In this document: one piece after another, positions 1 to 64,000 of the stretch
Layout of the letters: every line of letters starts with the position of its first letter
How positions within the stretch are numbered: the stretch's first letter is position 1
NCBI GenBank assembly: GCA_028871345.1
Contig: JAGWNK010000002.1
Coordinates: 1-64,000 of the forward strand
Direction of reading: 5' to 3'
From: Alphaproteobacteria bacterium
GTDB taxonomy: Bacteria > Pseudomonadota > Alphaproteobacteria > Micropepsales > Micropepsaceae
DNA length: 64,000 bases
The notes under the pieces: model-generated
Told to the model about the DNA's origin: nothing
What the model saw: only the letters and a program-made list of their open reading frames with translations
Database searches by the model: none
Position numbers and translations under genes: made by a program

Positions 1-132
1 GAGCGAACCTTCGGCTGGATGATCCGCTGGCGGCGCTTGGTGCGCGACTACGAGCAGCGCATCGACGTCTCCCACGCCATGATCCTCGTCGCCATGGGCG
101 GCAACCTACTACGAAGAAACGCCCATCCCTGA
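1..132 (+). CDS. IS5-family transposase, C-terminal fragment (cut by window edge)
   Basis: An open frame enters from the left edge and stops at 130-132, giving the last 43 residues of a DDE transposase. The segment begins with [18 protein letters not shown], the region around the catalytic Glu of IS5-group transposases (the Y-(2)-R-(3)-E neighbourhood), and ends with a conserved hydrophobic stretch ([11 protein letters not shown]). The rest of the gene lies outside the window, so it cannot be said whether it is intact. The right end of the element probably lies just downstream, near 141-152, directly next to the stop codon of the DUF3574 gene on the other strand. Confidence 0.85.
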
Positions 133-148
133 ATTTCAAAACGGACTC

Positions 149-541
149 TCAGAAGGAACTGCAGACCTCGCGCTCGACCAGCAGGACCGAATCCTGATGG
201 AAGCGGCGCTTGTAGCCGTCGCGAATTTTCGCGATGGATGCAGCATCACCTGACGCTTCGATGACAATCGTCACATGCTTCGATGATTCGCGGACGATAT
301 GTCCGTCTGGGGCGCTCCACTGGCCTCGCGCGTCCTCAATGGTGAATCCATTGGGAAAGCGGGACGAAATTTCGTCGGCAACGAAACGACGCCAGTCCCG
401 ATCCGAGACAGCAAAATTCTCGCCGATATCGCGGCCGAAGAACAGTTCGGCTTCGATCGCAGGCTTCATTCCCTCGGGGCAAGCAGCAAATGATCGAGCG
501 CCAAGAAGAACCACAGCGATCGCCGCCGCGTTACGGTTCAT
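149..541 (-). CDS. DUF3574 domain exported protein
   Basis: Predicted 130-residue protein with an N-terminal signal peptide (about residues 1-20, hydrophobic run ending SFAAC). The mature part has the DUF3574 pattern: an ELFFGRDIG opening, a DWRRFVADEIS.RFPNGFT block, a GQW motif, and a YKRRF.Q.SVL ending followed by a terminal VCSSF. Family members are small periplasmic or exported proteins of unknown function, so no role is proposed. The stop codon sits at the presumed end of the neighbouring IS5 element, yet the C-terminus looks complete for the family, so the insertion seems to lie immediately downstream of the gene rather than inside it. Confidence 0.8.
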   Translation of the reverse strand: MNRNAAAIAVVLLGARSFAACPEGMKPAIEAELFFGRDIGENFAVSDRDWRRFVADEISSRFPNGFTIEDARGQWSAPDGHIVRESSKHVTIVIEASGDAASIAKIRDGYKRRFHQDSVLLVEREVCSSF

Positions 542-631
542 GACTTCATCTCTCTTTGAGCCTGAAACACTTTACTTCAGGTCATACAAGTAGGCGTCAG
601 TAATACTTAGGGCGTTATCAGTTCCTTATTA

Positions 632-646
632 TTTACCGATCATTAA
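632..646. promoter_or_regulatory. CtrA-like binding site upstream of sciP
   Basis: TTTA, seven bases, then TTAA: one mismatch from the alphaproteobacterial CtrA consensus TTAA-N7-TTAA. It lies about 80 bp before the sciP start in a locally AT-rich stretch. In Caulobacter, CtrA drives sciP transcription, so the position makes sense. A separate inverted repeat, CCTGAA...TTCAGG (561-581), lies between this site and the divergent DUF3574 gene. Confidence 0.45.
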
Positions 647-727
647 GGACGAATACAAAGTCTCTTCCTTTTCACAACCCCTGGACCCGGGCCCGCGTTG
701 TAATCGCGAAATAACAAGGAGGTCCAC

Positions 728-1030
728 ATGGGACGTGACGGAAGAACCCAAATGGCGCGGGTCATAGGACCCGACGGGAGCGATCTCAGCATCGCCGACC
801 TGCCGCCGGCCGACACCCAGCGTTGGGTGATCCGCCGCAAAGCGACCGTGGTAGCGGCTGTCCAAGGCGGCCTCATCACCCTAGATGAAGCCTGCATCCG
901 CTACCGCCTTTCGGTTGAGGAATATCTGAGTTGGCAAAGGACAGTGCGCAAGTTCGGCGTCCAGGGACTGCGCATCACGCGCGCCCAACAATATCGTACG
1001 CAACCGGCGGAGCGCGCGCTCCGACACTAG
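728..1030 (+). CDS. sciP: CtrA inhibitor SciP
   Basis: A 100-residue protein of the DUF1153/SciP family, a small helix-turn-helix protein that binds CtrA and blocks CtrA-dependent transcription during the alphaproteobacterial cell cycle. Recognisable blocks are VIGPDGSDLSIADLPP (about 12-27), TQRWVIRRKATVVAAVQGG (about 30-48), and the HTH core EACIRYRLSVEEYLSWQR (about 54-71), ending with the family TRAQQYR. The start is fixed by a strong ribosome site (AAGGAGG, 716-722) six bases before ATG. A C-terminal extension of about ten residues after QQYR is not conserved. It stands alone, with a likely CtrA site upstream. Confidence 0.95.
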   Translation: MGRDGRTQMARVIGPDGSDLSIADLPPADTQRWVIRRKATVVAAVQGGLITLDEACIRYRLSVEEYLSWQRTVRKFGVQGLRITRAQQYRTQPAERALRH

Positions 1031-1054
1031 CATTCTCTTCGGTGCCGGTGTGCC

Positions 1055-1129
1055 CCGCGATGGAACGAGACCGCAAGGCGGACTGCAGTTCCATCGCGGC
1101 GCGACGGCGGCAGCGAGCCCGCCGCTGCC
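1055..1129. repeat. Two tandem hairpins between convergent sciP and slipin genes
   Basis: A perfect 12-bp inverted repeat (CCGCGATGGAAC at 1055-1066, complement at 1088-1099, 21-nt loop) is followed by a 7-bp one (GGCAGCG at 1109-1115 with CGCTGCC at 1123-1129). Neither is followed by a T run. They may act as a transcription barrier between the convergent genes or be part of a small RNA. Confidence 0.5.
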
Positions 1130-1159
1130 CCGCCCGTCCGCCAAAACAGCAAATCCAGT

Positions 1160-1915
1160 TCAGCTCGTCTTGTGGCTGAGCGCCCGCGCCGCCTCCACGA
1201 ACTCGCTGGGCATCATCACAACTGTCATCGTGTTCTGCTCGGCGCCGATCTCAGTCAGCATCTGCATGCGGCGCAGTTCGAGAGATGCGGGTGTCTTCAT
1301 GATCTCGTCGGCAGCTTCGTGCAGCTTGCGCGCGGCTTCGAATTCCGCCTCCGCCTTGATGATGCGGGCCCGCTTCTCGCGTAGCGCCTCCGCCTCCTGC
1401 GCCATGGCGCGCTGCATGGTCGTTGGGATTTCGACATTCTTCATCTCGACGGCCTGGATCTCCACTCCCCAAGCCTCCGTGATCTGATCGACCCGCTCCT
1501 TGATGAGCGATCCCATCTTTTCACGCTCCTTCAGCACGTCATCGAGCGAATGCTGGCCGATGACGTTGCGCAGTGTGGTAAGCGCAGCCTGGATCACGGC
1601 GTTGCGCACGTTTTGCACTTCTATGATGGCGAGATCGGGCTTGACCACGCGGTACCAGATGACCGCGTTTGCCTGTACCGGCACATTGTCCTTGGTCATC
1701 GCCTCCTGTTGCTCCACGCCGTCGGTGAAGACGCGCATGTCGACCTTCACGGCGCGGTCGACCCCGAGTGGGATGATCCAGAACAGCCCCGGCCCGCGCG
1801 AATGCATGTAGCGGCCGAAGCGGAAAACGAGCGCGCGTTCGTACTGTTGCGCAATGCGAAAACCGGTGATGACAACGAAAAGAACGATGGCGACGACGAT
1901 CAGGAAAACAGGCAT
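1160..1915 (-). CDS. Slipin / stomatin-like SPFH membrane protein
   Basis: A 251-residue SPFH-domain protein. Residues 1-20 form one membrane segment (MPVFLIVVAIVLFVVITGF), followed by the stomatin/slipin signature: YERALVFRFGRY, GPGLFWIIP, then TKDNVPVQANAVIWYRV and a YRV-type SPFH core. A predicted coiled coil rich in Ala, Glu and Arg (about 165-215) precedes the tail. Slipins oligomerise on the inner membrane and are often paired with an NfeD-type partner; none is visible here. It lies convergent to sciP and upstream of folK on the same strand, separated by about 130 bp. Function beyond membrane scaffolding cannot be read from the sequence. Confidence 0.9.
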   Translation of the reverse strand: MPVFLIVVAIVLFVVITGFRIAQQYERALVFRFGRYMHSRGPGLFWIIPLGVDRAVKVDMRVFTDGVEQQEAMTKDNVPVQANAVIWYRVVKPDLAIIEVQNVRNAVIQAALTTLRNVIGQHSLDDVLKEREKMGSLIKERVDQITEAWGVEIQAVEMKNVEIPTTMQRAMAQEAEALREKRARIIKAEAEFEAARKLHEAADEIMKTPASLELRRMQMLTEIGAEQNTMTVVMMPSEFVEAARALSHKTS

Positions 1916-2046
1916 GGCCCTCTCCTTCAGCGATGGTCAATAGGTAGGCATCCATCGCCGATATGGAAGGGTGGCTGGAATCTACTGCGCTATCGGGCGG
2001 TTAGGTCGCCGTCGCGGCTGAAGGTGCATCAGCCAGAGAAATCGAA

Positions 2047-2631
2047 TCAAGGTCCGAGCGCAACGACGCCGGCTGCGGCGCCGGCCGGCAGGTGCGCGAT
2101 AAGCTCGGTAATTCCCTCTCCTGTCACCGGGTGTATCCACTCCGGCGCGACGTCGGAGAGCGGAATCAGGACGAAGGCGCGTTCTGTCATGCGCGGATGT
2201 GGAAGTGTGGGAGGACCCGTTTCAACGCGGCCGCCGTGATCTATCAAGTCGAGGTCGAGTGTGCGTGGTGCGTTGCGCGAGGTGCGGATGCGACCGAAGG
2301 ATCTTTCGATGTCGTGCAACCGGGCCAGGAGCGAGACCGGATCGAGGGCTGTCTCCATCAAGCTGACGGCGTTGACATACGGAGGGTCTGAAGGATCGGG
2401 CCACGCGGGCGTTCGATAGAAGGGAGACACCGCCAGAATATTGATGTCGCTTTCGGACAGCGCATCCAGTGCCGCCGCAACCGTCTCTTCGGGAGAACCC
2501 ACCCCTGACGGCAGGTTGCCGCCCAGCGCCACGATCACGCGTGACTTGCGTGCAGACCCCAATTGGTTTGAACTGTGCGAAGGACGCGGGGGGTGATTGC
2601 CCGGTCGGCCTTGAATTTTGACGGAGGTCAT
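2047..2631 (-). CDS. folK: 2-amino-4-hydroxy-6-hydroxymethyldihydropteridine diphosphokinase
   Basis: HPPK transfers pyrophosphate from ATP to the pterin alcohol in folate synthesis. The core reads VIVALGGNLP (glycine-rich start of the fold), AVSPFYRTPAWP, DPPYVNAV, LHDIE..FGR, then RTLDLDLIDHGG, which carries the paired Asp magnesium ligands, and LPHPRMTERAFVLIPL. The listed ATG gives about 30 poorly conserved residues before the core; starts at 2562 (TTG) or at the GTG just before the core are closer to the usual family length. With the listed start the gene would begin two bases from the ATG of the divergent NYN gene, so the shorter form is quite possible. Confidence 0.9.
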   Translation of the reverse strand: MTSVKIQGRPGNHPPRPSHSSNQLGSARKSRVIVALGGNLPSGVGSPEETVAAALDALSESDINILAVSPFYRTPAWPDPSDPPYVNAVSLMETALDPVSLLARLHDIERSFGRIRTSRNAPRTLDLDLIDHGGRVETGPPTLPHPRMTERAFVLIPLSDVAPEWIHPVTGEGITELIAHLPAGAAAGVVALGP

Positions 2632-2632
2632 T

Positions 2633-3205
2633 ATGCTCTTCTACCCACAAGAGAAGCTGGCGCTTTTTATCGACGGTGCAAATTTGTACGGCGCCGCCAA
2701 AGGGCTGCAATTCGATATCGACTACAAGCGCCTGCTGGAACTCTTTGCCCGCAAAGGCGTGCTGGTGCGTGCCTTCTACTATACCGCTGTCGCCGAGGAT
2801 CAGGAATTCTCGCCACTGCGCCCGCTGGTCGACTGGCTCGACTACAACGGGTTTTCGGTCGTCACCAAGCCGCTCAAGGAGTTCACCGACTCCCAGGGCC
2901 GGCGCCGCGTCAAAGGCAATATGGACATCGAACTGGCAATCGACGTCATGGAGATGGCCGACCAGGTGGACCACATCGTGATCTTCTCAGGCGATGGCGA
3001 CTTTCGGCGCCTGGTCGAGGCAGCCCAGCGCAAAGGGCGGCGCGTCAGCGTGGTCTCGACCATCCGAACGCAGCCACCAATGGTGTCCGACGACCTTCGC
3101 CGTCAGGCGGACAACTTCATCGAGTTGGAAGAACTCAAGCCGATGATCATGCGTGAGGGCGGGCAGCGCCCACCGCGCGAGTCGGCGACGGAGGCTGCTG
3201 AGTAG
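2633..3205 (+). CDS. NYN domain protein, LabA/DUF88 type
   Basis: A 190-residue protein with the NYN (PIN-like) fold of the LabA/DUF88 family, thought to be RNA-processing or nuclease proteins. Acidic active-site residues are visible: LFIDGANLYGAAK (first Asp, about residue 14), KGNMDIELAIDVME (about 105), and IFSGDGDFRRLVEAA (about 127). The ATG at 2633 is chosen because GGAGG (2623-2627) lies five bases before it; an upstream in-frame TTG lacks such a site. In many alphaproteobacteria a homologue sits near smpB and dapA; here those genes are about 5 kb away. The substrate is unknown. Confidence 0.88.
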   Translation: MLFYPQEKLALFIDGANLYGAAKGLQFDIDYKRLLELFARKGVLVRAFYYTAVAEDQEFSPLRPLVDWLDYNGFSVVTKPLKEFTDSQGRRRVKGNMDIELAIDVMEMADQVDHIVIFSGDGDFRRLVEAAQRKGRRVSVVSTIRTQPPMVSDDLRRQADNFIELEELKPMIMREGGQRPPRESATEAAE

Positions 3206-3380
3206 AGCCAATCGTCGCACGGCGGCGTTGAATCTTCGAACCTTGCGGTGCAGGGCCGGGATTTCCTCGGACAAGCGCGTTAACCCCAACGCCGCGCGTC
3301 ATTTTTCCTGCAGAAGGCGATGTACGCGCGGCCAAGTCTGCGCTATTTTCCCGTCAGGGGTGTGTCCCCGGGGGGAACCA

Positions 3381-4097
3381 ATGCATACGTGTCGCGTTTG
3401 GCGCGCGCTTGCCGCGCTGCTTCTAGTTGTATCCTTGGCCGGGTGTGCCACCACCAAAGATCTAAAAGCGCAAACGGCGGCGTTCGACTGGTCGCAGGTC
3501 GACAAGAAGGTACTCGTTGTCGAACCGGATATCGTGCTCAGCGAACTCACCGCCGGCGGCATGTCCGAGCCGCACGCGGACTGGACCCAGGCCGCACGGA
3601 CGTCCTTGGCTGGTCATTTTGACGCCTACATGCACCAGAAAGGCGTGCAGGCCGTCGACATCAATGACCTGAACGATCCCCATGAAATCCAGCTGTTGAA
3701 ACTGCACGGCGCGGTCGGCGCGGCGATCCTGATCCATGCCTTCGGACCTTTGAAGCTCCCCACGAAGGGCACCGCGCTGGACTGGACGCTAGGCCCGGGC
3801 GCAACCGCACTGCGCGATCATTATGGCGCGGACTACGCGATGTTCGTTTATGTGCGCGACAGCTATGCCTCGGCAGGCCGGCAGGCGCTGATCGCAAGCT
3901 CGTGGGTGATGTGCGGCTTGACCGGTATCTGCATCGGCGTCCAAGGCGGCTCAACGGTCGCATTCGTCTCGCTCGTCGACCTGCGCACCGGCAATATCGT
4001 CTGGTTCAACGTCTACGGGTCGGGGGTCGGAGACCTGCGGGTTGAAAAGAACGTCGGGCCGTTTGTCGACAGCCTCATGAAGGACTTTCCGCTGTGA
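3381..4097 (+). CDS. Predicted lipoprotein of unknown function
   Basis: A 238-residue protein with a lipoprotein signal peptide: positively charged start, hydrophobic run and lipobox LAGC, with the lipidated Cys at residue 22. The mature part contains a stretch of small and hydrophobic residues (ASSWVMCGLTGICIG, about 180-195) and a C-terminal region ending SLMKDFPL. I do not recognise the family. ATG at 3381 follows a G-rich, GGAA-containing ribosome site and makes the signal peptide directly N-terminal; the longer open frame that starts inside the preceding gene is rejected. Its last codons overlap the GTG start of the M48 protease gene by four bases, so the two are probably translated together. 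Confidence 0.8.
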   Translation: MHTCRVWRALAALLLVVSLAGCATTKDLKAQTAAFDWSQVDKKVLVVEPDIVLSELTAGGMSEPHADWTQAARTSLAGHFDAYMHQKGVQAVDINDLNDPHEIQLLKLHGAVGAAILIHAFGPLKLPTKGTALDWTLGPGATALRDHYGADYAMFVYVRDSYASAGRQALIASSWVMCGLTGICIGVQGGSTVAFVSLVDLRTGNIVWFNVYGSGVGDLRVEKNVGPFVDSLMKDFPL

Positions 4098-5245
4098 AAT
4101 TTCGGGCGCTCGCGAGCATCGTCGCGGCGCTGGCGCTGTGCGGCGCCCAGGCCGCAGCGGTCGAGCCCGACGGCACGTTGCCCCTCAACTACCGGCCGGC
4201 ACCGGACAGCGACGAAGGCGGCCTCTGGATGATGGCCGACACTCTGGAAAAGAACATGCAGGCGTCGCCTCTGTTGGTGCGCGATCCGGCATTGAACGCG
4301 TATGTGAAGGGCGTGATGTGCAAGCTCGTGCCTGATCGTTGCCGGACGCTGCGCATCTACATCCTCGACATACCGTATTTCAACGCGGCAATGGCGCCGA
4401 ACGGCTCGATGCAGATATGGACGGGCCTGCTGCTGCGGACGCGCAACGAGGCCCAGCTTGCCTTTGTTCTGGGACACGAGATTTCCCATTACACGCTGCG
4501 CCATACGATCGCCGAATGGCGCCGCGCGCGCAGCACCAGCGGAACCATGGCCTTCTTGACCATTGCCACCGCGGGCCTCGCGGGTCTCGCCTATTTCGCC
4601 GCGCTGGATTCGTTGATGTCTTTTTCGCGGGACGAGGAGCGCGCCGCCGACATGCATGGCGCCCAGATCGCCGCCGACGCCGGATACGACCCGACACAGG
4701 ACGCCACGCTGTGGCGTGAGATCAGTGCGGAGGAAACGTCGCGCCCCAAGCGTGATAGCGAGTACTCGTTCACCAGGACACATCCGACGACGGCCGAGCG
4801 CCTGACGACGATGGAGAAGAATGCCGAAAGCCTCAAGACCGGACGCGCCAATTGGATGGTCGGTCAAGACGCCTGTCGCCGCGCCATGCAACCATTCCGG
4901 TCGCAATGGCTGGAAGAGGATCTGTCACTGGGCAATTACGAAGGGAGCGTCACGCTCCTGAATACGATGATCGCGGACGAGCCGGCATCCGGTGAATTGA
5001 GGTACTACCTCGCCGAAGCTTATCGCCGCCGCAATGCCGACGGGGATTCCGCCAAGGCAATCGCGGCCTATCGCGAAGCCGTTGCAACGGGCAATGCTCC
5101 GCCGGCAGTTTACCGCGGCCTCGGCATCGCCGAGATGAAGCTCGGCGACAAGATCACGGCAAGGGACGCATTCGAGAAATACCTCGCGGCCCTGCCGGAC
5201 GCGTCCGACCGTACGATGGTCGAATATTATCTCACTCATTTGTAG
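4094..5245 (+). CDS. M48 family metalloprotease with C-terminal TPR region
   Basis: A 383-residue exported zinc protease. A signal peptide occupies about residues 1-23. The zinc-binding HEISH motif (HExxH) is at residues 128-132, and the third ligand lies in SFSRDEERAADMHG. A hydrophobic segment between them (about 153-175) is typical of BepA/LoiP-type M48 proteases. Residues about 275-383 contain TPR-like helices (LRYYLAEAYRRR, AVYRGLGIAEMKLGD). BepA-like enzymes degrade misassembled outer-membrane proteins in the periplasm, a fair guess here. The start is GTG, overlapping the upstream lipoprotein gene by four bases; another lipoprotein gene follows ten bases after the stop. The three form one apparent operon. 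Confidence 0.92.
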   Translation: MKFRALASIVAALALCGAQAAAVEPDGTLPLNYRPAPDSDEGGLWMMADTLEKNMQASPLLVRDPALNAYVKGVMCKLVPDRCRTLRIYILDIPYFNAAMAPNGSMQIWTGLLLRTRNEAQLAFVLGHEISHYTLRHTIAEWRRARSTSGTMAFLTIATAGLAGLAYFAALDSLMSFSRDEERAADMHGAQIAADAGYDPTQDATLWREISAEETSRPKRDSEYSFTRTHPTTAERLTTMEKNAESLKTGRANWMVGQDACRRAMQPFRSQWLEEDLSLGNYEGSVTLLNTMIADEPASGELRYYLAEAYRRRNADGDSAKAIAAYREAVATGNAPPAVYRGLGIAEMKLGDKITARDAFEKYLAALPDASDRTMVEYYLTHL

Positions 5246-5254
5246 GAGCTGACG

Positions 5255-5833
5255 ATGAAGGTGCTTCGTGTTCTCGCTCTCGGTGCAGCGCTGCTGGTCG
5301 CAGGCTGCGCGGCCTATACGGCCATCGACGGAGCCAAGACCGTGTCCGTCGGCGACAATGTCTCGGTGACCCCGCAAATCGCCTGGGCCCAAGTCAACAA
5401 TCCCGGCCTGAACGGCACGGTATGGACAGCCGACGGCGTGATGCTCGATTCGCTGATGTTCTTCACCGGCGTCGCCCCGGGCCAGCCTCTTATCAAAGTT
5501 TCGGGCACATCGAAGGACGATCTGCCGCGCCCATACCAGAAAGGCATGGTCGCCGACGACGTCATGGATCTCCTGGTTTCGAACTTCAGCAAGATAGGCT
5601 ACCAGCACGTCAGGACGGCCAACTTGCATCCGGCCCGCTTCGGCTCGGCTGACGGCTTCCGCTTCGAATTCACATTCGATACTCAAGAGGGCCTGGACAT
5701 GAAAGGGACGGCCATCTTCGCGCAGCGCGGCGACAAACTAGATCTGATCCTGTTCTATGCGCCCAGCGAGTACTATTACGGCCGATACAGCGATATCGTG
5801 GAGAAAATCTTCGCCTCGATCCAGGCGGCGTGA
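5255..5833 (+). CDS. Predicted lipoprotein of unknown function
   Basis: A 192-residue protein with lipobox VAGC, lipidated Cys at residue 18. The remainder has no motif I can place with certainty. It has several aromatic-rich strands (GFRFEFTFDTQEG, LDLILFYAPSEYYYGRY), suggesting a compact beta-rich periplasmic domain. The ATG follows a GGAG-type ribosome site. It lies ten bases downstream of the M48 protease gene, so the two lipoproteins may be partners or substrate adaptors of the protease; this is inferred only from position. Confidence 0.8.
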   Translation: MKVLRVLALGAALLVAGCAAYTAIDGAKTVSVGDNVSVTPQIAWAQVNNPGLNGTVWTADGVMLDSLMFFTGVAPGQPLIKVSGTSKDDLPRPYQKGMVADDVMDLLVSNFSKIGYQHVRTANLHPARFGSADGFRFEFTFDTQEGLDMKGTAIFAQRGDKLDLILFYAPSEYYYGRYSDIVEKIFASIQAA

Positions 5834-5858
5834 GGCGCGGGTTTGCTATAAGGGCGGC

Positions 5859-6497
5859 ATGAGTCTCGAGCCGCCGCACGATTGCGCCCTGTGCCCCCGC
5901 CTGAAGTCCTTTCGCGACGCCAACCGGAAGAGCTATCGCGATTACTTCAACGCTCCCGTGCCGACCTTCGGGACCAGCGAAGCGCGCCTCCTGATTGTCG
6001 GGCTGGCGCCCGGATTGAAGGGTGCCAACCGTACCGGGCGGCCTTTCACCGGCGATTGGGCCGGCGATCTCCTGTTCGCAACGCTATTGAAGCATGGGCT
6101 CGCCAGGGGGCAATACCAGGAGCGGGCTGACGACGGCCTGGAACTGGTGGAGTGCGCCATCACCAATGCCGTACGTTGCGTCCCACCAGAGAACAAGCCC
6201 CTCCCTGCCGAGATCAAGACCTGTCGCCGGTTCCTGATTGCCCGGATCGCGGCGATGCCGAACCTGCGTGCGATCCTGGCGCTGGGCAAGATCGCGCATG
6301 ACAGCGTCTGCGACGCGCTCCAGGCGCGCAAGGCGGCGCATCCCTTCAAGCACGGGGGCCGCTACGACCTTTCGAAGGTCGTGCTGGTGTCGAGCTACCA
6401 TTGCTCGCGCTATAATACCAATACGGGCGTGCTGACGGAGCCGATGTTCGATGCGGTCGTGAAGCAGGCCAAGATCGCAGCCATGCCGCAGATCTGA
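5859..6497 (+). CDS. Uracil-DNA glycosylase, family 5 (UdgB type, iron-sulfur)
   Basis: A 212-residue DNA repair enzyme that removes uracil and related deaminated bases. The motif GLAPGLKGANRTGRPFTGD (about 48-66) is the family-5 form of the first active-site motif, lacking the polar water-activating residue of families 1 and 4. Four cysteines fit a 4Fe-4S site: Cys9, Cys12, Cys107 and Cys122. The second motif is near SSYHCSRYNTNTG. The ATG at 5859 is the only start that begins just before the first Cys pair; the longer frame overlaps the preceding lipoprotein gene. It is convergent with the AhpD-like gene, the two stop codons being adjacent. Confidence 0.93.
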   Translation: MSLEPPHDCALCPRLKSFRDANRKSYRDYFNAPVPTFGTSEARLLIVGLAPGLKGANRTGRPFTGDWAGDLLFATLLKHGLARGQYQERADDGLELVECAITNAVRCVPPENKPLPAEIKTCRRFLIARIAAMPNLRAILALGKIAHDSVCDALQARKAAHPFKHGGRYDLSKVVLVSSYHCSRYNTNTGVLTEPMFDAVVKQAKIAAMPQI

Positions 6498-6857
6498 CTA
6501 CTCGGCCACAGCCGCCTTCGCGGCATACTGGTCGTAGGCTTCGAGCGCCTGGGCGGCATACATCGCCGCGGGTCCGGCCCCCATGTAGATCGCCATGCCG
6601 ACAGTCTCCATGATCTCGTCGCGCGTCGCGCCGTGCTTGCGCGCCGTCTCGACATGGAAGGTGATGCAGGGGTCGCACCGCATCGCCACGGAGATGCCGA
6701 CCGCCACCAGCTCCTTGGTCTTGGCGTCAAGGGCCTTGGGCGCGCTGGCCGCCTGCGCAAGGGCGGAAAAACCCTTCATTGTGTCGGGAATGCCGGCGCG
6801 GAGCTGGCGCACCAGGCTTGTCATTTCGGCCGCGATATTGGGCCAATCCTTGAGCAT
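6498..6857 (-). CDS. Carboxymuconolactone decarboxylase / AhpD-like protein
   Basis: A 119-residue all-helical protein of the CMD family. It carries the redox motif CDPC with a following His (Cys61, Cys64, His68 in RCDPCITFH), as in AhpD-type peroxidase partners, rather than the variant of true gamma-carboxymuconolactone decarboxylases. A proton-relay Glu is likely within the preceding helix (KTKELVAVG). The role may be peroxide or thiol stress defence; the substrate is unknown. A strong dyad lies 34-55 bases before its start and may be the operator of an unlinked regulator. Confidence 0.88.
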   Translation of the reverse strand: MLKDWPNIAAEMTSLVRQLRAGIPDTMKGFSALAQAASAPKALDAKTKELVAVGISVAMRCDPCITFHVETARKHGATRDEIMETVGMAIYMGAGPAAMYAAQALEAYDQYAAKAAVAE

Positions 6858-6890
6858 CGAAACTCTCCTGGGTGAGGTCTTTACGGTCTT

Positions 6891-6912
6891 TATATTAGTG
6901 TTACCTAATATA
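6891..6912. promoter_or_regulatory. Dyad operator candidate before the AhpD-like gene
   Basis: A perfect 8-bp inverted repeat, TATATTAG and CTAATATA separated by six bases, in an AT-rich patch unlike the surrounding sequence. It is placed about 34-55 bp upstream of the AhpD-like start, where it would cover or adjoin the promoter. This geometry suits a dimeric repressor of TetR or similar type. No regulator gene is adjacent. Confidence 0.45.
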
Positions 6913-6947
6913 ATGCACGCAGCACGTCGTCGCAGTGTGGATTCCCC

Positions 6948-7610
6948 TTATCCGTACCGTTCCTCTTTCCAGGGATCGCCTTCGTTGTGGTAGCCGCGGA
7001 CTTCCCAGAAGCCGGGCTGGTCCATTTCGGCGAAATAGATCCGGTTCACCCATTTGGCGCTCTTCCAGAAATACCAATCGGGAATCACGACACGCACCGG
7101 GCCGCCATGCTCGCGCGGGATCGGCTTGCCTTCCCAGGAGTGGGCCAGCAACACGTTCGCCTCCGCGAAGACCGCGACCTTCACATTCGTCGTGTAGCCG
7201 TCATAGGACCTGAAAAGGACGTGACTGGCTTCGGACTTCGGACGTACCAAATCGATGATCGTCTTCGCCGCCACCCCCCTCCAGTGATTGTCGAAGCGGC
7301 TCCATTGGGTCACGCAATGGATGTCGCTGATAAAATCCTGCTGCGGCAAGGCCAGGAATTCTCGCAACCTCCACACCAGCGGATTCTCCACTGCCCCCGT
7401 GACCCGCAGGTGCCAGTTGTCAGGCTTCACATCGGGCTGCGCGCCCAGATCGAGGACCGGCCAGTTCTTCACTTCCTTCTGGCCCGGCGGCAGACGATTC
7501 ACGTGGCCGAGGTCCGGCCGGCCCGTGAGAAGCCGCCGCTGCCGCGCCCAGGATCCTTTGGTGCGGATGAGCTTGTCCTTGAAGGGACCCGTGGATTCAT
7601 CGTCTGACAT
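6948..7610 (-). CDS. Sulfite-oxidase-like molybdopterin protein (YedY/MsrP-like fold)
   Basis: A 220-residue protein of the oxidoreductase molybdopterin-binding family. The molybdenum-ligating Cys is Cys99 in DIHCVTQWSR, and the pterin-binding region includes HWRGV, GYTTNV and HGGPVRVVIPDWYFWKSAKWV. There is no signal peptide, so it is likely cytoplasmic, unlike MsrP. The electron donor and substrate are not evident; no b-type cytochrome partner is adjacent. ATG at 7610 is chosen because upstream frame extension runs back toward smpB and lacks conserved residues. Confidence 0.87.
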   Translation of the reverse strand: MSDDESTGPFKDKLIRTKGSWARQRRLLTGRPDLGHVNRLPPGQKEVKNWPVLDLGAQPDVKPDNWHLRVTGAVENPLVWRLREFLALPQQDFISDIHCVTQWSRFDNHWRGVAAKTIIDLVRPKSEASHVLFRSYDGYTTNVKVAVFAEANVLLAHSWEGKPIPREHGGPVRVVIPDWYFWKSAKWVNRIYFAEMDQPGFWEVRGYHNEGDPWKEERYG

Positions 7611-7698
7611 GAGAGCAATTCTAAACAGACGACGGGCAGCCGCGAAATGGCGGATGCAGTCCTGCAGAACGCAATTTTGATGGGGAGCAGGACCCGAT

Positions 7699-8175
7699 TT
7701 ACCCCTTTGCCCGCATGATGCGGGCCTTGTCACGGGCCCAGTCGCGCTTCTTTTCGGTTTCGCGCTTGTCGTGCAGCTTCTTGCCCCTGGCGACGCCGAG
7801 TTCGATCTTGGCGATGCCCTTGGGCGTGAAATAGAGCCTGAGCGGGATCAGGGTCATGCCTTCGCGCTGCACCGCCACCGAGAGCTTTCTGGCCTCCGCC
7901 TTGTGCACCAGCAGCTTGCGCATGCGCTTGGGCTCGTGGCCGAAGCGCGCCGCCTTGCTGTATTCGGGAATGTTGGCGTTGATCAGGAATATCTCGCCGT
8001 CCTTGGCCTGAGCATAGGATTCCGCGATCGTGGCCTTGCCGGTGCGCAGCGATTTCACCTCGGAGCCCATCAGCGCGATCCCCGCCTCCAGCGAAGATTC
8101 GATTGCGTAGGCAAACCTGGCCTTGCGGTTATCGGCGACAATCTTGCGGTCATCGTCGCCCTTCTTCTTCGCCAT
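7699..8175 (-). CDS. smpB: SsrA-binding protein
   Basis: A 158-residue SmpB, which binds tmRNA and delivers it to ribosomes stalled on broken messages. The family blocks are visible: [49 protein letters not shown], and the basic C-terminal tail [20 protein letters not shown]. The start at 8175 gives the usual length and places the Lys-rich N-terminus first; the longer open frame overlaps dapA in another phase. It is separated from dapA by one base on the same strand, so they are co-transcribed. Confidence 0.97.
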
Positions 8176-8176
8176 G

Positions 8177-9073
8177 TCAGGCCTTCGAGACGCCTGCCGC
8201 TTCCATAGCGGTGCGGACGCGCGCCCGCGCCGCCTCGCTTGCAGAAACGAGCGGCAGACGAACTTCATCGGTGCACAGGCCAACGACCGAACAGGCGTAT
8301 TTGATCGGCGCGGGGCTCGGCTCGCAGAACAGTGCATCGTGCAATGGCATCAGACGGGTCTGCAGCGCGAGGGCCTGGGCCCACTCGCCCTTTCCGCAGG
8401 CTTCCTGGAACTGTGAGCATAGCTTGGGCGCGACGTTGGCCGTCACCGAGATGCAGCCTTGGCAGCCCTGGCTCATATAAGCGAGAGCGGTTCCGTCTTC
8501 GCCCGAGAGCTGGCGCCAGCTCGTGCCGCAGACGGCGCGTTCGCGAAGCGGCCTTGCCAGATTGGCCGTGGCGTCCTTGACACCGACGATGTTCGCAATC
8601 TTCGCCAACCGCGCCATGGTCTCGACCGAGATTTCCACGATAGCCCGCGCGGGGATGTTGTAAACGATGATCGGGATGTCGACCGCCTCGGCAATTGCCG
8701 CATAGTGGCGATAGATGCCTTCTTGCGACGGCTTGTTGTAATAGCCCGTGACCGACAGGACCGCGTCTGCCCCTACCGATTTGGCGAACCTAGTCAGCGC
8801 AATAGCTTCCGTTGTCGAGTTCGAACCGGCGCCGGCGATCACTGGAACGCGGCCATCGGCAGTCTTCACGCAGAGCTCGACGACGCGCCGATGCTCTTCG
8901 TGGCTGAGAGTCGGCGACTCACCTGTCGTGCCGCAGGGCACCAGGCCGTGGCTGCCCTGTTCGATCTGCCAATTCACGAGGCGGCAGAAAGCCTCTTCGT
9001 CGACTGCGCCATTCCTCATTGGCGTGATCAACGCCGGAATGGAACCCCTCAGACTGCCTGGCGCGAACGACAT
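8177..9073 (-). CDS. dapA: 4-hydroxy-tetrahydrodipicolinate synthase
   Basis: A 298-residue TIM-barrel lyase of lysine and peptidoglycan diaminopimelate synthesis, condensing pyruvate with aspartate semialdehyde. The Schiff-base Lys is K166 ([10 protein letters not shown]). The tyrosine relay is seen in GYYNKP (about 110-115) and IVYNIPARA (about 136-144), and the TTGES loop is at about 49-53. The usual PGR after the second Tyr reads PAR. ATG at 9073 gives the normal length. It is transcribed away from the lytic transglycosylase gene, 140 bp apart, and leads into smpB. Confidence 0.96.
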
Positions 9074-9213
9074 GGCGCACCTCGTTGGTTTCGCTACAAA
9101 ATAGCGCCAGACGGCGGCATAGCAAGACGCCAAGACTGCGTCCCCACAATGTCTGGCGCGCGCGGCCCCCCATCGCTATGGTGCTCCCAATCCCACTGCC
9201 GAGACCGGATTCC

Positions 9214-11385
9214 ATGCGTTTTCGTTCCATGCTGCTTTTGACCGCTCTGCTGGGAGCGGCGTTGGCACAGCCTCTGCCGCCGGGCCTCCAGCAGAAAGGC
9301 GGCGTCATCATGATGCAGCCGATCGCGGACTCCGATCAGCCGGTGGCGCCCATCGAGCGGCGCGTCGGCGCGATCCACGTGCTGAGCACTACGGACCACG
9401 ACCTGTTCTCAAAGGCCTTCGATGCCGCGGACCGCGGCGACTGGCCGTCCGCCCTGGCGCTCGCCGACCGCGGACAGAACGCGATGGCCCGCAAACTGCT
9501 CCAGTGGCGCTACCTCCAGGACAAGATGGCCAAGCCGCCAACCGACCAGATCGATGCCTTCCTAAGGGCCAATCCCGATTGGCCGCGGCGAAACTCGCTG
9601 CTTGCGAGGGCCGAGGAAAATCTCGATCCGGCCATGACCCCGCAGGCGGTCATCGCCTGGTTTGGTGGGCGCAATCCCATCAGTGCCTTGGGTGAAATCC
9701 GGCTCGGTGAAGCCTATGTGGCGACGGGCAAGGCGGCCTGGGGCGCCAAACTGATCCGCGATGGCTGGGTGGCTGGCAGTTTCGAGCCGGAGCAAGAACT
9801 CGCCATCGTCGAGAAGGACGGTGTCCACCTGACCCCCGACACGGAACGGCGGCGCCTCGACAACTTGATCTGGAAAGACCAGATCACGGCCGCCAAGCGA
9901 GAGATGGCTCGCGTCGACGACACGACGCAACGCCTGGGGGCTGCCCGCATCGCGCTGCGCACCCAGCCTCAGCAGTGGCGAAACACCATAAGTGCCTTGT
10001 CGGCCGATCTCATTTCCGACCCCTGGCTGGCCTTCGACAAGGCCCGTGCGGCACGTCGCGCGGGTGACAACACTCAGGCCGAAGCGCTGCTTCTGCGCGC
10101 CCCGTTCCGCGAATTGATCAAGACACACACGGCTTCGGTGTGGGCGGAACTGAATGTTGATGCCCGCCAGGCACTGCAGGACGGCAATCCCCACATGGCC
10201 TATGAACTGGTGCACGACACCGGTTTGACATCGGGGAACGAATTTTCCGAGGCGCAATTCCTGGCCGGCTGGATCGCGCTGCGCTATCTCAAGGATCCGT
10301 CCGGCGCGCTGGATCACTTCAAGAAGCTGGTGGCTAACGTCTCGCGACCGATCAGCCTGGCGCGCGGCCATTACTGGCAGGGCCGCGCTTACGAGGACAT
10401 GGGTGATACGGCCAACGCCTGGGCGCAGTACCGCGCGGCGGCGACGATGTCGGACACCTTTTACGGCCAGCTGGCCCTGGCGCGCATCGATGCCAACCCG
10501 ACGTTGCGCGTGAAGTCGACGCCGGCCGATCCCGTCCCGCACGATGTGTTCGAGCACGACGATCTTGTCCGCGCCATGCGGGTTCTGGCCGATCTCGGGT
10601 CGCAGGATTTGCTGCGCGCCTTTGCGCTTCGGTATCAAGAGCTCCATCCCGAGCCGGGCGCTGCCAAGGAACTGGCAGGCGCTCTTACGGACATGGGCTT
10701 TCGCGATGTCGCTGTCCGGGTGGCCAAGATCGCGGGCTACGACGGCGTGTCGTTCCCGGCTTACGCTTTCCCGGTCATCGCGGTGCCGCCGTATCACGGA
10801 CCGGGCGCGGCGCCCGAGGTGCCGCTCGTGCTGTCGATCATCCGGCAGGAGACCGAATTCGACGTCGCCTCGATCAGCGGCGCCGGGGCCCGGGGTATCA
10901 TGCAGGTCATGCCCTCGGCTGCGCGGCGCAACTCCCGGCTTGCGGGCATTGCCTATCGGCCCAATGCGCTAACTACCGACGCCGACTACAATATGCAGCT
11001 CGGGATGACCGAATTTGCCGGCTACATGAGCGACTGGAACGGCTCAATTGTCCTGTCGGCCGCCTCTTACAATGCCGGCGAGAACAATGCACGGAAGTGG
11101 GTGGCGGCGTTCGGCGACCCGCGCAGTCCGAATGTCAACCCGATCGACTGGATCGAGGAAATCCCCTTCAGCGAGACCCGAAACTACGTCGAACGCGTGA
11201 TCGAGAACCTCGAGGTCTATCGCGCCCGGGTGGCAGGGCATGAGGTGCCGCTAAAGATCCTGGCCGACCTCTACGCCCCCGCCCCGCCGCCCTCCAAGGT
11301 GCTGGCTTACGTGCCGCCAGCGGCGAGCGTGCCTTTGCCCGCGCCGAAGCCGGCCCACTCGGAAACCGCGACCGACGACAAATAG
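9214..11385 (+). CDS. Soluble lytic murein transglycosylase (Slt70 family)
   Basis: A 723-residue periplasmic enzyme cleaving peptidoglycan glycan strands. The signal peptide is about residues 1-20. A long superhelical region with TPR/Sel1-like helices (about 50-500) precedes the GEWL-like catalytic domain: catalytic Glu546 in IIRQETEFD, then SGAGARGIMQVMP, and the ES-motif-equivalent SAASYNAGENN. A Pro-rich tail (about 690-723) ends the protein. ATG at 9214 is chosen because it starts directly with the signal peptide; the longer frame overlaps dapA's start region. Confidence 0.94.
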   Translation: MRFRSMLLLTALLGAALAQPLPPGLQQKGGVIMMQPIADSDQPVAPIERRVGAIHVLSTTDHDLFSKAFDAADRGDWPSALALADRGQNAMARKLLQWRYLQDKMAKPPTDQIDAFLRANPDWPRRNSLLARAEENLDPAMTPQAVIAWFGGRNPISALGEIRLGEAYVATGKAAWGAKLIRDGWVAGSFEPEQELAIVEKDGVHLTPDTERRRLDNLIWKDQITAAKREMARVDDTTQRLGAARIALRTQPQQWRNTISALSADLISDPWLAFDKARAARRAGDNTQAEALLLRAPFRELIKTHTASVWAELNVDARQALQDGNPHMAYELVHDTGLTSGNEFSEAQFLAGWIALRYLKDPSGALDHFKKLVANVSRPISLARGHYWQGRAYEDMGDTANAWAQYRAAATMSDTFYGQLALARIDANPTLRVKSTPADPVPHDVFEHDDLVRAMRVLADLGSQDLLRAFALRYQELHPEPGAAKELAGALTDMGFRDVAVRVAKIAGYDGVSFPAYAFPVIAVPPYHGPGAAPEVPLVLSIIRQETEFDVASISGAGARGIMQVMPSAARRNSRLAGIAYRPNALTTDADYNMQLGMTEFAGYMSDWNGSIVLSAASYNAGENNARKWVAAFGDPRSPNVNPIDWIEEIPFSETRNYVERVIENLEVYRARVAGHEVPLKILADLYAPAPPPSKVLAYVPPAASVPLPAPKPAHSETATDDK

Positions 11386-11387
11386 AT

Positions 11388-11660
11388 TCAGCGGAAGATC
11401 GAAAGCCATTCCCGCGCAAGGCGTTGCGCCTCGGCGATCTGCGAAGGCGCCATCTCGCGCGAGATCTGCGCCCGCCAACTCTTGGCCTCATCTATGCCGC
11501 GCAACGCGGCCAGGTTGAACCACTTGTGCGCGGCCACGTAGTCAACGCCCACACCCTGTCCCGTCGAATAGGCCAGGCCCAGGTTATACAGCGCGTCGGC
11601 GCGGCCCTTCCTGGCGTCACTCTCGTATTGCGTCAGCGAATCGACATCGATGCATGCCAT
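11388..11660 (-). CDS. Small Sel1-repeat protein
   Basis: A 90-residue protein with one full Sel1 repeat, DALYNLGLAYSTGQGVGVDYVAAHKWFNLAALRG (shown here only as landmarks: ALYNLGLAYS near 23 and AAHKWFNLAA near 43), followed by a helix that would complete a second unit. No signal peptide is visible. Sel1 proteins act as protein-binding scaffolds. It is convergent with slt, the two stops being two bases apart. Confidence 0.75.
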   Translation of the reverse strand: MACIDVDSLTQYESDARKGRADALYNLGLAYSTGQGVGVDYVAAHKWFNLAALRGIDEAKSWRAQISREMAPSQIAEAQRLAREWLSIFR

Positions 11661-11966
11661 CGCCCAAACCCCCAGTACTTTGCCCCCCGGGAAAACTCCC
11701 GGCCGCTGGGATCGTGTGGCGACAGAACCTAAGGCGCGGTTAATGTACCGAAAGGCTAACGTCCGGTATCGGTTAAGATACTGAGATTGCGCGGTATTTC
11801 ATGCTGATCAATGCTTGCCGCTTGAAGCGGCGAGGCCGCGACACCCATGCCGGCGCCGGAGCGCTCAACAGGATATCGCGGCCTTTACCTTCGTCATCGG
11901 GTACTCCGCATCTAAGTGGGAGCATCCGTGAACACCGCGCACGAGGCGCGGCAGAAGTCTGAAAGC
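11661..11966. other. Gene-free stretch, about 306 bp
   Basis: No open frame with coding character. The stretch is less GC-rich than its surroundings near 11735-11815 and presumably holds the promoter of the Sel1 gene. I see no tRNA cloverleaf. Confidence 0.5.
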
Positions 11967-12047
11967 CTATTTCTTCGCTTTCTTCTTCTTCGTCGTCTTC
12001 TTCTTCTTCGCGACCTTCTTCGCTTTCTTCTTTGCAACTTTTGGCAT
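11967..12047 (-). CDS. Very small lysine-rich protein (26 residues)
   Basis: Reading the minus strand, ATG at 12047 opens a 26-codon frame of which 17 residues are Lys; it starts MPKVAKKKAKKVAKKKK and stops at 11967. A good ribosome site (GAGGAG, about nine bases before the ATG) supports translation. The composition resembles the lysine-rich tails of bacterial histone-H1-like and topoisomerase proteins, suggesting nucleic-acid binding. The run of AAG codons could instead be a low-complexity accident, so confidence is moderate. No other gene shares its promoter region. Confidence 0.55.
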   Translation of the reverse strand: MPKVAKKKAKKVAKKKKTTKKKKAKK

Positions 12048-12217
12048 GAGCAAGGACTCCTCTTACGTATCGTCCGGGTCGGGCGACTCATGCCGCCCCC
12101 CAAAACGCAAATAATATGAGGGGGTTGCGGGCAAGAATGCAATACTACCCCCGTGCCGGCGAAAATTGTCGCGAGGGCAGATGTCACAAAACCCGCAATT
12201 TACCTATCTTAAATGGC

Positions 12218-12239
12218 TTTCATCAGCTTACTGATGAAA
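12218..12239. repeat. Perfect hairpin downstream of gatB
   Basis: TTTCATCAG, four-base loop, CTGATGAAA: a 9-bp perfect stem about 55 bp past the gatB stop. It lacks a strong T run on the minus strand, so it may be a 3'-end stabiliser or weak terminator of the gat operon. Confidence 0.4.
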
Positions 12240-12294
12240 TTATGGCGGAACGCGGCTTTTTGGCCTCGTGTCCTTGCAAATGCGCGAATCGCCC

Positions 12295-13764
12295 TTATTC
12301 GGGGAGGCCGAGTCGGTTTTTCACGATCGCATTTACGACCGTCGGATTTGCCTTTCCCCCCGTCGCCTTCATCACCTGACCGACGAACCAACCGGCAAGT
12401 TGCGGCTTCGCCTTCGCGGCGGCGACCTTGTCGGGGTTGGCGGCGATGACGTTATCCACAGCGCGCTCGATGGCGCTCGCGTCGGTCACCTGCTTGAGAC
12501 CGCGGCTCTCGACGAGGCTACGCGGCTCCCCGCCCTCGGCCCACACAATGTCCAGGACGTCCTTGGCGATCTTCCCCGAGATGATGTTCTCACCGACCAT
12601 GTTTACGATCGTGGCGTTGGAAGCCGCCGGCACGGGACCGTTGACGATCGACAAGCCGGACTTGTTGAGCCGCCCAAAATACTCGTTGTTCAACCAGTTA
12701 GCGGCCGCCTTCGGTTCCGCACCTTCCTTCAGCATCGCCTCGAAGTAGTCGGCCGCCTCCTTCTCCGCCACGAGCACGAGCGCGTCGTATGCGGACAGGC
12801 CCATCGCCACGAAGCGTGACTTCTTCTCATCGGGAAGTTCGGGCAACGACGTCGCGATGCGATCCACCCATGCCTGCTCCAGCACGAGCGGCAGGAGGTC
12901 GGGGTCAGGGAAGTACCGGTAATCGTGCGCCTCTTCCTTCGAGCGCATCGAGCGTGTCTCCCCCGTGCGGGAATCGAACAAGCGCGTTTCCTGCTTGATC
13001 GCCCCTCCGGATTCCAGCACGTCGACCTGACGGCGCGCCTCGAACTCGATGGCTTGGGCGACGAAGCGCACGGAATTGACGTTCTTGATCTCGCATCGGG
13101 TTCCGAGAGGTGCCCCGGGCTTCCGCACCGACACGTTCACGTCGGCGCGCATCGAACCCTCGTCCATGTTGCCGTCGCAGGTTCCCAGATAGCGCACGAT
13201 GGCGCGTAGCTTCTTCAAGTAGGCGGCGGCCTCCTCGCTGGAGCGCATATCGGGACGGCTGACGATCTCCATCAATGCGATGCCCGAGCGGTTGAGATCG
13301 ACATAAGAGTGGTCGGGATGCTGATCGTGCAGGCTCTTGCCCGCATCCTGCTCCAGGTGCAGACGCTCGATTCCGATGCGCGCCGTCTCGCCGCCCGGCA
13401 GATCGATCAGGACTTCGCCTTCGCCCACGATGGGGCTCTTGTACTGCGAAATCTGATAACCGGCGGGTAGATCGGGATAAAAGTAGTTCTTTCGGTCGAA
13501 CACGCTAATCAGGTTGATCTGCGCTTTGAGGCCGAGACCGGTCCGGACGGCCTGCTCGACACAGAATTTGTTGATGACGGGGAGCATGCCGGGCATGGCC
13601 GCGTCGATGAAGCTGACTTGGGCATTGGGATCCGCGCCGAATTCCGTGGAAGCACCAGAGAACAGCTTGGCCTTGGAGAGCACTTGGCAATGCACCTCCA
13701 GCCCGATGACAATCTCCCATGGCCCGGTGCTGCCCTGGATGTACCTGGAGTCCGTAGAATTCAT
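12295..13764 (-). CDS. gatB: Asp/Glu-tRNA(Asn/Gln) amidotransferase subunit B
   Basis: Subunit B of GatCAB, which phosphorylates misacylated Glu-tRNA(Gln) or Asp-tRNA(Asn) and amidates it. The 489-residue chain opens with [21 protein letters not shown] and carries [19 protein letters not shown] and [17 protein letters not shown], the cradle-domain signatures, followed by the helical and YqeY-like C-terminal domain. ATG at 13764 is chosen because it overlaps the gatA stop (ATGA) and has GGAGG five bases upstream; an in-frame start 15 bases earlier would lie further within gatA. The stop is at 12295. Confidence 0.97.
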
Positions 13765-15245
13765 GCGGCCCTCCACCAAGCAGTTGGTTTCGCCGAGAAA
13801 TTTGCCGCCAGTTCGATTGCGCGCCCCGCTCGCAGCACCGTCGCCTCGTCGAATGCCTTGCCGATCAGCTGGAGGCCGAGCGGCAACCCGGCCGCGGTCA
13901 GGCCGGCGGGCACGGAAAGGCCTGGAAGACCCGCCAGGTTCACCGTCACCGTGAAGACATCATTGAGATACATGGCGACCGGGTCGGCCGTCTTGTCCCC
14001 TACGCCGAACGCGGGGCCGGGTGTGGCCGGCGTCAGCAGGACATCACACGCCTGGAACGCCCGGCTGAAGTCGCGCGCGATCAATGCGCGGACTTTCTGG
14101 GCGCGAAGGTAATAGGCGTCGTAGTAGCCCGCAGAGAGCACATAGGTGCCGATCAGGATGCGGCGGCGGACCTCGGCGCCGAAACCTTCGGCCCGGCTCT
14201 TTTCGTAGAGATCGATGAGGTCCTCCGTACCGGCGGCACGGTGGCCGTAGCGCACGCCGTCGTAGCGGGCCAAATTCGAGGACGCCTCGGCCGGCGCGAC
14301 GATATAATACGTGGCCAGCGCGTACTTGGTGTGCGGCAGCGAAATATCGACAATCTCGGCGCCCTGCGACTTCAGCCATCCCACCGCTCTGGTCCACAAA
14401 TCGTCGATCTCCAGAGGAGCGCCGTCCACCCGATATTCGCTGGGAATTCCGATGCGCAGGCCCTTCACGCCGGTTTCGAGACCCGCTTCGTAGTCCGGTA
14501 CCGCGGTGTCGACGCTTGTAGAGTCCTTCGGGTCAACGCCGGCCATCGCCTTCAGCATGATTGCGGCGTCGCGCACCGTACGGGTGATCGGCCCGGCTTG
14601 GTCGAGCGACGACGCGAATGCCACGATGCCCCAGCGCGAACAGCGACCGTAGGTCGGCTTGAGGCCCACGGTCCCGGTCAGCGCGGCAGGCTGGCGGATC
14701 GAACCGCCGGTATCCGTGGCCGTAGAAGCGAGGCACATACCGGCCGAAGTCGCGGCCGCCGACCCGCCGGAGGACCCGCCGGGGACAAGCTTGGCGTTGG
14801 AATTCTTCGAACGCCAGGGGCTGATCACCGGTCCGAAAAAACTGGTCTCATTCGACGAACCCATCGCGAACTCGTCGAGGTTCGTCTTGCCGAGCATCAC
14901 GGCTCCGGCATTCCACAAATTCTGTGAAACCGTCGATTCGTACGGCGGGACGAAGTTGTGAAGGATGTGGCTTCCGGCGGTCGTACGCACACCCTTGGTG
15001 CAGAACAGATCCTTGATCGCCAGTGGCAAGCCTTCGAGCGGACGCGACTGCCCCTTTGCGATGCGTTCGTCGGATGCGGCAGCCATCTCAAGCGCGCGAT
15101 CGGGCGTCTCCGTGATGTAGGCATTGAGCGGCCGCGCTGCTTCCATGGCCTTCAGGAAGGCGGAGGTCAGCTCGCGCGAAGAGATTTTCTTCGCCGCTAC
15201 AGCGTCACGCGCTTCGGCCAGAGTCAATTCGGTGGGATCGCTCAT
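13761..15245 (-). CDS. gatA: Asp/Glu-tRNA(Asn/Gln) amidotransferase subunit A
   Basis: The 494-residue glutaminase subunit of GatCAB. The amidase Ser-cisSer-Lys triad is present: Lys78 in PLAIKDLF, cis-Ser158/159 region in [12 protein letters not shown], and the nucleophile Ser182 in [13 protein letters not shown] at 15245 overlaps the stop of the upstream acetyltransferase gene (ATGA), and the gatA stop overlaps the gatB start in the same way, so translation is coupled along the operon gatC - GNAT - gatA - gatB. Confidence 0.97.
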
Positions 15246-15721
15246 GCCGCCGGCGCCCGGCTCATCGCCAGGTCCTTCTGATAGAATACGGACCAATTTG
15301 ACTCGGGATAATCGAGCACCGGCCCGCAGCGGTGAAAGCCGCCGCGCTCATACACCCGCCAGGCTGCCGGATGGCGATCCCCGGTCTCCAGCACCAGCCG
15401 TGTGAAACCTTCCCGGCGCGCCGTTGACTCCACTTCGGCCAGGATCTTCCCACCGATGCCGTGCCCCTGGAATGCCGGCTTGGTATACATGCGCTTCACC
15501 TCGCCAACGCCATCCGCGTGCCGGCGCAGGGCGCCGCAAGCGACCGCCTGGCCGGCGGCGCGCGCCACGAAGACCGTGGTATGAGGTTCCGCCATCTCCT
15601 CCACCGACATGTGGAAACAGAACTGTGGCGGGGTCAGCGCCAGCAACGCGGCGTTCAGCTCTGCGATGAGCGTCCGGACGCCATCGGTCAGCGGGTTCTC
15701 GATGCCAATGGAGATCTCCAC
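15242..15721 (-). CDS. GNAT family N-acetyltransferase inside the gat operon
   Basis: A 159-residue acetyltransferase with the acetyl-CoA loop [13 protein letters not shown] (about 99-111) and GNAT strands ([28 protein letters not shown]). The substrate is unknown. It sits between gatC (three-base gap) and gatA (four-base overlap), so it is made together with the amidotransferase subunits. It could be a chance insertion into the operon or act on a translation component; the sequence does not decide. Confidence 0.88.
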
Positions 15722-15724
15722 GGC

Positions 15725-16012
15725 CTACTCCACCACTTTGGGCACGACGAAGAAATGGTCCTGCCCCTGTGGGGCATTCGCCATCAACGCCTTGGCGTTG
15801 TCACCCTCTGTAACAATATCGTCGCGCATTTTGAGTCGCTGCTCGACCACGCTGGTCATCGGCGCGACGCCCTCGACGTCCACTTCCTTAAGTTGCTCCA
15901 CCCAGGCCAGAATGCCGTTCAGTTCCTCGACCATGGGTTCTATGCGGTCCTCCTCGAGCGCCAAGCGGGCAAGCTTGGCGATGCGTCGGACGGTATCCTT
16001 GTCGACGGACAT
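15725..16012 (-). CDS. gatC: Asp/Glu-tRNA(Asn/Gln) amidotransferase subunit C
   Basis: A 95-residue GatC, the small subunit wrapping GatA and GatB. It starts MSVDKDTVRRIAKLARLAL and contains the helical N-terminus, the LNGILAWVEQLKEVDVEGV core, and the PMTSV...LR.D.V extended arm. It is the first gene of the minus-strand gat operon. The 240-bp gap to divergent ruvX must contain promoters for both; I saw no convincing -35/-10 pair. Confidence 0.96.
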   Translation of the reverse strand: MSVDKDTVRRIAKLARLALEEDRIEPMVEELNGILAWVEQLKEVDVEGVAPMTSVVEQRLKMRDDIVTEGDNAKALMANAPQGQDHFFVVPKVVE

Positions 16013-16255
16013 GGGGTCAGCCGTGCTAAGACTTCAGCTCTTGCTATCAACCGGGGCCAGTGCTGGCAAGCAGACAAGGGGTCCGCCAATCAGAATGCGC
16101 ATGAACACTGTCGGTTGGGCAGAATCCGGTCGGTCACCTCGCCATATGGAGGTGGCCGGCGGTGGGCGTGAGTTGGCTGGGATTTCGATCTGGGGCTGCC
16201 CCGCCGCACGTTCCAGCCGTAGGCAGGTCGACCGGTCCGCCCCCTGGAAGGGCAG

Positions 16256-16738
16256 ATGACGCATATGCCCGTCCTTGCACTTTCCGCACTCAAGGCCGCC
16301 CTTCCTCCCGGCTCCCGCCTTCTGGGACTCGATCTCGGAGAAAAGACGATCGGCCTGGCGCTATCGGACACGCTGCTGACGGTTGCGACCCCCATGCAGA
16401 CATGGAAGCGCGGTAAATTCACCGCCGATGTGCTGAAATTGGAGGCGCTGATCGTCCAACACGGCATAGGCGGTTTGGTGGTCGGACTGCCGCTGAACAT
16501 GGACGGCAGCGAGGGCCCTGCGGCCCAGTCAGCCCGAGCCTTCGCACGAAATTTCGCAGCGCGTTCAGCAGCTCCCGTTGCGCTGTGCGATGAGCGACTA
16601 TCGACAGCGGCCGTGACACGAACTCTGCTCGATGCCGATGCGTCGAGAGCCCGGCGTGCCGCCGTCGTGGACAAAATGGCCGCCGCCTATATCCTCCAGG
16701 GGGCACTCGACCGTCTGCGTCCTCTGGGGGAAGCATGA
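16256..16738 (+). CDS. ruvX: Holliday-junction-resolvase-like RuvX / YqgF
   Basis: A 160-residue RNase-H-fold protein (YqgF), implicated in 16S rRNA 5' maturation and possibly in recombination. The first acidic residue is Asp26 in [17 protein letters not shown], followed by [15 protein letters not shown], a CDERLST motif with the second acidic pair, and the C-terminal [15 protein letters not shown]. The first ATG (16256) follows an AAGGG ribosome site; an internal ATG nine bases later is an alternative. The stop overlaps the start of the MFS gene. Confidence 0.94.
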
Positions 16739-18036
16739 CCATCGCCGGAGAACCGGCCCAAATCCGCTGGCTGCCGCCGGGATTGAGGCCGCCCGGGGGA
16801 ATGACGAGCCGCCAGGAGCTGGTGTTTCTCCTCGTCGGCGCCGCCGCGCTGTTCGGCGGTTACGACACCAACGTCTTCAGCTTCACGGTTCCTCAGATCC
16901 AAGTCAGCCTGCACATTCCGGAAGACAAGGTCGGGTTGACGGTCTCCATTTTTCGGCTGGCAGCCATTGCGGCTCTCTTGCTGGCCTGGACGGCCGACAT
17001 CGTCGGCCGCCGGCGCCTTCTGCTCTTCACCATCGTCGGTCAGGCGGTCGCGACACTATGGACCGGCTTCACGCAGGATTATGTCCAATTCGTTTGGGCG
17101 CAAACCATCACCCGTGTCTTCGGCTACGCGGAGGAGATGCTTTGCTATGTCGTCGTCGCCGAAGAGATTGCGGCCGTTGCCCGCGGCTGGGCCAATGGCA
17201 CGCTGGCCGCGATGTACTATGCCGGCGGCGGCGTCGCGGCCGTGGTGTTCGCCGGGATCACTTATCTGCCATACGGCTGGCGGGCGATGTATGTGATCGG
17301 CTCGATACCGCTGTTCCTCGTCGCCTATCTCCGCCGGTATCTTCCCGAGACGCAGCGTTTCGAGGTCCGCGACAAGGAGGTGCACAGGCTGCGCTCGCGC
17401 ATCGCCGGCGCTATCGACATGCTGCGCAAACTCCTGCACGAGCATCCCCGCCGCGTCGCCACGATCCTGATTGCCATCGCAGCGTATGGCTTCGCGATCT
17501 GGCCGGCGGCGGTGTTGGGCCAGAAATACCTGCAAGACACGCTGCACTTCACACCGGGGCAGACGACGATGCTCATACTACCGGGCGGACTCGTGGCCGT
17601 GGCCTTCAACATCCTCGCCGGACGGCTGAGCGACAAGATCGGACGGCGGGCCGTGATCTTCGCCGCTCTGGCCATCGCCACAGCCAGCTTCGCCGCCTTT
17701 TATAGCGGTATCGCGTGGAAATACGTGGCTTATATGTGGGTGCCCGGCTTTTTCGGCTTTCTTTGCGCGGATTCGCTGTTTGCCGGGTTGTCAGCGGAAA
17801 TCTTCCCGACCGCCTATCGCGCTACGGTCTCCGGCCTACGGTATCTGGTGAGCATTTTGTGCGGCGCCGCGAGCCTGGCGCTCGAAGGCCCGCTCTACGA
17901 CCTGTTTCATGCCCACGGGCCGGCGCTGATCGTGCTGCTGGCGACCATGCCGATCGCAATGATTGCGCTCCTGCGCCTTCCGGAACCGGCGGGACGCACC
18001 CTTGAAGAGATCGCGTCTCAGCCCGATAAGCGCTAG
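16735..18036 (+). CDS. MFS transporter
   Basis: A 433-residue permease with about twelve membrane helices. Major-facilitator landmarks are the loop 2-3 motif ([15 protein letters not shown], about 82-96), the equivalent loop 8-9 motif ([14 protein letters not shown], about 299-312) and a long central loop rich in charged residues (about 200-240). It resembles sugar- and aromatic-acid-type symporters, but the substrate cannot be inferred. Its ATGA overlap with ruvX indicates coupled translation; pyrB begins 85 bp downstream. In related genomes ruvX often leads directly into pyrB, so this gene looks like an insertion into a conserved row. Confidence 0.88.
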
Positions 18037-18121
18037 CGACCGCCCTTTAGAAGGGGAAACTGTGAGCCGAAATGCAGGGACCTTGCCCCCTCCCCCCGCC
18101 TTGCCTATAAGCCGGACTTCG

Positions 18122-19090
18122 ATGAGCCCGGCCACCGCCGTCCCGCCGATCTTGAAATCGAACCATTTGTTGGGAATCGAAGGCCTTTCGGTCGCCGAGA
18201 TCACGTCTCTTCTCGATCTGGCAGAAGAGTACGTGGCGCTGGGGCGTGCCAAAGAGAAGAAATCCCCGCTTCTCAAGGGGCGCACGGTCATCAACCTGTT
18301 TTTCGAGCCTTCGACGCGGACACAGAGCTCCTTCGAACTGGCCGGAAAGCGGCTCGGTGCGGACGTCATGAACATGTCCGTCCGCACCTCGTCGGTGACC
18401 AAGGGTGAGACCCTGATCGACACGGCCACGACCCTCAATGCCATGCGGCCCGACATCCTTATCGTGCGCCACCAGGATTCGGGGGCAGCCGAAATGCTGG
18501 CGCGCAAGCTCGACTGTTGCGTGGTAAATGCCGGCGACGGCAGCCACGAACATCCAACCCAGGCGCTGCTTGATGCGCTCACCATACGCAGGCGGCGCCG
18601 CAGCTTCGAGGGCCTCACCATCGCCATCTGCGGCGACGTCGCGCATAGCCGCGTGGCGCGCTCAAATATCCACCTCTTTTCGAAGGTGGGCGCGCGTGTG
18701 CGGCTGATCGCACCGAAGACGTTACTCCCCGTGGCCGCGGACCGCTATGGCGTTGAGACCTACACCGACATGTATGAGGGGCTGAAGGGGGTCGACATCG
18801 TAATGATGCTGCGCCTGCAGCTCGAACGCATGACGGGCGCCTTCATCCCCTCAACCCGGGAATATTTCCGATACTGGGGCCTCGATCGCGACAAGTTGGC
18901 CCATGCCAAGCCCGGCGCCCTGGTGATGCATCCCGGGCCGATGAACCGTGGCGTCGAGATCGACTCGGCTGTCGCCGACGACATCGAAGTCAGCCTGATC
19001 CATGAGCAGGTGGAGATGGGCGTCGCCATCCGCATGGCGGTGCTTGACGCCTTGTCGCGCGGTCTTTGCGCCGAGGGGCGCAACGTATGA
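18122..19090 (+). CDS. pyrB: Aspartate carbamoyltransferase catalytic subunit
   Basis: A 322-residue ATCase, joining carbamoyl phosphate and aspartate in pyrimidine synthesis. The carbamoyl-phosphate loop STRT is at residues 64-67 ([13 protein letters not shown]). HPTQALLDA and the aspartate-domain loop [12 protein letters not shown] are also present. ATG at 18122 gives a normal length; upstream residues in the frame are not conserved. No regulatory pyrI is present. The stop overlaps the start of the dihydroorotase-like gene (ATGA), the arrangement found where ATCase needs a non-catalytic dihydroorotase partner. Confidence 0.96.
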
Positions 19091-20397
19091 GCACGCGCCG
19101 CACCGTCTTCTGCAACGCGCGGCTGATTGATCCGGCCAGTGGACTCGACGCCAAAGGCGGTCTCATGGTCGAGAACGGCAAGATCGCCGACGTTGGCGGA
19201 CGCCTGTTCGGTGACGTGGATCGCAACGATCCGGAAGTGATCGACTGCAAGGGTCTCATCCTGGCTCCCGGACTGATCGACATGCGGGTGTTCACTGGCG
19301 AACCGGGCAGCGAACACCGCGAAACGCTCGAATCTGCCAGCCGCGCCGCGGTGGCGGGCGGCGTGACGACGATCATCGTCATGCCCAACACCGATCCCGT
19401 GATCGATGAACCTTCGCTTGTGGACTTCATTCGCCGACGCGCCGAGGCAACCGCGCGCGTGCGCGTTCTGCCGATGGCGGCGCTGACCCGCCACCTGAAA
19501 GGCGAAGTCATGACGGAGATGGGTCTGCTCAAGGAGGCGGGCGCCGTCGCCTTCACGGACGCCGACCGGACTCTTTCCAACACGCGCGTCCTGCGCCGCG
19601 CGCTCGCCTACGCCTCGACTTTTGGGACTCTGGTCGTGGGTCACGCCGAAGACCCCGACCTGACCGCTGGCACGGCCGTCAACGAGGGCGAATATGCGAC
19701 CCGTCTCGGTCTCCCGGCAGTGCCAGCGGCAGCGGAAGTGATGATCGTCGAGCGGGACATCCGCCTCGTCGAACTGACGGGGGCCCGTTACCATTTTGGA
19801 CAGATATCGTGCCGGGCTTCGCTGCAGGCGATCACGGATGCCAAGGCACGAGGCCTGCCCATCACTTGCGGCATTTCCGCCCAACACCTGGCCTTGAATG
19901 AGTTGGATGTAGGTCCCTACTACACCTTCATGAAGGTGAAACCGCCCTTGCGCTCGGAAGCCGATCGCGCCGCCATGGTGGACGGTGTCGCCTCCGGCGC
20001 CATCGACGTGATCGTGTCGAGCCACGATCCGCAGGCCGCCGACACGAAGCGCCAACCCTTCACGCAAGCCGCTTTCGGCGCCATCGGTCTCGAGACGCTT
20101 CTTCCTGTGGCGCTCGGCCTGCACCACAGCGCCGGCGTGCCGCTGGGACGGTTGCTGGGTGCACTGACATCGGCTCCAGCGAGCATCCTTGGGCTGCCAG
20201 GCGGCAGGCTCGCCAAAGGCGCCCCGGCGGACCTCGTGCTGATCGATCCGGACCATCCCTTCTTGCTCGATCCCGACAAGCTGCATTCCCGCGCCCGAAA
20301 CACGCCCTTCGAAGGTCGCAAATTCCAAGGACTGGCGGTCCGCACGTTTGTGGGAGGGGAAACCGTCTTCGATCGTAGCGCGGACGAGGCACGCTGA
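19087..20397 (+). CDS. pyrC: Dihydroorotase-like protein, probably non-catalytic partner of PyrB
   Basis: A 436-residue amidohydrolase-fold protein similar to dihydroorotase. The region that normally carries the metal ligands His-x-His reads [14 protein letters not shown], so Arg67 and Phe69 stand in their place. The segment that normally carries the catalytic Asp (ATDHAPH in active enzymes) reads VSSHDPQ. Other conserved parts, such as [14 protein letters not shown], are kept. This matches the PyrC'/PyrX group, which stabilises class-A ATCase without catalysing ring closure. If so, another dihydroorotase gene must exist elsewhere in the genome. It overlaps pyrB by four bases and plsY by one (TGATG). 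Confidence 0.92.
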
Positions 20398-21008
20398 TGT
20401 TCGAAGACGGTTTCACGCGCGTCTTTAGCGAAGCCCTGCTGATCGGATATTTGCTCGGCTCGATCCCCTTCGGACTCGTTATCACCAGGCTCACTGGGCT
20501 TGGCGACGTGCGGAAGATCGGCTCCGGTAACATCGGAGCGACAAACGTTCTTCGCACAGGAAAGAAATGGGCCGCCGCGCTGACTTTGCTGCTGGATGCC
20601 GGGAAGGGCGCTGCGGCCGTGCTGCTGGTACGCTCGCTGTGGGGGCCCGATCCGGCGCTGGTCGCAGGTCTGGCGGCAGTCCTGGGCCACATCTTCCCCG
20701 TCTGGCTGCGCTTCAAGGGCGGCAAGGGTGTCGCAACCTTCATCGGCGTGCTGCTGGGCGTGCACTGGGCCGTAGGCCTTCTGGTCATCGCAACCTGGCT
20801 CGTGATGGCGTGGATGTCGAAGGTCTCGTCGCTGTCAGCGCTGGTGGCGGCTGCCCTGTCGCCGGCTTTTGCGATCATGCTCGGCTATCTGAGCTATGCG
20901 GTCTTCGCCCTGGTACTGGCGGTCATCATCTTCATCACCCATCACGAGAACATCTACAGGCTTTGGCACGGTCGCGAGCCGCGCATCGGCTCTAAGGGCG
21001 GAGCATGA
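20397..21008 (+). CDS. plsY: Glycerol-3-phosphate acyltransferase PlsY
   Basis: A 203-residue integral membrane enzyme that acylates glycerol 3-phosphate from acyl-phosphate, starting phospholipid synthesis. The three PlsY loops are visible: GSIPFGLVI, GSGNIGATNVLRTGKKWAA, and RFKGGKGVATFIGV. Five hydrophobic segments are apparent. The start overlaps the preceding stop (TGATG), and dprA begins one base after its stop, so the run from pyrB through dprA appears to be one operon. Confidence 0.96.
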   Translation: MFEDGFTRVFSEALLIGYLLGSIPFGLVITRLTGLGDVRKIGSGNIGATNVLRTGKKWAAALTLLLDAGKGAAAVLLVRSLWGPDPALVAGLAAVLGHIFPVWLRFKGGKGVATFIGVLLGVHWAVGLLVIATWLVMAWMSKVSSLSALVAAALSPAFAIMLGYLSYAVFALVLAVIIFITHHENIYRLWHGREPRIGSKGGA

Positions 21009-21009
21009 G

Positions 21010-22116
21010 ATGCCGGGCAGGCTTTCCGACCGAGAGCGCTGCAACTGGCTGAGACTTTCGCGTGCGACCAATGTCGGGCCAGTGACTTTCAAGCATCTTC
21101 TGGCGCGCTTCGGTTCCGCCTCGACGGCGCTTGAGGAGTATCCCCGCCTCGTACTGCGTGGCGGCGGAACGCCAGGCCCGCTACCGAGCCTGGACGACGT
21201 TCAACGGGATGTTGACGGCCTCGCAAGACTAGGCGGCCGATTCATTGCGGCGTTGGAGGATGACTATCCTGCGGGCTTGGCGGCCCTCGAGGCGCCCCCG
21301 CCCATCATATCGGTCCTTGGGCATGACGCACTGCTGCGGCGTGACATGATTGCGATTGTGGGCGCCCGAAATGCGTCTGGGCTCGGGCGCAAACTGGCAC
21401 AGACCCTGGCCGCGGACCTTGGCCGTGAGGGACTTGTAATCGCTTCCGGCATGGCCCGCGGCATCGACGCGGCCGCGCATGAGGGTTCTCTACCGAGCGG
21501 GACGTGCGCCGTTCTGGCCGGAGGCATCGATATCGTCTACCCGCCAGAAAATGCCTGGCTATACGATCGCATCAAGGCGGAAGGCGTTATCGTTTCCGAA
21601 ATGCCGCTCGGTCAGGCGCCGCAGGCACGCCATTTTCCGCGCCGGAATCGCATTGTCTCAGGATTGGCTCGCGGCGTCGTGGTGGTGGAGGCGCGCGAAG
21701 GATCGGGCTCGCTGATCACGGCTAACTACGCCTTGGAACAGAACCGCGAAGTGTTCTCGGTGCCCGGCTCGCCGCTCGATCCACGGGCCAGAGGGACCAA
21801 CAAGCTACTAAGAGACGGCGCGGTGTTGACCGAGGCGGCGGAAGATGTCCTGGCCGTGCTGCGCCCCATCCTGGGCGTGGGTTTCAGGGAGCCGGATGAG
21901 CCCTCGCCTTCAACGAGCTTCGATTTGACGGAAGCCGAAACCGACCGCCTCCGGGACTCAATCAGCGAAATTTTGGGGCCAGCTCCACTCGAAATCGACG
22001 AGATGATTCGGCTGACAGGGGCGCCCGTGGCCGCCGTACTATCCGTACTGCTGGAACTGGAAATCGCCGGACGGCTGTCCCGCCATCCGGGCAACAAAGT
22101 TTCGTGGTCTTGCTGA
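21010..22116 (+). CDS. dprA: DNA-processing protein DprA
   Basis: A 368-residue DprA/Smf, which loads RecA on incoming single-stranded DNA during transformation. The Rossmann core includes AIVGARNASGLG, VIASGMARGIDAAAHEG, TCAVLAGGIDIVYPPEN, SEMPLG, FPRRNRIVSGL and REGSGSLITANYALEQ. A C-terminal winged-helix region (about 305-368) ends the protein. The ATG at 21010 lies one base after the plsY stop. The upstream longer frame overlaps plsY and is not conserved. Confidence 0.94.
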   Translation: MPGRLSDRERCNWLRLSRATNVGPVTFKHLLARFGSASTALEEYPRLVLRGGGTPGPLPSLDDVQRDVDGLARLGGRFIAALEDDYPAGLAALEAPPPIISVLGHDALLRRDMIAIVGARNASGLGRKLAQTLAADLGREGLVIASGMARGIDAAAHEGSLPSGTCAVLAGGIDIVYPPENAWLYDRIKAEGVIVSEMPLGQAPQARHFPRRNRIVSGLARGVVVVEAREGSGSLITANYALEQNREVFSVPGSPLDPRARGTNKLLRDGAVLTEAAEDVLAVLRPILGVGFREPDEPSPSTSFDLTEAETDRLRDSISEILGPAPLEIDEMIRLTGAPVAAVLSVLLELEIAGRLSRHPGNKVSWSC

Positions 22117-22243
22117 GCGGGACGGCGAACCCGCGTCCGATTGACCAAATCCGTGGTCATAGGAAATACTACTACAGATTGTATTTTGCCCGGTCATTGA
22201 AAAAGAACTACTGCAAGTAGGTCAAATCACCTGAAATCGCGCG

Positions 22244-22330
22244 TTGACACTGGTTTGTTGCTTCCCCCAGTGTCCGCCCGCCTCGGACGCATCCCATATA
22301 GAGGGCCTCGACACCCGACTCTGCGGGTGT
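22244..22330 (+). promoter_or_regulatory. Promoter and structured leader upstream of topA
   Basis: A consensus -35 hexamer TTGACA (22244-22249) without a good -10 at normal spacing overlaps an inverted repeat (ACACTGG at 22247-22253 with CCAGTGT at 22267-22273). A second perfect hairpin (ACACCCG at 22311-22317, CGGGTGT at 22324-22330, six-base loop) lies 25 bases before the topA start. The 238-bp gap before topA is the first real break after dprA, so an independent promoter is likely. Confidence 0.4.
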
Positions 22331-22354
22331 GCTTTGGATTGAGTGTCATCCCGA

Positions 22355-24982
22355 ATGAACGTTCTCGTTGTTGAATCCCCCGGCAAGATCAAATCGATCA
22401 GCAAATACCTTGGACCCAGCTACAAGGTGCTTGCGAGCTTCGGCCATATCCGCGATTTGCCCTCCAAGGACGGATCGGTGAAGCCGGACGAAGACTTTGC
22501 CATGACATGGCAGGTGGACGAGCGCGCCCAGAAGCGCGTCAAGGACATCGCCGACGCCCTCAAGCATGCCGATAAACTGATCCTGGCCACCGACCCCGAC
22601 CGCGAGGGGGAAGCCATCTCGTGGCATGTGCTCGAGGTGCTCCGACAGAAGAAGGCGCTCGGCAAGACGCCGGTCGAACGGGTGGTATTCAACGCCATCA
22701 CCAAGGATGCGATCCTGGACGCCATCCGGAACCCGCGTGGCATCAACGAGGAGCTGGTCGACGCCTACCTCGCACGGCGCGCCCTTGACTATCTCGTCGG
22801 CTTCACGCTTTCGCCGGTCCTGTGGCGGAAGTTGCCCGGCGCGCGCTCGGCCGGCCGCGTGCAATCCGTGGCGTTGCGTCTGGTCGTCGATCGGGAAGTT
22901 GAAATCGAAGCGTTCCGACCCCAGGAATACTGGACGATCGACACCAGCGTGATCGCCTACACCAAGAGCGCGGACGCCACGACACCCTTCCCTGCGCGGC
23001 TCACCCATTTGGACGGCAAGAAGCTCGACAAGCTCGGAATCGGCAGCCAGACCGAGGCCGATCGCGCCATCGCGGCCATCGGCAGCCGCAAGTTCCAGAT
23101 CGGCAACGTCGAATCCAAACCCGTCAAACGCCATCCTGCCCCCCCATTCATCACCTCGACACTGCAGCAGGAGGCCGCGCGCAAGCTCGGCTTCAATGCC
23201 AAGCGTACGATGCAGATCGCCCAGCACCTGTACGAGGGCTTGGATGTCGGCGGTGAAAGCGTAGGCCTCATCACCTACATGCGAACCGACGGCGTGACCA
23301 TGGACAGCGGCGCCATTCACGAGGCGCGTGACATGATCGGCGAGCGCTACGGGAAGAAGTATGTCCCGCATTCGCCTCGTGCCTACGCCAGCAAGGCCAA
23401 GAACGCGCAAGAGGCGCACGAGGCCATTCGTCCGACCAGCTTCCACCGTTCGCCGGAATCGGTCGCCCGTTATCTCGACGGCGATCTGGCCAAACTCTAC
23501 GAATTGATCTGGAAGCGCGCCGTTGCCAGCCAGATGGAGAGCGCGGAACTCGAACGTACGACGATCGACGTAGTTTCGAGCGACAAGCAGGTGACGCTGC
23601 GCGCCAGCGGCAGCGTGGTGATGTTCGACGGCTTCCTTACGCTCTATCAGGAAGGCCATGACGACGAGGCCGATGAGGACAGCGCCCGGCTTCCCAAGGT
23701 TGCCGCCGGTGATCCCGCCGCCGTCGAGAAGGTCGTGCCAGCGCAGCATTTCACAGAGCCTCCGCCGCGCTATTCGGAAGCCAGCCTGGTCCGCAAGCTC
23801 GAGGAGCTGGGCATCGGGCGCCCGTCCACATACGCCTCGATCCTGTCGGTCCTGCGCGAACGCGCCTACGTCCGCATGGACCGCGGACGTTTCGTTCCCG
23901 AAGACAAGGGTCGCATCGTCACCGCCTTCCTCACCAGCTTCTTCCGGCGCTATGTCGAATACGGCTTCACGGCCGATCTTGAAGAGAAACTCGACGAGGT
24001 GTCGGCTGGCGAACTGGATTGGAGGCAACTGCTCAAGGACTTCTGGATCGACTTCTCGGCTGCCGTGGCGGAGACGAAGGAACTGAAGATCTCCGACGTC
24101 ATCACCGAGTTGGACGAACTCCTTGGACCCCATATTTTTCCGCACGGAGAAGACGGTAAGGATCCGCGCATCTGCCCGACCTGCGGTACGGGAACACTGA
24201 GCCTCAAGCTGGGCCGCTTCGGCGCCTTCGTGGGCTGCTCCAATTATCCCGAATGCCGATACACCCGCCAACTCGGGCAGAAGCCCGGCGAAGGCGGCAA
24301 CGGGGAGCCAAAGGTGCTGGGCGCCTTCCCCGAGACCGGCGAAGAGATCAGCCTGCGAACCGGGCGCTTCGGTCCCTATGTGCAACTTGGTGACGGGGAG
24401 AAACCGAAACGCGCCAGCATCCCAAAAGGTACGGCCGCGGCGGACGTCGACCTTGAACTAGCCATCAAGCTGCTGTCCTTGCCGCGGGAAATCGGTAAGC
24501 ATCCCGAAACGGGCCAGGTCATCGTGGCCAATTTCGGCCGGTATGGACCGTATGTGCAGCACGACGGACAATATGCGTCGCTTGAGACACCCGAGGATGT
24601 CTTCACCATCGGCTTGAATCACGCTGTCACGATCCTGGCCGAAAAGAAGGCGCGCGGCTTCGTCCGCCGCGGACCGGAACCGCTGAAGGAGCTGGGCACG
24701 AGCCCCGGCAACGGCGCACCAGTCAAGGTCATGAAGGGTCGGTTCGGGCCGTACGTCACAGACGGAACGGTCAACGCGACGATCCCGAAGGGGTCGGATC
24801 CTCAAGCCATTACACTCGAAAGGGCTCTCGGCCTGATCGCCGAGCGCGCCGCAAAAGGGCCTTCCAAGAAGATCAGGAAGAAGGCCACCAAGCCCACCGC
24901 CGAAAAGAAGGCCAAAGCGGAAAAGAAGCCGGCAGCCAAGAAGAAATCTACAAAGCACAAGCCCGTACCGGCGGCCGAGTAA
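22355..24982 (+). CDS. topA: DNA topoisomerase I
   Basis: A type IA topoisomerase of 875 residues relaxing negative supercoils. The Toprim domain starts NVLVVESPGKIKSISKYLG and includes ATDPDREGEAISWH. The active-site Tyr is Tyr308 in GLITYMRTDG. The C-terminal half carries a four-Cys zinc ribbon (CPTCGTG...GCSNYPEC), then three topoisomerase C-terminal repeats each with the R/GRFGPYV signature, and a basic tail of repeated Lys, Ala and Thr. ATG at 22355 is preferred over an in-frame GTG at 22343 because family members begin at this Met. It is followed two bases later by rnr. Confidence 0.97.
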   Translation: MNVLVVESPGKIKSISKYLGPSYKVLASFGHIRDLPSKDGSVKPDEDFAMTWQVDERAQKRVKDIADALKHADKLILATDPDREGEAISWHVLEVLRQKKALGKTPVERVVFNAITKDAILDAIRNPRGINEELVDAYLARRALDYLVGFTLSPVLWRKLPGARSAGRVQSVALRLVVDREVEIEAFRPQEYWTIDTSVIAYTKSADATTPFPARLTHLDGKKLDKLGIGSQTEADRAIAAIGSRKFQIGNVESKPVKRHPAPPFITSTLQQEAARKLGFNAKRTMQIAQHLYEGLDVGGESVGLITYMRTDGVTMDSGAIHEARDMIGERYGKKYVPHSPRAYASKAKNAQEAHEAIRPTSFHRSPESVARYLDGDLAKLYELIWKRAVASQMESAELERTTIDVVSSDKQVTLRASGSVVMFDGFLTLYQEGHDDEADEDSARLPKVAAGDPAAVEKVVPAQHFTEPPPRYSEASLVRKLEELGIGRPSTYASILSVLRERAYVRMDRGRFVPEDKGRIVTAFLTSFFRRYVEYGFTADLEEKLDEVSAGELDWRQLLKDFWIDFSAAVAETKELKISDVITELDELLGPHIFPHGEDGKDPRICPTCGTGTLSLKLGRFGAFVGCSNYPECRYTRQLGQKPGEGGNGEPKVLGAFPETGEEISLRTGRFGPYVQLGDGEKPKRASIPKGTAAADVDLELAIKLLSLPREIGKHPETGQVIVANFGRYGPYVQHDGQYASLETPEDVFTIGLNHAVTILAEKKARGFVRRGPEPLKELGTSPGNGAPVKVMKGRFGPYVTDGTVNATIPKGSDPQAITLERALGLIAERAAKGPSKKIRKKATKPTAEKKAKAEKKPAAKKKSTKHKPVPAAE

Positions 24983-24984
24983 CG

Positions 24985-27192
24985 ATGGCAAGAGGCAAGA
25001 GAACCAACACGCTGCCATTGGACAGGGCGCGCGTGCTTGAAGCACTGGCGCAGAAGCCCGGCGCCACAAAGCGCGACTTGGCGAAGATGCTGGGTGTGAA
25101 GGGCTCCGACCGTATTGCGCTCAAACGGCTATTGAAGGAGCTGGACGCGGAAGGTGCGCTGGAGGGCAGCCGCAGACGTGGGTACAAACGGCCGGGCGAG
25201 ATGCCCGACGTCGCCGTTCTCGAAATAACGGGGCAGGATCCGGACGGAGAACTTCTCGCGCGGCCGCAGCGTTGGGAGTCGAACGAAGAGCCGCCCCACA
25301 TCGTCGTGATACAGGAGGAGGTCGGGCCTGCTCTCGGCACCGGCGAGCGCATCCTGGCACGGCTCTCCAAAGTGGACGACGGCTTCGAGGCGCGGGTCAT
25401 CAAACGTCTCGGTGCGAGTGCCCATCGCGTTCTCGGCGTGATCCGCACATCGGGACCCGCTATGCGCATAGCGCCTATCGACCGCAAGAGCCGCAGCGAG
25501 TTCTCCGTCGATCAGCGCGATCGTGGCGGCGCCGAAGACAATGAACTCGTCCTGGCAGAGCCGGTTGCCGGGCGGTCTGAGGGCTTTCCCAGGGCGCGAG
25601 TCGTCGAGCGCATTGGCAGCATGGACGCGCCCAAAGCGGTCAGCCTGATCGCAATCCATGCTCACGGCATCCCGACAGAATTTCCCAAGGAAGTGCTCGA
25701 CGAAGCAGCTACCTTGCCGCCTCCCGATCCCCGCGGGCGAACGGATCTGCGCAAGTTCCCCCTGGTCACCATCGATCCGGAAGACGCGCGCGATCATGAC
25801 GACGCCGTCTGGGCGATGCCCGATCCCGATCCGGCGAACAAGGGCGGCTTCGTCACCCTGGTCGCCATCGCCGACGTTGCGCACTACGTCACGCCAGGTT
25901 CGGCGCTCGACCGCGAAGCCTACAAACGTGGCAATTCTGTCTATTTCCCGGACCGCGTCGTGCCAATGCTGCCCGAGCCGCTATCGGCCGACCTCTGTTC
26001 GCTGAAGGAAGGGGTCGATCGCGCCTGTCTGGCGGTACGCACGGTATTCGACAAGAACGGCCGCAAGAAGCAGCACGCGTTCCTGCGCGGCGTCATGCGT
26101 TCGGCGGCCAGACTCACGTATGCACAGGCGCAGCGCGCGTTCGACGGCAAGAGGGACCCGACGATCTCCCCCGTCGCGCGGGAGGCGCTGGAAGGCCTGT
26201 GGCAGGCGTATCAAGCCTTGGTAAAGGAGCGCGAAGCGCGCAATCCGCTGGACCTCGACCTTCCCGAGCGCCGTATAACGATCGGGGCTGACGGCAAGAT
26301 CTCGTCGATCGCCTTCCGCGAGCGCCTGGAATCCATGCGCTTGATCGAAGAGTTCATGGTGCTGGCGAATGTGGCGGCCGCCGAGTCTCTGGAGAAGGCG
26401 CGAATGCCGCTCATCTACCGTGTGCACGAAGAACCTTCGAAGGAGAAACTGTATGCATTCTCCGACTACCTCAAGACCATCGGCATGGCCTTTGCCAAGG
26501 GCCAAACGATGAAGCCATCGGTCTTCAACCGCATCCTCGCCGGTGCCAAGGGCGGTCCGAACGAGCAGGTAATGAACGACGTCGTGCTGCGTACGCAGGC
26601 GCAGGCCGTATATGACCCCAACAACGTCGGCCATTTCGGGCTGAACCTGGCGAAATATGCACACTATACTTCGCCCATCCGCCGCTATGCCGACCTAGTC
26701 GTGCACCGGGCACTGATCCGTGCGCTGAAGCTGGGCGACAGCGGTCTCACGGATCGCGAAGTCGCGCGACTGGGGGAGATCGCCGAACACATCTCGATGA
26801 CCGAGCGCCGCGCGATGGCGGCAGAGCGCGACTCGACTGATCGGTATGTGGCTGCCTTCATGCAAGACCGCGTCGGTGCCACATTCGACGCCCGCGTTAC
26901 TGGGGTGACGCGGTTCGGCTTGTTCGTGCGGCTCGCCGAAACCGGCGCCGAGGGTTTGTTGCCCGCTCGCGCGCTCGGCGCGGAGTACTTTCGCCATGAC
27001 GAGCGGCGCCACGCCATGATCGGCGACCGCACCGGCACTGCCTATCGCATGGGCGATATCGTGCGCGTGCGGCTGGCGGAAGCCGCCCCCCTGACCGGCG
27101 GTTTGCGGTTCGATCTGGCGGAGGCCAACGAGGCGCCGCGCCCGGCTCGCCGCGCGCCCCTCGTCCGGCCACACAGCAAGCGGCGGCGATAA
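24985..27192 (+). CDS. rnr: Ribonuclease R
   Basis: A 735-residue 3'-5' exoribonuclease acting on structured RNA and, with SmpB-tmRNA, on defective messages. An N-terminal HTH (about 10-60, LEALAQKPGATKRDLAKML) precedes cold-shock domains. The RNB catalytic domain has TIDPEDARDHDDAVW (clustered Asp metal ligands, about 266-280) and YTSPIRRYADLVVHR. An S1 domain (GATFDARVTGVTRFGLFVRL, about 631-650) and a short basic tail follow. It lies two bases downstream of topA, giving coupled expression. Confidence 0.96.
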   Translation: MARGKRTNTLPLDRARVLEALAQKPGATKRDLAKMLGVKGSDRIALKRLLKELDAEGALEGSRRRGYKRPGEMPDVAVLEITGQDPDGELLARPQRWESNEEPPHIVVIQEEVGPALGTGERILARLSKVDDGFEARVIKRLGASAHRVLGVIRTSGPAMRIAPIDRKSRSEFSVDQRDRGGAEDNELVLAEPVAGRSEGFPRARVVERIGSMDAPKAVSLIAIHAHGIPTEFPKEVLDEAATLPPPDPRGRTDLRKFPLVTIDPEDARDHDDAVWAMPDPDPANKGGFVTLVAIADVAHYVTPGSALDREAYKRGNSVYFPDRVVPMLPEPLSADLCSLKEGVDRACLAVRTVFDKNGRKKQHAFLRGVMRSAARLTYAQAQRAFDGKRDPTISPVAREALEGLWQAYQALVKEREARNPLDLDLPERRITIGADGKISSIAFRERLESMRLIEEFMVLANVAAAESLEKARMPLIYRVHEEPSKEKLYAFSDYLKTIGMAFAKGQTMKPSVFNRILAGAKGGPNEQVMNDVVLRTQAQAVYDPNNVGHFGLNLAKYAHYTSPIRRYADLVVHRALIRALKLGDSGLTDREVARLGEIAEHISMTERRAMAAERDSTDRYVAAFMQDRVGATFDARVTGVTRFGLFVRLAETGAEGLLPARALGAEYFRHDERRHAMIGDRTGTAYRMGDIVRVRLAEAAPLTGGLRFDLAEANEAPRPARRAPLVRPHSKRRR

Positions 27193-27263
27193 ACCGCCGT
27201 CTCTCCCCGCTTTTTTGAACGCGAGAGACCGCGTAAGCTCGCCGCTGGAGCGGGGGCTTCGCT

Positions 27264-27869
27264 ATGCTTGTGACGGTGACGTCTTATCGGGAACCTTGGC
27301 AGGCCCACATGTTCCAGGCCCGCTTGGCGGCCGAGGACATTCCCGCCGTCGTGGCGCACGAACTACACGTCGGAAATGCCTGGCATTTGTCGGTCGCATT
27401 GGGCGGGGTCAAAGTCCAGGTCCCCGAAGAACGGTTGGAGGATGCATACGACGTCGCCCGGCTTTGTGCGGCCGGCGAATTTCGCGCCCTGCTGGAAGCC
27501 GAGGTCGGTGATCTTGATGATGTGCGGTGCCCAAATTGCGGAGCCATCACGTTCCACAGGCGACGTCCGCTACCGAGGGCGGCGTTGGCAATCGCCTATT
27601 CGCTTTGTTGGGGTCCGATCTGCCCGCCCATCGGCTGGCTTTGCATTTGCGCGAATTGCAGAACGCGGTTTGTGCCCCGGCCTTGCTACAAGACGGACAA
27701 ATGGCTGGCGACGGCGTACCTTATTCCGTTATTCTTGTTGGCTCTGTTTTCGGCGTTGTTTTGCCTGGCCATGATCGCGGCCTGCCCGCCGTCAGCCAGC
27801 TCTGGCGAGTGTGCCGCAGGAAGGGCGGCATGGTTCGAGCGCTGGATTCCTGCAACCAGGCAACATTGA
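27264..27869 (+). CDS. DUF2007 domain membrane protein with zinc-ribbon-like cysteines
   Basis: A 201-residue protein. Residues 1-65 match DUF2007 (signal-transducing-protein-like): VTSYREPWQAHMFQARL, a VVAHE segment, and KVQVPEERLEDA. Two Cys pairs, CPNCG (about 90) and CANC (about 131), could bind zinc. One strong hydrophobic segment (about 150-170) follows and a Cys-containing tail ends the chain. The function is unknown. ATG at 27264 is the first start; the ribosome site is weak. The gene lies between rnr and rpmG on the same strand. Confidence 0.75.
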   Translation: MLVTVTSYREPWQAHMFQARLAAEDIPAVVAHELHVGNAWHLSVALGGVKVQVPEERLEDAYDVARLCAAGEFRALLEAEVGDLDDVRCPNCGAITFHRRRPLPRAALAIAYSLCWGPICPPIGWLCICANCRTRFVPRPCYKTDKWLATAYLIPLFLLALFSALFCLAMIAACPPSASSGECAAGRAAWFERWIPATRQH

Positions 27870-27955
27870 CGGATTCCGCAAATGGCGCCGGAGTACGGCG
27901 ACGAGGAGTAGAATAGCGCTTTTTAAACCAATACCTTAGCCAGCGACGGCCCGGC

Positions 27956-27983
27956 TTGACTTCCGGCGCCGGGTGGCTAGGTT
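27956..27983 (+). promoter_or_regulatory. Sigma-70-type promoter of rpmG
   Basis: TTGACT (27956-27961), a 16-bp spacer, and TAGGTT (27978-27983), 33 bp before the rpmG start. Hexamers are near consensus for alphaproteobacterial housekeeping promoters. Confidence 0.5.
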
Positions 27984-28016
27984 ACGCGCCCTCTGACGGG
28001 ACGACAGGAGTACCCC

Positions 28017-28184
28017 ATGGCAAAGCCGACCACAGCCAAGATCCGCCTCAACAGCGAGGGCGGCACGGGGTATTTCTACGTGACCAAGAAGAACACGCGC
28101 ACGATGACCGAGAAGTTCTCGATCAAGAAATACGACCCGGTCCTGCGCAAGCACGTCGAGTTCAAGGAAGGCAAGATCAAATAG
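28017..28184 (+). CDS. rpmG: 50S ribosomal protein L33
   Basis: A 55-residue L33. It reads [20 protein letters not shown], then [20 protein letters not shown] and ends [11 protein letters not shown]. There is no CxxC zinc pair, so this is the Cys-free form used under all zinc conditions. AGGAG six bases before the ATG fixes the start. The gene is short and has its own likely promoter at 27956-27983. Confidence 0.97.
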
Positions 28185-28240
28185 GCTTAGCCCGCCGCCG
28201 TCGGCAGGACACGTATTTGCGCCACATCGACGCCGACTCC

Positions 28241-28263
28241 ATGGCCGCCCACGAGGCGGCCAT
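28241..28263. terminator. Hairpin between convergent rpmG and hydrolase genes
   Basis: ATGGCCGCC, five-base loop, GGCGGCCAT: a 9-bp perfect stem in the middle of the 84-bp gap. Only a weak T tract follows on the plus strand. It probably serves both genes as a bidirectional terminator. Confidence 0.45.
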
Positions 28264-28268
28264 TTGCG

Positions 28269-29177
28269 TTATGGATTGTGCCCCAGTCTCCCCCGCTCCG
28301 CCTTCTGGATGAAGGGGATCATCAGGTCATGAAGCAGCGGGATGACGCCGGGGGGAATGTCGTGGCCCCAGCCTTCGATCTCATGATAGGTGGCGCCGGG
28401 CACGCATTCGGCGATGCGGCGCCCATGCGCGGACGGCAGAAGCGTGTCGGCAGAGCCATGCAGCACCAGCGTCGGCAAATCGAGCGACTTCAGCCGTTCT
28501 CCGCGCGGTGGCGCAGCAACGATTGCGGACCAGTGGCGCGACGTACCCTCGGGGTAGTGGGAGCGGTCATAGATGCGCCCCACGATCTCGGCGAGACGCT
28601 TCTCATCGGACGGGAAAGCGCTGGACGCATATGCACGACGCGACTTCAGCACGTGCGCGATTACCGTCTCGCGGTCGCTCGTCGGCGCTTGCGCGACGAG
28701 CGCGAGATGCGCCTCCGCCGAAGAGGGCGGCAGGCCGTAGTCGCCGGTCGTTGAGAAGATCGTCGTGAGGGAGCGCACCTTCTTGCGATGCTCGAGTGCC
28801 ACGAGCTGGGCAATCATTCCGCCCATGGAAGCGCCAGCCACATGGGCGCTCCCGATCCGCAACGCCTCCAAGAGACCCGCAGCGTCCCCCGCCATGTCGC
28901 TAAGGGTGTAGGGAATGAACGGATTGTTCCCGCTCTTGAGCGCACTCATGACCGCTCGCATGTCGGGGATCTTGCCGTCCCACTTCTCGCTCAGGCCTGT
29001 GTCGCGGTTGTCATAGGTTATGACCCGCATGCCCGCCCCGACAAAACCGTCGATGAATTCGCCCGGCCAGGCGATGCATTGCTGGCCGTACCCATGGATC
29101 AGAAGCAAGGGCATCCCCCCCTCTGGCCCAAAGCTCTCATATTCCAGAGTGATGCCGTTGGCGTGTGTCCTGGCCAT
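28269..29177 (-). CDS. Alpha/beta-fold hydrolase
   Basis: A 302-residue hydrolase. The nucleophile Ser117 lies in GASMGG; the oxyanion region is LLLIHGYGQQC (about 25-35); the acid residue is likely in VLHGSADTLLPS and the catalytic His in EGWGHDIPPG. It resembles lipase/esterase-like proteins of the abhydrolase-1 group. The substrate is unknown. It is divergent from the diacylglycerol-kinase-family gene with a 101-bp shared promoter region, which may link it to lipid metabolism. Confidence 0.88.
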   Translation of the reverse strand: MARTHANGITLEYESFGPEGGMPLLLIHGYGQQCIAWPGEFIDGFVGAGMRVITYDNRDTGLSEKWDGKIPDMRAVMSALKSGNNPFIPYTLSDMAGDAAGLLEALRIGSAHVAGASMGGMIAQLVALEHRKKVRSLTTIFSTTGDYGLPPSSAEAHLALVAQAPTSDRETVIAHVLKSRRAYASSAFPSDEKRLAEIVGRIYDRSHYPEGTSRHWSAIVAAPPRGERLKSLDLPTLVLHGSADTLLPSAHGRRIAECVPGATYHEIEGWGHDIPPGVIPLLHDLMIPFIQKAERGRLGHNP

Positions 29178-29278
29178 GTCGTCCCCGCTTGGCTCGTCGA
29201 TTTATCCGACCCTGCCGCTTCCTTGACAAGTCGTGAGACCCGCAAGAGCCTTACGTCAGCTTTCGCAGCAGGATCTGA

Positions 29279-30217
29279 ATGAGCGCCTTCGTCGTCGTCA
29301 ATCCGCGCTCTGCCAACGGCAGGACCCGTCGCAATTGGCCGGCGCTCGAACCGGCTCTGTCTGAGGTCTATCCGTACATGTCGGTTGCTTTTACGCGGCG
29401 GCGCGGCGAGGCGACCGCGCTTGTGTCGGCCGCCCTGCGGGAGGGTCACAGCGAAATCGTCGCTGTCGGCGGCGATGGCACCATCAACGAGGCCATCAAC
29501 GGCTTCTTCGACGCAGACGGCGCCGTGTCTCCCGATGCCGTCCTCGCCTTCGTGCCGAGTGGCACGGGCGGAGATTTTCCCAAGACCTTTGGCCTGACCG
29601 GAGATAGGACCCAGATCATCGCCCATCTACGTCAGAGCCGCGTGCGAGCTGTCGATGTCGGCCGAGCGACGTTCCTGTCGTGCGACGGTATACCGCGGCG
29701 GCGTTATTTCGCGAACATCGCCTCTTTCGGCCTCTCAGGCGCCATCGTCGATGCGGTCAATAGGTCGGTTCTGGCCAAGCGGTTCGGCGGCGCCTTTGCC
29801 TTCGGGTTCCACAGCGCCCTGGGGCTCATGACATATCGTGGCCGCGCCGTGCGTCTCATCGTCGATTCAACTTTCGACCAGATTATCACGATCTCCGCCG
29901 TCGCGGTCGCCAACGGCACGACGTTCGGTGCTGGCATGCGGATTGCCCCCGACGCACGACCGGATGATGGTCTCTTCGATGTTGTTGTTGTGGCCAGCGG
30001 CTCCCGGCGCTCGCTCCTGGCAAACATGAAACAGATCTACAGCGGCACCCATCTTGGCAACCCGAGTGTCCGCGTGATTCGCGGCAGCAAGGTTGTCGCC
30101 GCTCCTGTCGCCGACACGCGCGGTCGCGCTGTGCTGGTCGAAACCGACGGCGAAGGTATCGGCAGGCTGCCCGCGACTTTTGAGGTTCTGCCCCGTGCCC
30201 TGAATGTGCGATGCTGA
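29279..30217 (+). CDS. Diacylglycerol kinase family lipid kinase (YegS/DagK type)
   Basis: A 312-residue lipid kinase with the DAGK catalytic domain: VVNPRSANGR at the start, the nucleotide-binding VAVGGDGTINEAINGF (about 62-77), and PSGTGGDFPKTFG (about 93-105). The C-terminal half carries ARPDDGLFDVV and the LVETDGEGIGRLPA strand typical of the family. It would phosphorylate diacylglycerol, a sphingoid base or a related lipid. It is followed after 18 bp by the alkyl-DHAP-synthase-like gene, suggesting an operon. Confidence 0.9.
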   Translation: MSAFVVVNPRSANGRTRRNWPALEPALSEVYPYMSVAFTRRRGEATALVSAALREGHSEIVAVGGDGTINEAINGFFDADGAVSPDAVLAFVPSGTGGDFPKTFGLTGDRTQIIAHLRQSRVRAVDVGRATFLSCDGIPRRRYFANIASFGLSGAIVDAVNRSVLAKRFGGAFAFGFHSALGLMTYRGRAVRLIVDSTFDQIITISAVAVANGTTFGAGMRIAPDARPDDGLFDVVVVASGSRRSLLANMKQIYSGTHLGNPSVRVIRGSKVVAAPVADTRGRAVLVETDGEGIGRLPATFEVLPRALNVRC

Positions 30218-30235
30218 TTGGGCTGGGGGGACCGA

Positions 30236-31906
30236 ATGGCCGTCGATCGCACGAAAATCCGCTGGAACGGCTGGGGCTGGGCCGCTCATAAGGATGATGT
30301 CGGTCCGCGTGAAATCGTGTGGACTTGGCTTGCAGGCGAACTGGGCATGCCGGCGCTGCTCGCCACACCACCGCGCCCTCTCGATGAATTAACACTGCCC
30401 CCAACCAAGCTTTTTCCCGAAGATCATGCAGCCCTGGCTGCCATTGTCGGCGCCGACAGCGTCCGCTGCAGCCCTTATGAACGCGCCTTTCACGCTCTCG
30501 GGCGCAGCTACCACGATCTGCTGCGCCTGCGTGCCGGCGCCTTGGAATCCCTTCCTGATGCCGTCGTCTATCCGCGATCGACGGACGAGGTACTCGCTCT
30601 CCTTGCCTACTGCAAAGCCCATCGCATCGGTGTCATCCCGTTCGGCGGCGGCACAAGCGTCGTCGGCGGCGTCAGCGCTGAATACGGAAACTTCGACACC
30701 ATCATCACAATTGACCTGTCGTCGATGGACCGGCTGCTCGATGTCGATTCCATCTCACGTACCGCGACGGCGGAAGCAGGAATCTATGGGCCGGCGCTCG
30801 AGCGCGGCCTCAACGCTAAGGGGTTCACGCTGGGCCACCTGCCCCAGTCCTTCGAGTTCTCGACCCTCGGCGGCTGGATCTGCCATCGCGGTGCAGGCCA
30901 GATGTCGCTGCGCTACGGCCGGGCCGAAGACTGGTTGGTCGGTCTCAAGCTGGCCACGACGGAAGGACTAGCCGCCGCGAGCGACGCTCCGGCTTCGGCG
31001 GCCGGCCCGCAGCTCAAGGATATCGTTGCGGGTTCGGAAGGCTCCTTCGGCATCGTTACCGAGGCGACGGTCCGGCTCATGCCATTACCGGAAGCCAGTC
31101 TGTATCGCAGCTACATGTTCCGCGATTTTGGCGCCGGCAGCGCCACGATCCGCGCAGCGATGCAGGACGACGTTGCCGCGAGCATGATACGCCTATCTGA
31201 CGTCGAGGAGACGAGGTTTCTGCGAACTTATGCCTCTATTGGCCATGCTGGATCCGTGCAGCGCTTCGGCGATCTGTATCTGAAGGTGCGCGGTATATCG
31301 CGCGAGCCATGTCTGATGATTGCCGCTTTCGAAGGCCGGCGCATGCGAGCACGATCAGCGCTGCACCACTTCTCCCGAATTGCCGCGCAGTATGGTGCGG
31401 TATCGCTTGGGCCGCGTATTGCCGAGCGCTGGCGGCAGACCCGATTTCAGGCGCCTTATCTGCGCGATGCCATGATGGACCGCGGTGTCGGTGTCGACAC
31501 GATCGAAACGGCCGCCAGTTGGATGAGACTCGAGACTGTATACGCAAACACGCGCGCCGCCCTCGAGAATGCAATTCGGGAAACCGCGCCGCGCGAGGGC
31601 GCGCGGGGTGTGGTGATGTGCCACATCAGCCATTCGTACAGCGACGGCGCGAGCCTTTATTTTACCTACGTGTTTCCGCGGGCGCTGGAGGGCGACATCG
31701 CCCAATGGAAGACGATCAAGAAGGCTGCAACCCAGGCCATTGTGGACAATGGCGGAACGGTCAGTCACCACCACGGCGTGGGCGAGGATCACCTGCCTTG
31801 GATGATGCAGGAGAAAGGTCCGCTGGGAATCGCCGCGCTGAGGGCGATCAAGAAGGCCTTCGACCCCGACGGCATCCTCAATCCCGGCAAGTTGATTCCT
31901 CCATGA
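30236..31906 (+). CDS. FAD-binding oxidase similar to alkyldihydroxyacetonephosphate synthase
   Basis: A 556-residue VAO/PCMH-fold flavoprotein. The N-terminal RWNGWGW and the FAD-binding VIPFGGGTSVVGG (about 133-145) and QSFEFSTLGGWI are shared with alkyl-DHAP synthases (AGPS). Diagnostic for that branch are the ASLYFTYVFPR strand with its Tyr near residue 478 and the His triplet His511-513 in SHHHGVGEDH, equivalent to the AGPS active-site His cluster. The ending FDPDGILNPGKL is general for the fold. AGPS replaces an acyl by an alkyl chain to start ether-lipid synthesis. ATG at 30236 follows a G-rich site; an in-frame TTG at 30218 is less likely. Confidence 0.85.
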   Translation: MAVDRTKIRWNGWGWAAHKDDVGPREIVWTWLAGELGMPALLATPPRPLDELTLPPTKLFPEDHAALAAIVGADSVRCSPYERAFHALGRSYHDLLRLRAGALESLPDAVVYPRSTDEVLALLAYCKAHRIGVIPFGGGTSVVGGVSAEYGNFDTIITIDLSSMDRLLDVDSISRTATAEAGIYGPALERGLNAKGFTLGHLPQSFEFSTLGGWICHRGAGQMSLRYGRAEDWLVGLKLATTEGLAAASDAPASAAGPQLKDIVAGSEGSFGIVTEATVRLMPLPEASLYRSYMFRDFGAGSATIRAAMQDDVAASMIRLSDVEETRFLRTYASIGHAGSVQRFGDLYLKVRGISREPCLMIAAFEGRRMRARSALHHFSRIAAQYGAVSLGPRIAERWRQTRFQAPYLRDAMMDRGVGVDTIETAASWMRLETVYANTRAALENAIRETAPREGARGVVMCHISHSYSDGASLYFTYVFPRALEGDIAQWKTIKKAATQAIVDNGGTVSHHHGVGEDHLPWMMQEKGPLGIAALRAIKKAFDPDGILNPGKLIPP

Positions 31907-32015
31907 CATTCGGGAGACTTTCGCGCGCTCGGCGCGCCAGACCCTTGTCGCATTTGCCGCGTGAGTTTCTCGCGAATTGCCAGGCGGGATCCTGGAATAT
32001 CGTCGGAGATGCCCG

Positions 32016-32690
32016 ATGACGGTCTGCCTCATGTTGCATGGTCTGGGCGCGCCGCCTTCGAGCATCGGCACCGAGGAACGCCCCTATTGGGCCACTCTGC
32101 ATCAGTGGCAGATGATCATGTCCTTGGCGCCCCATTGCGCGGTCGAAATCACGATCGACGATGGCAACAAGTCAGACGTCGAGATCGCTCTTCCGGCGCT
32201 CCGAAGCGTGGGTATGCGCGCCACCTTCTTCATTCCATCTGACCGTCTCGGCGCCGGTCCTCATTATCTGACCGAGGACGATGTGCGGTTGCTACACCGG
32301 TCCGGCATGGAAATCGGGTCCCATGGCTGCGCTCATTTGCACTGGACGAAACTGCCCAATGACTCAATCGTCAACGACATCACATGTTCCATCAAGCGCC
32401 TGAGCGCCATCACGGGAGCGACGGTGCGCTCTGTGGCCATCCCTTTCGGCGATTTCGACCGCCGCGTATTGGGAGTGTTACGGTCGCTGGGCGTGGGACG
32501 CGTTTACACCAGCCTTCACGGACCCGACTCCGGTAACGGATGGATCGTGCGGCGCGACTGCATCAGAAACCGCATGTCCGATGAAGATATCACGACCCTC
32601 ATGACCGACAGGCCTTCCCTGCCGATCGAGGCAATCGCCTTTCTGCGTACGTTGCGCCACGCCGGCCGCGCCGCACTGTGGCATGCCTGA
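32016..32690 (+). CDS. Polysaccharide deacetylase family protein (NodB domain)
   Basis: A 224-residue carbohydrate esterase family 4 protein. The NodB metal site is visible: ITIDDGNKSD (Asp48, Asp49) and GSHGCAHLHW (His103, His107). FFIPSDRLG and VAIPFGDFD are the third and fourth motif regions, the latter diverged. No signal peptide or membrane segment is present, so it may act on a cytoplasmic or lipid-linked sugar. The ATG at 32016 has GGAG seven bases upstream. It follows the AGPS-like gene by 109 bp on the same strand. Confidence 0.88.
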   Translation: MTVCLMLHGLGAPPSSIGTEERPYWATLHQWQMIMSLAPHCAVEITIDDGNKSDVEIALPALRSVGMRATFFIPSDRLGAGPHYLTEDDVRLLHRSGMEIGSHGCAHLHWTKLPNDSIVNDITCSIKRLSAITGATVRSVAIPFGDFDRRVLGVLRSLGVGRVYTSLHGPDSGNGWIVRRDCIRNRMSDEDITTLMTDRPSLPIEAIAFLRTLRHAGRAALWHA

Positions 32691-32691
32691 C

Positions 32692-32904
32692 CTACTGAAT
32701 GGTGGGCGTTTGGCCCGGTTCGAGCCGGTGGGCTTCGATGTCCTCAAGCAACACCGACAACGTCAACCAGAAATGCGCCCGCTCTGCGTTGCCTTCTGCG
32801 GCGCAGGTAGCCGACGCCCGCTGTGCGAAGGCGCGCGCCACGGCCCCATGCTCGGTGACCAGTTCCGAGGCCAGCAGGCAAAGGTCCTTGGCGGTGATGG
32901 GCAT
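32692..32904 (-). CDS. Hypothetical small protein (70 residues)
   Basis: A predicted helical protein (MPITAKDLCLLASELV..., then AVARAFAQRASATC and AHFWLTLSVLLEDIEAHRL). I do not recognise a family, though the length and amphipathic helices look genuine. The ATG at 32904 is selected because GGAG lies five bases before it; an in-frame ATG 21 bases upstream also exists. It is convergent with the deacetylase gene, the stops one base apart. Confidence 0.6.
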   Translation of the reverse strand: MPITAKDLCLLASELVTEHGAVARAFAQRASATCAAEGNAERAHFWLTLSVLLEDIEAHRLEPGQTPTIQ

Positions 32905-33014
32905 GTGCGCTCCGTTCGCAGGCATTGGATCAAACGCGCGTAATTGTCGCGTTAAGGGACCGGCACAGTCGGTCTTGAACTACATGGACTAAGTGTTATT
33001 ATATTGTAACTACG

Positions 33015-33029
33015 GGAGGCGGAATGTAA
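33015..33029 (+). promoter_or_regulatory. Ribosome site and start-stop mini-ORF before coaBC
   Basis: GGAGG (33015-33019) is followed four bases later by ATG immediately followed by TAA (33024-33029). The true coaBC ATG (33042) is 12 bases beyond and has no ribosome site of its own. The mini-ORF also lies in an inverted repeat, CGGAAT-gta-ATTCCG (33020-33034). Ribosomes may initiate at the start-stop and re-initiate on coaBC. Confidence 0.45.
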
Positions 33030-33041
33030 TTCCGGGCCGGT

Positions 33042-34235
33042 ATGCCTAAGAGCATTGTTCTGATCATCGGAGGCGGCATTGCCGCCTACAAGTCGCTGGA
33101 ATTGATCCGCCGCCTGAAAGAACGCGGCATCGGCACGCGCGCAGTCCTTACCGAGGCCGCTGCGGAATTCGTCACACCGCTCTCGGTTTCAGCCCTGTCG
33201 GGTCACAAGGTTTACGCCGACATGTTCAGTCTGACCGACGAGTCGGAGATGGGGCATATTCAGCTCTCCCGATCGGCTGATCTGGTCGTTGTGGCGCCAG
33301 CGACGGCGGACCTGATGGCGCGACACGCGGCGGGTCTAGCCAACGACCTGGCCACGACAACGCTGCTGGCTACCGACAAGGCTGTTCTCATGGCGCCAGC
33401 GATGAACGTGCGCATGTGGCGGCATCCGGCGACCCAGCGCAGCCTGAAGGCGCTCAAAGCCGATGGTGTCTCGTTCGTCGGTCCGGAAGACGGAGAGATG
33501 GCCTGTGGTGAGTTTGGGCCGGGCCGCATGGCGGAGCCGGAGACAATCGCGGACGCCATCGAGCGGCTTCTGTCCGCGAAGGGCTCCCTGGCGGGGTTCA
33601 AAGCGCTCGTCACTGCGGGGCCGACGCATGAACCTCTGGACCCGGTGCGCTTTCTGACGAATCGCTCGTCGGGCAAACAGGGTTATGCCATCGCGGCCGC
33701 GCTGGCGCTTGCCGGCGCCGAAACGACACTCGTGTCGGGGCCCGCCGAAATCGCGCCGCCGCGGGTCGCCCGTTTGTTGCGCGTCGAGACCGCGCGAGAA
33801 ATGCTTGCAGCATGCGAATCCGTACTGCCGGTGGACGTCGCAGTGTTCACCGCGGCCGTTGCCGACTGGCGTCCGGATATCGCCGCCAACAACAAGATCA
33901 AGAAGGCAGAAGGTGGTCCCCCGACCCTCAAGCTGGTCGCCAACCCCGATGTCCTATCAACATTGGCGCACGGCACGAGGCGCCCGGGCCTCGTCATCGG
34001 TTTTGCCGCGGAGACGGAAAACGTCCTCGCTCACGCAATGGAAAAGCGCCTGAAAAAGGGCTGCGACTGGATTGTCGCAAATGACGTCGGCGCGCCAGGC
34101 GTGATGGGCGGTGACCGCAATACGGTGCATCTCATTACCTCGGAAGGCACCGAAAGCTGGCCGGAGATGGACAAGGCCGACGTTGCCACGCGTCTGGCAG
34201 CGCGCATCGCGGAACGCTTGGGGAAAGTGGCATGA
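33042..34235 (+). CDS. coaBC: Bifunctional phosphopantothenoylcysteine decarboxylase / phosphopantothenate synthase
   Basis: A 397-residue fusion enzyme making 4'-phosphopantetheine for coenzyme A. The N-terminal flavoprotein (CoaC) starts [20 protein letters not shown] and contains the catalytic loop APAMNVRMW and the Cys region [16 protein letters not shown]. The C-terminal CoaB domain (from about 188) has [32 protein letters not shown] and [14 protein letters not shown]. The start is set by conservation since the ribosome site belongs to the start-stop codon pair upstream. The gene overlaps dut by four bases. Confidence 0.96.
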
Positions 34236-34702
34236 GGCTCGCCGTCGTTCGCTTGACACATGCCTCCGACCTGCCGCTGCCCAGCTACGCCACCGCCGGT
34301 TCGGCGGGTCTCGACTTGCTGGCGGCCATCGATGCGGATGTCGAACTGGCGCCCGGCGCCCGCTCGCTCGTGCCGTGCGGCATCGCCATCGCCCTTCCGC
34401 TTGGCTTCGAAGCACAGGTGCGTCCGCGCTCTGGTCTCGCCCTTAAGCACGGGGTCACGCTGCTGAACACACCGGGCACCATCGATAGCGACTACCGCGG
34501 TGAGATCAAGGCGACGCTGATCAACCACGGTGGTACGGCCTTTCTTGTCAAGCGCGGCATGAAGATCGCGCAGCTTGTGGTATCGCGTCATGAAACGGTC
34601 GAACTCGAGGAGGTGCAGGAATTGCCGGCCAGCGAACGAGGTACGGGTGGGTTTGGATCGACCGGTCTGATGCACGCCTCAACGGGAAGGAAACATGCTT
34701 AA
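34232..34702 (+). CDS. dut: dUTP diphosphatase
   Basis: A 156-residue trimeric dUTPase that keeps uracil out of DNA and supplies dUMP. The five motifs are visible: [35 protein letters not shown], the KIAQLVVSR strand, and the C-terminal P-loop-like [10 protein letters not shown] that closes on the nucleotide. The ATGA overlap with coaBC indicates coupling. The stop lies inside the start of the Rrf2 gene. Confidence 0.96.
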
Positions 34703-35147
34703 GCTGTCGCGAAAGACGTTGCTGGCGCTCGAGGCGGTGATCGACATCGCTTTTAACGCACGTCCCGAGCCGGTGCAGGCTAAGGAGATCACGGCGCGCC
34801 AGGGCGTCCCCCAGCGCTATCTCGAACAGGTGATGCAACAACTCGTGCGCGCCGGCATCCTTAAGGGCGTACGCGGGCCGCGCGGCGGGTACAGGCTCGC
34901 AAAGGAACGCCGGCGCATCTCGGTGGGAGACATCGTTCGCGCCGCGGAGTTGACCGAGGACGAAAATGGTGAGGATGCCGCGCCGAGGTCCGACCTGGGC
35001 GTCCGCATCGTGGCGCCGTTTATCCAGTCTCTGCAGGAGGAAGTGATGGTTCGCCTGGATGCCATCTCAATTGAAGATCTTTGCCAGCGGGCCCGCGCTG
35101 CTGGTGTCGATCGCGGGATTCCGACAAGCGCGGATTTCACCATCTAG
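34695..35147 (+). CDS. Rrf2 family transcriptional regulator beside cysK
   Basis: A 150-residue Rrf2 protein. The winged helix is at about 1-70 ([21 protein letters not shown], shown by its landmarks), followed by the wing [14 protein letters not shown]. Only one Cys is present, near the C-terminus, so it lacks the three-Cys iron-sulfur site of IscR. Cys-free Rrf2 proteins next to cysK include the cysteine regulator CymR, which needs CysK as partner; the same pairing is plausible here because cysK follows 11 bp later. Its ATG overlaps the dut stop by eight bases and has GGAAGG before it. Confidence 0.9.
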
Positions 35148-35158
35148 GAGAACGAGCA

Positions 35159-36118
35159 ATGACTGACCGCAAGCCCGGCCGCGGACGCATCTTCAATTCG
35201 ATCACCGAAACCATCGGCGACACGCCCTTGGTACGCCTGAACCGCCTGACGAAGGAAGCAGGTGTCAAGGCCGACATTCTGCTCAAGCTGGAATTCTTCA
35301 ACCCGATGTCGAGCGTCAAGGACCGCATCGGCGTTTCGATGATCGAGGCCCTGGAGAAGCAAGGCAAGATCGCGCCTGAAAGGACAACACTGGTGGAACC
35401 GACGAGCGGCAACACGGGCATCGCGCTCGCCTTCGTGGCCGCTGCCAAGGGCTACAAGCTGATACTGGTTATGCCGGAGTCGATGTCCATAGAACGTCGC
35501 AAGATGCTGTTGATCCTGGGAGCCGAATTGGTGCTGACGGAAGCGTCCAAGGGCATGAAAGGATCGATCGCGCGCGCGCAAGAAATCGTGGCGTCCACAC
35601 CGGGCGCAATCATGCCGCAACAGTTCGAGAACCCTGCAAATCCGGACATCCATCGCCGCACGACGGCCGAGGAAATCTGGAACGACACCGACGGCAAGGT
35701 CGACGCGGTAATATCCGGGGTTGGCACGGGCGGCACGATCACCGGCGTTGGCCAGATGCTTAAGGCGCGCAAGCCGAGCGTGAAGATGATCGCGCTTGAG
35801 CCAGAGGATTCGCCTGTTCTGTCTGGCGGCCAGCCGGGCCCGCACAAGATCCAGGGTCTTGGCGCCGGCTTCGTGCCCGCGATCCTTGATCGCAAGGTCA
35901 TCGACGAGATCATGACGGTTTCGAACGAGACTGCGTTCGAAACCGCGCGACAGGTCGCTCGCGTCGAAGGCATTCCTGTCGGCATTTCATCGGGGGCGGC
36001 GGTGGCGGCGGCGCTTGAAGTCGGTGCGCGCTCCGAAATGGCCGGCAAGACAATCGTGGTGATCATTCCGTCTTTTGCAGAGCGCTACCTGTCGACGGCG
36101 CTGTTCGAAGGTTTGTAG
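35159..36118 (+). CDS. cysK: Cysteine synthase A (O-acetylserine sulfhydrylase)
   Basis: A 319-residue PLP enzyme making cysteine from O-acetylserine and sulfide. The PLP Lys lies in [10 protein letters not shown], the substrate loop in [10 protein letters not shown], and the phosphate-binding loop in [13 protein letters not shown]. The C-terminus is longer than minimal but regular. The ATG at 35159 has AGGAGAACGAGC upstream. It lies in the coaBC-dut-Rrf2-cysK run, an operon joining sulfur amino acid supply with CoA synthesis, which consumes cysteine. Confidence 0.96.
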
Positions 36119-36129
36119 ACCACCCTTCC

Positions 36130-37068
36130 TCACGAACCGGTCCGGCCGGACCACAGGTCCGGCCGATCGGTGCAGATCGCGTCTACGCCAAGGGCAGCGA
36201 CCGCGTGCATCGCGTCGGCGCCATTCACGGTCCAGCAGCCGATCTTGAGGCCGAGGATGCGTGCCTCGCGCACGGCTGCCGCAGTTACATCGCGCCAGTA
36301 TGGAAACCAGCCATCGCCGCCGGCGGCCTTGATCGCAGCGATTATGGAGCCGCCATGACGCACTGCGTCATGCCCCGCCGCCCACGGCGACGTGCCGGTT
36401 CGTGCCCAGAGGCGCAGCATCTGTAGCGCCGGCCCGGGGGGCGGATCGTCTTCCGGTGGTGGTGTGCCCTCGCCAAACCAGCTTGACGGCAGGCTCGTGA
36501 ACCAGCAGCGCACGTGCGGCGCCAGCGCTTTGGCGCGGATGAGCCCCCGCCAATCGAATCCTACAAAGACCGCGCAGTTTGCGTAGTCGTGCTCTTCGAT
36601 TGCCGCAACGCTTCGCTCTGCGAGTTCCTCGGGACCGGCCGAGGCCTCAGAATCCGCAAAAGACGTCTTGAGTTCGACGAACAGATGGAACGGTTTGGGC
36701 GCCGTCTTGGCGACCGCAATCACTTCTTCTAGCAGCGGAATGGGCTCGCCGTCGCGCCACGCGACGGCAGCATGCTCCCGGGCGTACGTGCTTCCCGGCT
36801 GGGCCCGCCCGACATCGAAGTCGCGCAATTCCCCAAGCGTCAGATCCTTCACCAGCGCCGTCGGAGAAACGATCCAACGTCCCTTCCTGCGGCACAAGCC
36901 TTCCTTCAGACGGAAATCGTGGTGCACGATGACGCGACCGTCGCGTGACAGCTGGACGTCCAGTTCGGCGCCGTCACATCCCCGATGCACCGCACTCGTG
37001 AACGCGGCGAGCGTGTTCTCGGGCGCCAACTGAGCTCCCCCCCGATGGGCGATGATCCATGGTTGCAT
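36130..37068 (-). CDS. Glycerophosphodiester phosphodiesterase
   Basis: A 312-residue GDPD TIM-barrel enzyme. The metal and catalytic His appear in IAHRGGAQLAPENT (about 7-20) and VIVHHDFRL (about 50-58), with ELDVQLSRDG between. FVELK (about 128) supplies another acid and the end reads VNGADAMHAVAALGVDAICTDRPD (cited as landmarks). No signal peptide, so probably cytoplasmic, acting on phospholipid breakdown products. It is convergent with cysK, 11 bp apart. Confidence 0.93.
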   Translation of the reverse strand: MQPWIIAHRGGAQLAPENTLAAFTSAVHRGCDGAELDVQLSRDGRVIVHHDFRLKEGLCRRKGRWIVSPTALVKDLTLGELRDFDVGRAQPGSTYAREHAAVAWRDGEPIPLLEEVIAVAKTAPKPFHLFVELKTSFADSEASAGPEELAERSVAAIEEHDYANCAVFVGFDWRGLIRAKALAPHVRCWFTSLPSSWFGEGTPPPEDDPPPGPALQMLRLWARTGTSPWAAGHDAVRHGGSIIAAIKAAGGDGWFPYWRDVTAAAVREARILGLKIGCWTVNGADAMHAVAALGVDAICTDRPDLWSGRTGS

Positions 37069-37222
37069 GCCGCCATCCTATACCGGCCTGCCCTGCCAAA
37101 CGAAGCAGGCCCGCATCGTAGGGCAGTTCTGACGGTGGGCCATGTTGACTTTCGCGCTGTCCGGGCCTACCGGAATTTGAGCCGCGGGCATGGTGCCTCG
37201 GCTTTTGTGGACGCGACTGTTC

Positions 37223-37318
37223 ATGAACTTCACGATCGATACGTCCGGTTCGGCCGTACCGTCTGCCTATCTCGGGCGCGGTTTCGCCGCCCAGGCTCGG
37301 GAGGAACGCGGCGCGTAG
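37223..37318 (+). CDS. Possible 31-residue small protein ahead of a terminator
   Basis: ATG at 37223 opens 31 codons beginning MNFTIDTSGSAVPSAYLGRG and ending AREERGA. The ribosome site is weak (GGA about 12 bases upstream). The support comes from position: an intrinsic terminator starts 22 bases after the stop. It may be a small protein or just part of a small RNA. I recognise no family. Confidence 0.25.
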   Translation: MNFTIDTSGSAVPSAYLGRGFAAQAREERGA

Positions 37319-37340
37319 ACACCTGCGCATGTTCGTGATC

Positions 37341-37373
37341 ACCCTCCGAGCCCCGCTCCGGAGGGTTTTTTGT
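37341..37373 (+). terminator. Intrinsic terminator ahead of the MATE gene
   Basis: A GC-rich stem (CCCTCC with GGAGGG, continued by GAGC/GCTC around a three-base loop, one bulged C) followed directly by six T residues. It sits 38 bp before the MATE start and ends a transcript coming from the left on the plus strand. Confidence 0.75.
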
Positions 37374-37411
37374 TGCCTGCGGTCGACAGGCAAACCGCTA
37401 GAGTTGACGCC

Positions 37412-38851
37412 ATGTCCGATGCTGAACTCGATCTGGCCGACGCTGGCCTCCGCGTGGAGGGTTCCGGGCGACAAGCATGGCTTGCCGAAGCGCGCGAGTT
37501 GCTGAGGCTCGCCTGGCCGCTGGTGCTCACCCAACTGGGCCAGATGGCCGTCATGACCACGGACGTACTGATGCTGGGCCGCCTGAGCAAGGAGGCGCTG
37601 GCGGGCGCGGCGCTCGGCAATACCGTTTTCTTCTTCACCTGGCTTCTCGGCTTGGGGCCTTGTGCGGCCATCTCGCCGATGATCGCCCATATCCGAGGCG
37701 CCCGCCCAAACGATCGCGCCGGTGTCAGAGCCGTCGTTCGCATGGGATTCTGGACGGTGGTCCTGCTGTCATTCCCGCTGGTCGGTTTCCTGCTCCTGAC
37801 ACGGCCGTTGCTGTTGCTCCTGGATCAGCAACCAGCGCTGGCCGCCGCCGCCGGCCAATTCATGACGCCCCTGTGCTGGGGCCTGCCACCAGCACTCGGC
37901 TACCAGGTCCTGCGCAACTACACGACGGCGCTGGGCAAGCCGAACTCGCCCTTGTGGGTGGCGCTTGGCACCATCGCGTTCAACGCCCTTGGTGATTACG
38001 CACTCATCTTCGGACACTTCGGATTTCCCAAACTCGGGCTGGTGGGTTCGGGAACAGCGAGCGCCTGTTCCTATACCTTCAGCTTCGCTGCAATGGCGGT
38101 CATTGTCTTTGTCGTGCCCGACTTGCGCAAATATCGCATCTTCCGGCGGTTCTCACGACCCGATTGGGGGAAATTCGCCGAGCTGTTCCGCTTGGGCATG
38201 CCGATAGGACTGACGATGATCTTCGAGGCGATGCTGTTCAACGCCTCGACTCTCCTGATGGGAACCTTCGGCACGACTTCCGTTGCTGCCCATCAAGTGG
38301 CGCTCAACGTGCCGTCCATCACATTCATGGTGCCGCTCGGCGTTGCCATGGCTGCGACCGTGCGCGTGGCGCTCGCGGCCGGAGCCGGAGATCGGCGCGG
38401 CGTCCGTCGTGCGGGTTACACAGCAATCGGCATTTCAGCGGTCTTTATGAGCCTGTGCTCCTTGGTGCTCGAGCTGTTCACGCGCCAGATCGTGGAGCTT
38501 TATTTCCCGGCGACCCTTGCCAACGCGAACGTCATTGCGCTGGCCGCGACCTTCCTCAAGGTGGCCGCGGCCTTTCAGATCGCGGACGGCATCCAAGTAA
38601 CCGCCGCCCTCTGTCTGCGTGGACTGAAGGACGCACGCATGCCCATGTGGATCGCAGCGGCCAGCTACTGGCTCGCAGGGTTCCCGGTCTGTGTCGGTCT
38701 GGGGATCGGGGCTGGCATGCAGGGACTGGGCGTCTGGATTGGCCTTGCTTTCGCCTTATTGGTGGCCGCAACATCCATGTGCTGGCGGTTCAACAGCCTT
38801 TCGCGCGACGATAATCGTGCCGTAGGCGTACTGGAGGCGCCGGCGGAGTGA
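37412..38851 (+). CDS. MATE family efflux transporter
   Basis: A 479-residue cation-driven multidrug exporter with about twelve membrane helices. Family landmarks are LRLAWPLVLTQLGQMAVMTTD (first helix, D-containing), a LGLGPCAAISP segment, PPALGYQVLRNYTTALGKP in the first half, and GMPIGLTMIFEAMLFN plus AAHQVALNVPSITFMVPLG in the second. The ATG at 37412 lies just after a terminator, so transcription probably starts between the two or by read-through. The substrate is unknown. Confidence 0.92.
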   Translation: MSDAELDLADAGLRVEGSGRQAWLAEARELLRLAWPLVLTQLGQMAVMTTDVLMLGRLSKEALAGAALGNTVFFFTWLLGLGPCAAISPMIAHIRGARPNDRAGVRAVVRMGFWTVVLLSFPLVGFLLLTRPLLLLLDQQPALAAAAGQFMTPLCWGLPPALGYQVLRNYTTALGKPNSPLWVALGTIAFNALGDYALIFGHFGFPKLGLVGSGTASACSYTFSFAAMAVIVFVVPDLRKYRIFRRFSRPDWGKFAELFRLGMPIGLTMIFEAMLFNASTLLMGTFGTTSVAAHQVALNVPSITFMVPLGVAMAATVRVALAAGAGDRRGVRRAGYTAIGISAVFMSLCSLVLELFTRQIVELYFPATLANANVIALAATFLKVAAAFQIADGIQVTAALCLRGLKDARMPMWIAAASYWLAGFPVCVGLGIGAGMQGLGVWIGLAFALLVAATSMCWRFNSLSRDDNRAVGVLEAPAE

Positions 38852-38871
38852 AGCCGTTGGGAGGGGTCTCG

Positions 38872-39300
38872 ATGCGGCTGATTTGTCGAGCGATTGCTGC
38901 ATTCTTTTGCTTGTCGAACATTGCCCACGCGTGGGCATCGCCAGCGACTGTCAATGAGCTTCAGCTCCCACCGGCCGGTGGAATCAATACATACGCTGCG
39001 GCCAATCACGACGCCGGACAACTCCCTGTCGTCACGCGCGGCGGGTCGCTCGGCGTGGCCTGCGCCGAAGCAGACCGTACAGGCGCCGATGTTCGCGTCG
39101 TCATGCATGTCCTTCCAGATGCCGCCCCACCGGGCTTCGCAGCCGTACTGGCCACAGAACAGACAATTGATCACGGCACGGTGCACGTACGTGTCCCGAA
39201 CCTACCCGACCTTTCGCACCATACGGTCAGCGTCAAGGTCTACGTGATGGATTCCAAAGGCACGCACACCTGCGATGCAGGACGCGTGAGGATCGGCTAG
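38872..39300 (+). CDS. Hypothetical exported protein
   Basis: A 142-residue protein with a signal peptide (about 1-23, ending HAWAS). Two cysteines in the mature part (in GVACAEAD and HTCDAG) could form a disulfide, and the strand-rich sequence suggests a small beta-sandwich. I do not recognise the family. The ATG at 38872 is chosen because GGAGGGG lies five bases before it; a GTG start 24 bases upstream would overlap the MATE stop. It is convergent with ubiB, overlapping by four bases. Confidence 0.65.
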   Translation: MRLICRAIAAFFCLSNIAHAWASPATVNELQLPPAGGINTYAAANHDAGQLPVVTRGGSLGVACAEADRTGADVRVVMHVLPDAAPPGFAAVLATEQTIDHGTVHVRVPNLPDLSHHTVSVKVYVMDSKGTHTCDAGRVRIG

Positions 39301-40868
39301 AACACCACCCAGATCGTTGCGCCAACGGCGGCAGCACTGACCGCCAGCCAGGCCATGAAACGCATGATACGGGCGCTCTCGCGGTATGCTTCGACGATCT
39401 CGTGCGTCGTGGCGGGGTGAAGGCGCAGGCCGCCTTCCACGAGCATGGCCGATATCACCTCCGCCGTGTGGATCAGCTGAGGCAGGTGTTGGGCCAAACG
39501 CCCGAGAACTTCGACACCGGCGACCGCTTCGCGCAGTCGGGTCTCGGGCGCGAGCCGATTCAACATCCAGCGTTCGACAACCGGGCTCGAGGCACTCCAG
39601 ATGTCGAAGTCCGGATCAAGGCTGCGCGCCACTCCTTCAACCACGACCATGGTTTTCTGCAGAAGGAGCAGTTGCGGCTGCGCCTGCATATCGAAGCGGC
39701 GGGTCGTGTCGAACAGCTGCTGTAGCAGACGTGCCATCGACATTTCGCGCGCCGGGCGGCCAAAGATCGGCTCGCCGATGGCCCGCAGCGCCTGGGCGAA
39801 GGTGTCCACGGGATGGCGACTGGGGACGAAATTCGCCTCGTAATGGCTTTGCGCCACCCGGACGTAATCGCGGGCCAGGAAGCCCGCTAGCGTCTCGGCC
39901 ATGAACCGGCGCATCTGCGCGTCGAGCCGCCCCATGATGCCGAAATCGACGGCGACCAGCCGGCCTTCGCGGTCGATGAAGAGGTTCCCCGGATGCAGAT
40001 CGGCGTGGAAAAAACCTTCGCGCAGAGTCTGGGTCAGGAAGGTACGCATGAGCTTGACGGCCACGTCCCTTGGATCGTGGCCGGCCGCCCTCAGGGCGTC
40101 GACGTCGCGCACGGGAATGCCGTCGATCCATTCTGTCGTCAGTACGCGGGCCGCGGTCCTCGACCAATCGACCTCAGGCACGCGGAAATCCTCGTCTGCC
40201 TGCATGCGCTCGGCAAGCTCTGACGCCGCTGCGGCCTCCATGCGCAGATCCAGTTCCAGCATGGTCGACTGCGCCAGCGTATCGATCAGCGCCACCACAC
40301 GCAGGCGGCGGGCCTCGCCAAAGAGACGTTCCGCAAGGCGTGCGGCAAAGGCCAGTGTGGAAAGGTCACGGGCGAATTCACCCTCGATACCGGGTCGCAA
40401 CACCTTGACCGCAACACGCTTCGGCGGAACGTCGGTTGTGGTCGCGCGGTGGACCTGGGCAATGGAGGCGGCCGCCAACGGCTCTTCAAAGGTGGCGAAC
40501 ACCTCGTCCAGCGGCCGGCCCAGCGACAGGGCAACGGACACGCTCGCTTCGGAGGTGGGGAATGGCGGCATGCGGTCCTGCAGGCCTTCGAGAGCAATCG
40601 CCACCTCGCTGCCGACTATGTCGGGGCGGGTGGCGAGCACCTGCCCCAGCTTCACATGGGCCGGCCCCAGACTTTCCAGCGCCCGCGACAGGCGTTCGCC
40701 CGGTGTCCTTCCGTCGCGCTGCGCTCGGCCGCTGCCGAGAAGCCGGCGCAATAGCTTGAGCGATGCCGGTAGCGCAGCCGCGTACTCCTTTGGGATAAGG
40801 GCATCGTGGCGCGCCAAAGTGCGGGCGATTTTCCACAGGCGCCAGGCATTGGCGATGGTGCCCGCCAT
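39297..40868 (-). CDS. ubiB: UbiB (ABC1/ADCK family) ubiquinone biosynthesis protein
   Basis: A 523-residue atypical kinase/ATPase needed for ubiquinone synthesis. The KxGQ motif is present (AHVKLGQVLATRPDI), with an Ala-rich nucleotide loop (LAAASIAQVHRA), FFHADLHPGNLF as catalytic loop and VDFGIMGRL as the metal-binding DFG-like segment. A C-terminal hydrophobic segment (MAWLAVSAAAVGATIWVVF) anchors it in the membrane. ATG at 40868 is used; upstream codons overlap ubiE. It is directly downstream of ubiE, one base apart. Confidence 0.95.
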   Translation of the reverse strand: MAGTIANAWRLWKIARTLARHDALIPKEYAAALPASLKLLRRLLGSGRAQRDGRTPGERLSRALESLGPAHVKLGQVLATRPDIVGSEVAIALEGLQDRMPPFPTSEASVSVALSLGRPLDEVFATFEEPLAAASIAQVHRATTTDVPPKRVAVKVLRPGIEGEFARDLSTLAFAARLAERLFGEARRLRVVALIDTLAQSTMLELDLRMEAAAASELAERMQADEDFRVPEVDWSRTAARVLTTEWIDGIPVRDVDALRAAGHDPRDVAVKLMRTFLTQTLREGFFHADLHPGNLFIDREGRLVAVDFGIMGRLDAQMRRFMAETLAGFLARDYVRVAQSHYEANFVPSRHPVDTFAQALRAIGEPIFGRPAREMSMARLLQQLFDTTRRFDMQAQPQLLLLQKTMVVVEGVARSLDPDFDIWSASSPVVERWMLNRLAPETRLREAVAGVEVLGRLAQHLPQLIHTAEVISAMLVEGGLRLHPATTHEIVEAYRESARIMRFMAWLAVSAAAVGATIWVVF

Positions 40869-40869
40869 A

Positions 40870-41625
40870 TCAGATCTTCCATGCGGAGTGCATGGCCGCA
40901 ATTCCGCCCGTCAGGTTGCGAAACGCGACGCGCGACAGCCCTGCGGCTTCGATCATGCGCGCGAATTTCGCCTGTGGCGGGAAACGGCGGATGCTCTCGA
41001 CCAGATAGCGATAGGCAGCGCCGTTGCCGGTGACGATTTCGCCCAGCGTCGGCAATACTCCAAACGAGAACTTGTCGTAGACGGCATCAAGGCCGGGGAA
41101 CTGGACCTGCGAGAACTCCAGGCACAGAAAGCGCCCTCCTGGCTTCAATACCCGCCGCGCCTCGGCCAGCGCCTTGTCGATGTGCGTCACATTCCGGATT
41201 CCGAAGGCGATAGTATAGGCGTCGAAGCTGGCATCCGGCAGCGGGAGAGCCTGCGCATCGCCGTTGACCCATTGGATGGCCGTCTCGCCTTTGTTGTTGG
41301 CGCGGCGGATTCCTTCGCCCAGCATTTCCGCATTGATGTCGCAAACTACGATGTCTGCTTCTCCACCCCGCGTTCTGACCATTCCGGCGATACGAAAGGC
41401 GATGTCGCCCGTACCGCCGGCCACGTCGAGAACGCGCCAGCCCGGCCGGGGATTGAGCCAGTCCACCATCGCCATCTTCCACAGCCGATGGATGCCGCCG
41501 CTCATCAGATCGTTCATCAGGTCGTACTGGCCTGCCACGGAATCGAACACCTCGCGCACCAACCGTTCCTTCTGGTTGGCCGGCACGTCGCGGAAGCCGA
41601 AAGAGGCTGTGGGATCGTTTATCAT
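40870..41625 (-). CDS. ubiE: Ubiquinone/menaquinone methyltransferase UbiE
   Basis: A 251-residue C-methyltransferase of ubiquinone synthesis. SAM-binding motif I is [15 protein letters not shown] (about 63-77), and the UbiE signatures are [16 protein letters not shown] near the N-terminus and [16 protein letters not shown]. The C-terminus ends [15 protein letters not shown], as usual. The frame runs open upstream through mutM on the other strand, but the conserved start is 41625. It is divergent from mutM with a 52-bp gap. Confidence 0.96.
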
Positions 41626-41677
41626 GGCGCCAACATACAGTATGCCATTGCCTGCCCTTAGCGAAGGGAAGCTCCTA

Positions 41678-42553
41678 ATGCCTGAACTGCCCGAAGTCGA
41701 GACCGTCCGGATGGGGCTGGCGCCCGCGCTCGAAGGGCACACGTTCACCCATGTCGAGACACGGCGGGGCGACCTGCGCGTCCCCTTTCCCCGCGACTTC
41801 GCCAAACGGCTGCATGGCCGGCGGGTCGAGCGCCTGTGGCGGCGGGCCAAATACCTGCTGGCTGAGCTCGACGGACGGGAGACCCTCGTCATTCACCTTG
41901 GCATGACGGGGCGCATGGCCGTCTATGCAGGAGGGGTGGACCGCAAGCTGGGGCAATATGTCTACGATGCCGCGCCCGCCGAGGCCGGCCGTGGCAAGCA
42001 CGACCACGTCGTGTTCGAGACCGATGCCCCAGCCCGCGTCGTTTTCACCGATCACCGGCGCTTCGGCCTGATGACGCTGCTCGACAGCGATGCGATCGAA
42101 CAGGACAAGCTGTTCAAAGGGCTCGGCATCGAACCCCTGTCGAAGGACTTCGACGCCTCCTACCTCTGCCGGGTCCTGAAGGGCAAGAAAACGCCGATCA
42201 AGTCCGCCCTGCTCGATCAGCGCGTCATCGCGGGCGTCGGCAATATCTACGCTTGCGAAGCCCTCTTCCGGGCGGCCATTTCGCCCAAGCGCCTCGCCGC
42301 CAAGGTACCCTCGCCGGCCGTCGCCGCCCTCGTCAAGGCGATCAAGTCGGTGCTCAAGGACGCCATCCGGGCCGGCGGGTCGTCCCTGCGAGACTATCGC
42401 AAGGCCGACGGCGACCTCGGCCACTTCCAGCATCATTTCGCCGTCTACGACCGCGAAGGAGAGCCCTGCGCGAGGAAAGGCTGCAAAGGCGCGGTCAAAC
42501 GCATCACGCAGGCCGGGCGGTCCACCTTCTACTGCCCGAAATGCCAGACCTGA
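41678..42553 (+). CDS. mutM: Formamidopyrimidine-DNA glycosylase (Fpg)
   Basis: A 291-residue enzyme excising 8-oxoguanine and formamidopyrimidines. It begins [20 protein letters not shown] with catalytic Pro2 and Glu3. The helix-two-turn-helix region includes the [21 protein letters not shown] loop (named by landmarks KSALLDQ and GVGNIY), and the zinc finger has the four Cys in CARKGC...YCPKCQ. Ending in CPKCQT is typical. The ribosome site is GGGAAG. Confidence 0.97.
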
Positions 42554-42562
42554 TCGCCGCTG

Positions 42563-43021
42563 TCATTCCCTCGCCTGACACGTCTCGTGGATGCCTTTCA
42601 ACGGTATGTCGGTCTCAAGATAGCTCTTGAGACCCGCGAGCACCTTCGGCCAGCCACCGGATACCGCCTCGATGAACTTCGACGGAGTTCGGTCGATGGT
42701 GTGCGTGACCGTGAACTTTACCGCATCGCCGGCTTGTTCGAGCTCGTATACGCAGCGGGAATGGCCTTCCGCTTTCATCTCGGGGCGGAATTCATTGCGC
42801 CACTTGAGCACCAGACGCCTGGGTGGATCGACCTCCAAGACCTCGCCGGCGTCAGCCACGCGACCGTCCGGAAAACACATCTTCCAGGGCGATCCCTCTT
42901 TCCAGTCGCACTCCTGATACATGCCGAACCAGTATTGCTTCTGGAATTCGGCCGATATCAGCGCCGCCCACAGCTTTTCGGGAGTCGTGCGGATATAGGT
43001 AACGTAGACGAAACTGCTCAT
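42563..43021 (-). CDS. SRPBCC / AHSA1-like protein
   Basis: A 152-residue protein of the START-like SRPBCC superfamily (Aha1 type): VYVTYIRTTPEKLWAAL at the start, WFGMYQECDWKEGS, and the C-terminal helix GGWPKVLAGLKSYLETD. Such proteins bind small hydrophobic molecules, but the ligand is unknown. It overlaps the upstream ArsR gene by four bases (ATGA), the common ArsR + SRPBCC pairing in which the regulator controls the partner. Confidence 0.9.
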   Translation of the reverse strand: MSSFVYVTYIRTTPEKLWAALISAEFQKQYWFGMYQECDWKEGSPWKMCFPDGRVADAGEVLEVDPPRRLVLKWRNEFRPEMKAEGHSRCVYELEQAGDAVKFTVTHTIDRTPSKFIEAVSGGWPKVLAGLKSYLETDIPLKGIHETCQARE

Positions 43022-43338
43022 TTGTCTTCCCTTTCGAGTCTTCGTTTCAAATCCGCCAGTGCGCGGACGCGGTGGCGTTCGTACTTGCCGATCCAACGGT
43101 CGGCGATTTCGTTGATCGGCACCGGGTTCAGGAAGTGCAGCTTCTCCCGGCCCCGCCATTGCGTAGCCACGAGGTTCGCCTCCTCGAGCAGCACGAGATG
43201 CTTGGTGACGGCCTGGCGCGACATCTCCATCTCTTCGCATAGCTCGCTCAGCGTCTGCCCGTTGCGGGCCTGGAGGCGGTCGAGCAGCCGCCGCCGCGTG
43301 GGGTCGGCCAGGGCCTTGAACACCGCATCCATGCTCAT
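43018..43338 (-). CDS. ArsR-family winged-helix regulator
   Basis: A 106-residue regulator: ALADPTRRRLLDRLQARNGQ leads into the HTH TLSELCEEMEMSRQAVTKHL (named by landmarks LSELCEEM and SRQAVTKHL), followed by the wing LVATQWRGREKLHFLNP. No Cys-based metal site like that of arsenic sensors is present. ATG at 43338 gives MSMDAVFKALADP; in-frame alternatives are 43353 and 43332. It probably represses its own operon with the SRPBCC gene. Confidence 0.88.
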   Translation of the reverse strand: MSMDAVFKALADPTRRRLLDRLQARNGQTLSELCEEMEMSRQAVTKHLVLLEEANLVATQWRGREKLHFLNPVPINEIADRWIGKYERHRVRALADLKRRLEREDK

Positions 43339-43727
43339 GCTTCTAATATGCAACTAAATGGTTGCCTGTCAAGACGCCCGATGTCTGTCCGGCGCCCGGC
43401 CTCGATGCCCGAAGCCCATCCGCTGTCGCGGACGCGTTCTGATTGGTCGCCTCTCCAAAAAAAACGAAAAATGTGAATTCAATTCGGGAATGCAGCGGGT
43501 AACGCCTTTTGCCCTTTCGCTTTTCGCCTTGTTCGACCAGTGCGCGAAGTCTGCAAGATTGCCTTCCAACCCGAAACGAAAATGGCGACCTAAAAAACAC
43601 AGGCTCCGCCCTCTCCGCGCATGTAAGCGCGGGCGACGCCGCTTCAAGGGCCAAAACGGCGACGTCCGATCACGATTTGTGACACTCGGGACGCAGGTGC
43701 ATCCGCGATGACAGTCTAGAATGCGTC
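43339..43727. other. Gene-free stretch between ArsR and arfB
   Basis: About 389 bp with no supported gene. Open frames run through it but lack start sites and conserved character. It must hold the promoters of the divergent ArsR and arfB genes. A short A-rich patch (43458-43475) stands out. Confidence 0.5.
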
Positions 43728-44153
43728 ATGGTCCAGATTCGCATCACACCCCACATTGCGATCGACGACAGCGAACTCGACGAGACGTTCGTGCTGGCCA
43801 GCGGCCCCGGCGGGCAGAACGTCAACAAGGTTTCGAGCGCCGTGCAGTTGCGCTTCAACGTGGCGGCGTCGCCGTCGCTGCCCGAGCCCGTACGTTTCCG
43901 CCTGATGAAATCCGCCGGCAGCCGTTTGACCAAGGATGGCGTGCTGGTTCTGACGGGACGGCAGTATCGCGACCAAACGCGTAACCGGGATGACGTCCGT
44001 TCGCGCCTGTTTGAAATGATCAGGGCGGCAACCGTCGCGCCGCGGAAACGGATCGCTACAAAACCATCCCGCAGCGCAAAAGAAAAACGGTTGCAGCGCA
44101 AAAAGAAACATGCGGAACTGAAGCGCTCGCGCGGAAAACCGGTCGAGCATTAA
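43728..44153 (+). CDS. arfB: Peptidyl-tRNA hydrolase ArfB (YaeJ)
   Basis: A 141-residue ribosome rescue factor that hydrolyses peptidyl-tRNA on stalled ribosomes. The GGQ motif is in [20 protein letters not shown] (about 25-44). The C-terminal tail is strongly basic ([19 protein letters not shown]), as needed to enter the mRNA channel. The start is the ATG at 43728. It lies 16 bases before the enoyl-CoA hydratase gene on the same strand. Confidence 0.95.
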
Positions 44154-44169
44154 ATCTCCGGAGACGACC

Positions 44170-44943
44170 ATGGACACGAACATCCTGGTGAAGGCCGACG
44201 GTGCCGTCGGCGTCATCACCTTGAACCGGCCGAAAGCGCTCAACGCGTTGAACAGCGATCTCCTGGAGGAACTGGCCGCGGCGCTGGAACACTTCGACGC
44301 CGACGACGGCGTGCGCGCCGTGGTCCTGACCGGATCCGACCGGGCCTTCGCCGCCGGCGCGGACATCAAGGAGATGGCGCCGAAATCCTACATGGACATG
44401 TTCAGGGCGAACCTCTTTGCGGCCGTCAGCGACCGCATGATGGCGATCCGCAAGCCCATCATCGCCGCGGTGGCGGGTTATGCCCTGGGCGGCGGCTGCG
44501 AGCTGGCCATGATGTGCGATTTCATCATCTCGGCGGATACTGCGAAGTTCGGCCAGCCCGAGATCACGCTGGGCGTGATGCCCGGCATGGGCGGCAGCCA
44601 GCGCCTCACCCGTTTCGTGGGCAAATCGAAGGCGATGGACATGTGCCTGACCGGCCGCATGATGGACGCGGCGGAAGCCGAACGGTCTGGCCTCGTGAGC
44701 CGCGTGGTGCCGGCCGCCGATCTGATGGCCGAGGCGATGAAGGCCGCCCAGAAGATCGCCGAGCAGTCCCTGCCCATCCTGATGATGACCAAGGAGAGCG
44801 TGAACCGGTCCTATGAAACGACGCTGGCCGAAGGCCTGCGGTTCGAGCGCCGCCTGTTCCATGCCATGTTCGCGACCGAGGATCAGAAGGAAGGCATGGC
44901 GGCCTTCGCCGAGAAGCGAAAGCCCGTCTTCAAGGACAGATAG
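44170..44943 (+). CDS. Enoyl-CoA hydratase
   Basis: A 257-residue crotonase-fold enzyme. Catalytic glutamates fit the two conserved positions: [11 protein letters not shown] (about 107) and [15 protein letters not shown] (about 127-141). The oxyanion loop is [10 protein letters not shown] (about 60). All residues of an active short-chain enoyl-CoA hydratase are present, so a beta-oxidation role is reasonable. It precedes rpsT, as in several related genomes. Confidence 0.94.
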
Positions 44944-44949
44944 CCAGAA

Positions 44950-44977
44950 TTGACCCCGGCGCTGCCGCGGGCTATAC
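44950..44977 (+). promoter_or_regulatory. Sigma-70-type promoter of rpsT
   Basis: TTGACC (44950-44955), 16-bp spacer and CTATAC (44972-44977), 32 bp before the rpsT start. It lies directly after the enoyl-CoA hydratase stop. Confidence 0.5.
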
Positions 44978-45009
44978 GCGCCGCCTCCTAAGGATCAGCA
45001 GGAAGACCT

Positions 45010-45276
45010 ATGCCCAATATCGCCTCCGCCAAAAAGCGTGTCCGGACAACGGCTAAGCGCACAGCTATCAATCATTCTCGCAAGACGCGCATCCGCAGCT
45101 TCGTACGCGAGGTCGAGGAAGCCATCGCCGCAGGCGACGCCGGAGCGGCCCAGGCGGCACTGAAGGCGGCCGAGCCGGAGATCATGCGTGGTGTCACGAA
45201 GGGCGTGCTTCACAAGAACACAGGGTCCCGCAAGGTGGCGCGGCTGAGCAAGCGCGTCGCGAAACTGTCCAAATAA
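45010..45276 (+). CDS. rpsT: 30S ribosomal protein S20
   Basis: An 88-residue S20, beginning [19 protein letters not shown] with the usual RNA-binding N-terminal helix, then [19 protein letters not shown] and ending with [20 protein letters not shown]. The ribosome site is AGGAAGA. It has a likely own promoter and an intrinsic terminator. Confidence 0.97.
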
Positions 45277-45308
45277 CTAGCCCTATGGATTCTTTGTAAA
45301 ATCCTCAA

Positions 45309-45336
45309 AGGTCCTGTTTTGGACCTCGTTTTATTT
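45309..45336 (+). terminator. Intrinsic terminator of rpsT
   Basis: AGGTCC, six-base loop TGTTTT, GGACCT, then CGTTTTATTT. It lies 33 bases after the rpsT stop. A second hairpin follows directly. Confidence 0.65.
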
Positions 45337-45579
45337 GTCAGTGGGCTGACAAGTTGCCTTAAGACAGTCTGGCGACAGATTTCCCCGGCGTTGCCTCATA
45401 AGTGCCTGATTCGTTAAGCTTAACTTCGGAAAGTGATTTTCCGTATAAAGAACATGCGGTTAGGACGGGAACGGATGAATTTTTTTCGTCGCAAGACTGT
45501 CATGTTCAGCGTTCGTTCGCTTGAGTCGGGTTAGCCTTGAGCATATGGTTACCCGTGGTGTCCGGTAACGAGAACAACA

Positions 45580-45666
45580 ATGGCAAAGAACAACAAAAGT
45601 AAAGGTACAGTATTTGCCAGCTCTCATATCGGTAGTTGGGCGAGTTCCCAGTCTAACCCCCAGTAA
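45580..45666 (+). CDS. Possible 28-residue small protein
   Basis: ATG at 45580 opens 28 codons starting MAKNNKSKGTVFASSHIGSW and ending SQSNPQ. The ribosome site is weak (GAGA about six bases before). The composition is hydrophilic, rich in Ser and Asn. No family is recognised; it may be chance. Confidence 0.2.
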   Translation: MAKNNKSKGTVFASSHIGSWASSQSNPQ

Positions 45667-45738
45667 AACACGGAATATGGAAGGCTCGGGTCGCGGGCGT
45701 GCGCTCGCGGCTGACGGTATTGTCTTGGAATTGCAACG

Positions 45739-46179
45739 ATGGCGCCCCACGACATTTTCCAGGGATATGCGGGAGAGCTGACGCCCAAAGAGGCGTGGGC
45801 GCTGCTGTCAGCCCACCGGGACGCCCAATTGGTGGATGTGCGCACGAACGTCGAGTGGACCTTCGTCGGCGTTCCCGACCTGTCGGCGCTAGACCGTCAG
45901 ACGCATTGCCTGGAATGGCAGACCTACCCCGCCATGGCGACCAACCCGGCCTTCGCGGCGCAGACGGACGCGGCGCTTCACGGCCGCAAGGACGCCCCCG
46001 TCCTGTTCCTCTGCCGCTCCGGCGCGCGATCCCGCGCCGCGGCCTGCGCCATGACGGCGGCCGGCTACACGAAGGCTTACAACATCACGGACGGCTTCGA
46101 GGGCCCCATGGATGCCCACGGCCACCGCGGCAGCATCAGCGGATGGAAGGCTTGCGGCCTTCCCTGGAAGCAAACCTAG
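45739..46179 (+). CDS. Rhodanese-like domain protein
   Basis: A 146-residue single rhodanese domain. The active-site Cys is Cys92 in FLCRSGARSRA, the loop length and flanking Arg being typical of sulfurtransferases. LVDVRTNVEWTFVGVPDL (about 31-48) and GYTKAYNITDGFEGPMD complete the fold. There is no signal peptide. It lies between rpsT and dnaA on the same strand and could share a transcript with dnaA. The physiological acceptor is unknown. Confidence 0.9.
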   Translation: MAPHDIFQGYAGELTPKEAWALLSAHRDAQLVDVRTNVEWTFVGVPDLSALDRQTHCLEWQTYPAMATNPAFAAQTDAALHGRKDAPVLFLCRSGARSRAAACAMTAAGYTKAYNITDGFEGPMDAHGHRGSISGWKACGLPWKQT

Positions 46180-46187
46180 AGAACGAA

Positions 46188-46247
46188 ATGGAGGAGGCAC
46201 ACATGCGACGAGGAAAGGCGCCGTGGGGACGGCGCACAGGAGGTTAG
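46188..46247 (+). CDS. Possible leader peptide upstream of dnaA
   Basis: Two in-frame starts (46188 and 46203) give 19 or 14 residues ending MRRGKAPWGRRTGG. The second ATG has a strong GGAGG-type ribosome site. The end of the frame lies in a perfect hairpin, GCGCCGT-gggg-ACGGCGC, and another palindrome (GTGGGGCCCAC) follows. It may be an attenuating leader or simply a structured 5' region. Confidence 0.3.
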   Translation: MEEAHMRRGKAPWGRRTGG

Positions 46248-46318
46248 TGGGGCCCACGAGGGGGTCCACCGGAACAACCAGAACATAAGGCCCGCCGCAC
46301 AGCGGACGGGCAGCGGGT

Positions 46319-47773
46319 GTGGATATGGGACAATACACGAGCAAATCAACGGCGACCGATTGGGATGCAATCTGGATATCCGTGCGTGAACGTCTTCGCC
46401 GCGAGCTGGGCGATCCGATGTTCGACGCCTGGATCGGGCCGTTGACGTTAGAGGGTCACGACAAAGATGAATTGCGCCTGGGCGCCGCCAAGCCGTTCGT
46501 GCGCAACTGGGTCGCCAACCACTACGTGGCGCGGATCGAGCGCGCGTTCCATGCGGAAGGCGCCGAGCCGGCATCCCTGTCGATCGTCGTGACGAAATCG
46601 ACTTCGGCCGTGGCCACGGGCGTCTCGAAGGAACCGATCCCGGTGGCGGCGCAGGGTCCGGCGGCGCCGGTCTCCTATCTGCCGAACGCGGCTCCGCCCG
46701 GAACCGGCGACGACGCAGGCTCCATCAAAGGACTGTGGAACCGGATGCTGCATCCGCAGCAGACCTTCGACAGCTTCATTCCCGGCACGGCCAACGAATT
46801 CGGCCTGGGGGCGGCGCGCGCCTTCGCGGAAGGACGCGGCGGCGACCTGCCGCTGCTCTACATCCATGGCGGCTTCGGCTACGGCAAGACGCACCTCTTG
46901 AACGCGGCGGCGCTCGAATTCCGCAAGCGCGGCAAGCGGGTGCTGTTCCTGCGGGCCGAGGACTTCATGCGCCATTTCCTGGGCGCGCTGTACCGCAAGG
47001 ACACGCTGGCCTTCAAAGACGAGCTGCGGTCCGCCGACGTGCTCATCATCGACGATCTGCAGCACATCTGCCGCTCGACGGCGACGGCTTCGGAGTTCCT
47101 CTACACGGTCAACGCCTTCGCCGACCTCAGGCGGCGCGTGGTGATCGCGGCCGATCGCGCCCCCTCTGCCATGGAAGGCTTGGGCGCCGACGTGAAGAGC
47201 CGCATGACGGGCGGCCTCGTCGTCCAGCTCGGCAAGCCGGACCGCGACACGCGCCTGGCGATCCTCAAGTCCCGGGCCGACGAGTTCACGCGTCACCGCC
47301 CCGAGGTGGTCCTGCCGCAGGACGTGCTGGAACGCATCGCCGACATCGACGACGCCAGCCCGCGCGAACTGATCGGCGTGCTCACCAAGCTCGCCACCTA
47401 TGCCGACCTGACCAAGAAGCCGGTGACCCTCGACATGGCCGAGGAGACGGTGGGACTGCGCAGTGCCCCCGCCGCCAAGACTTCGATCGAGGATATCCAG
47501 AGGAAGACCGCGGAGTTCTACAAGCTGGAGGTGCGCGACTTCCATTCGGCGCAGCGCGCCCGGCGCGTGGCGCGGCCGCGCCAGGTGGCGATGTACCTCG
47601 CGCGCAAGCTGACGACGCGTTCCCTGCCCGAGATCGGCCGGCGCTTCGGCGGCCGCGACCACACCACCGTGCTGCACGCCTGCCGGCGCGTGGAGGCGCT
47701 GTGCTCGGAAGATCCACTGTTCAAGCAGGAAGTGGATTTCCTGAGCCAGATGCTGTCGAAACGGATGTCGTAA
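46319..47773 (+). CDS. dnaA: Chromosomal replication initiator protein DnaA
   Basis: A 484-residue AAA+ initiator that opens the origin. Domain I (about 12-85, DAIWISVRERLRREL) is followed by a short linker. The Walker A motif GGFGYGKT is at 184-191, Walker B VLIIDDLQ at 241-248, and the domain IV DNA-binding signature GGRDHTTVLHACRR is near the C-terminus. The start is GTG at 46319 or ATG at 46325; neither has a good ribosome site. An intrinsic terminator follows. dnaN is not next: an IS element and accessory genes intervene. Confidence 0.96.
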   Translation: MDMGQYTSKSTATDWDAIWISVRERLRRELGDPMFDAWIGPLTLEGHDKDELRLGAAKPFVRNWVANHYVARIERAFHAEGAEPASLSIVVTKSTSAVATGVSKEPIPVAAQGPAAPVSYLPNAAPPGTGDDAGSIKGLWNRMLHPQQTFDSFIPGTANEFGLGAARAFAEGRGGDLPLLYIHGGFGYGKTHLLNAAALEFRKRGKRVLFLRAEDFMRHFLGALYRKDTLAFKDELRSADVLIIDDLQHICRSTATASEFLYTVNAFADLRRRVVIAADRAPSAMEGLGADVKSRMTGGLVVQLGKPDRDTRLAILKSRADEFTRHRPEVVLPQDVLERIADIDDASPRELIGVLTKLATYADLTKKPVTLDMAEETVGLRSAPAAKTSIEDIQRKTAEFYKLEVRDFHSAQRARRVARPRQVAMYLARKLTTRSLPEIGRRFGGRDHTTVLHACRRVEALCSEDPLFKQEVDFLSQMLSKRMS

Positions 47774-47797
47774 GGGACGCGGCAGGACGATGGAAAC

Positions 47798-47824
47798 GGG
47801 GCGGCTTCGGCCGCCCTTTTTTTT
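47798..47824 (+). terminator. Intrinsic terminator of dnaA
   Basis: GGGCGGC-ttcg-GCCGCCC with a following run of eight T residues, 25 bases after the dnaA stop. A strong rho-independent terminator, so dnaN cannot be read through from dnaA here. Confidence 0.85.
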
Positions 47825-47978
47825 GCGAACCCATGAGGCCGCATAGTGTGACCACGGCACGGCGGCGCATTACGGATGCCCGGTTCGGGCCGGTGGGATC
47901 GCGGGACATAGAAGTGTCCGCCAAAGCACCAAGACGCGACTCCCTACCGCCGGACGCAGCTTCCCATATGCGCCGATA

Positions 47979-49482
47979 TTGTTGAAAAACTCCATCGTTG
48001 AGAATGAGAGAACGCGCTGCTTCAATTGAGTAATCGAATCGGAGTTGCGTTCGATGATGGGAAAACAGGCTGATCAACCGGCTTTTCTGTACGACTTCGC
48101 ACTGGACCGGCACGTCCCCGCTGATCACATGCTGCGATCCGTCGACCGGTTCGTCGAGTTGGACGAGATGCGGGCCAAGCTGGCGCCGTTCTACAGCCAC
48201 ACCGGCCGTCCTTCGATTGATCCCGAGCTGCTGATCCGGATGCTGCTGGTGGGCTATTGCTACGGCATCCGCTCCGAACGGCGGCTGTGCGAGGAAGTCC
48301 ATCTGAATCTGGCCTATCGCTGGTTCTGCCGGTTGGGACTGGAGGGAGCGGTGCCCGATCACTCAACGTTCTCGAAGAACCGGCACGGACGATTCCGCGA
48401 GAGCGACCTGTTCCGGCATCTGTTCGAGGCGGTGGTGCGCCGGGCGATCAAGGAGGGTTTGGTCGGCGGCGAAGGCTTTGCAGTCGATGCCAGCCTGATT
48501 GCTGCGGACGCCAACAAACAGCGCTCTGTGGAAGGCACGGCAGACACCAATTGGCCCGAACTGGCAAAGACGCGGCGCTCGGTTCAGGAGTATCTCGACA
48601 CGCTGGACAGCGCGGCCTGGGGCACGGCGAGCGAGGTGACGCCGAAGTTCATCGCCAAGTCCGATCCGGCGGCGCAATGGACCGGCGCCCATAAGGGCCA
48701 TGCCTTCTTCGCCTACAGCACCAATTATCTGATCGACCTCAAGGCTTCGATCATCTTGGATGTCGAACCCACCCGCGCCATCCGGCAGGCGGAAGTGGGT
48801 GCCAGCAAGACCATGATTGACCGCGTGGAAGCGCGGTTCGGCCTGTATCCGGAGCGGCTGGCCGCGGACTCGGCCTATGGAAGTGGCGAGACGCTCAACT
48901 GGCTCGTGCACGAGAAGGGCATCGAGCCCCATATCCCGGTGTTCGACCGCTCGCAGCGCGACGACGATACTTTCTCAAGATCGGACTTCACCTATGACCA
49001 TGAAGGCGACGTGTACTTCTGTCCGGCAGGCAAGATGCTGACCACAAAAGGCACGCTGGTGAACGACGGCACGACCATTTTGTATCGGGCCAGCAAGTAT
49101 GACTGTCGCGCTTGTCCGTTGAAGCCGCGTTGCTGTCCCAAGGAACCTGTCCGCAAGGTCCCGCGCAGCATCCATGAGGGCGCGCGCGATATGGCCCGCG
49201 ATATTGCCAAGACCGACGCTTATGTCGAATCCCGCCGAGAGCGGAAGAAGGTCGAAATGTTGTTCGCGCACCTCAAGCGCATCCTACGGATGGGGCGACT
49301 ACGATTACGAGGCCCCTGCGGCGCCCGCGATGAGTTCACCTTAGCCGCCATCGTCCAAAACCTCAGAAAGCTCGCCAAACTGATCCCGATGCCGAAAGCC
49401 GCGATGGCGATCTAAGGCTGGCAACGCTAAAAACGTTGCCGCCAATCGAAAACTGGCCTTCCATTGTCGAGTTTTTCAACAA
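47979..49482 (+). mobile_element. IS1182-family insertion sequence
   Basis: A complete-looking element of about 1.5 kb. Terminal inverted repeats share TTGTTGAAAAACTC (47979-47992) and its complement (49469-49482), and the transposase gene fills the space between. I see no clear target-site duplication in the flanking bases. It lies in the dnaA-dnaN interval, about 155 bp past the dnaA terminator. Confidence 0.85.
48054..49415 (+). CDS. IS1182-family transposase
   Basis: A 453-residue DDE transposase. The N-terminal DUF772-like region has GRPSIDPELLIRMLLVGYCY (about 41-60) and the DHSTFSKNR motif. The catalytic core shows FAVDASLIAADANK (first Asp), LAADSAYGSGETLNWL (second Asp) and the C-terminal RRERKKVEMLFAHLKRILRM with the Glu in the Y/K-Glu-x region. 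The zinc-type CRACPLKPRCCP typical of IS1182 follows the middle. The frame is intact, so it may be active. ATG at 48054 or 48057. Confidence 0.93.
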   Translation: MMGKQADQPAFLYDFALDRHVPADHMLRSVDRFVELDEMRAKLAPFYSHTGRPSIDPELLIRMLLVGYCYGIRSERRLCEEVHLNLAYRWFCRLGLEGAVPDHSTFSKNRHGRFRESDLFRHLFEAVVRRAIKEGLVGGEGFAVDASLIAADANKQRSVEGTADTNWPELAKTRRSVQEYLDTLDSAAWGTASEVTPKFIAKSDPAAQWTGAHKGHAFFAYSTNYLIDLKASIILDVEPTRAIRQAEVGASKTMIDRVEARFGLYPERLAADSAYGSGETLNWLVHEKGIEPHIPVFDRSQRDDDTFSRSDFTYDHEGDVYFCPAGKMLTTKGTLVNDGTTILYRASKYDCRACPLKPRCCPKEPVRKVPRSIHEGARDMARDIAKTDAYVESRRERKKVEMLFAHLKRILRMGRLRLRGPCGARDEFTLAAIVQNLRKLAKLIPMPKAAMAI

Positions 49483-49580
49483 AATCCGCCAGCTATCGCC
49501 CTTCGCCGCGCGTACGTTCTGTCCTATTCGATCTCCTTTGACTATATAGGCAACAATTGCAGTTCGAATTCGAGGAACAC

Positions 49581-50585
49581 ATGCACGTTAGCCCATATGC
49601 GATCATCGCCAAGGTCTGCAATGTTCTCCTGACCATATTTCTGATCGCAAGGCTGGCCTCTTCATTTACTCCAGCGCTGACCCAGCAGCAGCACCTTATC
49701 ACAACGACTGTAGTAGTGCTGTGCGACATTCGTTTCGTCTTGATCCTTATTGATCTCGTCCGGGGCGCACGGCCATGGCAGAGCGCGATTTTTCCTTCAA
49801 TCGTTCTCCTCGTCCTGATGGCGGCGTTTGGCGAACAGCAATCAGCGCTACTAGCCAAGGTGGCCGCCGCGACCGCCGAACTTGGCGTCTTGGCCGTCAT
49901 CGTCTACCTGGCCGCACGACCCAAGGAAAAGGACGATCGACCGCTTGAGGAACGCCTGACCGCACAGCTGAGAATATTGATACCGCTGCCGCTGGCCCGG
50001 ATCATGGTCACGGAAATGATGATCGTGCGCGCGGCGGTTTCTTCTCTGCTTCGTCGCCGCGACGTCAAACCGGATGGATTCAGCTATGCCGAGACCTCGG
50101 CTTTCAAGGTCTTGCCCTTGCTCTTGCTGCTGGCCTCACCGGTTGACATCGCGCTCACGGACTTGGTGTTGCGGGCTTTCCATGTGACGGGCGAAATCTG
50201 GGCCGCAGCCCTTGCGGCTACCGATGTATACGCAATTATCTGGATTTATGGGATGCTGGTTACGATGCGCGAACGGCCGCATGCGATCGCAGATGAGCAT
50301 CTTCAGGTCTACAAGGGCATTTTCGCACATGCGGCGATCTCGCTGGAAACAATCACATCAGCGAACGTGATGCGCCGTTCCAAACGCGCGAGGAATGGCA
50401 GCGAAGATCTCAGTGTCCGTGGGGCGACCAAGATCGAACTGACGCTCAAAAGGCCTGTCGAGGTCACAAAATGGTTTGTGCCCGATTCCGCAAGCGCGCT
50501 ATCGGTGACCATCTCGGCTGACGATCCAGGGGCGCTATGCCGGGCTCTTAAAGCCAACACCGGGGCCTCCTCCACGACCACATGA
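49581..50585 (+). CDS. Unknown multi-pass membrane protein
   Basis: A 334-residue protein with about six hydrophobic segments (about 5-28, 38-60, 69-85, 91-108, 175-195, 212-230), and a long soluble C-terminal part (about 245-334) rich in charged and Thr residues. No family is recognised. ATG at 49581 is chosen for GAGG five bases upstream; a TTG start 24 bases earlier is weaker. It appears less GC-rich than core genes and lies beside the IS element, both suggesting acquired DNA. It could be an immunity or sensor protein, but nothing in the sequence proves it. Confidence 0.65.
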   Translation: MHVSPYAIIAKVCNVLLTIFLIARLASSFTPALTQQQHLITTTVVVLCDIRFVLILIDLVRGARPWQSAIFPSIVLLVLMAAFGEQQSALLAKVAAATAELGVLAVIVYLAARPKEKDDRPLEERLTAQLRILIPLPLARIMVTEMMIVRAAVSSLLRRRDVKPDGFSYAETSAFKVLPLLLLLASPVDIALTDLVLRAFHVTGEIWAAALAATDVYAIIWIYGMLVTMRERPHAIADEHLQVYKGIFAHAAISLETITSANVMRRSKRARNGSEDLSVRGATKIELTLKRPVEVTKWFVPDSASALSVTISADDPGALCRALKANTGASSTTT

Positions 50586-51174
50586 ACGACGCCGAAACGC
50601 GACTGGCTACAGCCGCAATTATTCATATGAACTTCCGCAACTGGCGCTTTTCAGGCCAACGGCCGACTTCCAAACCTTGATCGATTCCAGGCATCAAGCG
50701 TTCGCGAAGAAGGCGACAGCTTCCATATTGTCCGAGCACCTCGCCCGAGGTACCGCGCCGATGGTGGCAGCGCCTTGATGATCGTCGCTACTGGCCGCAA
50801 TTTGGCAATATGCAAGCGGTCGCCGTGTCCGGCGATCCCCGCGCCCGGCCCCTTGTCCATCACGCTCTTTGGCGGTGCGCCTGCCGGACTCGGAGTGCTT
50901 CGCCGCAGAAAGAAGCGGCAAGACACTTGATGCAGACTGTCACTGAACTCTGCGCTCGCCGCGCACGCGTCTATTGTGAGGCGGGTTCGCTCCCCTCGCC
51001 GGCGCGACGGAAGTCGCCTCCGGGTACGGCAGCGGCCTCACGGTTCCGGTGCCGCGACCTTCGACGTCCCGCAATGTGATTGGCGTCACGCCGCGGCATG
51101 ATGTGGGGATAAGCGGCGCGGTCCGGAACCGTACACAGCATCGCTCGTTGTTACCGAAACCACGAGTTTTGGTA
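50586..51174. other. Gene-free stretch with a decayed PEP-CTERM gene
   Basis: About 589 bp without an intact gene. It carries the C-terminal remnant of a PEP-CTERM protein (50631-50930), then non-coding sequence up to the next small gene. I see no tRNA. Confidence 0.55.
50631..50930 (+). pseudogene. Remnant of a PEP-CTERM (VPAPG-type) secreted protein
   Basis: The frame ending at 50928-50930 closes with IPAPGPLSITLFGGAP, then AGLGVLRRRKKRQ: the PEP-CTERM sorting-signal pattern of Pro-x-Pro-Gly box, hydrophobic helix with Gly, and Arg/Lys cluster. The frame is open from the stop at 50628 but has no start codon until ATG 50778, far too late for an intact secreted protein, and no signal peptide. 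No exosortase is visible in the window. It is best read as the surviving 3' end of an eroded gene. Confidence 0.5.
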
Positions 51175-51450
51175 GTGACTTCCCTCTTCGAACTCAGGGA
51201 CCGCGCCGACCGGTACCGGCGATTTTCCGCCGAAGCCGTTCACGCGGCTCGCCATGCGGCGACCGCCGATCTCGAGCGCGCCTACTGGCTGGTCGCCGCG
51301 ACATGGTCCGCCCTGGCCGATCACATCGAGGCGCATGTCCACACGCGCCTGCTGATCGAGGAGCTGGAAGAGGCCAAGGAGCGCGCCGAGGAATGGCCGC
51401 CCGAGATCGTGGAACACCGCGAGAAGGGCTGCGCCAAGCGCGCCGTGTGA
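51175..51450 (+). CDS. Hypothetical small helical protein
   Basis: A 91-residue protein if translation starts at GTG 51175 (an in-frame TTG lies six bases earlier). It contains DRADRYRRFSAEAVHAARHA, then DLERAYWLVAATWSALADHI and a charged helix ending EWPPEIVEHREKGCAKRAV. The pattern resembles small alphaproteobacterial helical proteins of unknown role. The start is not fixed by a good ribosome site. It precedes dnaN by 256 bp. Confidence 0.55.
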   Translation: MTSLFELRDRADRYRRFSAEAVHAARHAATADLERAYWLVAATWSALADHIEAHVHTRLLIEELEEAKERAEEWPPEIVEHREKGCAKRAV

Positions 51451-51519
51451 CCCCGCCCGAAGCAGTCTGCCCCAACCATCCATGTGCGGAACATCCGTCG
51501 ACGGAGGGGCGGATTTGCG

Positions 51520-51548
51520 CCCCGCCCAATCCCCTCCCCGGGGCGGGG
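51520..51548. repeat. GC-rich palindromic intergenic repeat before dnaN
   Basis: CCCCGCCC and GGGCGGGG (51520-51527 and 51541-51548) flank a C-rich loop within a longer string of short palindromes at about 51495-51585. The architecture resembles the repeat between dnaN and recF and the mosaic palindromic intergenic elements common in high-GC alphaproteobacteria. Confidence 0.45.
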
Positions 51549-51706
51549 CTAAGCCCCTGCGGCGCTGGCCCTTTCCCCCCTTGCTTGATATAGTTCCTGA
51601 CTTGAGTCTTGGCTTTTTGAAAGCCTTGGCGAATCAAGGGCTTCCGGGCGGCCAAGAGGCCTTCGGAAGGGGGCTCATCACGGAACCGGACGGCAGTCGG
51701 AAGACC

Positions 51707-52828
51707 ATGAAAATCAACGTCGAACGCGGCGCCTTTCTCAAGGCGCTCAGCCATGTCCAGAGCGTTGTCGAACGGCGCAACACCATCCCCATCCTGTCGA
51801 ACGTCATGGTCGAAGCGGCCAAGGGACAAGTGAAGCTCACCGCCACCGACCTCGACATCGAGATCGTCGAAACCATGCCCGCCGACGTGCTGCGCAACGG
51901 CGCGGCCACGGCGCCCGCCCACATGCTCTACGACATCGTGCGCAAGCTGCCCGACGGCGCCCAGGTGCAGGCGGAGCTGCTGACGAGCGAAGGCGGACGG
52001 CTGGCGGTGTCGGCCGGGTCGATCCGCTTCGAGCTCGCCTGCCTGCCCAAAGAGGATTTTCCCCAGATGGCGGCGGGCGCCCTGCCCCACCGCTTCAAGC
52101 TGGCGGCCGACGACCTCAAGCGGCTGATCGACAAGACGCGCTTCGCCATCTCCACCGAGGAGACGCGGTTCTATCTGAACGGCATCTACTTGCATGCCGC
52201 CAAGGAGGGAAAAGCCAAGGCGCTGCGCGCCGTCGCCACCGACGGCCACCGCCTGGCGCGCTACGAGCTGGAGCTGCCCGACGGCGCGGCCGACATGCCC
52301 GGCGTGATCGTGCCGCGCAAGACGGTGACGGAACTGCGCCGCCTGCTCGACGACGCCGACGGCGCCATCGAAGTCTCGCTCTCCGACACCAAGATCCAGT
52401 TCGCCTGGGACGGCATCGATCTGACCTCGAAGCTGATCGACGGCACCTTCCCCGACTACCAGCGGGTGATCCCGGCGGGCAACGACAAGGCCTTGTCGCT
52501 CGAATCCAAGGAGTTCGGCCAGGCGGTGGACCGCGTCTCGACCATCTCGGCCGACAAGACGCGCGCCGTGAAGCTCGTCATCGCCAAGGACAAGGTGACG
52601 CTCTCGGTGGTCAATCCGGAATCCGGCACCGCCACCGAGGAGCTGGGCGCCACCTACAGCGCGGCGCCGATCGAGATCGGCTTCAACGCCCGCTACGTGC
52701 TCGACATCACCGGGCAGATCGAGGGCAAGTCGGTGCGCTTCCTGCTGTCGGATGCGGGATCGCCCACCGTCATCGAGGACACGGACGACGCGCGCACGCT
52801 CTATGTCCTCATGCCCATGCGGGTGTGA
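51707..52828 (+). CDS. dnaN: DNA polymerase III beta subunit (sliding clamp)
   Basis: A 373-residue clamp that encircles DNA and holds the polymerase. It begins MKINVERGAFLKALSHVQ and includes VERRNTIPILSNVMVEA, LTATDLDIEIVE, AVATDGHRLARYELELP and the third-domain end YVLMPMRV. The start at 51707 is the conserved Met; the longer frame upstream runs into the repeat. It is followed by another repeat and recF. Confidence 0.97.
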   Translation: MKINVERGAFLKALSHVQSVVERRNTIPILSNVMVEAAKGQVKLTATDLDIEIVETMPADVLRNGAATAPAHMLYDIVRKLPDGAQVQAELLTSEGGRLAVSAGSIRFELACLPKEDFPQMAAGALPHRFKLAADDLKRLIDKTRFAISTEETRFYLNGIYLHAAKEGKAKALRAVATDGHRLARYELELPDGAADMPGVIVPRKTVTELRRLLDDADGAIEVSLSDTKIQFAWDGIDLTSKLIDGTFPDYQRVIPAGNDKALSLESKEFGQAVDRVSTISADKTRAVKLVIAKDKVTLSVVNPESGTATEELGATYSAAPIEIGFNARYVLDITGQIEGKSVRFLLSDAGSPTVIEDTDDARTLYVLMPMRV

Positions 52829-52871
52829 GTTTGAGCCGCGGCGTGAAGCGAGTTGGCATCGATCTTTTTTC

Positions 52872-52990
52872 CCCTCCCTTGAAAAGGGAGGGTCGGACCG
52901 CGCCGGGCGGCCCGGGGAGGGATCAGGCCCATGACCGGCATTGACCCCCACCCGGCGCGCTTTGGCGCGCCGGCGTCCCCCTTGCGGGGG
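52872..52990. repeat. Three-hairpin intergenic repeat between dnaN and recF
   Basis: Three short palindromes in a row: CCCTCCCTT-gaa-AAGGGAGGG (52872-52892), CCGGCGCGC-tttg-GCGCGCCGG (52952-52973) and CCCCC-ttgc-GGGGG (52977-52990), separated by C- and G-rich linkers. This is the typical mosaic palindromic element of GC-rich alphaproteobacteria. Its right end supplies the GGGGGGAGG that serves as the recF ribosome site. Confidence 0.6.
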
Positions 52991-53002
52991 GAGGAATGCG
53001 CT

Positions 53003-54151
53003 GTGCGTGCTCGCCTTGCCGTCACGCGCGTGCAGCTGACGAATTTCCGCTCTTACGCCGCGGCGGAGCTGACGGTGAGCGGCCGGCCGGTGGTGCTGGC
53101 GGGCCCCAATGGCGCCGGCAAGACCAATGTGCTCGACGCCCTCTCGCTTCTGTCGCCCGGACGCGGCCTGCGCGGCGCCAAGCTGTCGGAGCACATCCGC
53201 CACGGGCCGTCCCCCGGCGACGCCTTGTGGGCGGTGGCCGCCACGGTGGCGCGCGGCGGGCAAAGCTACCAGGTGGGAACCGGACTGACGGTGGGTCCCG
53301 GCGGCGGCGAGAGGCGCGCCGTGCGCCTCAACGGAGCGCCGGCGCCAAGTTCGGCCGACCTCGGCGAGATCGTGCAGATGATCTGGCTGACGCCCGCCAT
53401 GGACCGCCTCTTCATCGAAGGCGCCGGCGGGCGGCGGCGCTTCCTCGACCGGCTGGCGCTCGGCTTCGATCCGGCGCACGCGCGCCGCGCCGCGCGCTAC
53501 GAGACCGCGGTGCGCGAGCGCGCCAGGCTCCTGAAGCTGGGACCGCGCGATCCGCTGTGGCTCGACGGCCTGGAAGCCGAGATGGCCGAGGCCGGCGCCG
53601 AGATCGTCCGTACGCGGGCCGAGACCGTGGCGCGCCTCAACACGGTGCTGGCGGCCCGCGGCGAAGCCGGCACCTTCCCGTCGGCGCAGCTGGCGCTGGA
53701 CGGCGAAGCGGACGCAATGCTGCAGGAGGCGGCACAGGCGACGGTGGCGCAGATGCGGGACCGCTTCGCGCGCCTGCGCATCCGCGACGCCGAGACGGGG
53801 CATACGAGTTTCGGGCCCCATCGCAGCGATCTTGCCGTGCGCCATACCGCGAAGCGGGCCGACGCACGCGAATGCTCGACCGGCGAGCAGAAGGCGCTGC
53901 TGGTCTCCATCGTTCTGGCCGACGCCTGGGAGCTGACGCGGGCGCGTGACGGCATGGCGCCCGTGCTGCTGCTCGACGAGATCGCGGCCCACCTGGACGC
54001 GCGGCGCCGCGCAGCCTTGTTCGAGGAGATCCTGGCGCTGGGCGCCCAGGCCTGGCTGACGGGCACCGATCTGGCCCTGTTCGAGAGCCTGACGGCGCAG
54101 GCCGACGTCTTCAGCGTCGAAAACGGGCAATTCCTGGAGCGGAAACCATGA
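53003..54151 (+). CDS. recF: DNA replication and repair protein RecF
   Basis: A 382-residue SMC-like ATPase that helps load RecA at gaps. The Walker A motif GPNGAGKT is at about 34-41 in VLAGPNGAGKTNVLDALSLL, with signature and Walker B elements STGEQKALLVSIVLADA and PVLLLDEIAAHLDARRR. The GTG at 53003 is chosen: it lies eight bases after GGAGG and gives family length. An upstream ATG at 52931 would translate the palindromic repeat. Confidence 0.95.
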   Translation: MRARLAVTRVQLTNFRSYAAAELTVSGRPVVLAGPNGAGKTNVLDALSLLSPGRGLRGAKLSEHIRHGPSPGDALWAVAATVARGGQSYQVGTGLTVGPGGGERRAVRLNGAPAPSSADLGEIVQMIWLTPAMDRLFIEGAGGRRRFLDRLALGFDPAHARRAARYETAVRERARLLKLGPRDPLWLDGLEAEMAEAGAEIVRTRAETVARLNTVLAARGEAGTFPSAQLALDGEADAMLQEAAQATVAQMRDRFARLRIRDAETGHTSFGPHRSDLAVRHTAKRADARECSTGEQKALLVSIVLADAWELTRARDGMAPVLLLDEIAAHLDARRRAALFEEILALGAQAWLTGTDLALFESLTAQADVFSVENGQFLERKP

Positions 54152-54245
54152 CCGGAGGCACCTGGAGCCATAGGCGCCGCAGCCAATGGTCGGCAAATCA
54201 AACAATTGGCAAAGCGGGCGCAAACCCCGATATAACCACCAATAA

Positions 54246-57326
<3,081 letters not shown>

Positions 57327-57531
57327 CGCAAGGGTCCTGTGCGCATCCCGCCGCCGATCCGAAATCATCCGCAGCCGGCGCAACGCCATGTTGAACACCC
57401 GCGTCATTCAAGTGACGCACGAGCCGCGAATGCCGGTACGGAAGTCCGTCCGCTGCACGCGTTTCAGATGTGACCGGTAGCATTGTGGTTCCATTTACAC
57501 GCGGTTAAGACGCGCGCGACAGACTTGCAGG

Positions 57532-58077
57532 ATGGGTGCTCCAGCCGCCAGTTCGGGGGACAGTGCCGCGGCGCATGTCGCTTTCGCGCCGGCGGAAGGC
57601 GCCGCCTCCGCCGACATCCGTGCTCTCCTTGAGTATTGGAATCAGTTGCGCGGCGAGCGGGCGATGCCAAACCGCGCCGACATCGCGCTCGCGGCGATCA
57701 AGAAGTTCCTGCGCCATGTCCATCTTTACGAGGTGATCGACGGAGGACGTGACTTCCGCAATCGCGTGATGGGGACGGACGTCTTCATCGGCAAGGGCAC
57801 GGATTCGACAGGCAAGCTGTTGTCGGAGGAGACCTGCGAAGGCGCACGCACGCGCCTCGGCCTGCCGCTGCGTCGCGTCGTCGACACGGGGGTGCCATTG
57901 CGCGCGCTGACGCAGCGCCCGGGCAAGAACGAGTACCACGTCTTCGACATCGAGAGCATATGGCTCCCACTGGGTGCGCCAGGGTCAGTCGATCAGGTGC
58001 TGGCAATGACGATCTATACGCCGCGAAGTCTGATGGTGCCACAGGCGCGGACGACAGCCTTTCAACCGAATGTGTGA
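57532..58077 (+). CDS. PAS domain protein (PAS_5 type)
   Basis: A 181-residue protein matching the PAS_5 pattern: LLEYWNQLRGERAMPNRADI (about 32-51), IKKFLRHVHLYEVIDGG and the RNRVMGTDVFIGKGTDSTGK block, then LPLRRVVDTGVPLR. Many alphaproteobacterial copies of this family are single-domain proteins of unknown sensing role. There is no output domain. The ATG at 57532 has AGGATGG nearby. Confidence 0.8.
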   Translation: MGAPAASSGDSAAAHVAFAPAEGAASADIRALLEYWNQLRGERAMPNRADIALAAIKKFLRHVHLYEVIDGGRDFRNRVMGTDVFIGKGTDSTGKLLSEETCEGARTRLGLPLRRVVDTGVPLRALTQRPGKNEYHVFDIESIWLPLGAPGSVDQVLAMTIYTPRSLMVPQARTTAFQPNV

Positions 58078-58089
58078 CGACTGCGCGCT

Positions 58090-58917
58090 CTACGCCTGCG
58101 CTCCTGCCAGCCAGCAGGCAGCAGGGGGCGTGATCCCGGCCGGCGAGGCATAGGCCGCCAGAACCGGCGCGATGCGGGCGCGGATGGCACGCCGCCTATC
58201 GTCATCGAGTTCGCGCGCGGCGCGCGCCAAGGGGCCGATCTGCAGCGCCTCATACGCGGCTGCCTCGGCGGTCGGGCCCATCACCGTGGTGGTCTCCAGC
58301 CGCTCGATGACGATGTCGGCGTAGCCGGCCTGTTTCAGGATGTTCTGCAGACGGGCGTGGTCGGCCAAGGCGAAGGGCCCCGGCGCGTCGGGATCAACCG
58401 GCGGCTGGGCCGGCAACAGGTCCTTGGCGGCCGCCCAGGTTTCGCGCGCCCAGCTGTTCTCCTCGAAGGCGCACCAGCAGGCGAAGGCGATGCGTCCGGC
58501 GGGTTTCAGCGCCCGGCGCAGATTGCGGAAGCCGGCCACGGGTTCGGCGAAAAACATCACACCGAAGCGCGAATAGATAAGGTCGAATTCCGGCTTGAAG
58601 TCGTGCTTGGCGACATCCGACTGGACGAACGACACCTGTATTCCCGCCGCGGCAGCCCGGGTCCGGGCGGCTTCGATCATCGGCGCGGAAATGTCCATGC
58701 CGGTGGCCGTGCCCGGCGCCACCGCCTCGGCCAGAGCCAGCGTCGAGGTGCCCGCGCCGCAGCCCGCATCGAGCACCTTCATGCCCGACATCGGAGCGGC
58801 GAACACCATCAGCGCCTCGCTGATGTTGCGCAGGGCGTTGTCGATGTCGTCCTGGCGCCCGGCCCAGCGCTCGCCGACGGGACCGTTCCAGAATTCGTGC
58901 TGCGCGGAATTGTCCAT
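58090..58917 (-). CDS. Class I SAM-dependent methyltransferase
   Basis: A 275-residue methyltransferase. SAM motif I is MKVLDAGCGAGTSTLALAEA (about 46-65), followed by TGMDISAPMIEAAR and FDLIYSRFGVMFF. The substrate is unknown; the fold resembles UbiE/small-molecule methyltransferases. It overlaps argG's stop (TGATG) and is translated with it; no functional link to arginine synthesis is obvious. Confidence 0.88.
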   Translation of the reverse strand: MDNSAQHEFWNGPVGERWAGRQDDIDNALRNISEALMVFAAPMSGMKVLDAGCGAGTSTLALAEAVAPGTATGMDISAPMIEAARTRAAAAGIQVSFVQSDVAKHDFKPEFDLIYSRFGVMFFAEPVAGFRNLRRALKPAGRIAFACWCAFEENSWARETWAAAKDLLPAQPPVDPDAPGPFALADHARLQNILKQAGYADIVIERLETTTVMGPTAEAAAYEALQIGPLARAARELDDDRRRAIRARIAPVLAAYASPAGITPPAACWLAGAQA

Positions 58918-60149
58918 CAGCGCCCTGTCTTCTTCCTGCGCATCGCCAGGGTGCGCAGCCTGAGCGCATTCAGCTTGATGAAGCCCTGCGCGTCCTTCTG
59001 GTCATAGGCGCCCTGGTCGTCCTCAAAGGTCACGAGGTCCTGCGAATAGAGCGAATAGGGCGAGGCGCGGCCGATGACGATGACATTGCCCTTGTAGAGC
59101 TTGAGACGGACCGTGCCAGTGACAAAATCCTGCGATTTGTCGATGGCCGCCTGCAGCATCTCGCGCTCGGGCGCGAACCAGAAGCCGTAATAGACGAGTT
59201 CCGCATAGCGCGGCATCAGCTCGTCCTTGAGATGGGCCGCGCCCCTGTCGAGCGTGATCGACTCCATGGCTCGGTGGGCGGCCAGCAGGATCGTGCCGCC
59301 CGGCGTCTCGTAGACGCCGCGGGATTTCATGCCGACGAAGCGGTTCTCCACCAGGTCGACACGGCCGATGCCGTTGGCCTTGCCGAGCTCGTTAAGCCGC
59401 GCGAGAAGCGAGGCGGGCGACAGCCGGGCGCCGTCGATCGACACCGCATCGCCCTTTTCGAAACCGATCTCGATCTCGGACGGCTTGTCGGGGGCGGCTT
59501 CCGGCGACAGCGTGCGCTGATAGACGATGGCGTCCGGTTCCGCGGCGGGATCCTCGAGCACCTTGCCCTCGGACGAGGAATGCAGAAGGTTGGCGTCGAC
59601 GGAGAACGGCGCCTCGCCGCGCTTGTCCTTGGCGATGGGAATCTGGTGCGCCTCGGCGAACTCGATCAGCTTGGTGCGGCTGGTCAGGTCCCATTCGCGC
59701 CAGGGCGCGATGATCTTGATGTCGGGATTGAGCGCGTAATAGGTGAGCTCGAAGCGCACCTGGTCATTGCCCTTGCCGGTCGCACCGTGACACACCGCAT
59801 CGGCGCCGACCTTGGCGGCGATCTCAATCTGCTTCTTGGCGATCAGGGGGCGCGCGATCGATGTGCCCAGCAGGTAGACGCCCTCGTACAGCGCGTTGGC
59901 GCGGAACATCGGAAAGACGTAGTCGCGCACGAACTCTTCGCGCAGATCCTCGATGAAGATGTTGTGCGGCCTGATGCCGAGCATTTCCGCCTTGGCGCGC
60001 GCCGGCGCCAGTTCCTCACCCTGCCCCAGGTCGGCGGTGAAGGTGACGACCTCGGCCCCGTAAGCCGTCTGCAGCCATTTGAGGATCACTGACGTATCCA
60101 GCCCGCCGGAATAGGCGAGAACGACCTTCTTAACGCTCTTCGTAGCCAC
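58917..60149 (-). CDS. argG: Argininosuccinate synthase
   Basis: A 410-residue ATP-dependent ligase joining citrulline and aspartate. The P-loop-like [15 protein letters not shown] (about 12-26) is followed by DLGQGEEL, the [15 protein letters not shown] citrulline/ATP region, and [20 protein letters not shown]. Length is typical for the bacterial form. Upstream is a divergent lipoprotein gene. Confidence 0.96.
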
Positions 60150-60285
60150 GGTTTCATGCCCTTGAGGAAAGGCGGCGACTATACGAATCGCGGCCCGAAA
60201 AGCCAGCGCCGGCTTTCGCAGGGCGAAGTCCCGCTGCAGTCCCGTTGCCGGGCGCTGTGCTATAGTCGCCCGGGGAGCGGAATCG

Positions 60286-60867
60286 ATGCGGCACAGAACT
60301 GTCCTTGCCGTCCTTGCTGTCCTTGGCGCACTGGCCGGCTGCGCGCAGCCCGTCAGCTATTTCCAGGCGTCCGCCACGGGCGACGGCACGCAATGCGAGG
60401 CGGAGAACGGCAGCCTGCGCTTCATCGCCACAAGTGCCGACGGCCGGCGCCATGTCTCGGTCCGGATCGCCGCGCTGCCCGGCGTCCCGCCGACCCTTCT
60501 CGTGATCGTGGACAAGAACTTCAAGACGGTCGCCGACAAGGCGACAGATGCGGCGCTGAACGCCTGGTGGAGCGACCGCAGCAGGCCGCTCGCCTTTTCG
60601 TCGGACAAGATCGAGGTGACCTGGGACGACGGCGCTCTGTCGCAGAAGATCAAGGGCGTGATGCCGGCCGACAAGGCCTTCGCCGCGGCGCAATCGTCGA
60701 ACCTCAACGACTATGTGTTCACGACCGAATTCCCGCTGACGGGGTTTGACGAAGATTCCTTGGACGTCAGGTTGCCCGCGGTGACGCTCGACGGCATCAC
60801 CGTGGCGCCGCCGCCGGTGCATTTCACGCGCAGCGACCGGACGATTATGACGCCGTCGGACTGCTGA
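60286..60867 (+). CDS. Predicted lipoprotein of unknown function
   Basis: A 193-residue protein with lipobox LAGC and lipidated Cys at residue 19. The mature domain has one Cys pair candidate (Cys37 with the C-terminal SDC) and mixed alpha/beta character ([30 protein letters not shown]). No family recognised. It is divergent from argG; the Rrf2 gene follows 46 bp downstream. Confidence 0.78.
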
Positions 60868-60913
60868 GTTTCCCCTTGCAACCGGCCGAACAGCCACTAT
60901 TCCTATTGCGGTC

Positions 60914-61345
60914 ATGACCAGCCTCAAATTCGCCACCGCCGTCCATGTGATGCTGCTGCTGGCGCACGAGCGCGCGGATTCGCCCGCCCGGGCCGCGGCC
61001 TCGAGCCACCTGGCGCAGAGCATCGGCGCCAATGCCGTGGTGGTGCGCCGCGTGCTGTCGTCGCTGGCGGCGGCCAAGCTGATCATGACGAAGGCGGGAG
61101 CCAGCGGCGGCGCCTGGCTGGCGCGTAAGCCGGCGAAGATCCGCATGAACGAGATCTACGAGGCGGTCGAGGAACCCTCCGGGCCTGGGTTCCGTCCAAA
61201 AGGGAACTCCGCCTGCCCGGTCGGGCGCGCCGCGCCTGGCGTGATCTGCGGCCTGATCGGTGCCATGCGAGCGGCCTCGCAGGTGGTGCTGGCACGCCAA
61301 ACCTTGGCCGACCTGCTGAAAAAGCTGGAAGCCGCGGCCCGCTGA
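60914..61345 (+). CDS. Rrf2 family transcriptional regulator
   Basis: A 143-residue Rrf2 protein. The winged helix is at about 1-75 with LAQSIGANAVVVRRVLSSLA as recognition part and the wing KAGASGGAWLARK. Two Cys (SACPVGRAAPGVICG, about 100-112) could bind a cluster or sense thiols, fewer than the three of IscR. No neighbour gives away its target. It is a different Rrf2 from the one beside cysK, which has a single Cys. Confidence 0.88.
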   Translation: MTSLKFATAVHVMLLLAHERADSPARAAASSHLAQSIGANAVVVRRVLSSLAAAKLIMTKAGASGGAWLARKPAKIRMNEIYEAVEEPSGPGFRPKGNSACPVGRAAPGVICGLIGAMRAASQVVLARQTLADLLKKLEAAAR

Positions 61346-61493
61346 CGGTGGTTTCGCCGCGCCCCCCTTGAAAAAAGGTCGCGCGATCCCCAATTCAAGA
61401 ATGTCGGTTCCGCGCCTCGCTGGCCTGACGGACCCCACGGAACCCCACAGATTTGCCCCCTTCGGGACGGCGCTCCCCCCTCCAGCCGTCCCG

Positions 61494-61541
61494 AAAAACC
61501 TCGCTCCGGCGTCTCAAGCCCCCCAGCCCAATCGCCGGAGC
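61494..61541 (-). terminator. Intrinsic terminator of the TPR-protein gene
   Basis: GCTCCGGCG (61503-61511) pairs with CGCCGGAGC (61533-61541). On the minus strand the stem is followed by a short spacer and five T residues (61494-61498). It lies just past the stop of the TPR gene. An adjacent second stem (GGGACGGC / GCCGTCCC, about 61466-61493) adds to the structure. Confidence 0.65.
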
Positions 61542-61551
61542 GGGGACCTTG

Positions 61552-62430
61552 TCAGGGACTGCTCTTGGCCTGCTCCGCCTGCGTGTCGGCGATCTGCTGC
61601 CGGATGATCTGCTGGCCCTTCGGATTGTCGACCAGACTGAGTGCCTTGTTCAGATCGGCGAGCGCGTCCTCCCACTGGTGCAGGAGCCGGTAGGCGTAGG
61701 CACGGTTGAGATAGATGATCGCCATTTTCGGCTCGATCTTGGCCGCCTTGTCCAGATCGGCGAGCGCATCCGCGGGCTTGCCCTGCTCGATGTAGATGGT
61801 GGCGCGGTCGTTCAGCGCCATCGCGAAGTCGGGCTTGAGCCGCAGCGCCTCGTTGTAATCGGCGAGCGCCTTGATCCCCTCCTTCTTGGCCTGGAAGCAT
61901 TCGCCGCGGTTGGTATAGGCCTCGACGAAATCCGGCTTGAGGCGGATCGCCTCGTCATAGGCGGCGATCGCGCTGTCGTAGTCCTCCCGCGCGTAATAGG
62001 AGTCGCCGAGCGCGCCGTAATAGCCGGCTTCCTGCGGGTCGTTGGCCACCGCGATCTTGAAATCAGCGATTGCCTCGATCTGGCGGTCGAGCATCTGGTA
62101 GGCGAGCCCGCGGAAGAAATGGATCACGGCGTAGCCGCGCTTCTCCTCCGGCGTCTCGGAGGCGCTGTTCTGCACGGCAAAGTCGAGATCGTCGAGCGCC
62201 TGTTGCGGCTTGCCCGTCATCAGATAAGCGATGCCGCGGGCGTAATGCAGGCGCAGCACGTCGTCATCGGGCAGGCCCGGCTGGTTCAGCGCCTGGTCCG
62301 CCAAGGCGATGGCTTTCACGTAGTCCTCGGCCTGCATGGCGTGCTGGACCGGGTCGGTTGCCGAGTCCGCCCAAGCCGGCGCCGCCGCCAACAAAACGCA
62401 GGCGACGAATCCCCACAGGATCGCGCGCAT
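61552..62430 (-). CDS. Exported TPR-repeat protein
   Basis: A 292-residue protein with a signal peptide (about 1-22) and about five to six tetratricopeptide repeats, for example RLHYARGIAYLMTGKPQQAL, GALGDSYYAREDYDSAIAAY, AYTNRGECFQAKKEG and YLNRAYAYRLLHQWEDAL. TPR proteins act as scaffolds; the partner is unknown. It is likely periplasmic or outer-membrane associated. Confidence 0.88.
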   Translation of the reverse strand: MRAILWGFVACVLLAAAPAWADSATDPVQHAMQAEDYVKAIALADQALNQPGLPDDDVLRLHYARGIAYLMTGKPQQALDDLDFAVQNSASETPEEKRGYAVIHFFRGLAYQMLDRQIEAIADFKIAVANDPQEAGYYGALGDSYYAREDYDSAIAAYDEAIRLKPDFVEAYTNRGECFQAKKEGIKALADYNEALRLKPDFAMALNDRATIYIEQGKPADALADLDKAAKIEPKMAIIYLNRAYAYRLLHQWEDALADLNKALSLVDNPKGQQIIRQQIADTQAEQAKSSP

Positions 62431-62502
62431 GATGTCCCCCCATTCCCCCGACCAGAATAGCGGCCGGAGGGCCGGTTGGGTATGGCCAGAGCGCTGCTGC
62501 GG

Positions 62503-63018
62503 CTATTTCTTGGCGTAGTGGTCCGAGCCGGAAAAGTGCAGCGAAACATAGGGTTCGTCGCCGAGAACCCAGCTGTCATGGGGCTCGGGCGAAATGTAGA
62601 ACATCGCCCCCGCCCTCAATTCATACACCCGCCCGTCCGCGAAAGCGGCGGTTGCGGCCCCGCTCAGCACATAGCCCAGATGCTCGACGGTGCAGTAGGT
62701 CCGGCCGAGCTTGGCGCCGACATGCGTCGACCATTTCCAGCCGGGCTCATAGGTGGCGCGCCCCAAGGTGCGCCCGCCGATGCGGATGATCTCGAACTTG
62801 CCCTTGTCGAACACGCGCACTTCGTCGGGTTCCTCGAACCGGCGCAGCACCGCATCGGGAACCGGCGGCGGCGCCCCGATGAGCCCCAGTCCAGCGGCAA
62901 CCTCATCGGCTTCCGCGATGCCGACCATCAGGGCGTTCTCGATCTTCTCGAGCGCGGATTCCTTGTGCTTCGCGGCATCGGAGGGAACTTGCGGCTTGTC
63001 CGACTTCGAGGGGCTCAT
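62503..63018 (-). CDS. Cupin-domain protein
   Basis: A 171-residue protein whose C-terminal half is a cupin barrel: YEPGWKWSTHVG, TVEHLGYVLSGAATAAFADG with the first metal-ligand motif, and GAMFYISPEPHDSWVLGDE for the second. The N-terminal part is helical and charged. The enzymatic or binding role is unknown. ATG at 63018 has GGAG six bases before it; an in-frame ATG twelve bases upstream lacks this. Confidence 0.82.
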   Translation of the reverse strand: MSPSKSDKPQVPSDAAKHKESALEKIENALMVGIAEADEVAAGLGLIGAPPPVPDAVLRRFEEPDEVRVFDKGKFEIIRIGGRTLGRATYEPGWKWSTHVGAKLGRTYCTVEHLGYVLSGAATAAFADGRVYELRAGAMFYISPEPHDSWVLGDEPYVSLHFSGSDHYAKK

Positions 63019-63062
63019 CGCGTTCTCCATCGCACCGTCTGAGGATCGCGATCATACCCCGT

Positions 63063-63261
63063 TTGGACAAGCGCGGTGAAGCCCTAGATCGGGCGTGGCG
63101 CCGGGCCGTTCCGTCCGCGACATCGCGCGGCGCGAGAAGCGCGAGCCGTGCACGGCGACGTCACGGCGCTGTTGAAGGCGGGCATCCTGCGCAAGACAGA
63201 GGACGGCATCGCTTTCCCCTTCGACACCATCCGCGAGGATGAGATGCTGAGGGTGGCGTGA
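63063..63261 (+). pseudogene. Decayed C-terminus of an HTH-type regulator gene
   Basis: The last part of the frame reads VHGDVTALLKAGILRKTEDG, then FPFDTIREDEMLRVA and stops at 63259-63261. This resembles the C-terminus of small predicted transcriptional regulators of the COG4190 type, which end VHxDVxALLxxGILxxTEDG and FPFDxIxxDxxL. Upstream similarity (GEALDRAWRRAV) lies in a different frame, so at least one and probably two frameshifts have occurred. No start is left. Confidence 0.5.
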
Positions 63262-63572
63262 ACCCCTCCATACAAAGTATCCGTTGCCGTTCTGCCCCAT
63301 CGGGGGCGCGGTGCTTTGCGATCTGTCGCAGCCCCATCGCGGGTTAGCGTGGTAACGCGCGTCACGTCGGCAGGATAGATGAGAAGGTGAAGCCACAGGA
63401 ACAACTTGCTGAAGGCGTACCAATACGCGCCCATCGCCGCGAAGCCGATGGGCAGAAAAATCAAATCCCAGATCGTCTTCGAAGCTCTCTGGCGTTCGCG
63501 AGCGCGCCCCCAGTAACCCGGATTAAGTAGCTCTTTCCCGAGGTTCTTCAGTGTCGGCTCTTCGTCCGACAT
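63084..63572 (-). CDS. Short membrane protein with anomalous C-terminal extension
   Basis: ATG at 63572 has GGAG six bases before it and opens MSDEEPTLKNLGKELLNPGY, followed by one membrane segment (WDLIFLPIGFAAMGAYWYAF, about 34-53) and YPADVTRVTTL (about 65-75). After about residue 76 the sequence loses character and is the antisense of the decayed regulator on the other strand. The true protein probably ends near 63340; the rest looks like read-through into a broken region. Function unknown. Confidence 0.5.
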   Translation of the reverse strand: MSDEEPTLKNLGKELLNPGYWGRARERQRASKTIWDLIFLPIGFAAMGAYWYAFSKLFLWLHLLIYPADVTRVTTLTRDGAATDRKAPRPRWGRTATDTLYGGVHATLSISSSRMVSKGKAMPSSVLRRMPAFNSAVTSPCTARASRAARCRGRNGPAPRPI

Positions 63573-63757
63573 CTTGTTCTCCCGCGCGCTGTGCCGGCTG
63601 GAGCTTAGCACCTTCGGCGCTCAATGAAGGCGACTATGGGCGCCTTTCAACCCAACGGGCTACCTTCGAATTTGGACTGATTCCAGACGTACGCAACACA
63701 CAGCCGGCCTTCCGCAATTGTATTGGACGATCGCTCCGCCTGCTGCATCATGGCGGC

Positions 63758-64000
63758 ATGGCGCGCGGTTCAAAATATCGGTCCAACAAAGGCCGGGTGC
63801 AACAGGTGCTAAAATCCAAGGTCGCACGCGAGGTGGCGAAGGTCGCCAAGCATCGCGCGCCAGCCGGATACCTTTGGCTCGTCCGGCATATGGAACGGCA
63901 GAACGGACGTTGCGCCTATTGCGGCATTCTCATGTTTCCGCCGCGGGATCACCCGACGTCCGACCGCCGGGCCACGCTCGACCACATCGTGCCCCTGATG
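63758..64000 (+). CDS. HNH endonuclease, N-terminal part (cut by window edge)
   Basis: The frame from ATG 63758 runs off the window at 81 codons. It shows a basic N-terminus (MARGSKYRSNKGRVQQVLKS) followed by the HNH core: CAYCG (about 53-57) and ATLDHIVPLM with the DH of the metal site. The remaining zinc Cys pair and final His would lie beyond the edge. Family members include restriction, intron and phage nucleases. Confidence 0.75.
   Translation, partial: MARGSKYRSNKGRVQQVLKSKVAREVAKVAKHRAPAGYLWLVRHMERQNGRCAYCGILMFPPRDHPTSDRRATLDHIVPLM

Follow-up and report, generated by a model that had tools for sequence, protein, structure and literature searches.

Gene sets with AGPS-like flavoenzymes

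In P. aeruginosa, the GliR regulon comprises PA3026-PA3025-PA3024 and PA3023 and, in the part of the source available, is described without a tested function (PMC8151288). When GliR is overproduced, these equivalents of the cassette discussed below and the phospholipase PlcA go up together; a route from glycerol to alkylglycerone phosphate was proposed, and deletion of the operon is described there as causing no growth defect. Of 1748 genomes surveyed in the same source, only 4 have the full GliR-type cluster and 8 more a version without the lipid kinase. In mycobacteria, Rv2249c (glpD1), Rv2250c, Rv2251 (a flavoprotein) and Rv2252 appear as rows of a published table (PMC4564863), and Rv2252 is described as a diacylglycerol kinase (PMC3229680). 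In Myxococcus xanthus, a bacterial AGPS homologue lies in the operon MXAN_1676-1674 (PMC9131029).

The cassette discussed here resembles the GliR regulon in combining a GlpD homologue, a YegS-type lipid kinase and an FAD-binding oxidoreductase proposed to be AGPS-like, with a glycerolipid role unproven in both, as far as the P. aeruginosa source goes. The regulon differs in its additional FGGY-type kinase, its AraC regulator and its gene order. The mycobacterial set has the identical three enzyme types, although in its layout a TetR regulator is divergent and the kinase comes after the flavoenzyme. In M. xanthus, the partners given in the source are a FAR1-GNPAT protein and an NAD-dependent protein, without glpD or a lipid kinase. 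All three likenesses are drawn from published descriptions of the PA, Rv and MXAN genes. Among the open-access papers listed by literature searches, none was seen to describe AGPS homologues degenerating in bacteria or to have tested the cassette's enzymatic function.

Organization of the locus

The window is a 64,000-nt stretch of contig JAGWNK010000002.1 (GCA_028871345.1) from an Alphaproteobacteria bacterium (Micropepsaceae). The genes concerned are the following:

28269..29177, minus strand: alpha/beta hydrolase, esterase-like (PF00561, E 2.7e-20); divergent, possible member
29279..30217, plus strand: YegS/Rv2252-type lipid (diacylglycerol) kinase, 312 aa (PF00781, DAGK_cat; PF19279, YegS_C; TIGR00147; GGDGT)
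30236..31906, plus strand: AGPS-type FAD flavoenzyme, 556 aa (FAD_binding_4 and FAD-oxidase_C; AGPS-like sequence and fold)
32016..32690, plus strand: NodB-fold polysaccharide deacetylase, 224 aa, from ATG 32016 (PF01522, E 3.7e-21)

Open reading frames and family profiles bear out the row of kinase, flavoenzyme and NodB genes that an earlier note had read from the letters of this DNA. The open reading frame listing begins the flavoenzyme at TTG 30218, but ATG 30236 is preferred because the alignment of relatives begins there; 18 bases separate it from the kinase stop. The kinase scores 119.3 bits against TIGR00147 (YegS/Rv2252/BmrU), just over the cut-off of 118.65, and its GGDGT motif begins at residue 64.

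The flavoenzyme is of the AGPS type

By sequence, predicted fold, tree and active-site residues, the flavoenzyme is AGPS-type, and its catalysis is predicted. Its closest solved proteins are the AGPS of Dictyostelium (E 2e-91) and of guinea pig (4e-76), followed by a D-lactate dehydrogenase (2e-30), and a Foldseek search with the predicted fold returned AGPS at ranks 1-37 throughout. With eukaryotic AGPS (2uuu, 4bby) it shares the fold, the FAD domain, the catalytic residues and an N-terminal WNGWG motif, although identity is only about 30% and the GNPAT/PlsB-type partner was not found in the genus. All nine checked active-site positions of guinea pig AGPS (H300, T309, S367, R419, R515, Y578 and H615-617), which we take to be functionally important, are kept, as H201, T210, S267, R319, R410, Y475 and H511-H513; PDB entry titles (Arg419His, Tyr578Phe mutant) agree with their importance. 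The His511-513 triplet and the tyrosine of the earlier note are thus present in the numbering from ATG 30236. In a quick tree built on 60 of 77 aligned rows, the flavoenzyme falls in a 51-row clade with eukaryotic AGPS (SH-aLRT 95), as that note's phylogenetic check had asked, and lactate, glycolate and 2-hydroxyglutarate dehydrogenases lie outside; the branching order within the clade, including the place of eukaryotic AGPS, is without resolution. A lactate or glycolate oxidase (GlcD/LDHD) is ruled out by the family score (159.6 bits against GlcD TIGR00387, cut-off 567.9), closest structures, fold search and tree; GlcD/LDHD-type rows have EH at H616-H617 in 7/7 cases, an EHG motif replacing HHHG.

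The tyrosine and His triplet had also been called rare outside ether-lipid makers, an argument that fails because YgcU-like and other bacterial groups carry both. They are present in all four rows that we presumptively name YgcU (one from an E. coli record) and in 18/18 rows of a further bacterial group (THHHA[VL]G). A third group, of Pseudomonadota outside the window's class, has HQH in 8/8 rows, so that non-alphaproteobacterial loci of GliR-type layout differ in carrying HQH and not HHH.

A recurring cassette with glpD

Across 50 syntenic loci of the genus, the flavoenzyme is intact in 29 and has lost catalytic residues in 19; G598 and G019, cut by contig ends, are counted in neither class. 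The window's copy is intact. The kinase adjoins it in 44/50 loci and in two Actinobacteria, so the pairing of lipid kinase and flavoenzyme is conserved. A glpD gene, identified by PF01266 together with PF16901, is linked upstream on the same strand in 36/50 loci, some of which are cut by contig ends. In the window's own genome, glpD is unlinked, on a separate contig (G000:C5:23629-24873). Each of the 29 genomes whose flavoenzyme is intact also contains a glpD match, in some cases a partial one; of the 19 whose flavoenzyme is degenerate, 8 lack any such match at a cut-off of E 1e-40.

The two Actinobacteria share the gene set, with glpD and TetR divergent from flavoenzyme-kinase; in Streptomyces and Tsukamurella loci of mycobacterial layout, the flavoenzymes are 41-42% identical to the window's and keep HHH. 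In other Pseudomonadota, flavoenzyme-glpD-FGGY kinase occurs in 5/5 loci, one of which (L102) additionally has a YegS-type kinase. The gene set recurs in some Actinobacteria and other Pseudomonadota and is barely studied in bacteria. Family identities, active-site conservation, linkage in three distant groups and co-occurrence are the observations at hand. On the reading favoured here, at not quite an even chance, glpD, the lipid kinase and the AGPS-type flavoenzyme form a cassette for processing glycerolipids at the DHAP level, of which the window's kinase and flavoenzyme would be the part still linked. Of the ether-lipid or glycolipid pathway suggested earlier, the AGPS-type flavoenzyme and the kinase pairing stand; the deacetylase drops out, and glpD had been missing.

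A hydrolase-like neighbour more than 50% identical to that of the window is found at 22/29 intact loci vs 0/19 degenerate loci, and because it tracks the intact flavoenzyme, the hydrolase at 28269-29177 may belong, as had been proposed for a fourth member. Independent events are too few for significance: for glpD co-occurrence and hydrolase linkage alike, there are four independent phylogenetic contrasts, of which two are informative, and the sign test gives p 0.5. Most intact loci have hydrolase genes and a gene resembling acyl-CoA synthetases as neighbours; the hydrolase is missing in 7 of the 29 and the synthetase-like gene in 9, with some loci short.

The NodB gene (8/50 loci) and the FemAB-like gene that accompanies it in relatives (6/50) are rejected as pathway members because their conservation is low. 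NodB carriers that can be placed on the core tree form one clade (the G590 carrier falls outside placement), and NodB is judged a local, lineage-specific insertion and an incidental later neighbour. No signal peptide was seen by eye in the NodB protein, in agreement with the earlier observation, and the gap 31907-32015 held no convincing remnant of a FemAB-like gene (the best tblastx match, at E 7e-4, spans 28 residues and uses the query's other strand).

Proposed direction and substrate of the pathway

Processing or breakdown of glycerolipids is favoured, and for it we infer substrates, direction and each reaction step. Esterases would remove the acyl chains of glycerolipids, possibly environmental ether lipids, after which the YegS-type kinase could phosphorylate the resulting alkyl- or acylglycerol. 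The known substrate of GlpD is glycerol 3-phosphate; a GlpD-type dehydrogenase, assumed here to accept the alkylated substrate, would oxidize C2, and alkyl- or acyl-DHAP would result. With this product, the AGPS-type flavoenzyme would make a flavin-DHAP adduct and release or exchange the chain. DHAP or acyl-DHAP would be left, and the chain, set free as a fatty alcohol or acid, may be activated by an acyl-CoA synthetase. Against this reading stand the reverse direction proposed for P. aeruginosa (in the available part of PMC8151288), the unaffected growth of the operon deletion there, the few genomes with the full GliR-type cluster, the unlinked glpD of the window's genome and four PF01553 (PlsC-type acyltransferase) proteins in that genome, which might acylate DHAP.

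A rather unlikely alternative is ether-lipid biosynthesis, in which GlpD would give DHAP, an unidentified acyltransferase acyl-DHAP, the flavoenzyme would swap acyl for alkyl, and the kinase would return ether diacylglycerol to phosphatidate. Every checked AGPS position is kept, as biosynthesis would have it; the P. aeruginosa study put forward the same direction, and disruption in M. xanthus of MXAN_1676, beside the FAR1-GNPAT protein, is described as leaving slightly fewer ether lipids (PMC9131029). However, the search for a DHAP acyltransferase that the earlier note had called for gave GNPAT/PlsB-type GPAT_C in 0/69 genomes, with the E. coli control positive. No FAR was convincing in the window's genome, where the best match to PF07993 (FAR; a general dehydrogenase family) scores 50 bits, but this family matches every genome and all 14 controls and is uninformative as a FAR test; the PF10520 desaturase gave 0/69, from which nothing follows since the controls were silent as well.

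Equally doubtful is an AGPS-fold oxidase or dehydrogenase acting on a different small substrate, as may hold for the YgcU-like and other bacterial relatives, with a regulatory or incidental link to the kinase. Groups with the tyrosine and HHH do have sugar-kinase or CoA-transferase genes among their neighbours, and the tree leaves the place of eukaryotic AGPS unsettled, but the linkage to glpD and to glycerol or lipid kinases is repeated in the three distant groups, and the 9/9 conservation also speaks against it.

Degenerate flavoenzymes in the genus

On a core-gene tree of 50 of the 61 loci (L153, L154, L176, L177, L183, L186, L192, L198 and three outgroups omitted for scant sequence; G623, cut by a contig end, absent), loss of the catalytic residues requires at least four changes. 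The degenerate homologues appear from their sequences to be pseudoenzymes, kept as genes without the active site. Their frames are open, with internal stops absent in the genus rows listed, whereas neutral simulation gave about 10-12 stops per gene and 0/500 stop-free runs for each of four genes. Their dN/dS of 0.17-0.52 is well under 1; values above 1 for L161-L162 and L161-L169 (aligned identity 0.16 and 0.06) were judged artefacts because an over-long L161 start shifted codons out of register, and 0.25 and 0.24 were used. Erosion is uneven: in 17/20 degenerate genes (without L152, L157, L198) compared with all 29 intact ones, the FAD-loop and active-site segments are worst hit, and the FAD-loop segment is missing in six. 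G164, under the detection cut-off, was treated as degenerate in the co-occurrence and segment comparisons and lies outside the 19/50. A kinase with GGDGT adjoins 11 of the 19.

That these are ordinary pseudogenes in a cassette decaying throughout the genus is unlikely. Seven glpD-keeping genomes lack a flavoenzyme match at the locus, and dN/dS exceeds that of intact pairs and most neighbouring genes, as decay would predict; the missing stops, the low dN/dS and the concentration of damage in cofactor and active-site segments point the other way.

Implications

A joint reading, more speculative still, would combine breakdown of alkylglycerol ethers free of O2 and pterin (kinase, GlpD-type oxidation and reversed AGPS chemistry freeing a fatty alcohol) with a flavoenzyme several times turned, within the genus, into a kept non-catalytic protein, perhaps a scaffold or regulator of the kinase. 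AGMO is called the sole enzyme cleaving the alkyl ether bond in the available part of one source (PMC9192799); therefore, a route that processes ethers by AGPS chemistry would be a novelty. At one syntenic place, the flavoenzymes of the genus form a natural series, from intact through point-mutated and FAD-loop-deleted to absent. Metagenome studies, as described in the accessible part of PMC11868695, take AGPS homologues as markers of ether-lipid potential, and if the glpD-linked bacterial group acts otherwise or has lost the active site, that inference fails there.

Identity and distribution of the flavoenzyme

Three genes on one strand make up the row under study:

29279-30217, + strand: lipid kinase, 312 aa
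30236-31906, + strand: AGPS (alkyl-DHAP synthase)-type flavoenzyme
32016-32690, + strand: NodB-fold deacetylase

A divergent alpha/beta hydrolase lies upstream of the kinase, with topA, rnr and dprA farther out; coaBC follows the deacetylase and is itself followed by dut, an Rrf2-type regulator and cysK. Family assignments were tested for topA, rnr, dprA and coaBC; dut, the regulator and cysK were named by eye. Between rnr and the row, a 201-aa protein (27264-27869, + strand) has Cys pairs and a sub-threshold DUF2007 match. A glycerophosphodiester phosphodiesterase (PF03009; 36130-37068, − strand), 3.4 kb downstream of the deacetylase gene, would give glycerol 3-phosphate.

Judged by its sequence and predicted fold, the window flavoenzyme is a real AGPS-type protein. 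A phmmer search puts the Dictyostelium (E 2e-91) and guinea pig (4e-76) AGPS enzymes first, with D-lactate dehydrogenase next (2e-30). An AlphaFold2 model (mean pLDDT 75, 15 sequences) has AGPS chains as its top 37 Foldseek matches (E 1.6e-38 to 8.5e-33), ahead of D-lactate dehydrogenase (1e-25), and the alignment retains all nine equivalents of guinea pig H300, T309, S367, R419, R515, Y578 and H615-617. The AGPS kinship proposed in the earlier note is borne out by a quick tree of 60 rows, in which the protein and eukaryotic AGPS share a 51-row clade (SH-aLRT 95, branch order within it lacking resolution), apart from YgcU-like (4 rows) and lactate/2-hydroxyglutarate/GlcD-type proteins (5 rows).

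The same note called the Tyr and His triplet rare outside ether-lipid makers, which does not hold: both occur in 4/4 YgcU-like rows and in 18/18 rows of the THHHA[VL]G group. HQH replaces HHH in all eight rows of a third group, from Pseudomonadota outside the window's class (presumably Gammaproteobacteria). Flavoenzyme matches were found in 50/69 genomes of the window's GTDB genus (1e-40), in 15/299 phylum-wide (1e-60) and in 36/289 class-wide at E <= 1e-45, the last partly including YgcU-like proteins; class-wide, E fell below 1e-75 in 27/289 and below 1e-120 in 11/289. Four genus genomes have a second AGPS-like paralogue (G020:C19, G024:C166, G593:C71, G607:C111); the copies in G020 and G024 are 36% identical to the window flavoenzyme. 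Agps homologues from many bacterial MAGs are already described (PMC11868695).

A conserved gene set

The flavoenzyme and lipid kinase belong to a recurring glpD–kinase–flavoenzyme set. This is taken as the conserved unit because, among 50 genus loci, 44 have the kinase next to the flavoenzyme and 36 have glpD upstream in the same orientation (family confirmed on example loci), versus 8 with NodB and 6 with a FemAB-like gene. The deacetylase, formerly proposed as a pathway member, is accordingly judged incidental. The kinase GGDGT motif is lost in three of the 44 loci (G588, G614, G010). In the window genome (completeness 99.94%, tool estimate), glpD sits on contig 5, apart from the other two genes, and the surrounding 14.5 kb that was read contains no other gene of the set.

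In other families of the class, the full set occurs in L109 and L110, kinase–flavoenzyme in L111 and glpD–flavoenzyme in L121. Three of five actinobacterial loci have glpD (L078, L079, L080), two of them with the kinase; L083 and L084, actinobacterial loci of the THHHA[VL]G group, have neither. All five loci from non-alphaproteobacterial Pseudomonadota read flavoenzyme–glpD–FGGY kinase, followed in one by a YegS-type kinase. Since neither glpD nor kinase was found at the search threshold in any of 15 THHHA[VL]G loci, this association characterises only part of the AGPS-like clade.

A FemAB/GNAT-like gene, not found in the window, lies between flavoenzyme and NodB in L006 (7729-8520), L014 (7614-8438), L013 and L015; against the FemAB profile, the L014 gene scores above the cut-off and the L006 gene below. 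We take the FemAB-like and NodB pair to resemble the holdfast HfsK/HfsH pair. On Polaromonas and Ancylobacter plasmids (L081, L082), THHHALG-type AGPS-like proteins lie beside or near CaiB/frc CoA-transferase genes, which suggests a separate, possibly acid-catabolic subfamily.

Proposed role

GlpD would make, or oxidise to, a DHAP-level compound, the kinase would phosphorylate a glycerolipid and the AGPS-type enzyme would swap chains on DHAP, an exchange established for eukaryotic AGPS. The AGPS reaction is reversible. Synthesis would be expected to come with a DHAP acyltransferase and a fatty alcohol supply. For the ether-lipid pathway of the earlier note, the GNPAT/PlsB-type domain GPAT_C was found in 0/69 genus genomes (E. 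coli control positive); the only acyltransferases found were other PF01553 proteins. The best reductase-family match of the window genome reaches 50 bits, to a general dehydrogenase family. G616, whose flavoenzyme is intact, has two neighbouring strong PF07993 (fatty-acyl-reductase-type) matches (C1:4687336-4689140; E 1e-38 and 1.6e-40).

Many of the intact loci among L170-L199 have neighbours upstream and downstream that encode esterase-like hydrolases, frequently tandem copies, and an acyl-CoA-synthetase-like protein. The synthetase-like gene occurs in 20/29 intact versus 0/19 degenerate loci, and a hydrolase >50% identical to the window's in 22/29 versus 0/19, although locus lengths are unequal and all independent-contrast tests fell short of significance. 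With GPAT_C absent from the genus genomes, and hydrolases and the synthetase-like gene around many intact loci, processing or breakdown of glycerolipids is favoured over synthesis with moderate confidence. The window gene set alone is no evidence of ether-lipid synthesis.

A counterpart set, PA3026-PA3023, is the GliR regulon of P. aeruginosa (PMC8151288). GliR overproduction strongly raises PA3026-PA3023 and also phospholipase PlcA; removing PA3026-PA3024 had no effect on growth under the conditions used, and the authors reported the complete cluster in only 4/1748 genomes (PMC8151288). Rv2249c-Rv2252 forms a mycobacterial row of the same gene set in a table of PMC4564863.

Degenerate relatives

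The catalytic residues R, R, Y and HHH are all kept in 29 of the 50 genus loci; at least one is lost in 19, and two are cut by contig ends. The L015 flavoenzyme (G591; 62% identity) has F in place of R, C in place of Y and HHL in place of HHH, and that of L013 (G614) has Y to A and no triplet, beside a kinase also without GGDGT. The L013 and G614 proteins are identical. Six genomes (G627, G621, G619, G625, G592, G001) lack both the FAD-loop GGGT segment and the His triplet and keep kinase GGDGT and glpD (partial in G001). Beside the 19 degenerate copies, the kinase has GGDGT in 11 and lacks it in 3; 5 have no kinase match. G588 (one contig, 99% complete) has a degenerate flavoenzyme and no glpD match at 1e-40, and seven glpD-carrying genomes have no flavoenzyme match at the locus. 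A core-gene tree (24 intact, 18 degenerate including G164, 7 absent) requires at least four intact/degenerate changes, with four independent contrasts on supported branches. The sister lineage of the window is a degenerate group in both trees; the window's own gene is intact.

No internal stops were reported among the genus rows listed; with divergence set to half of that observed for the pair, neutral simulation gave means of 9.9-12.4 stops per gene and 0/500 stop-free runs for each of four genes, one with an over-long start. Across the 14 closest degenerate pairs, which overlap, Nei-Gojobori dN/dS spans 0.17-0.52; the 14 closest intact ones span 0.06-0.34. For the majority of those degenerate pairs the flavoenzyme value exceeds those of kinase, glpD and core genes; in L164-L165 and L163-L164 it is level with their own, degenerate, kinase. 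Selection on the degenerate flavoenzymes, as read from these sequences, is relaxed, not neutral; slow decay is a possible alternative.

Erosion is uneven along the protein; as the groups differ in depth, the identities can be read only as a contrast of one segment with another. In one clade of 11 degenerate genes (including L210), mean pairwise identity is 0.09-0.22 at 135-154 (FAD loop), 215-234, 255-274 (S267) and 495-534 (His triplet), against 0.68-0.81 in intact genes; it is 0.18 at the N-terminus, 0.26 at 395-414 (R410) and 0.50-0.67 at 95-134, 295-314, 375-394 and 435-454 (intact 0.45-0.75). The other degenerate clade (six genes) keeps the FAD loop better (0.52), with 215-234 and 495-534 eroded (0.08-0.34). 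For the degenerate L013 protein, structure prediction (mean pLDDT 75) and Foldseek still give an AGPS fold, but the alignment behind the model consisted mostly of intact relatives and so biases it. This pattern fits proteins kept for a role other than AGPS catalysis. The repeated conversion of AGPS-type flavoenzymes to apparent pseudoenzymes within one genus is the finding that most merits following.
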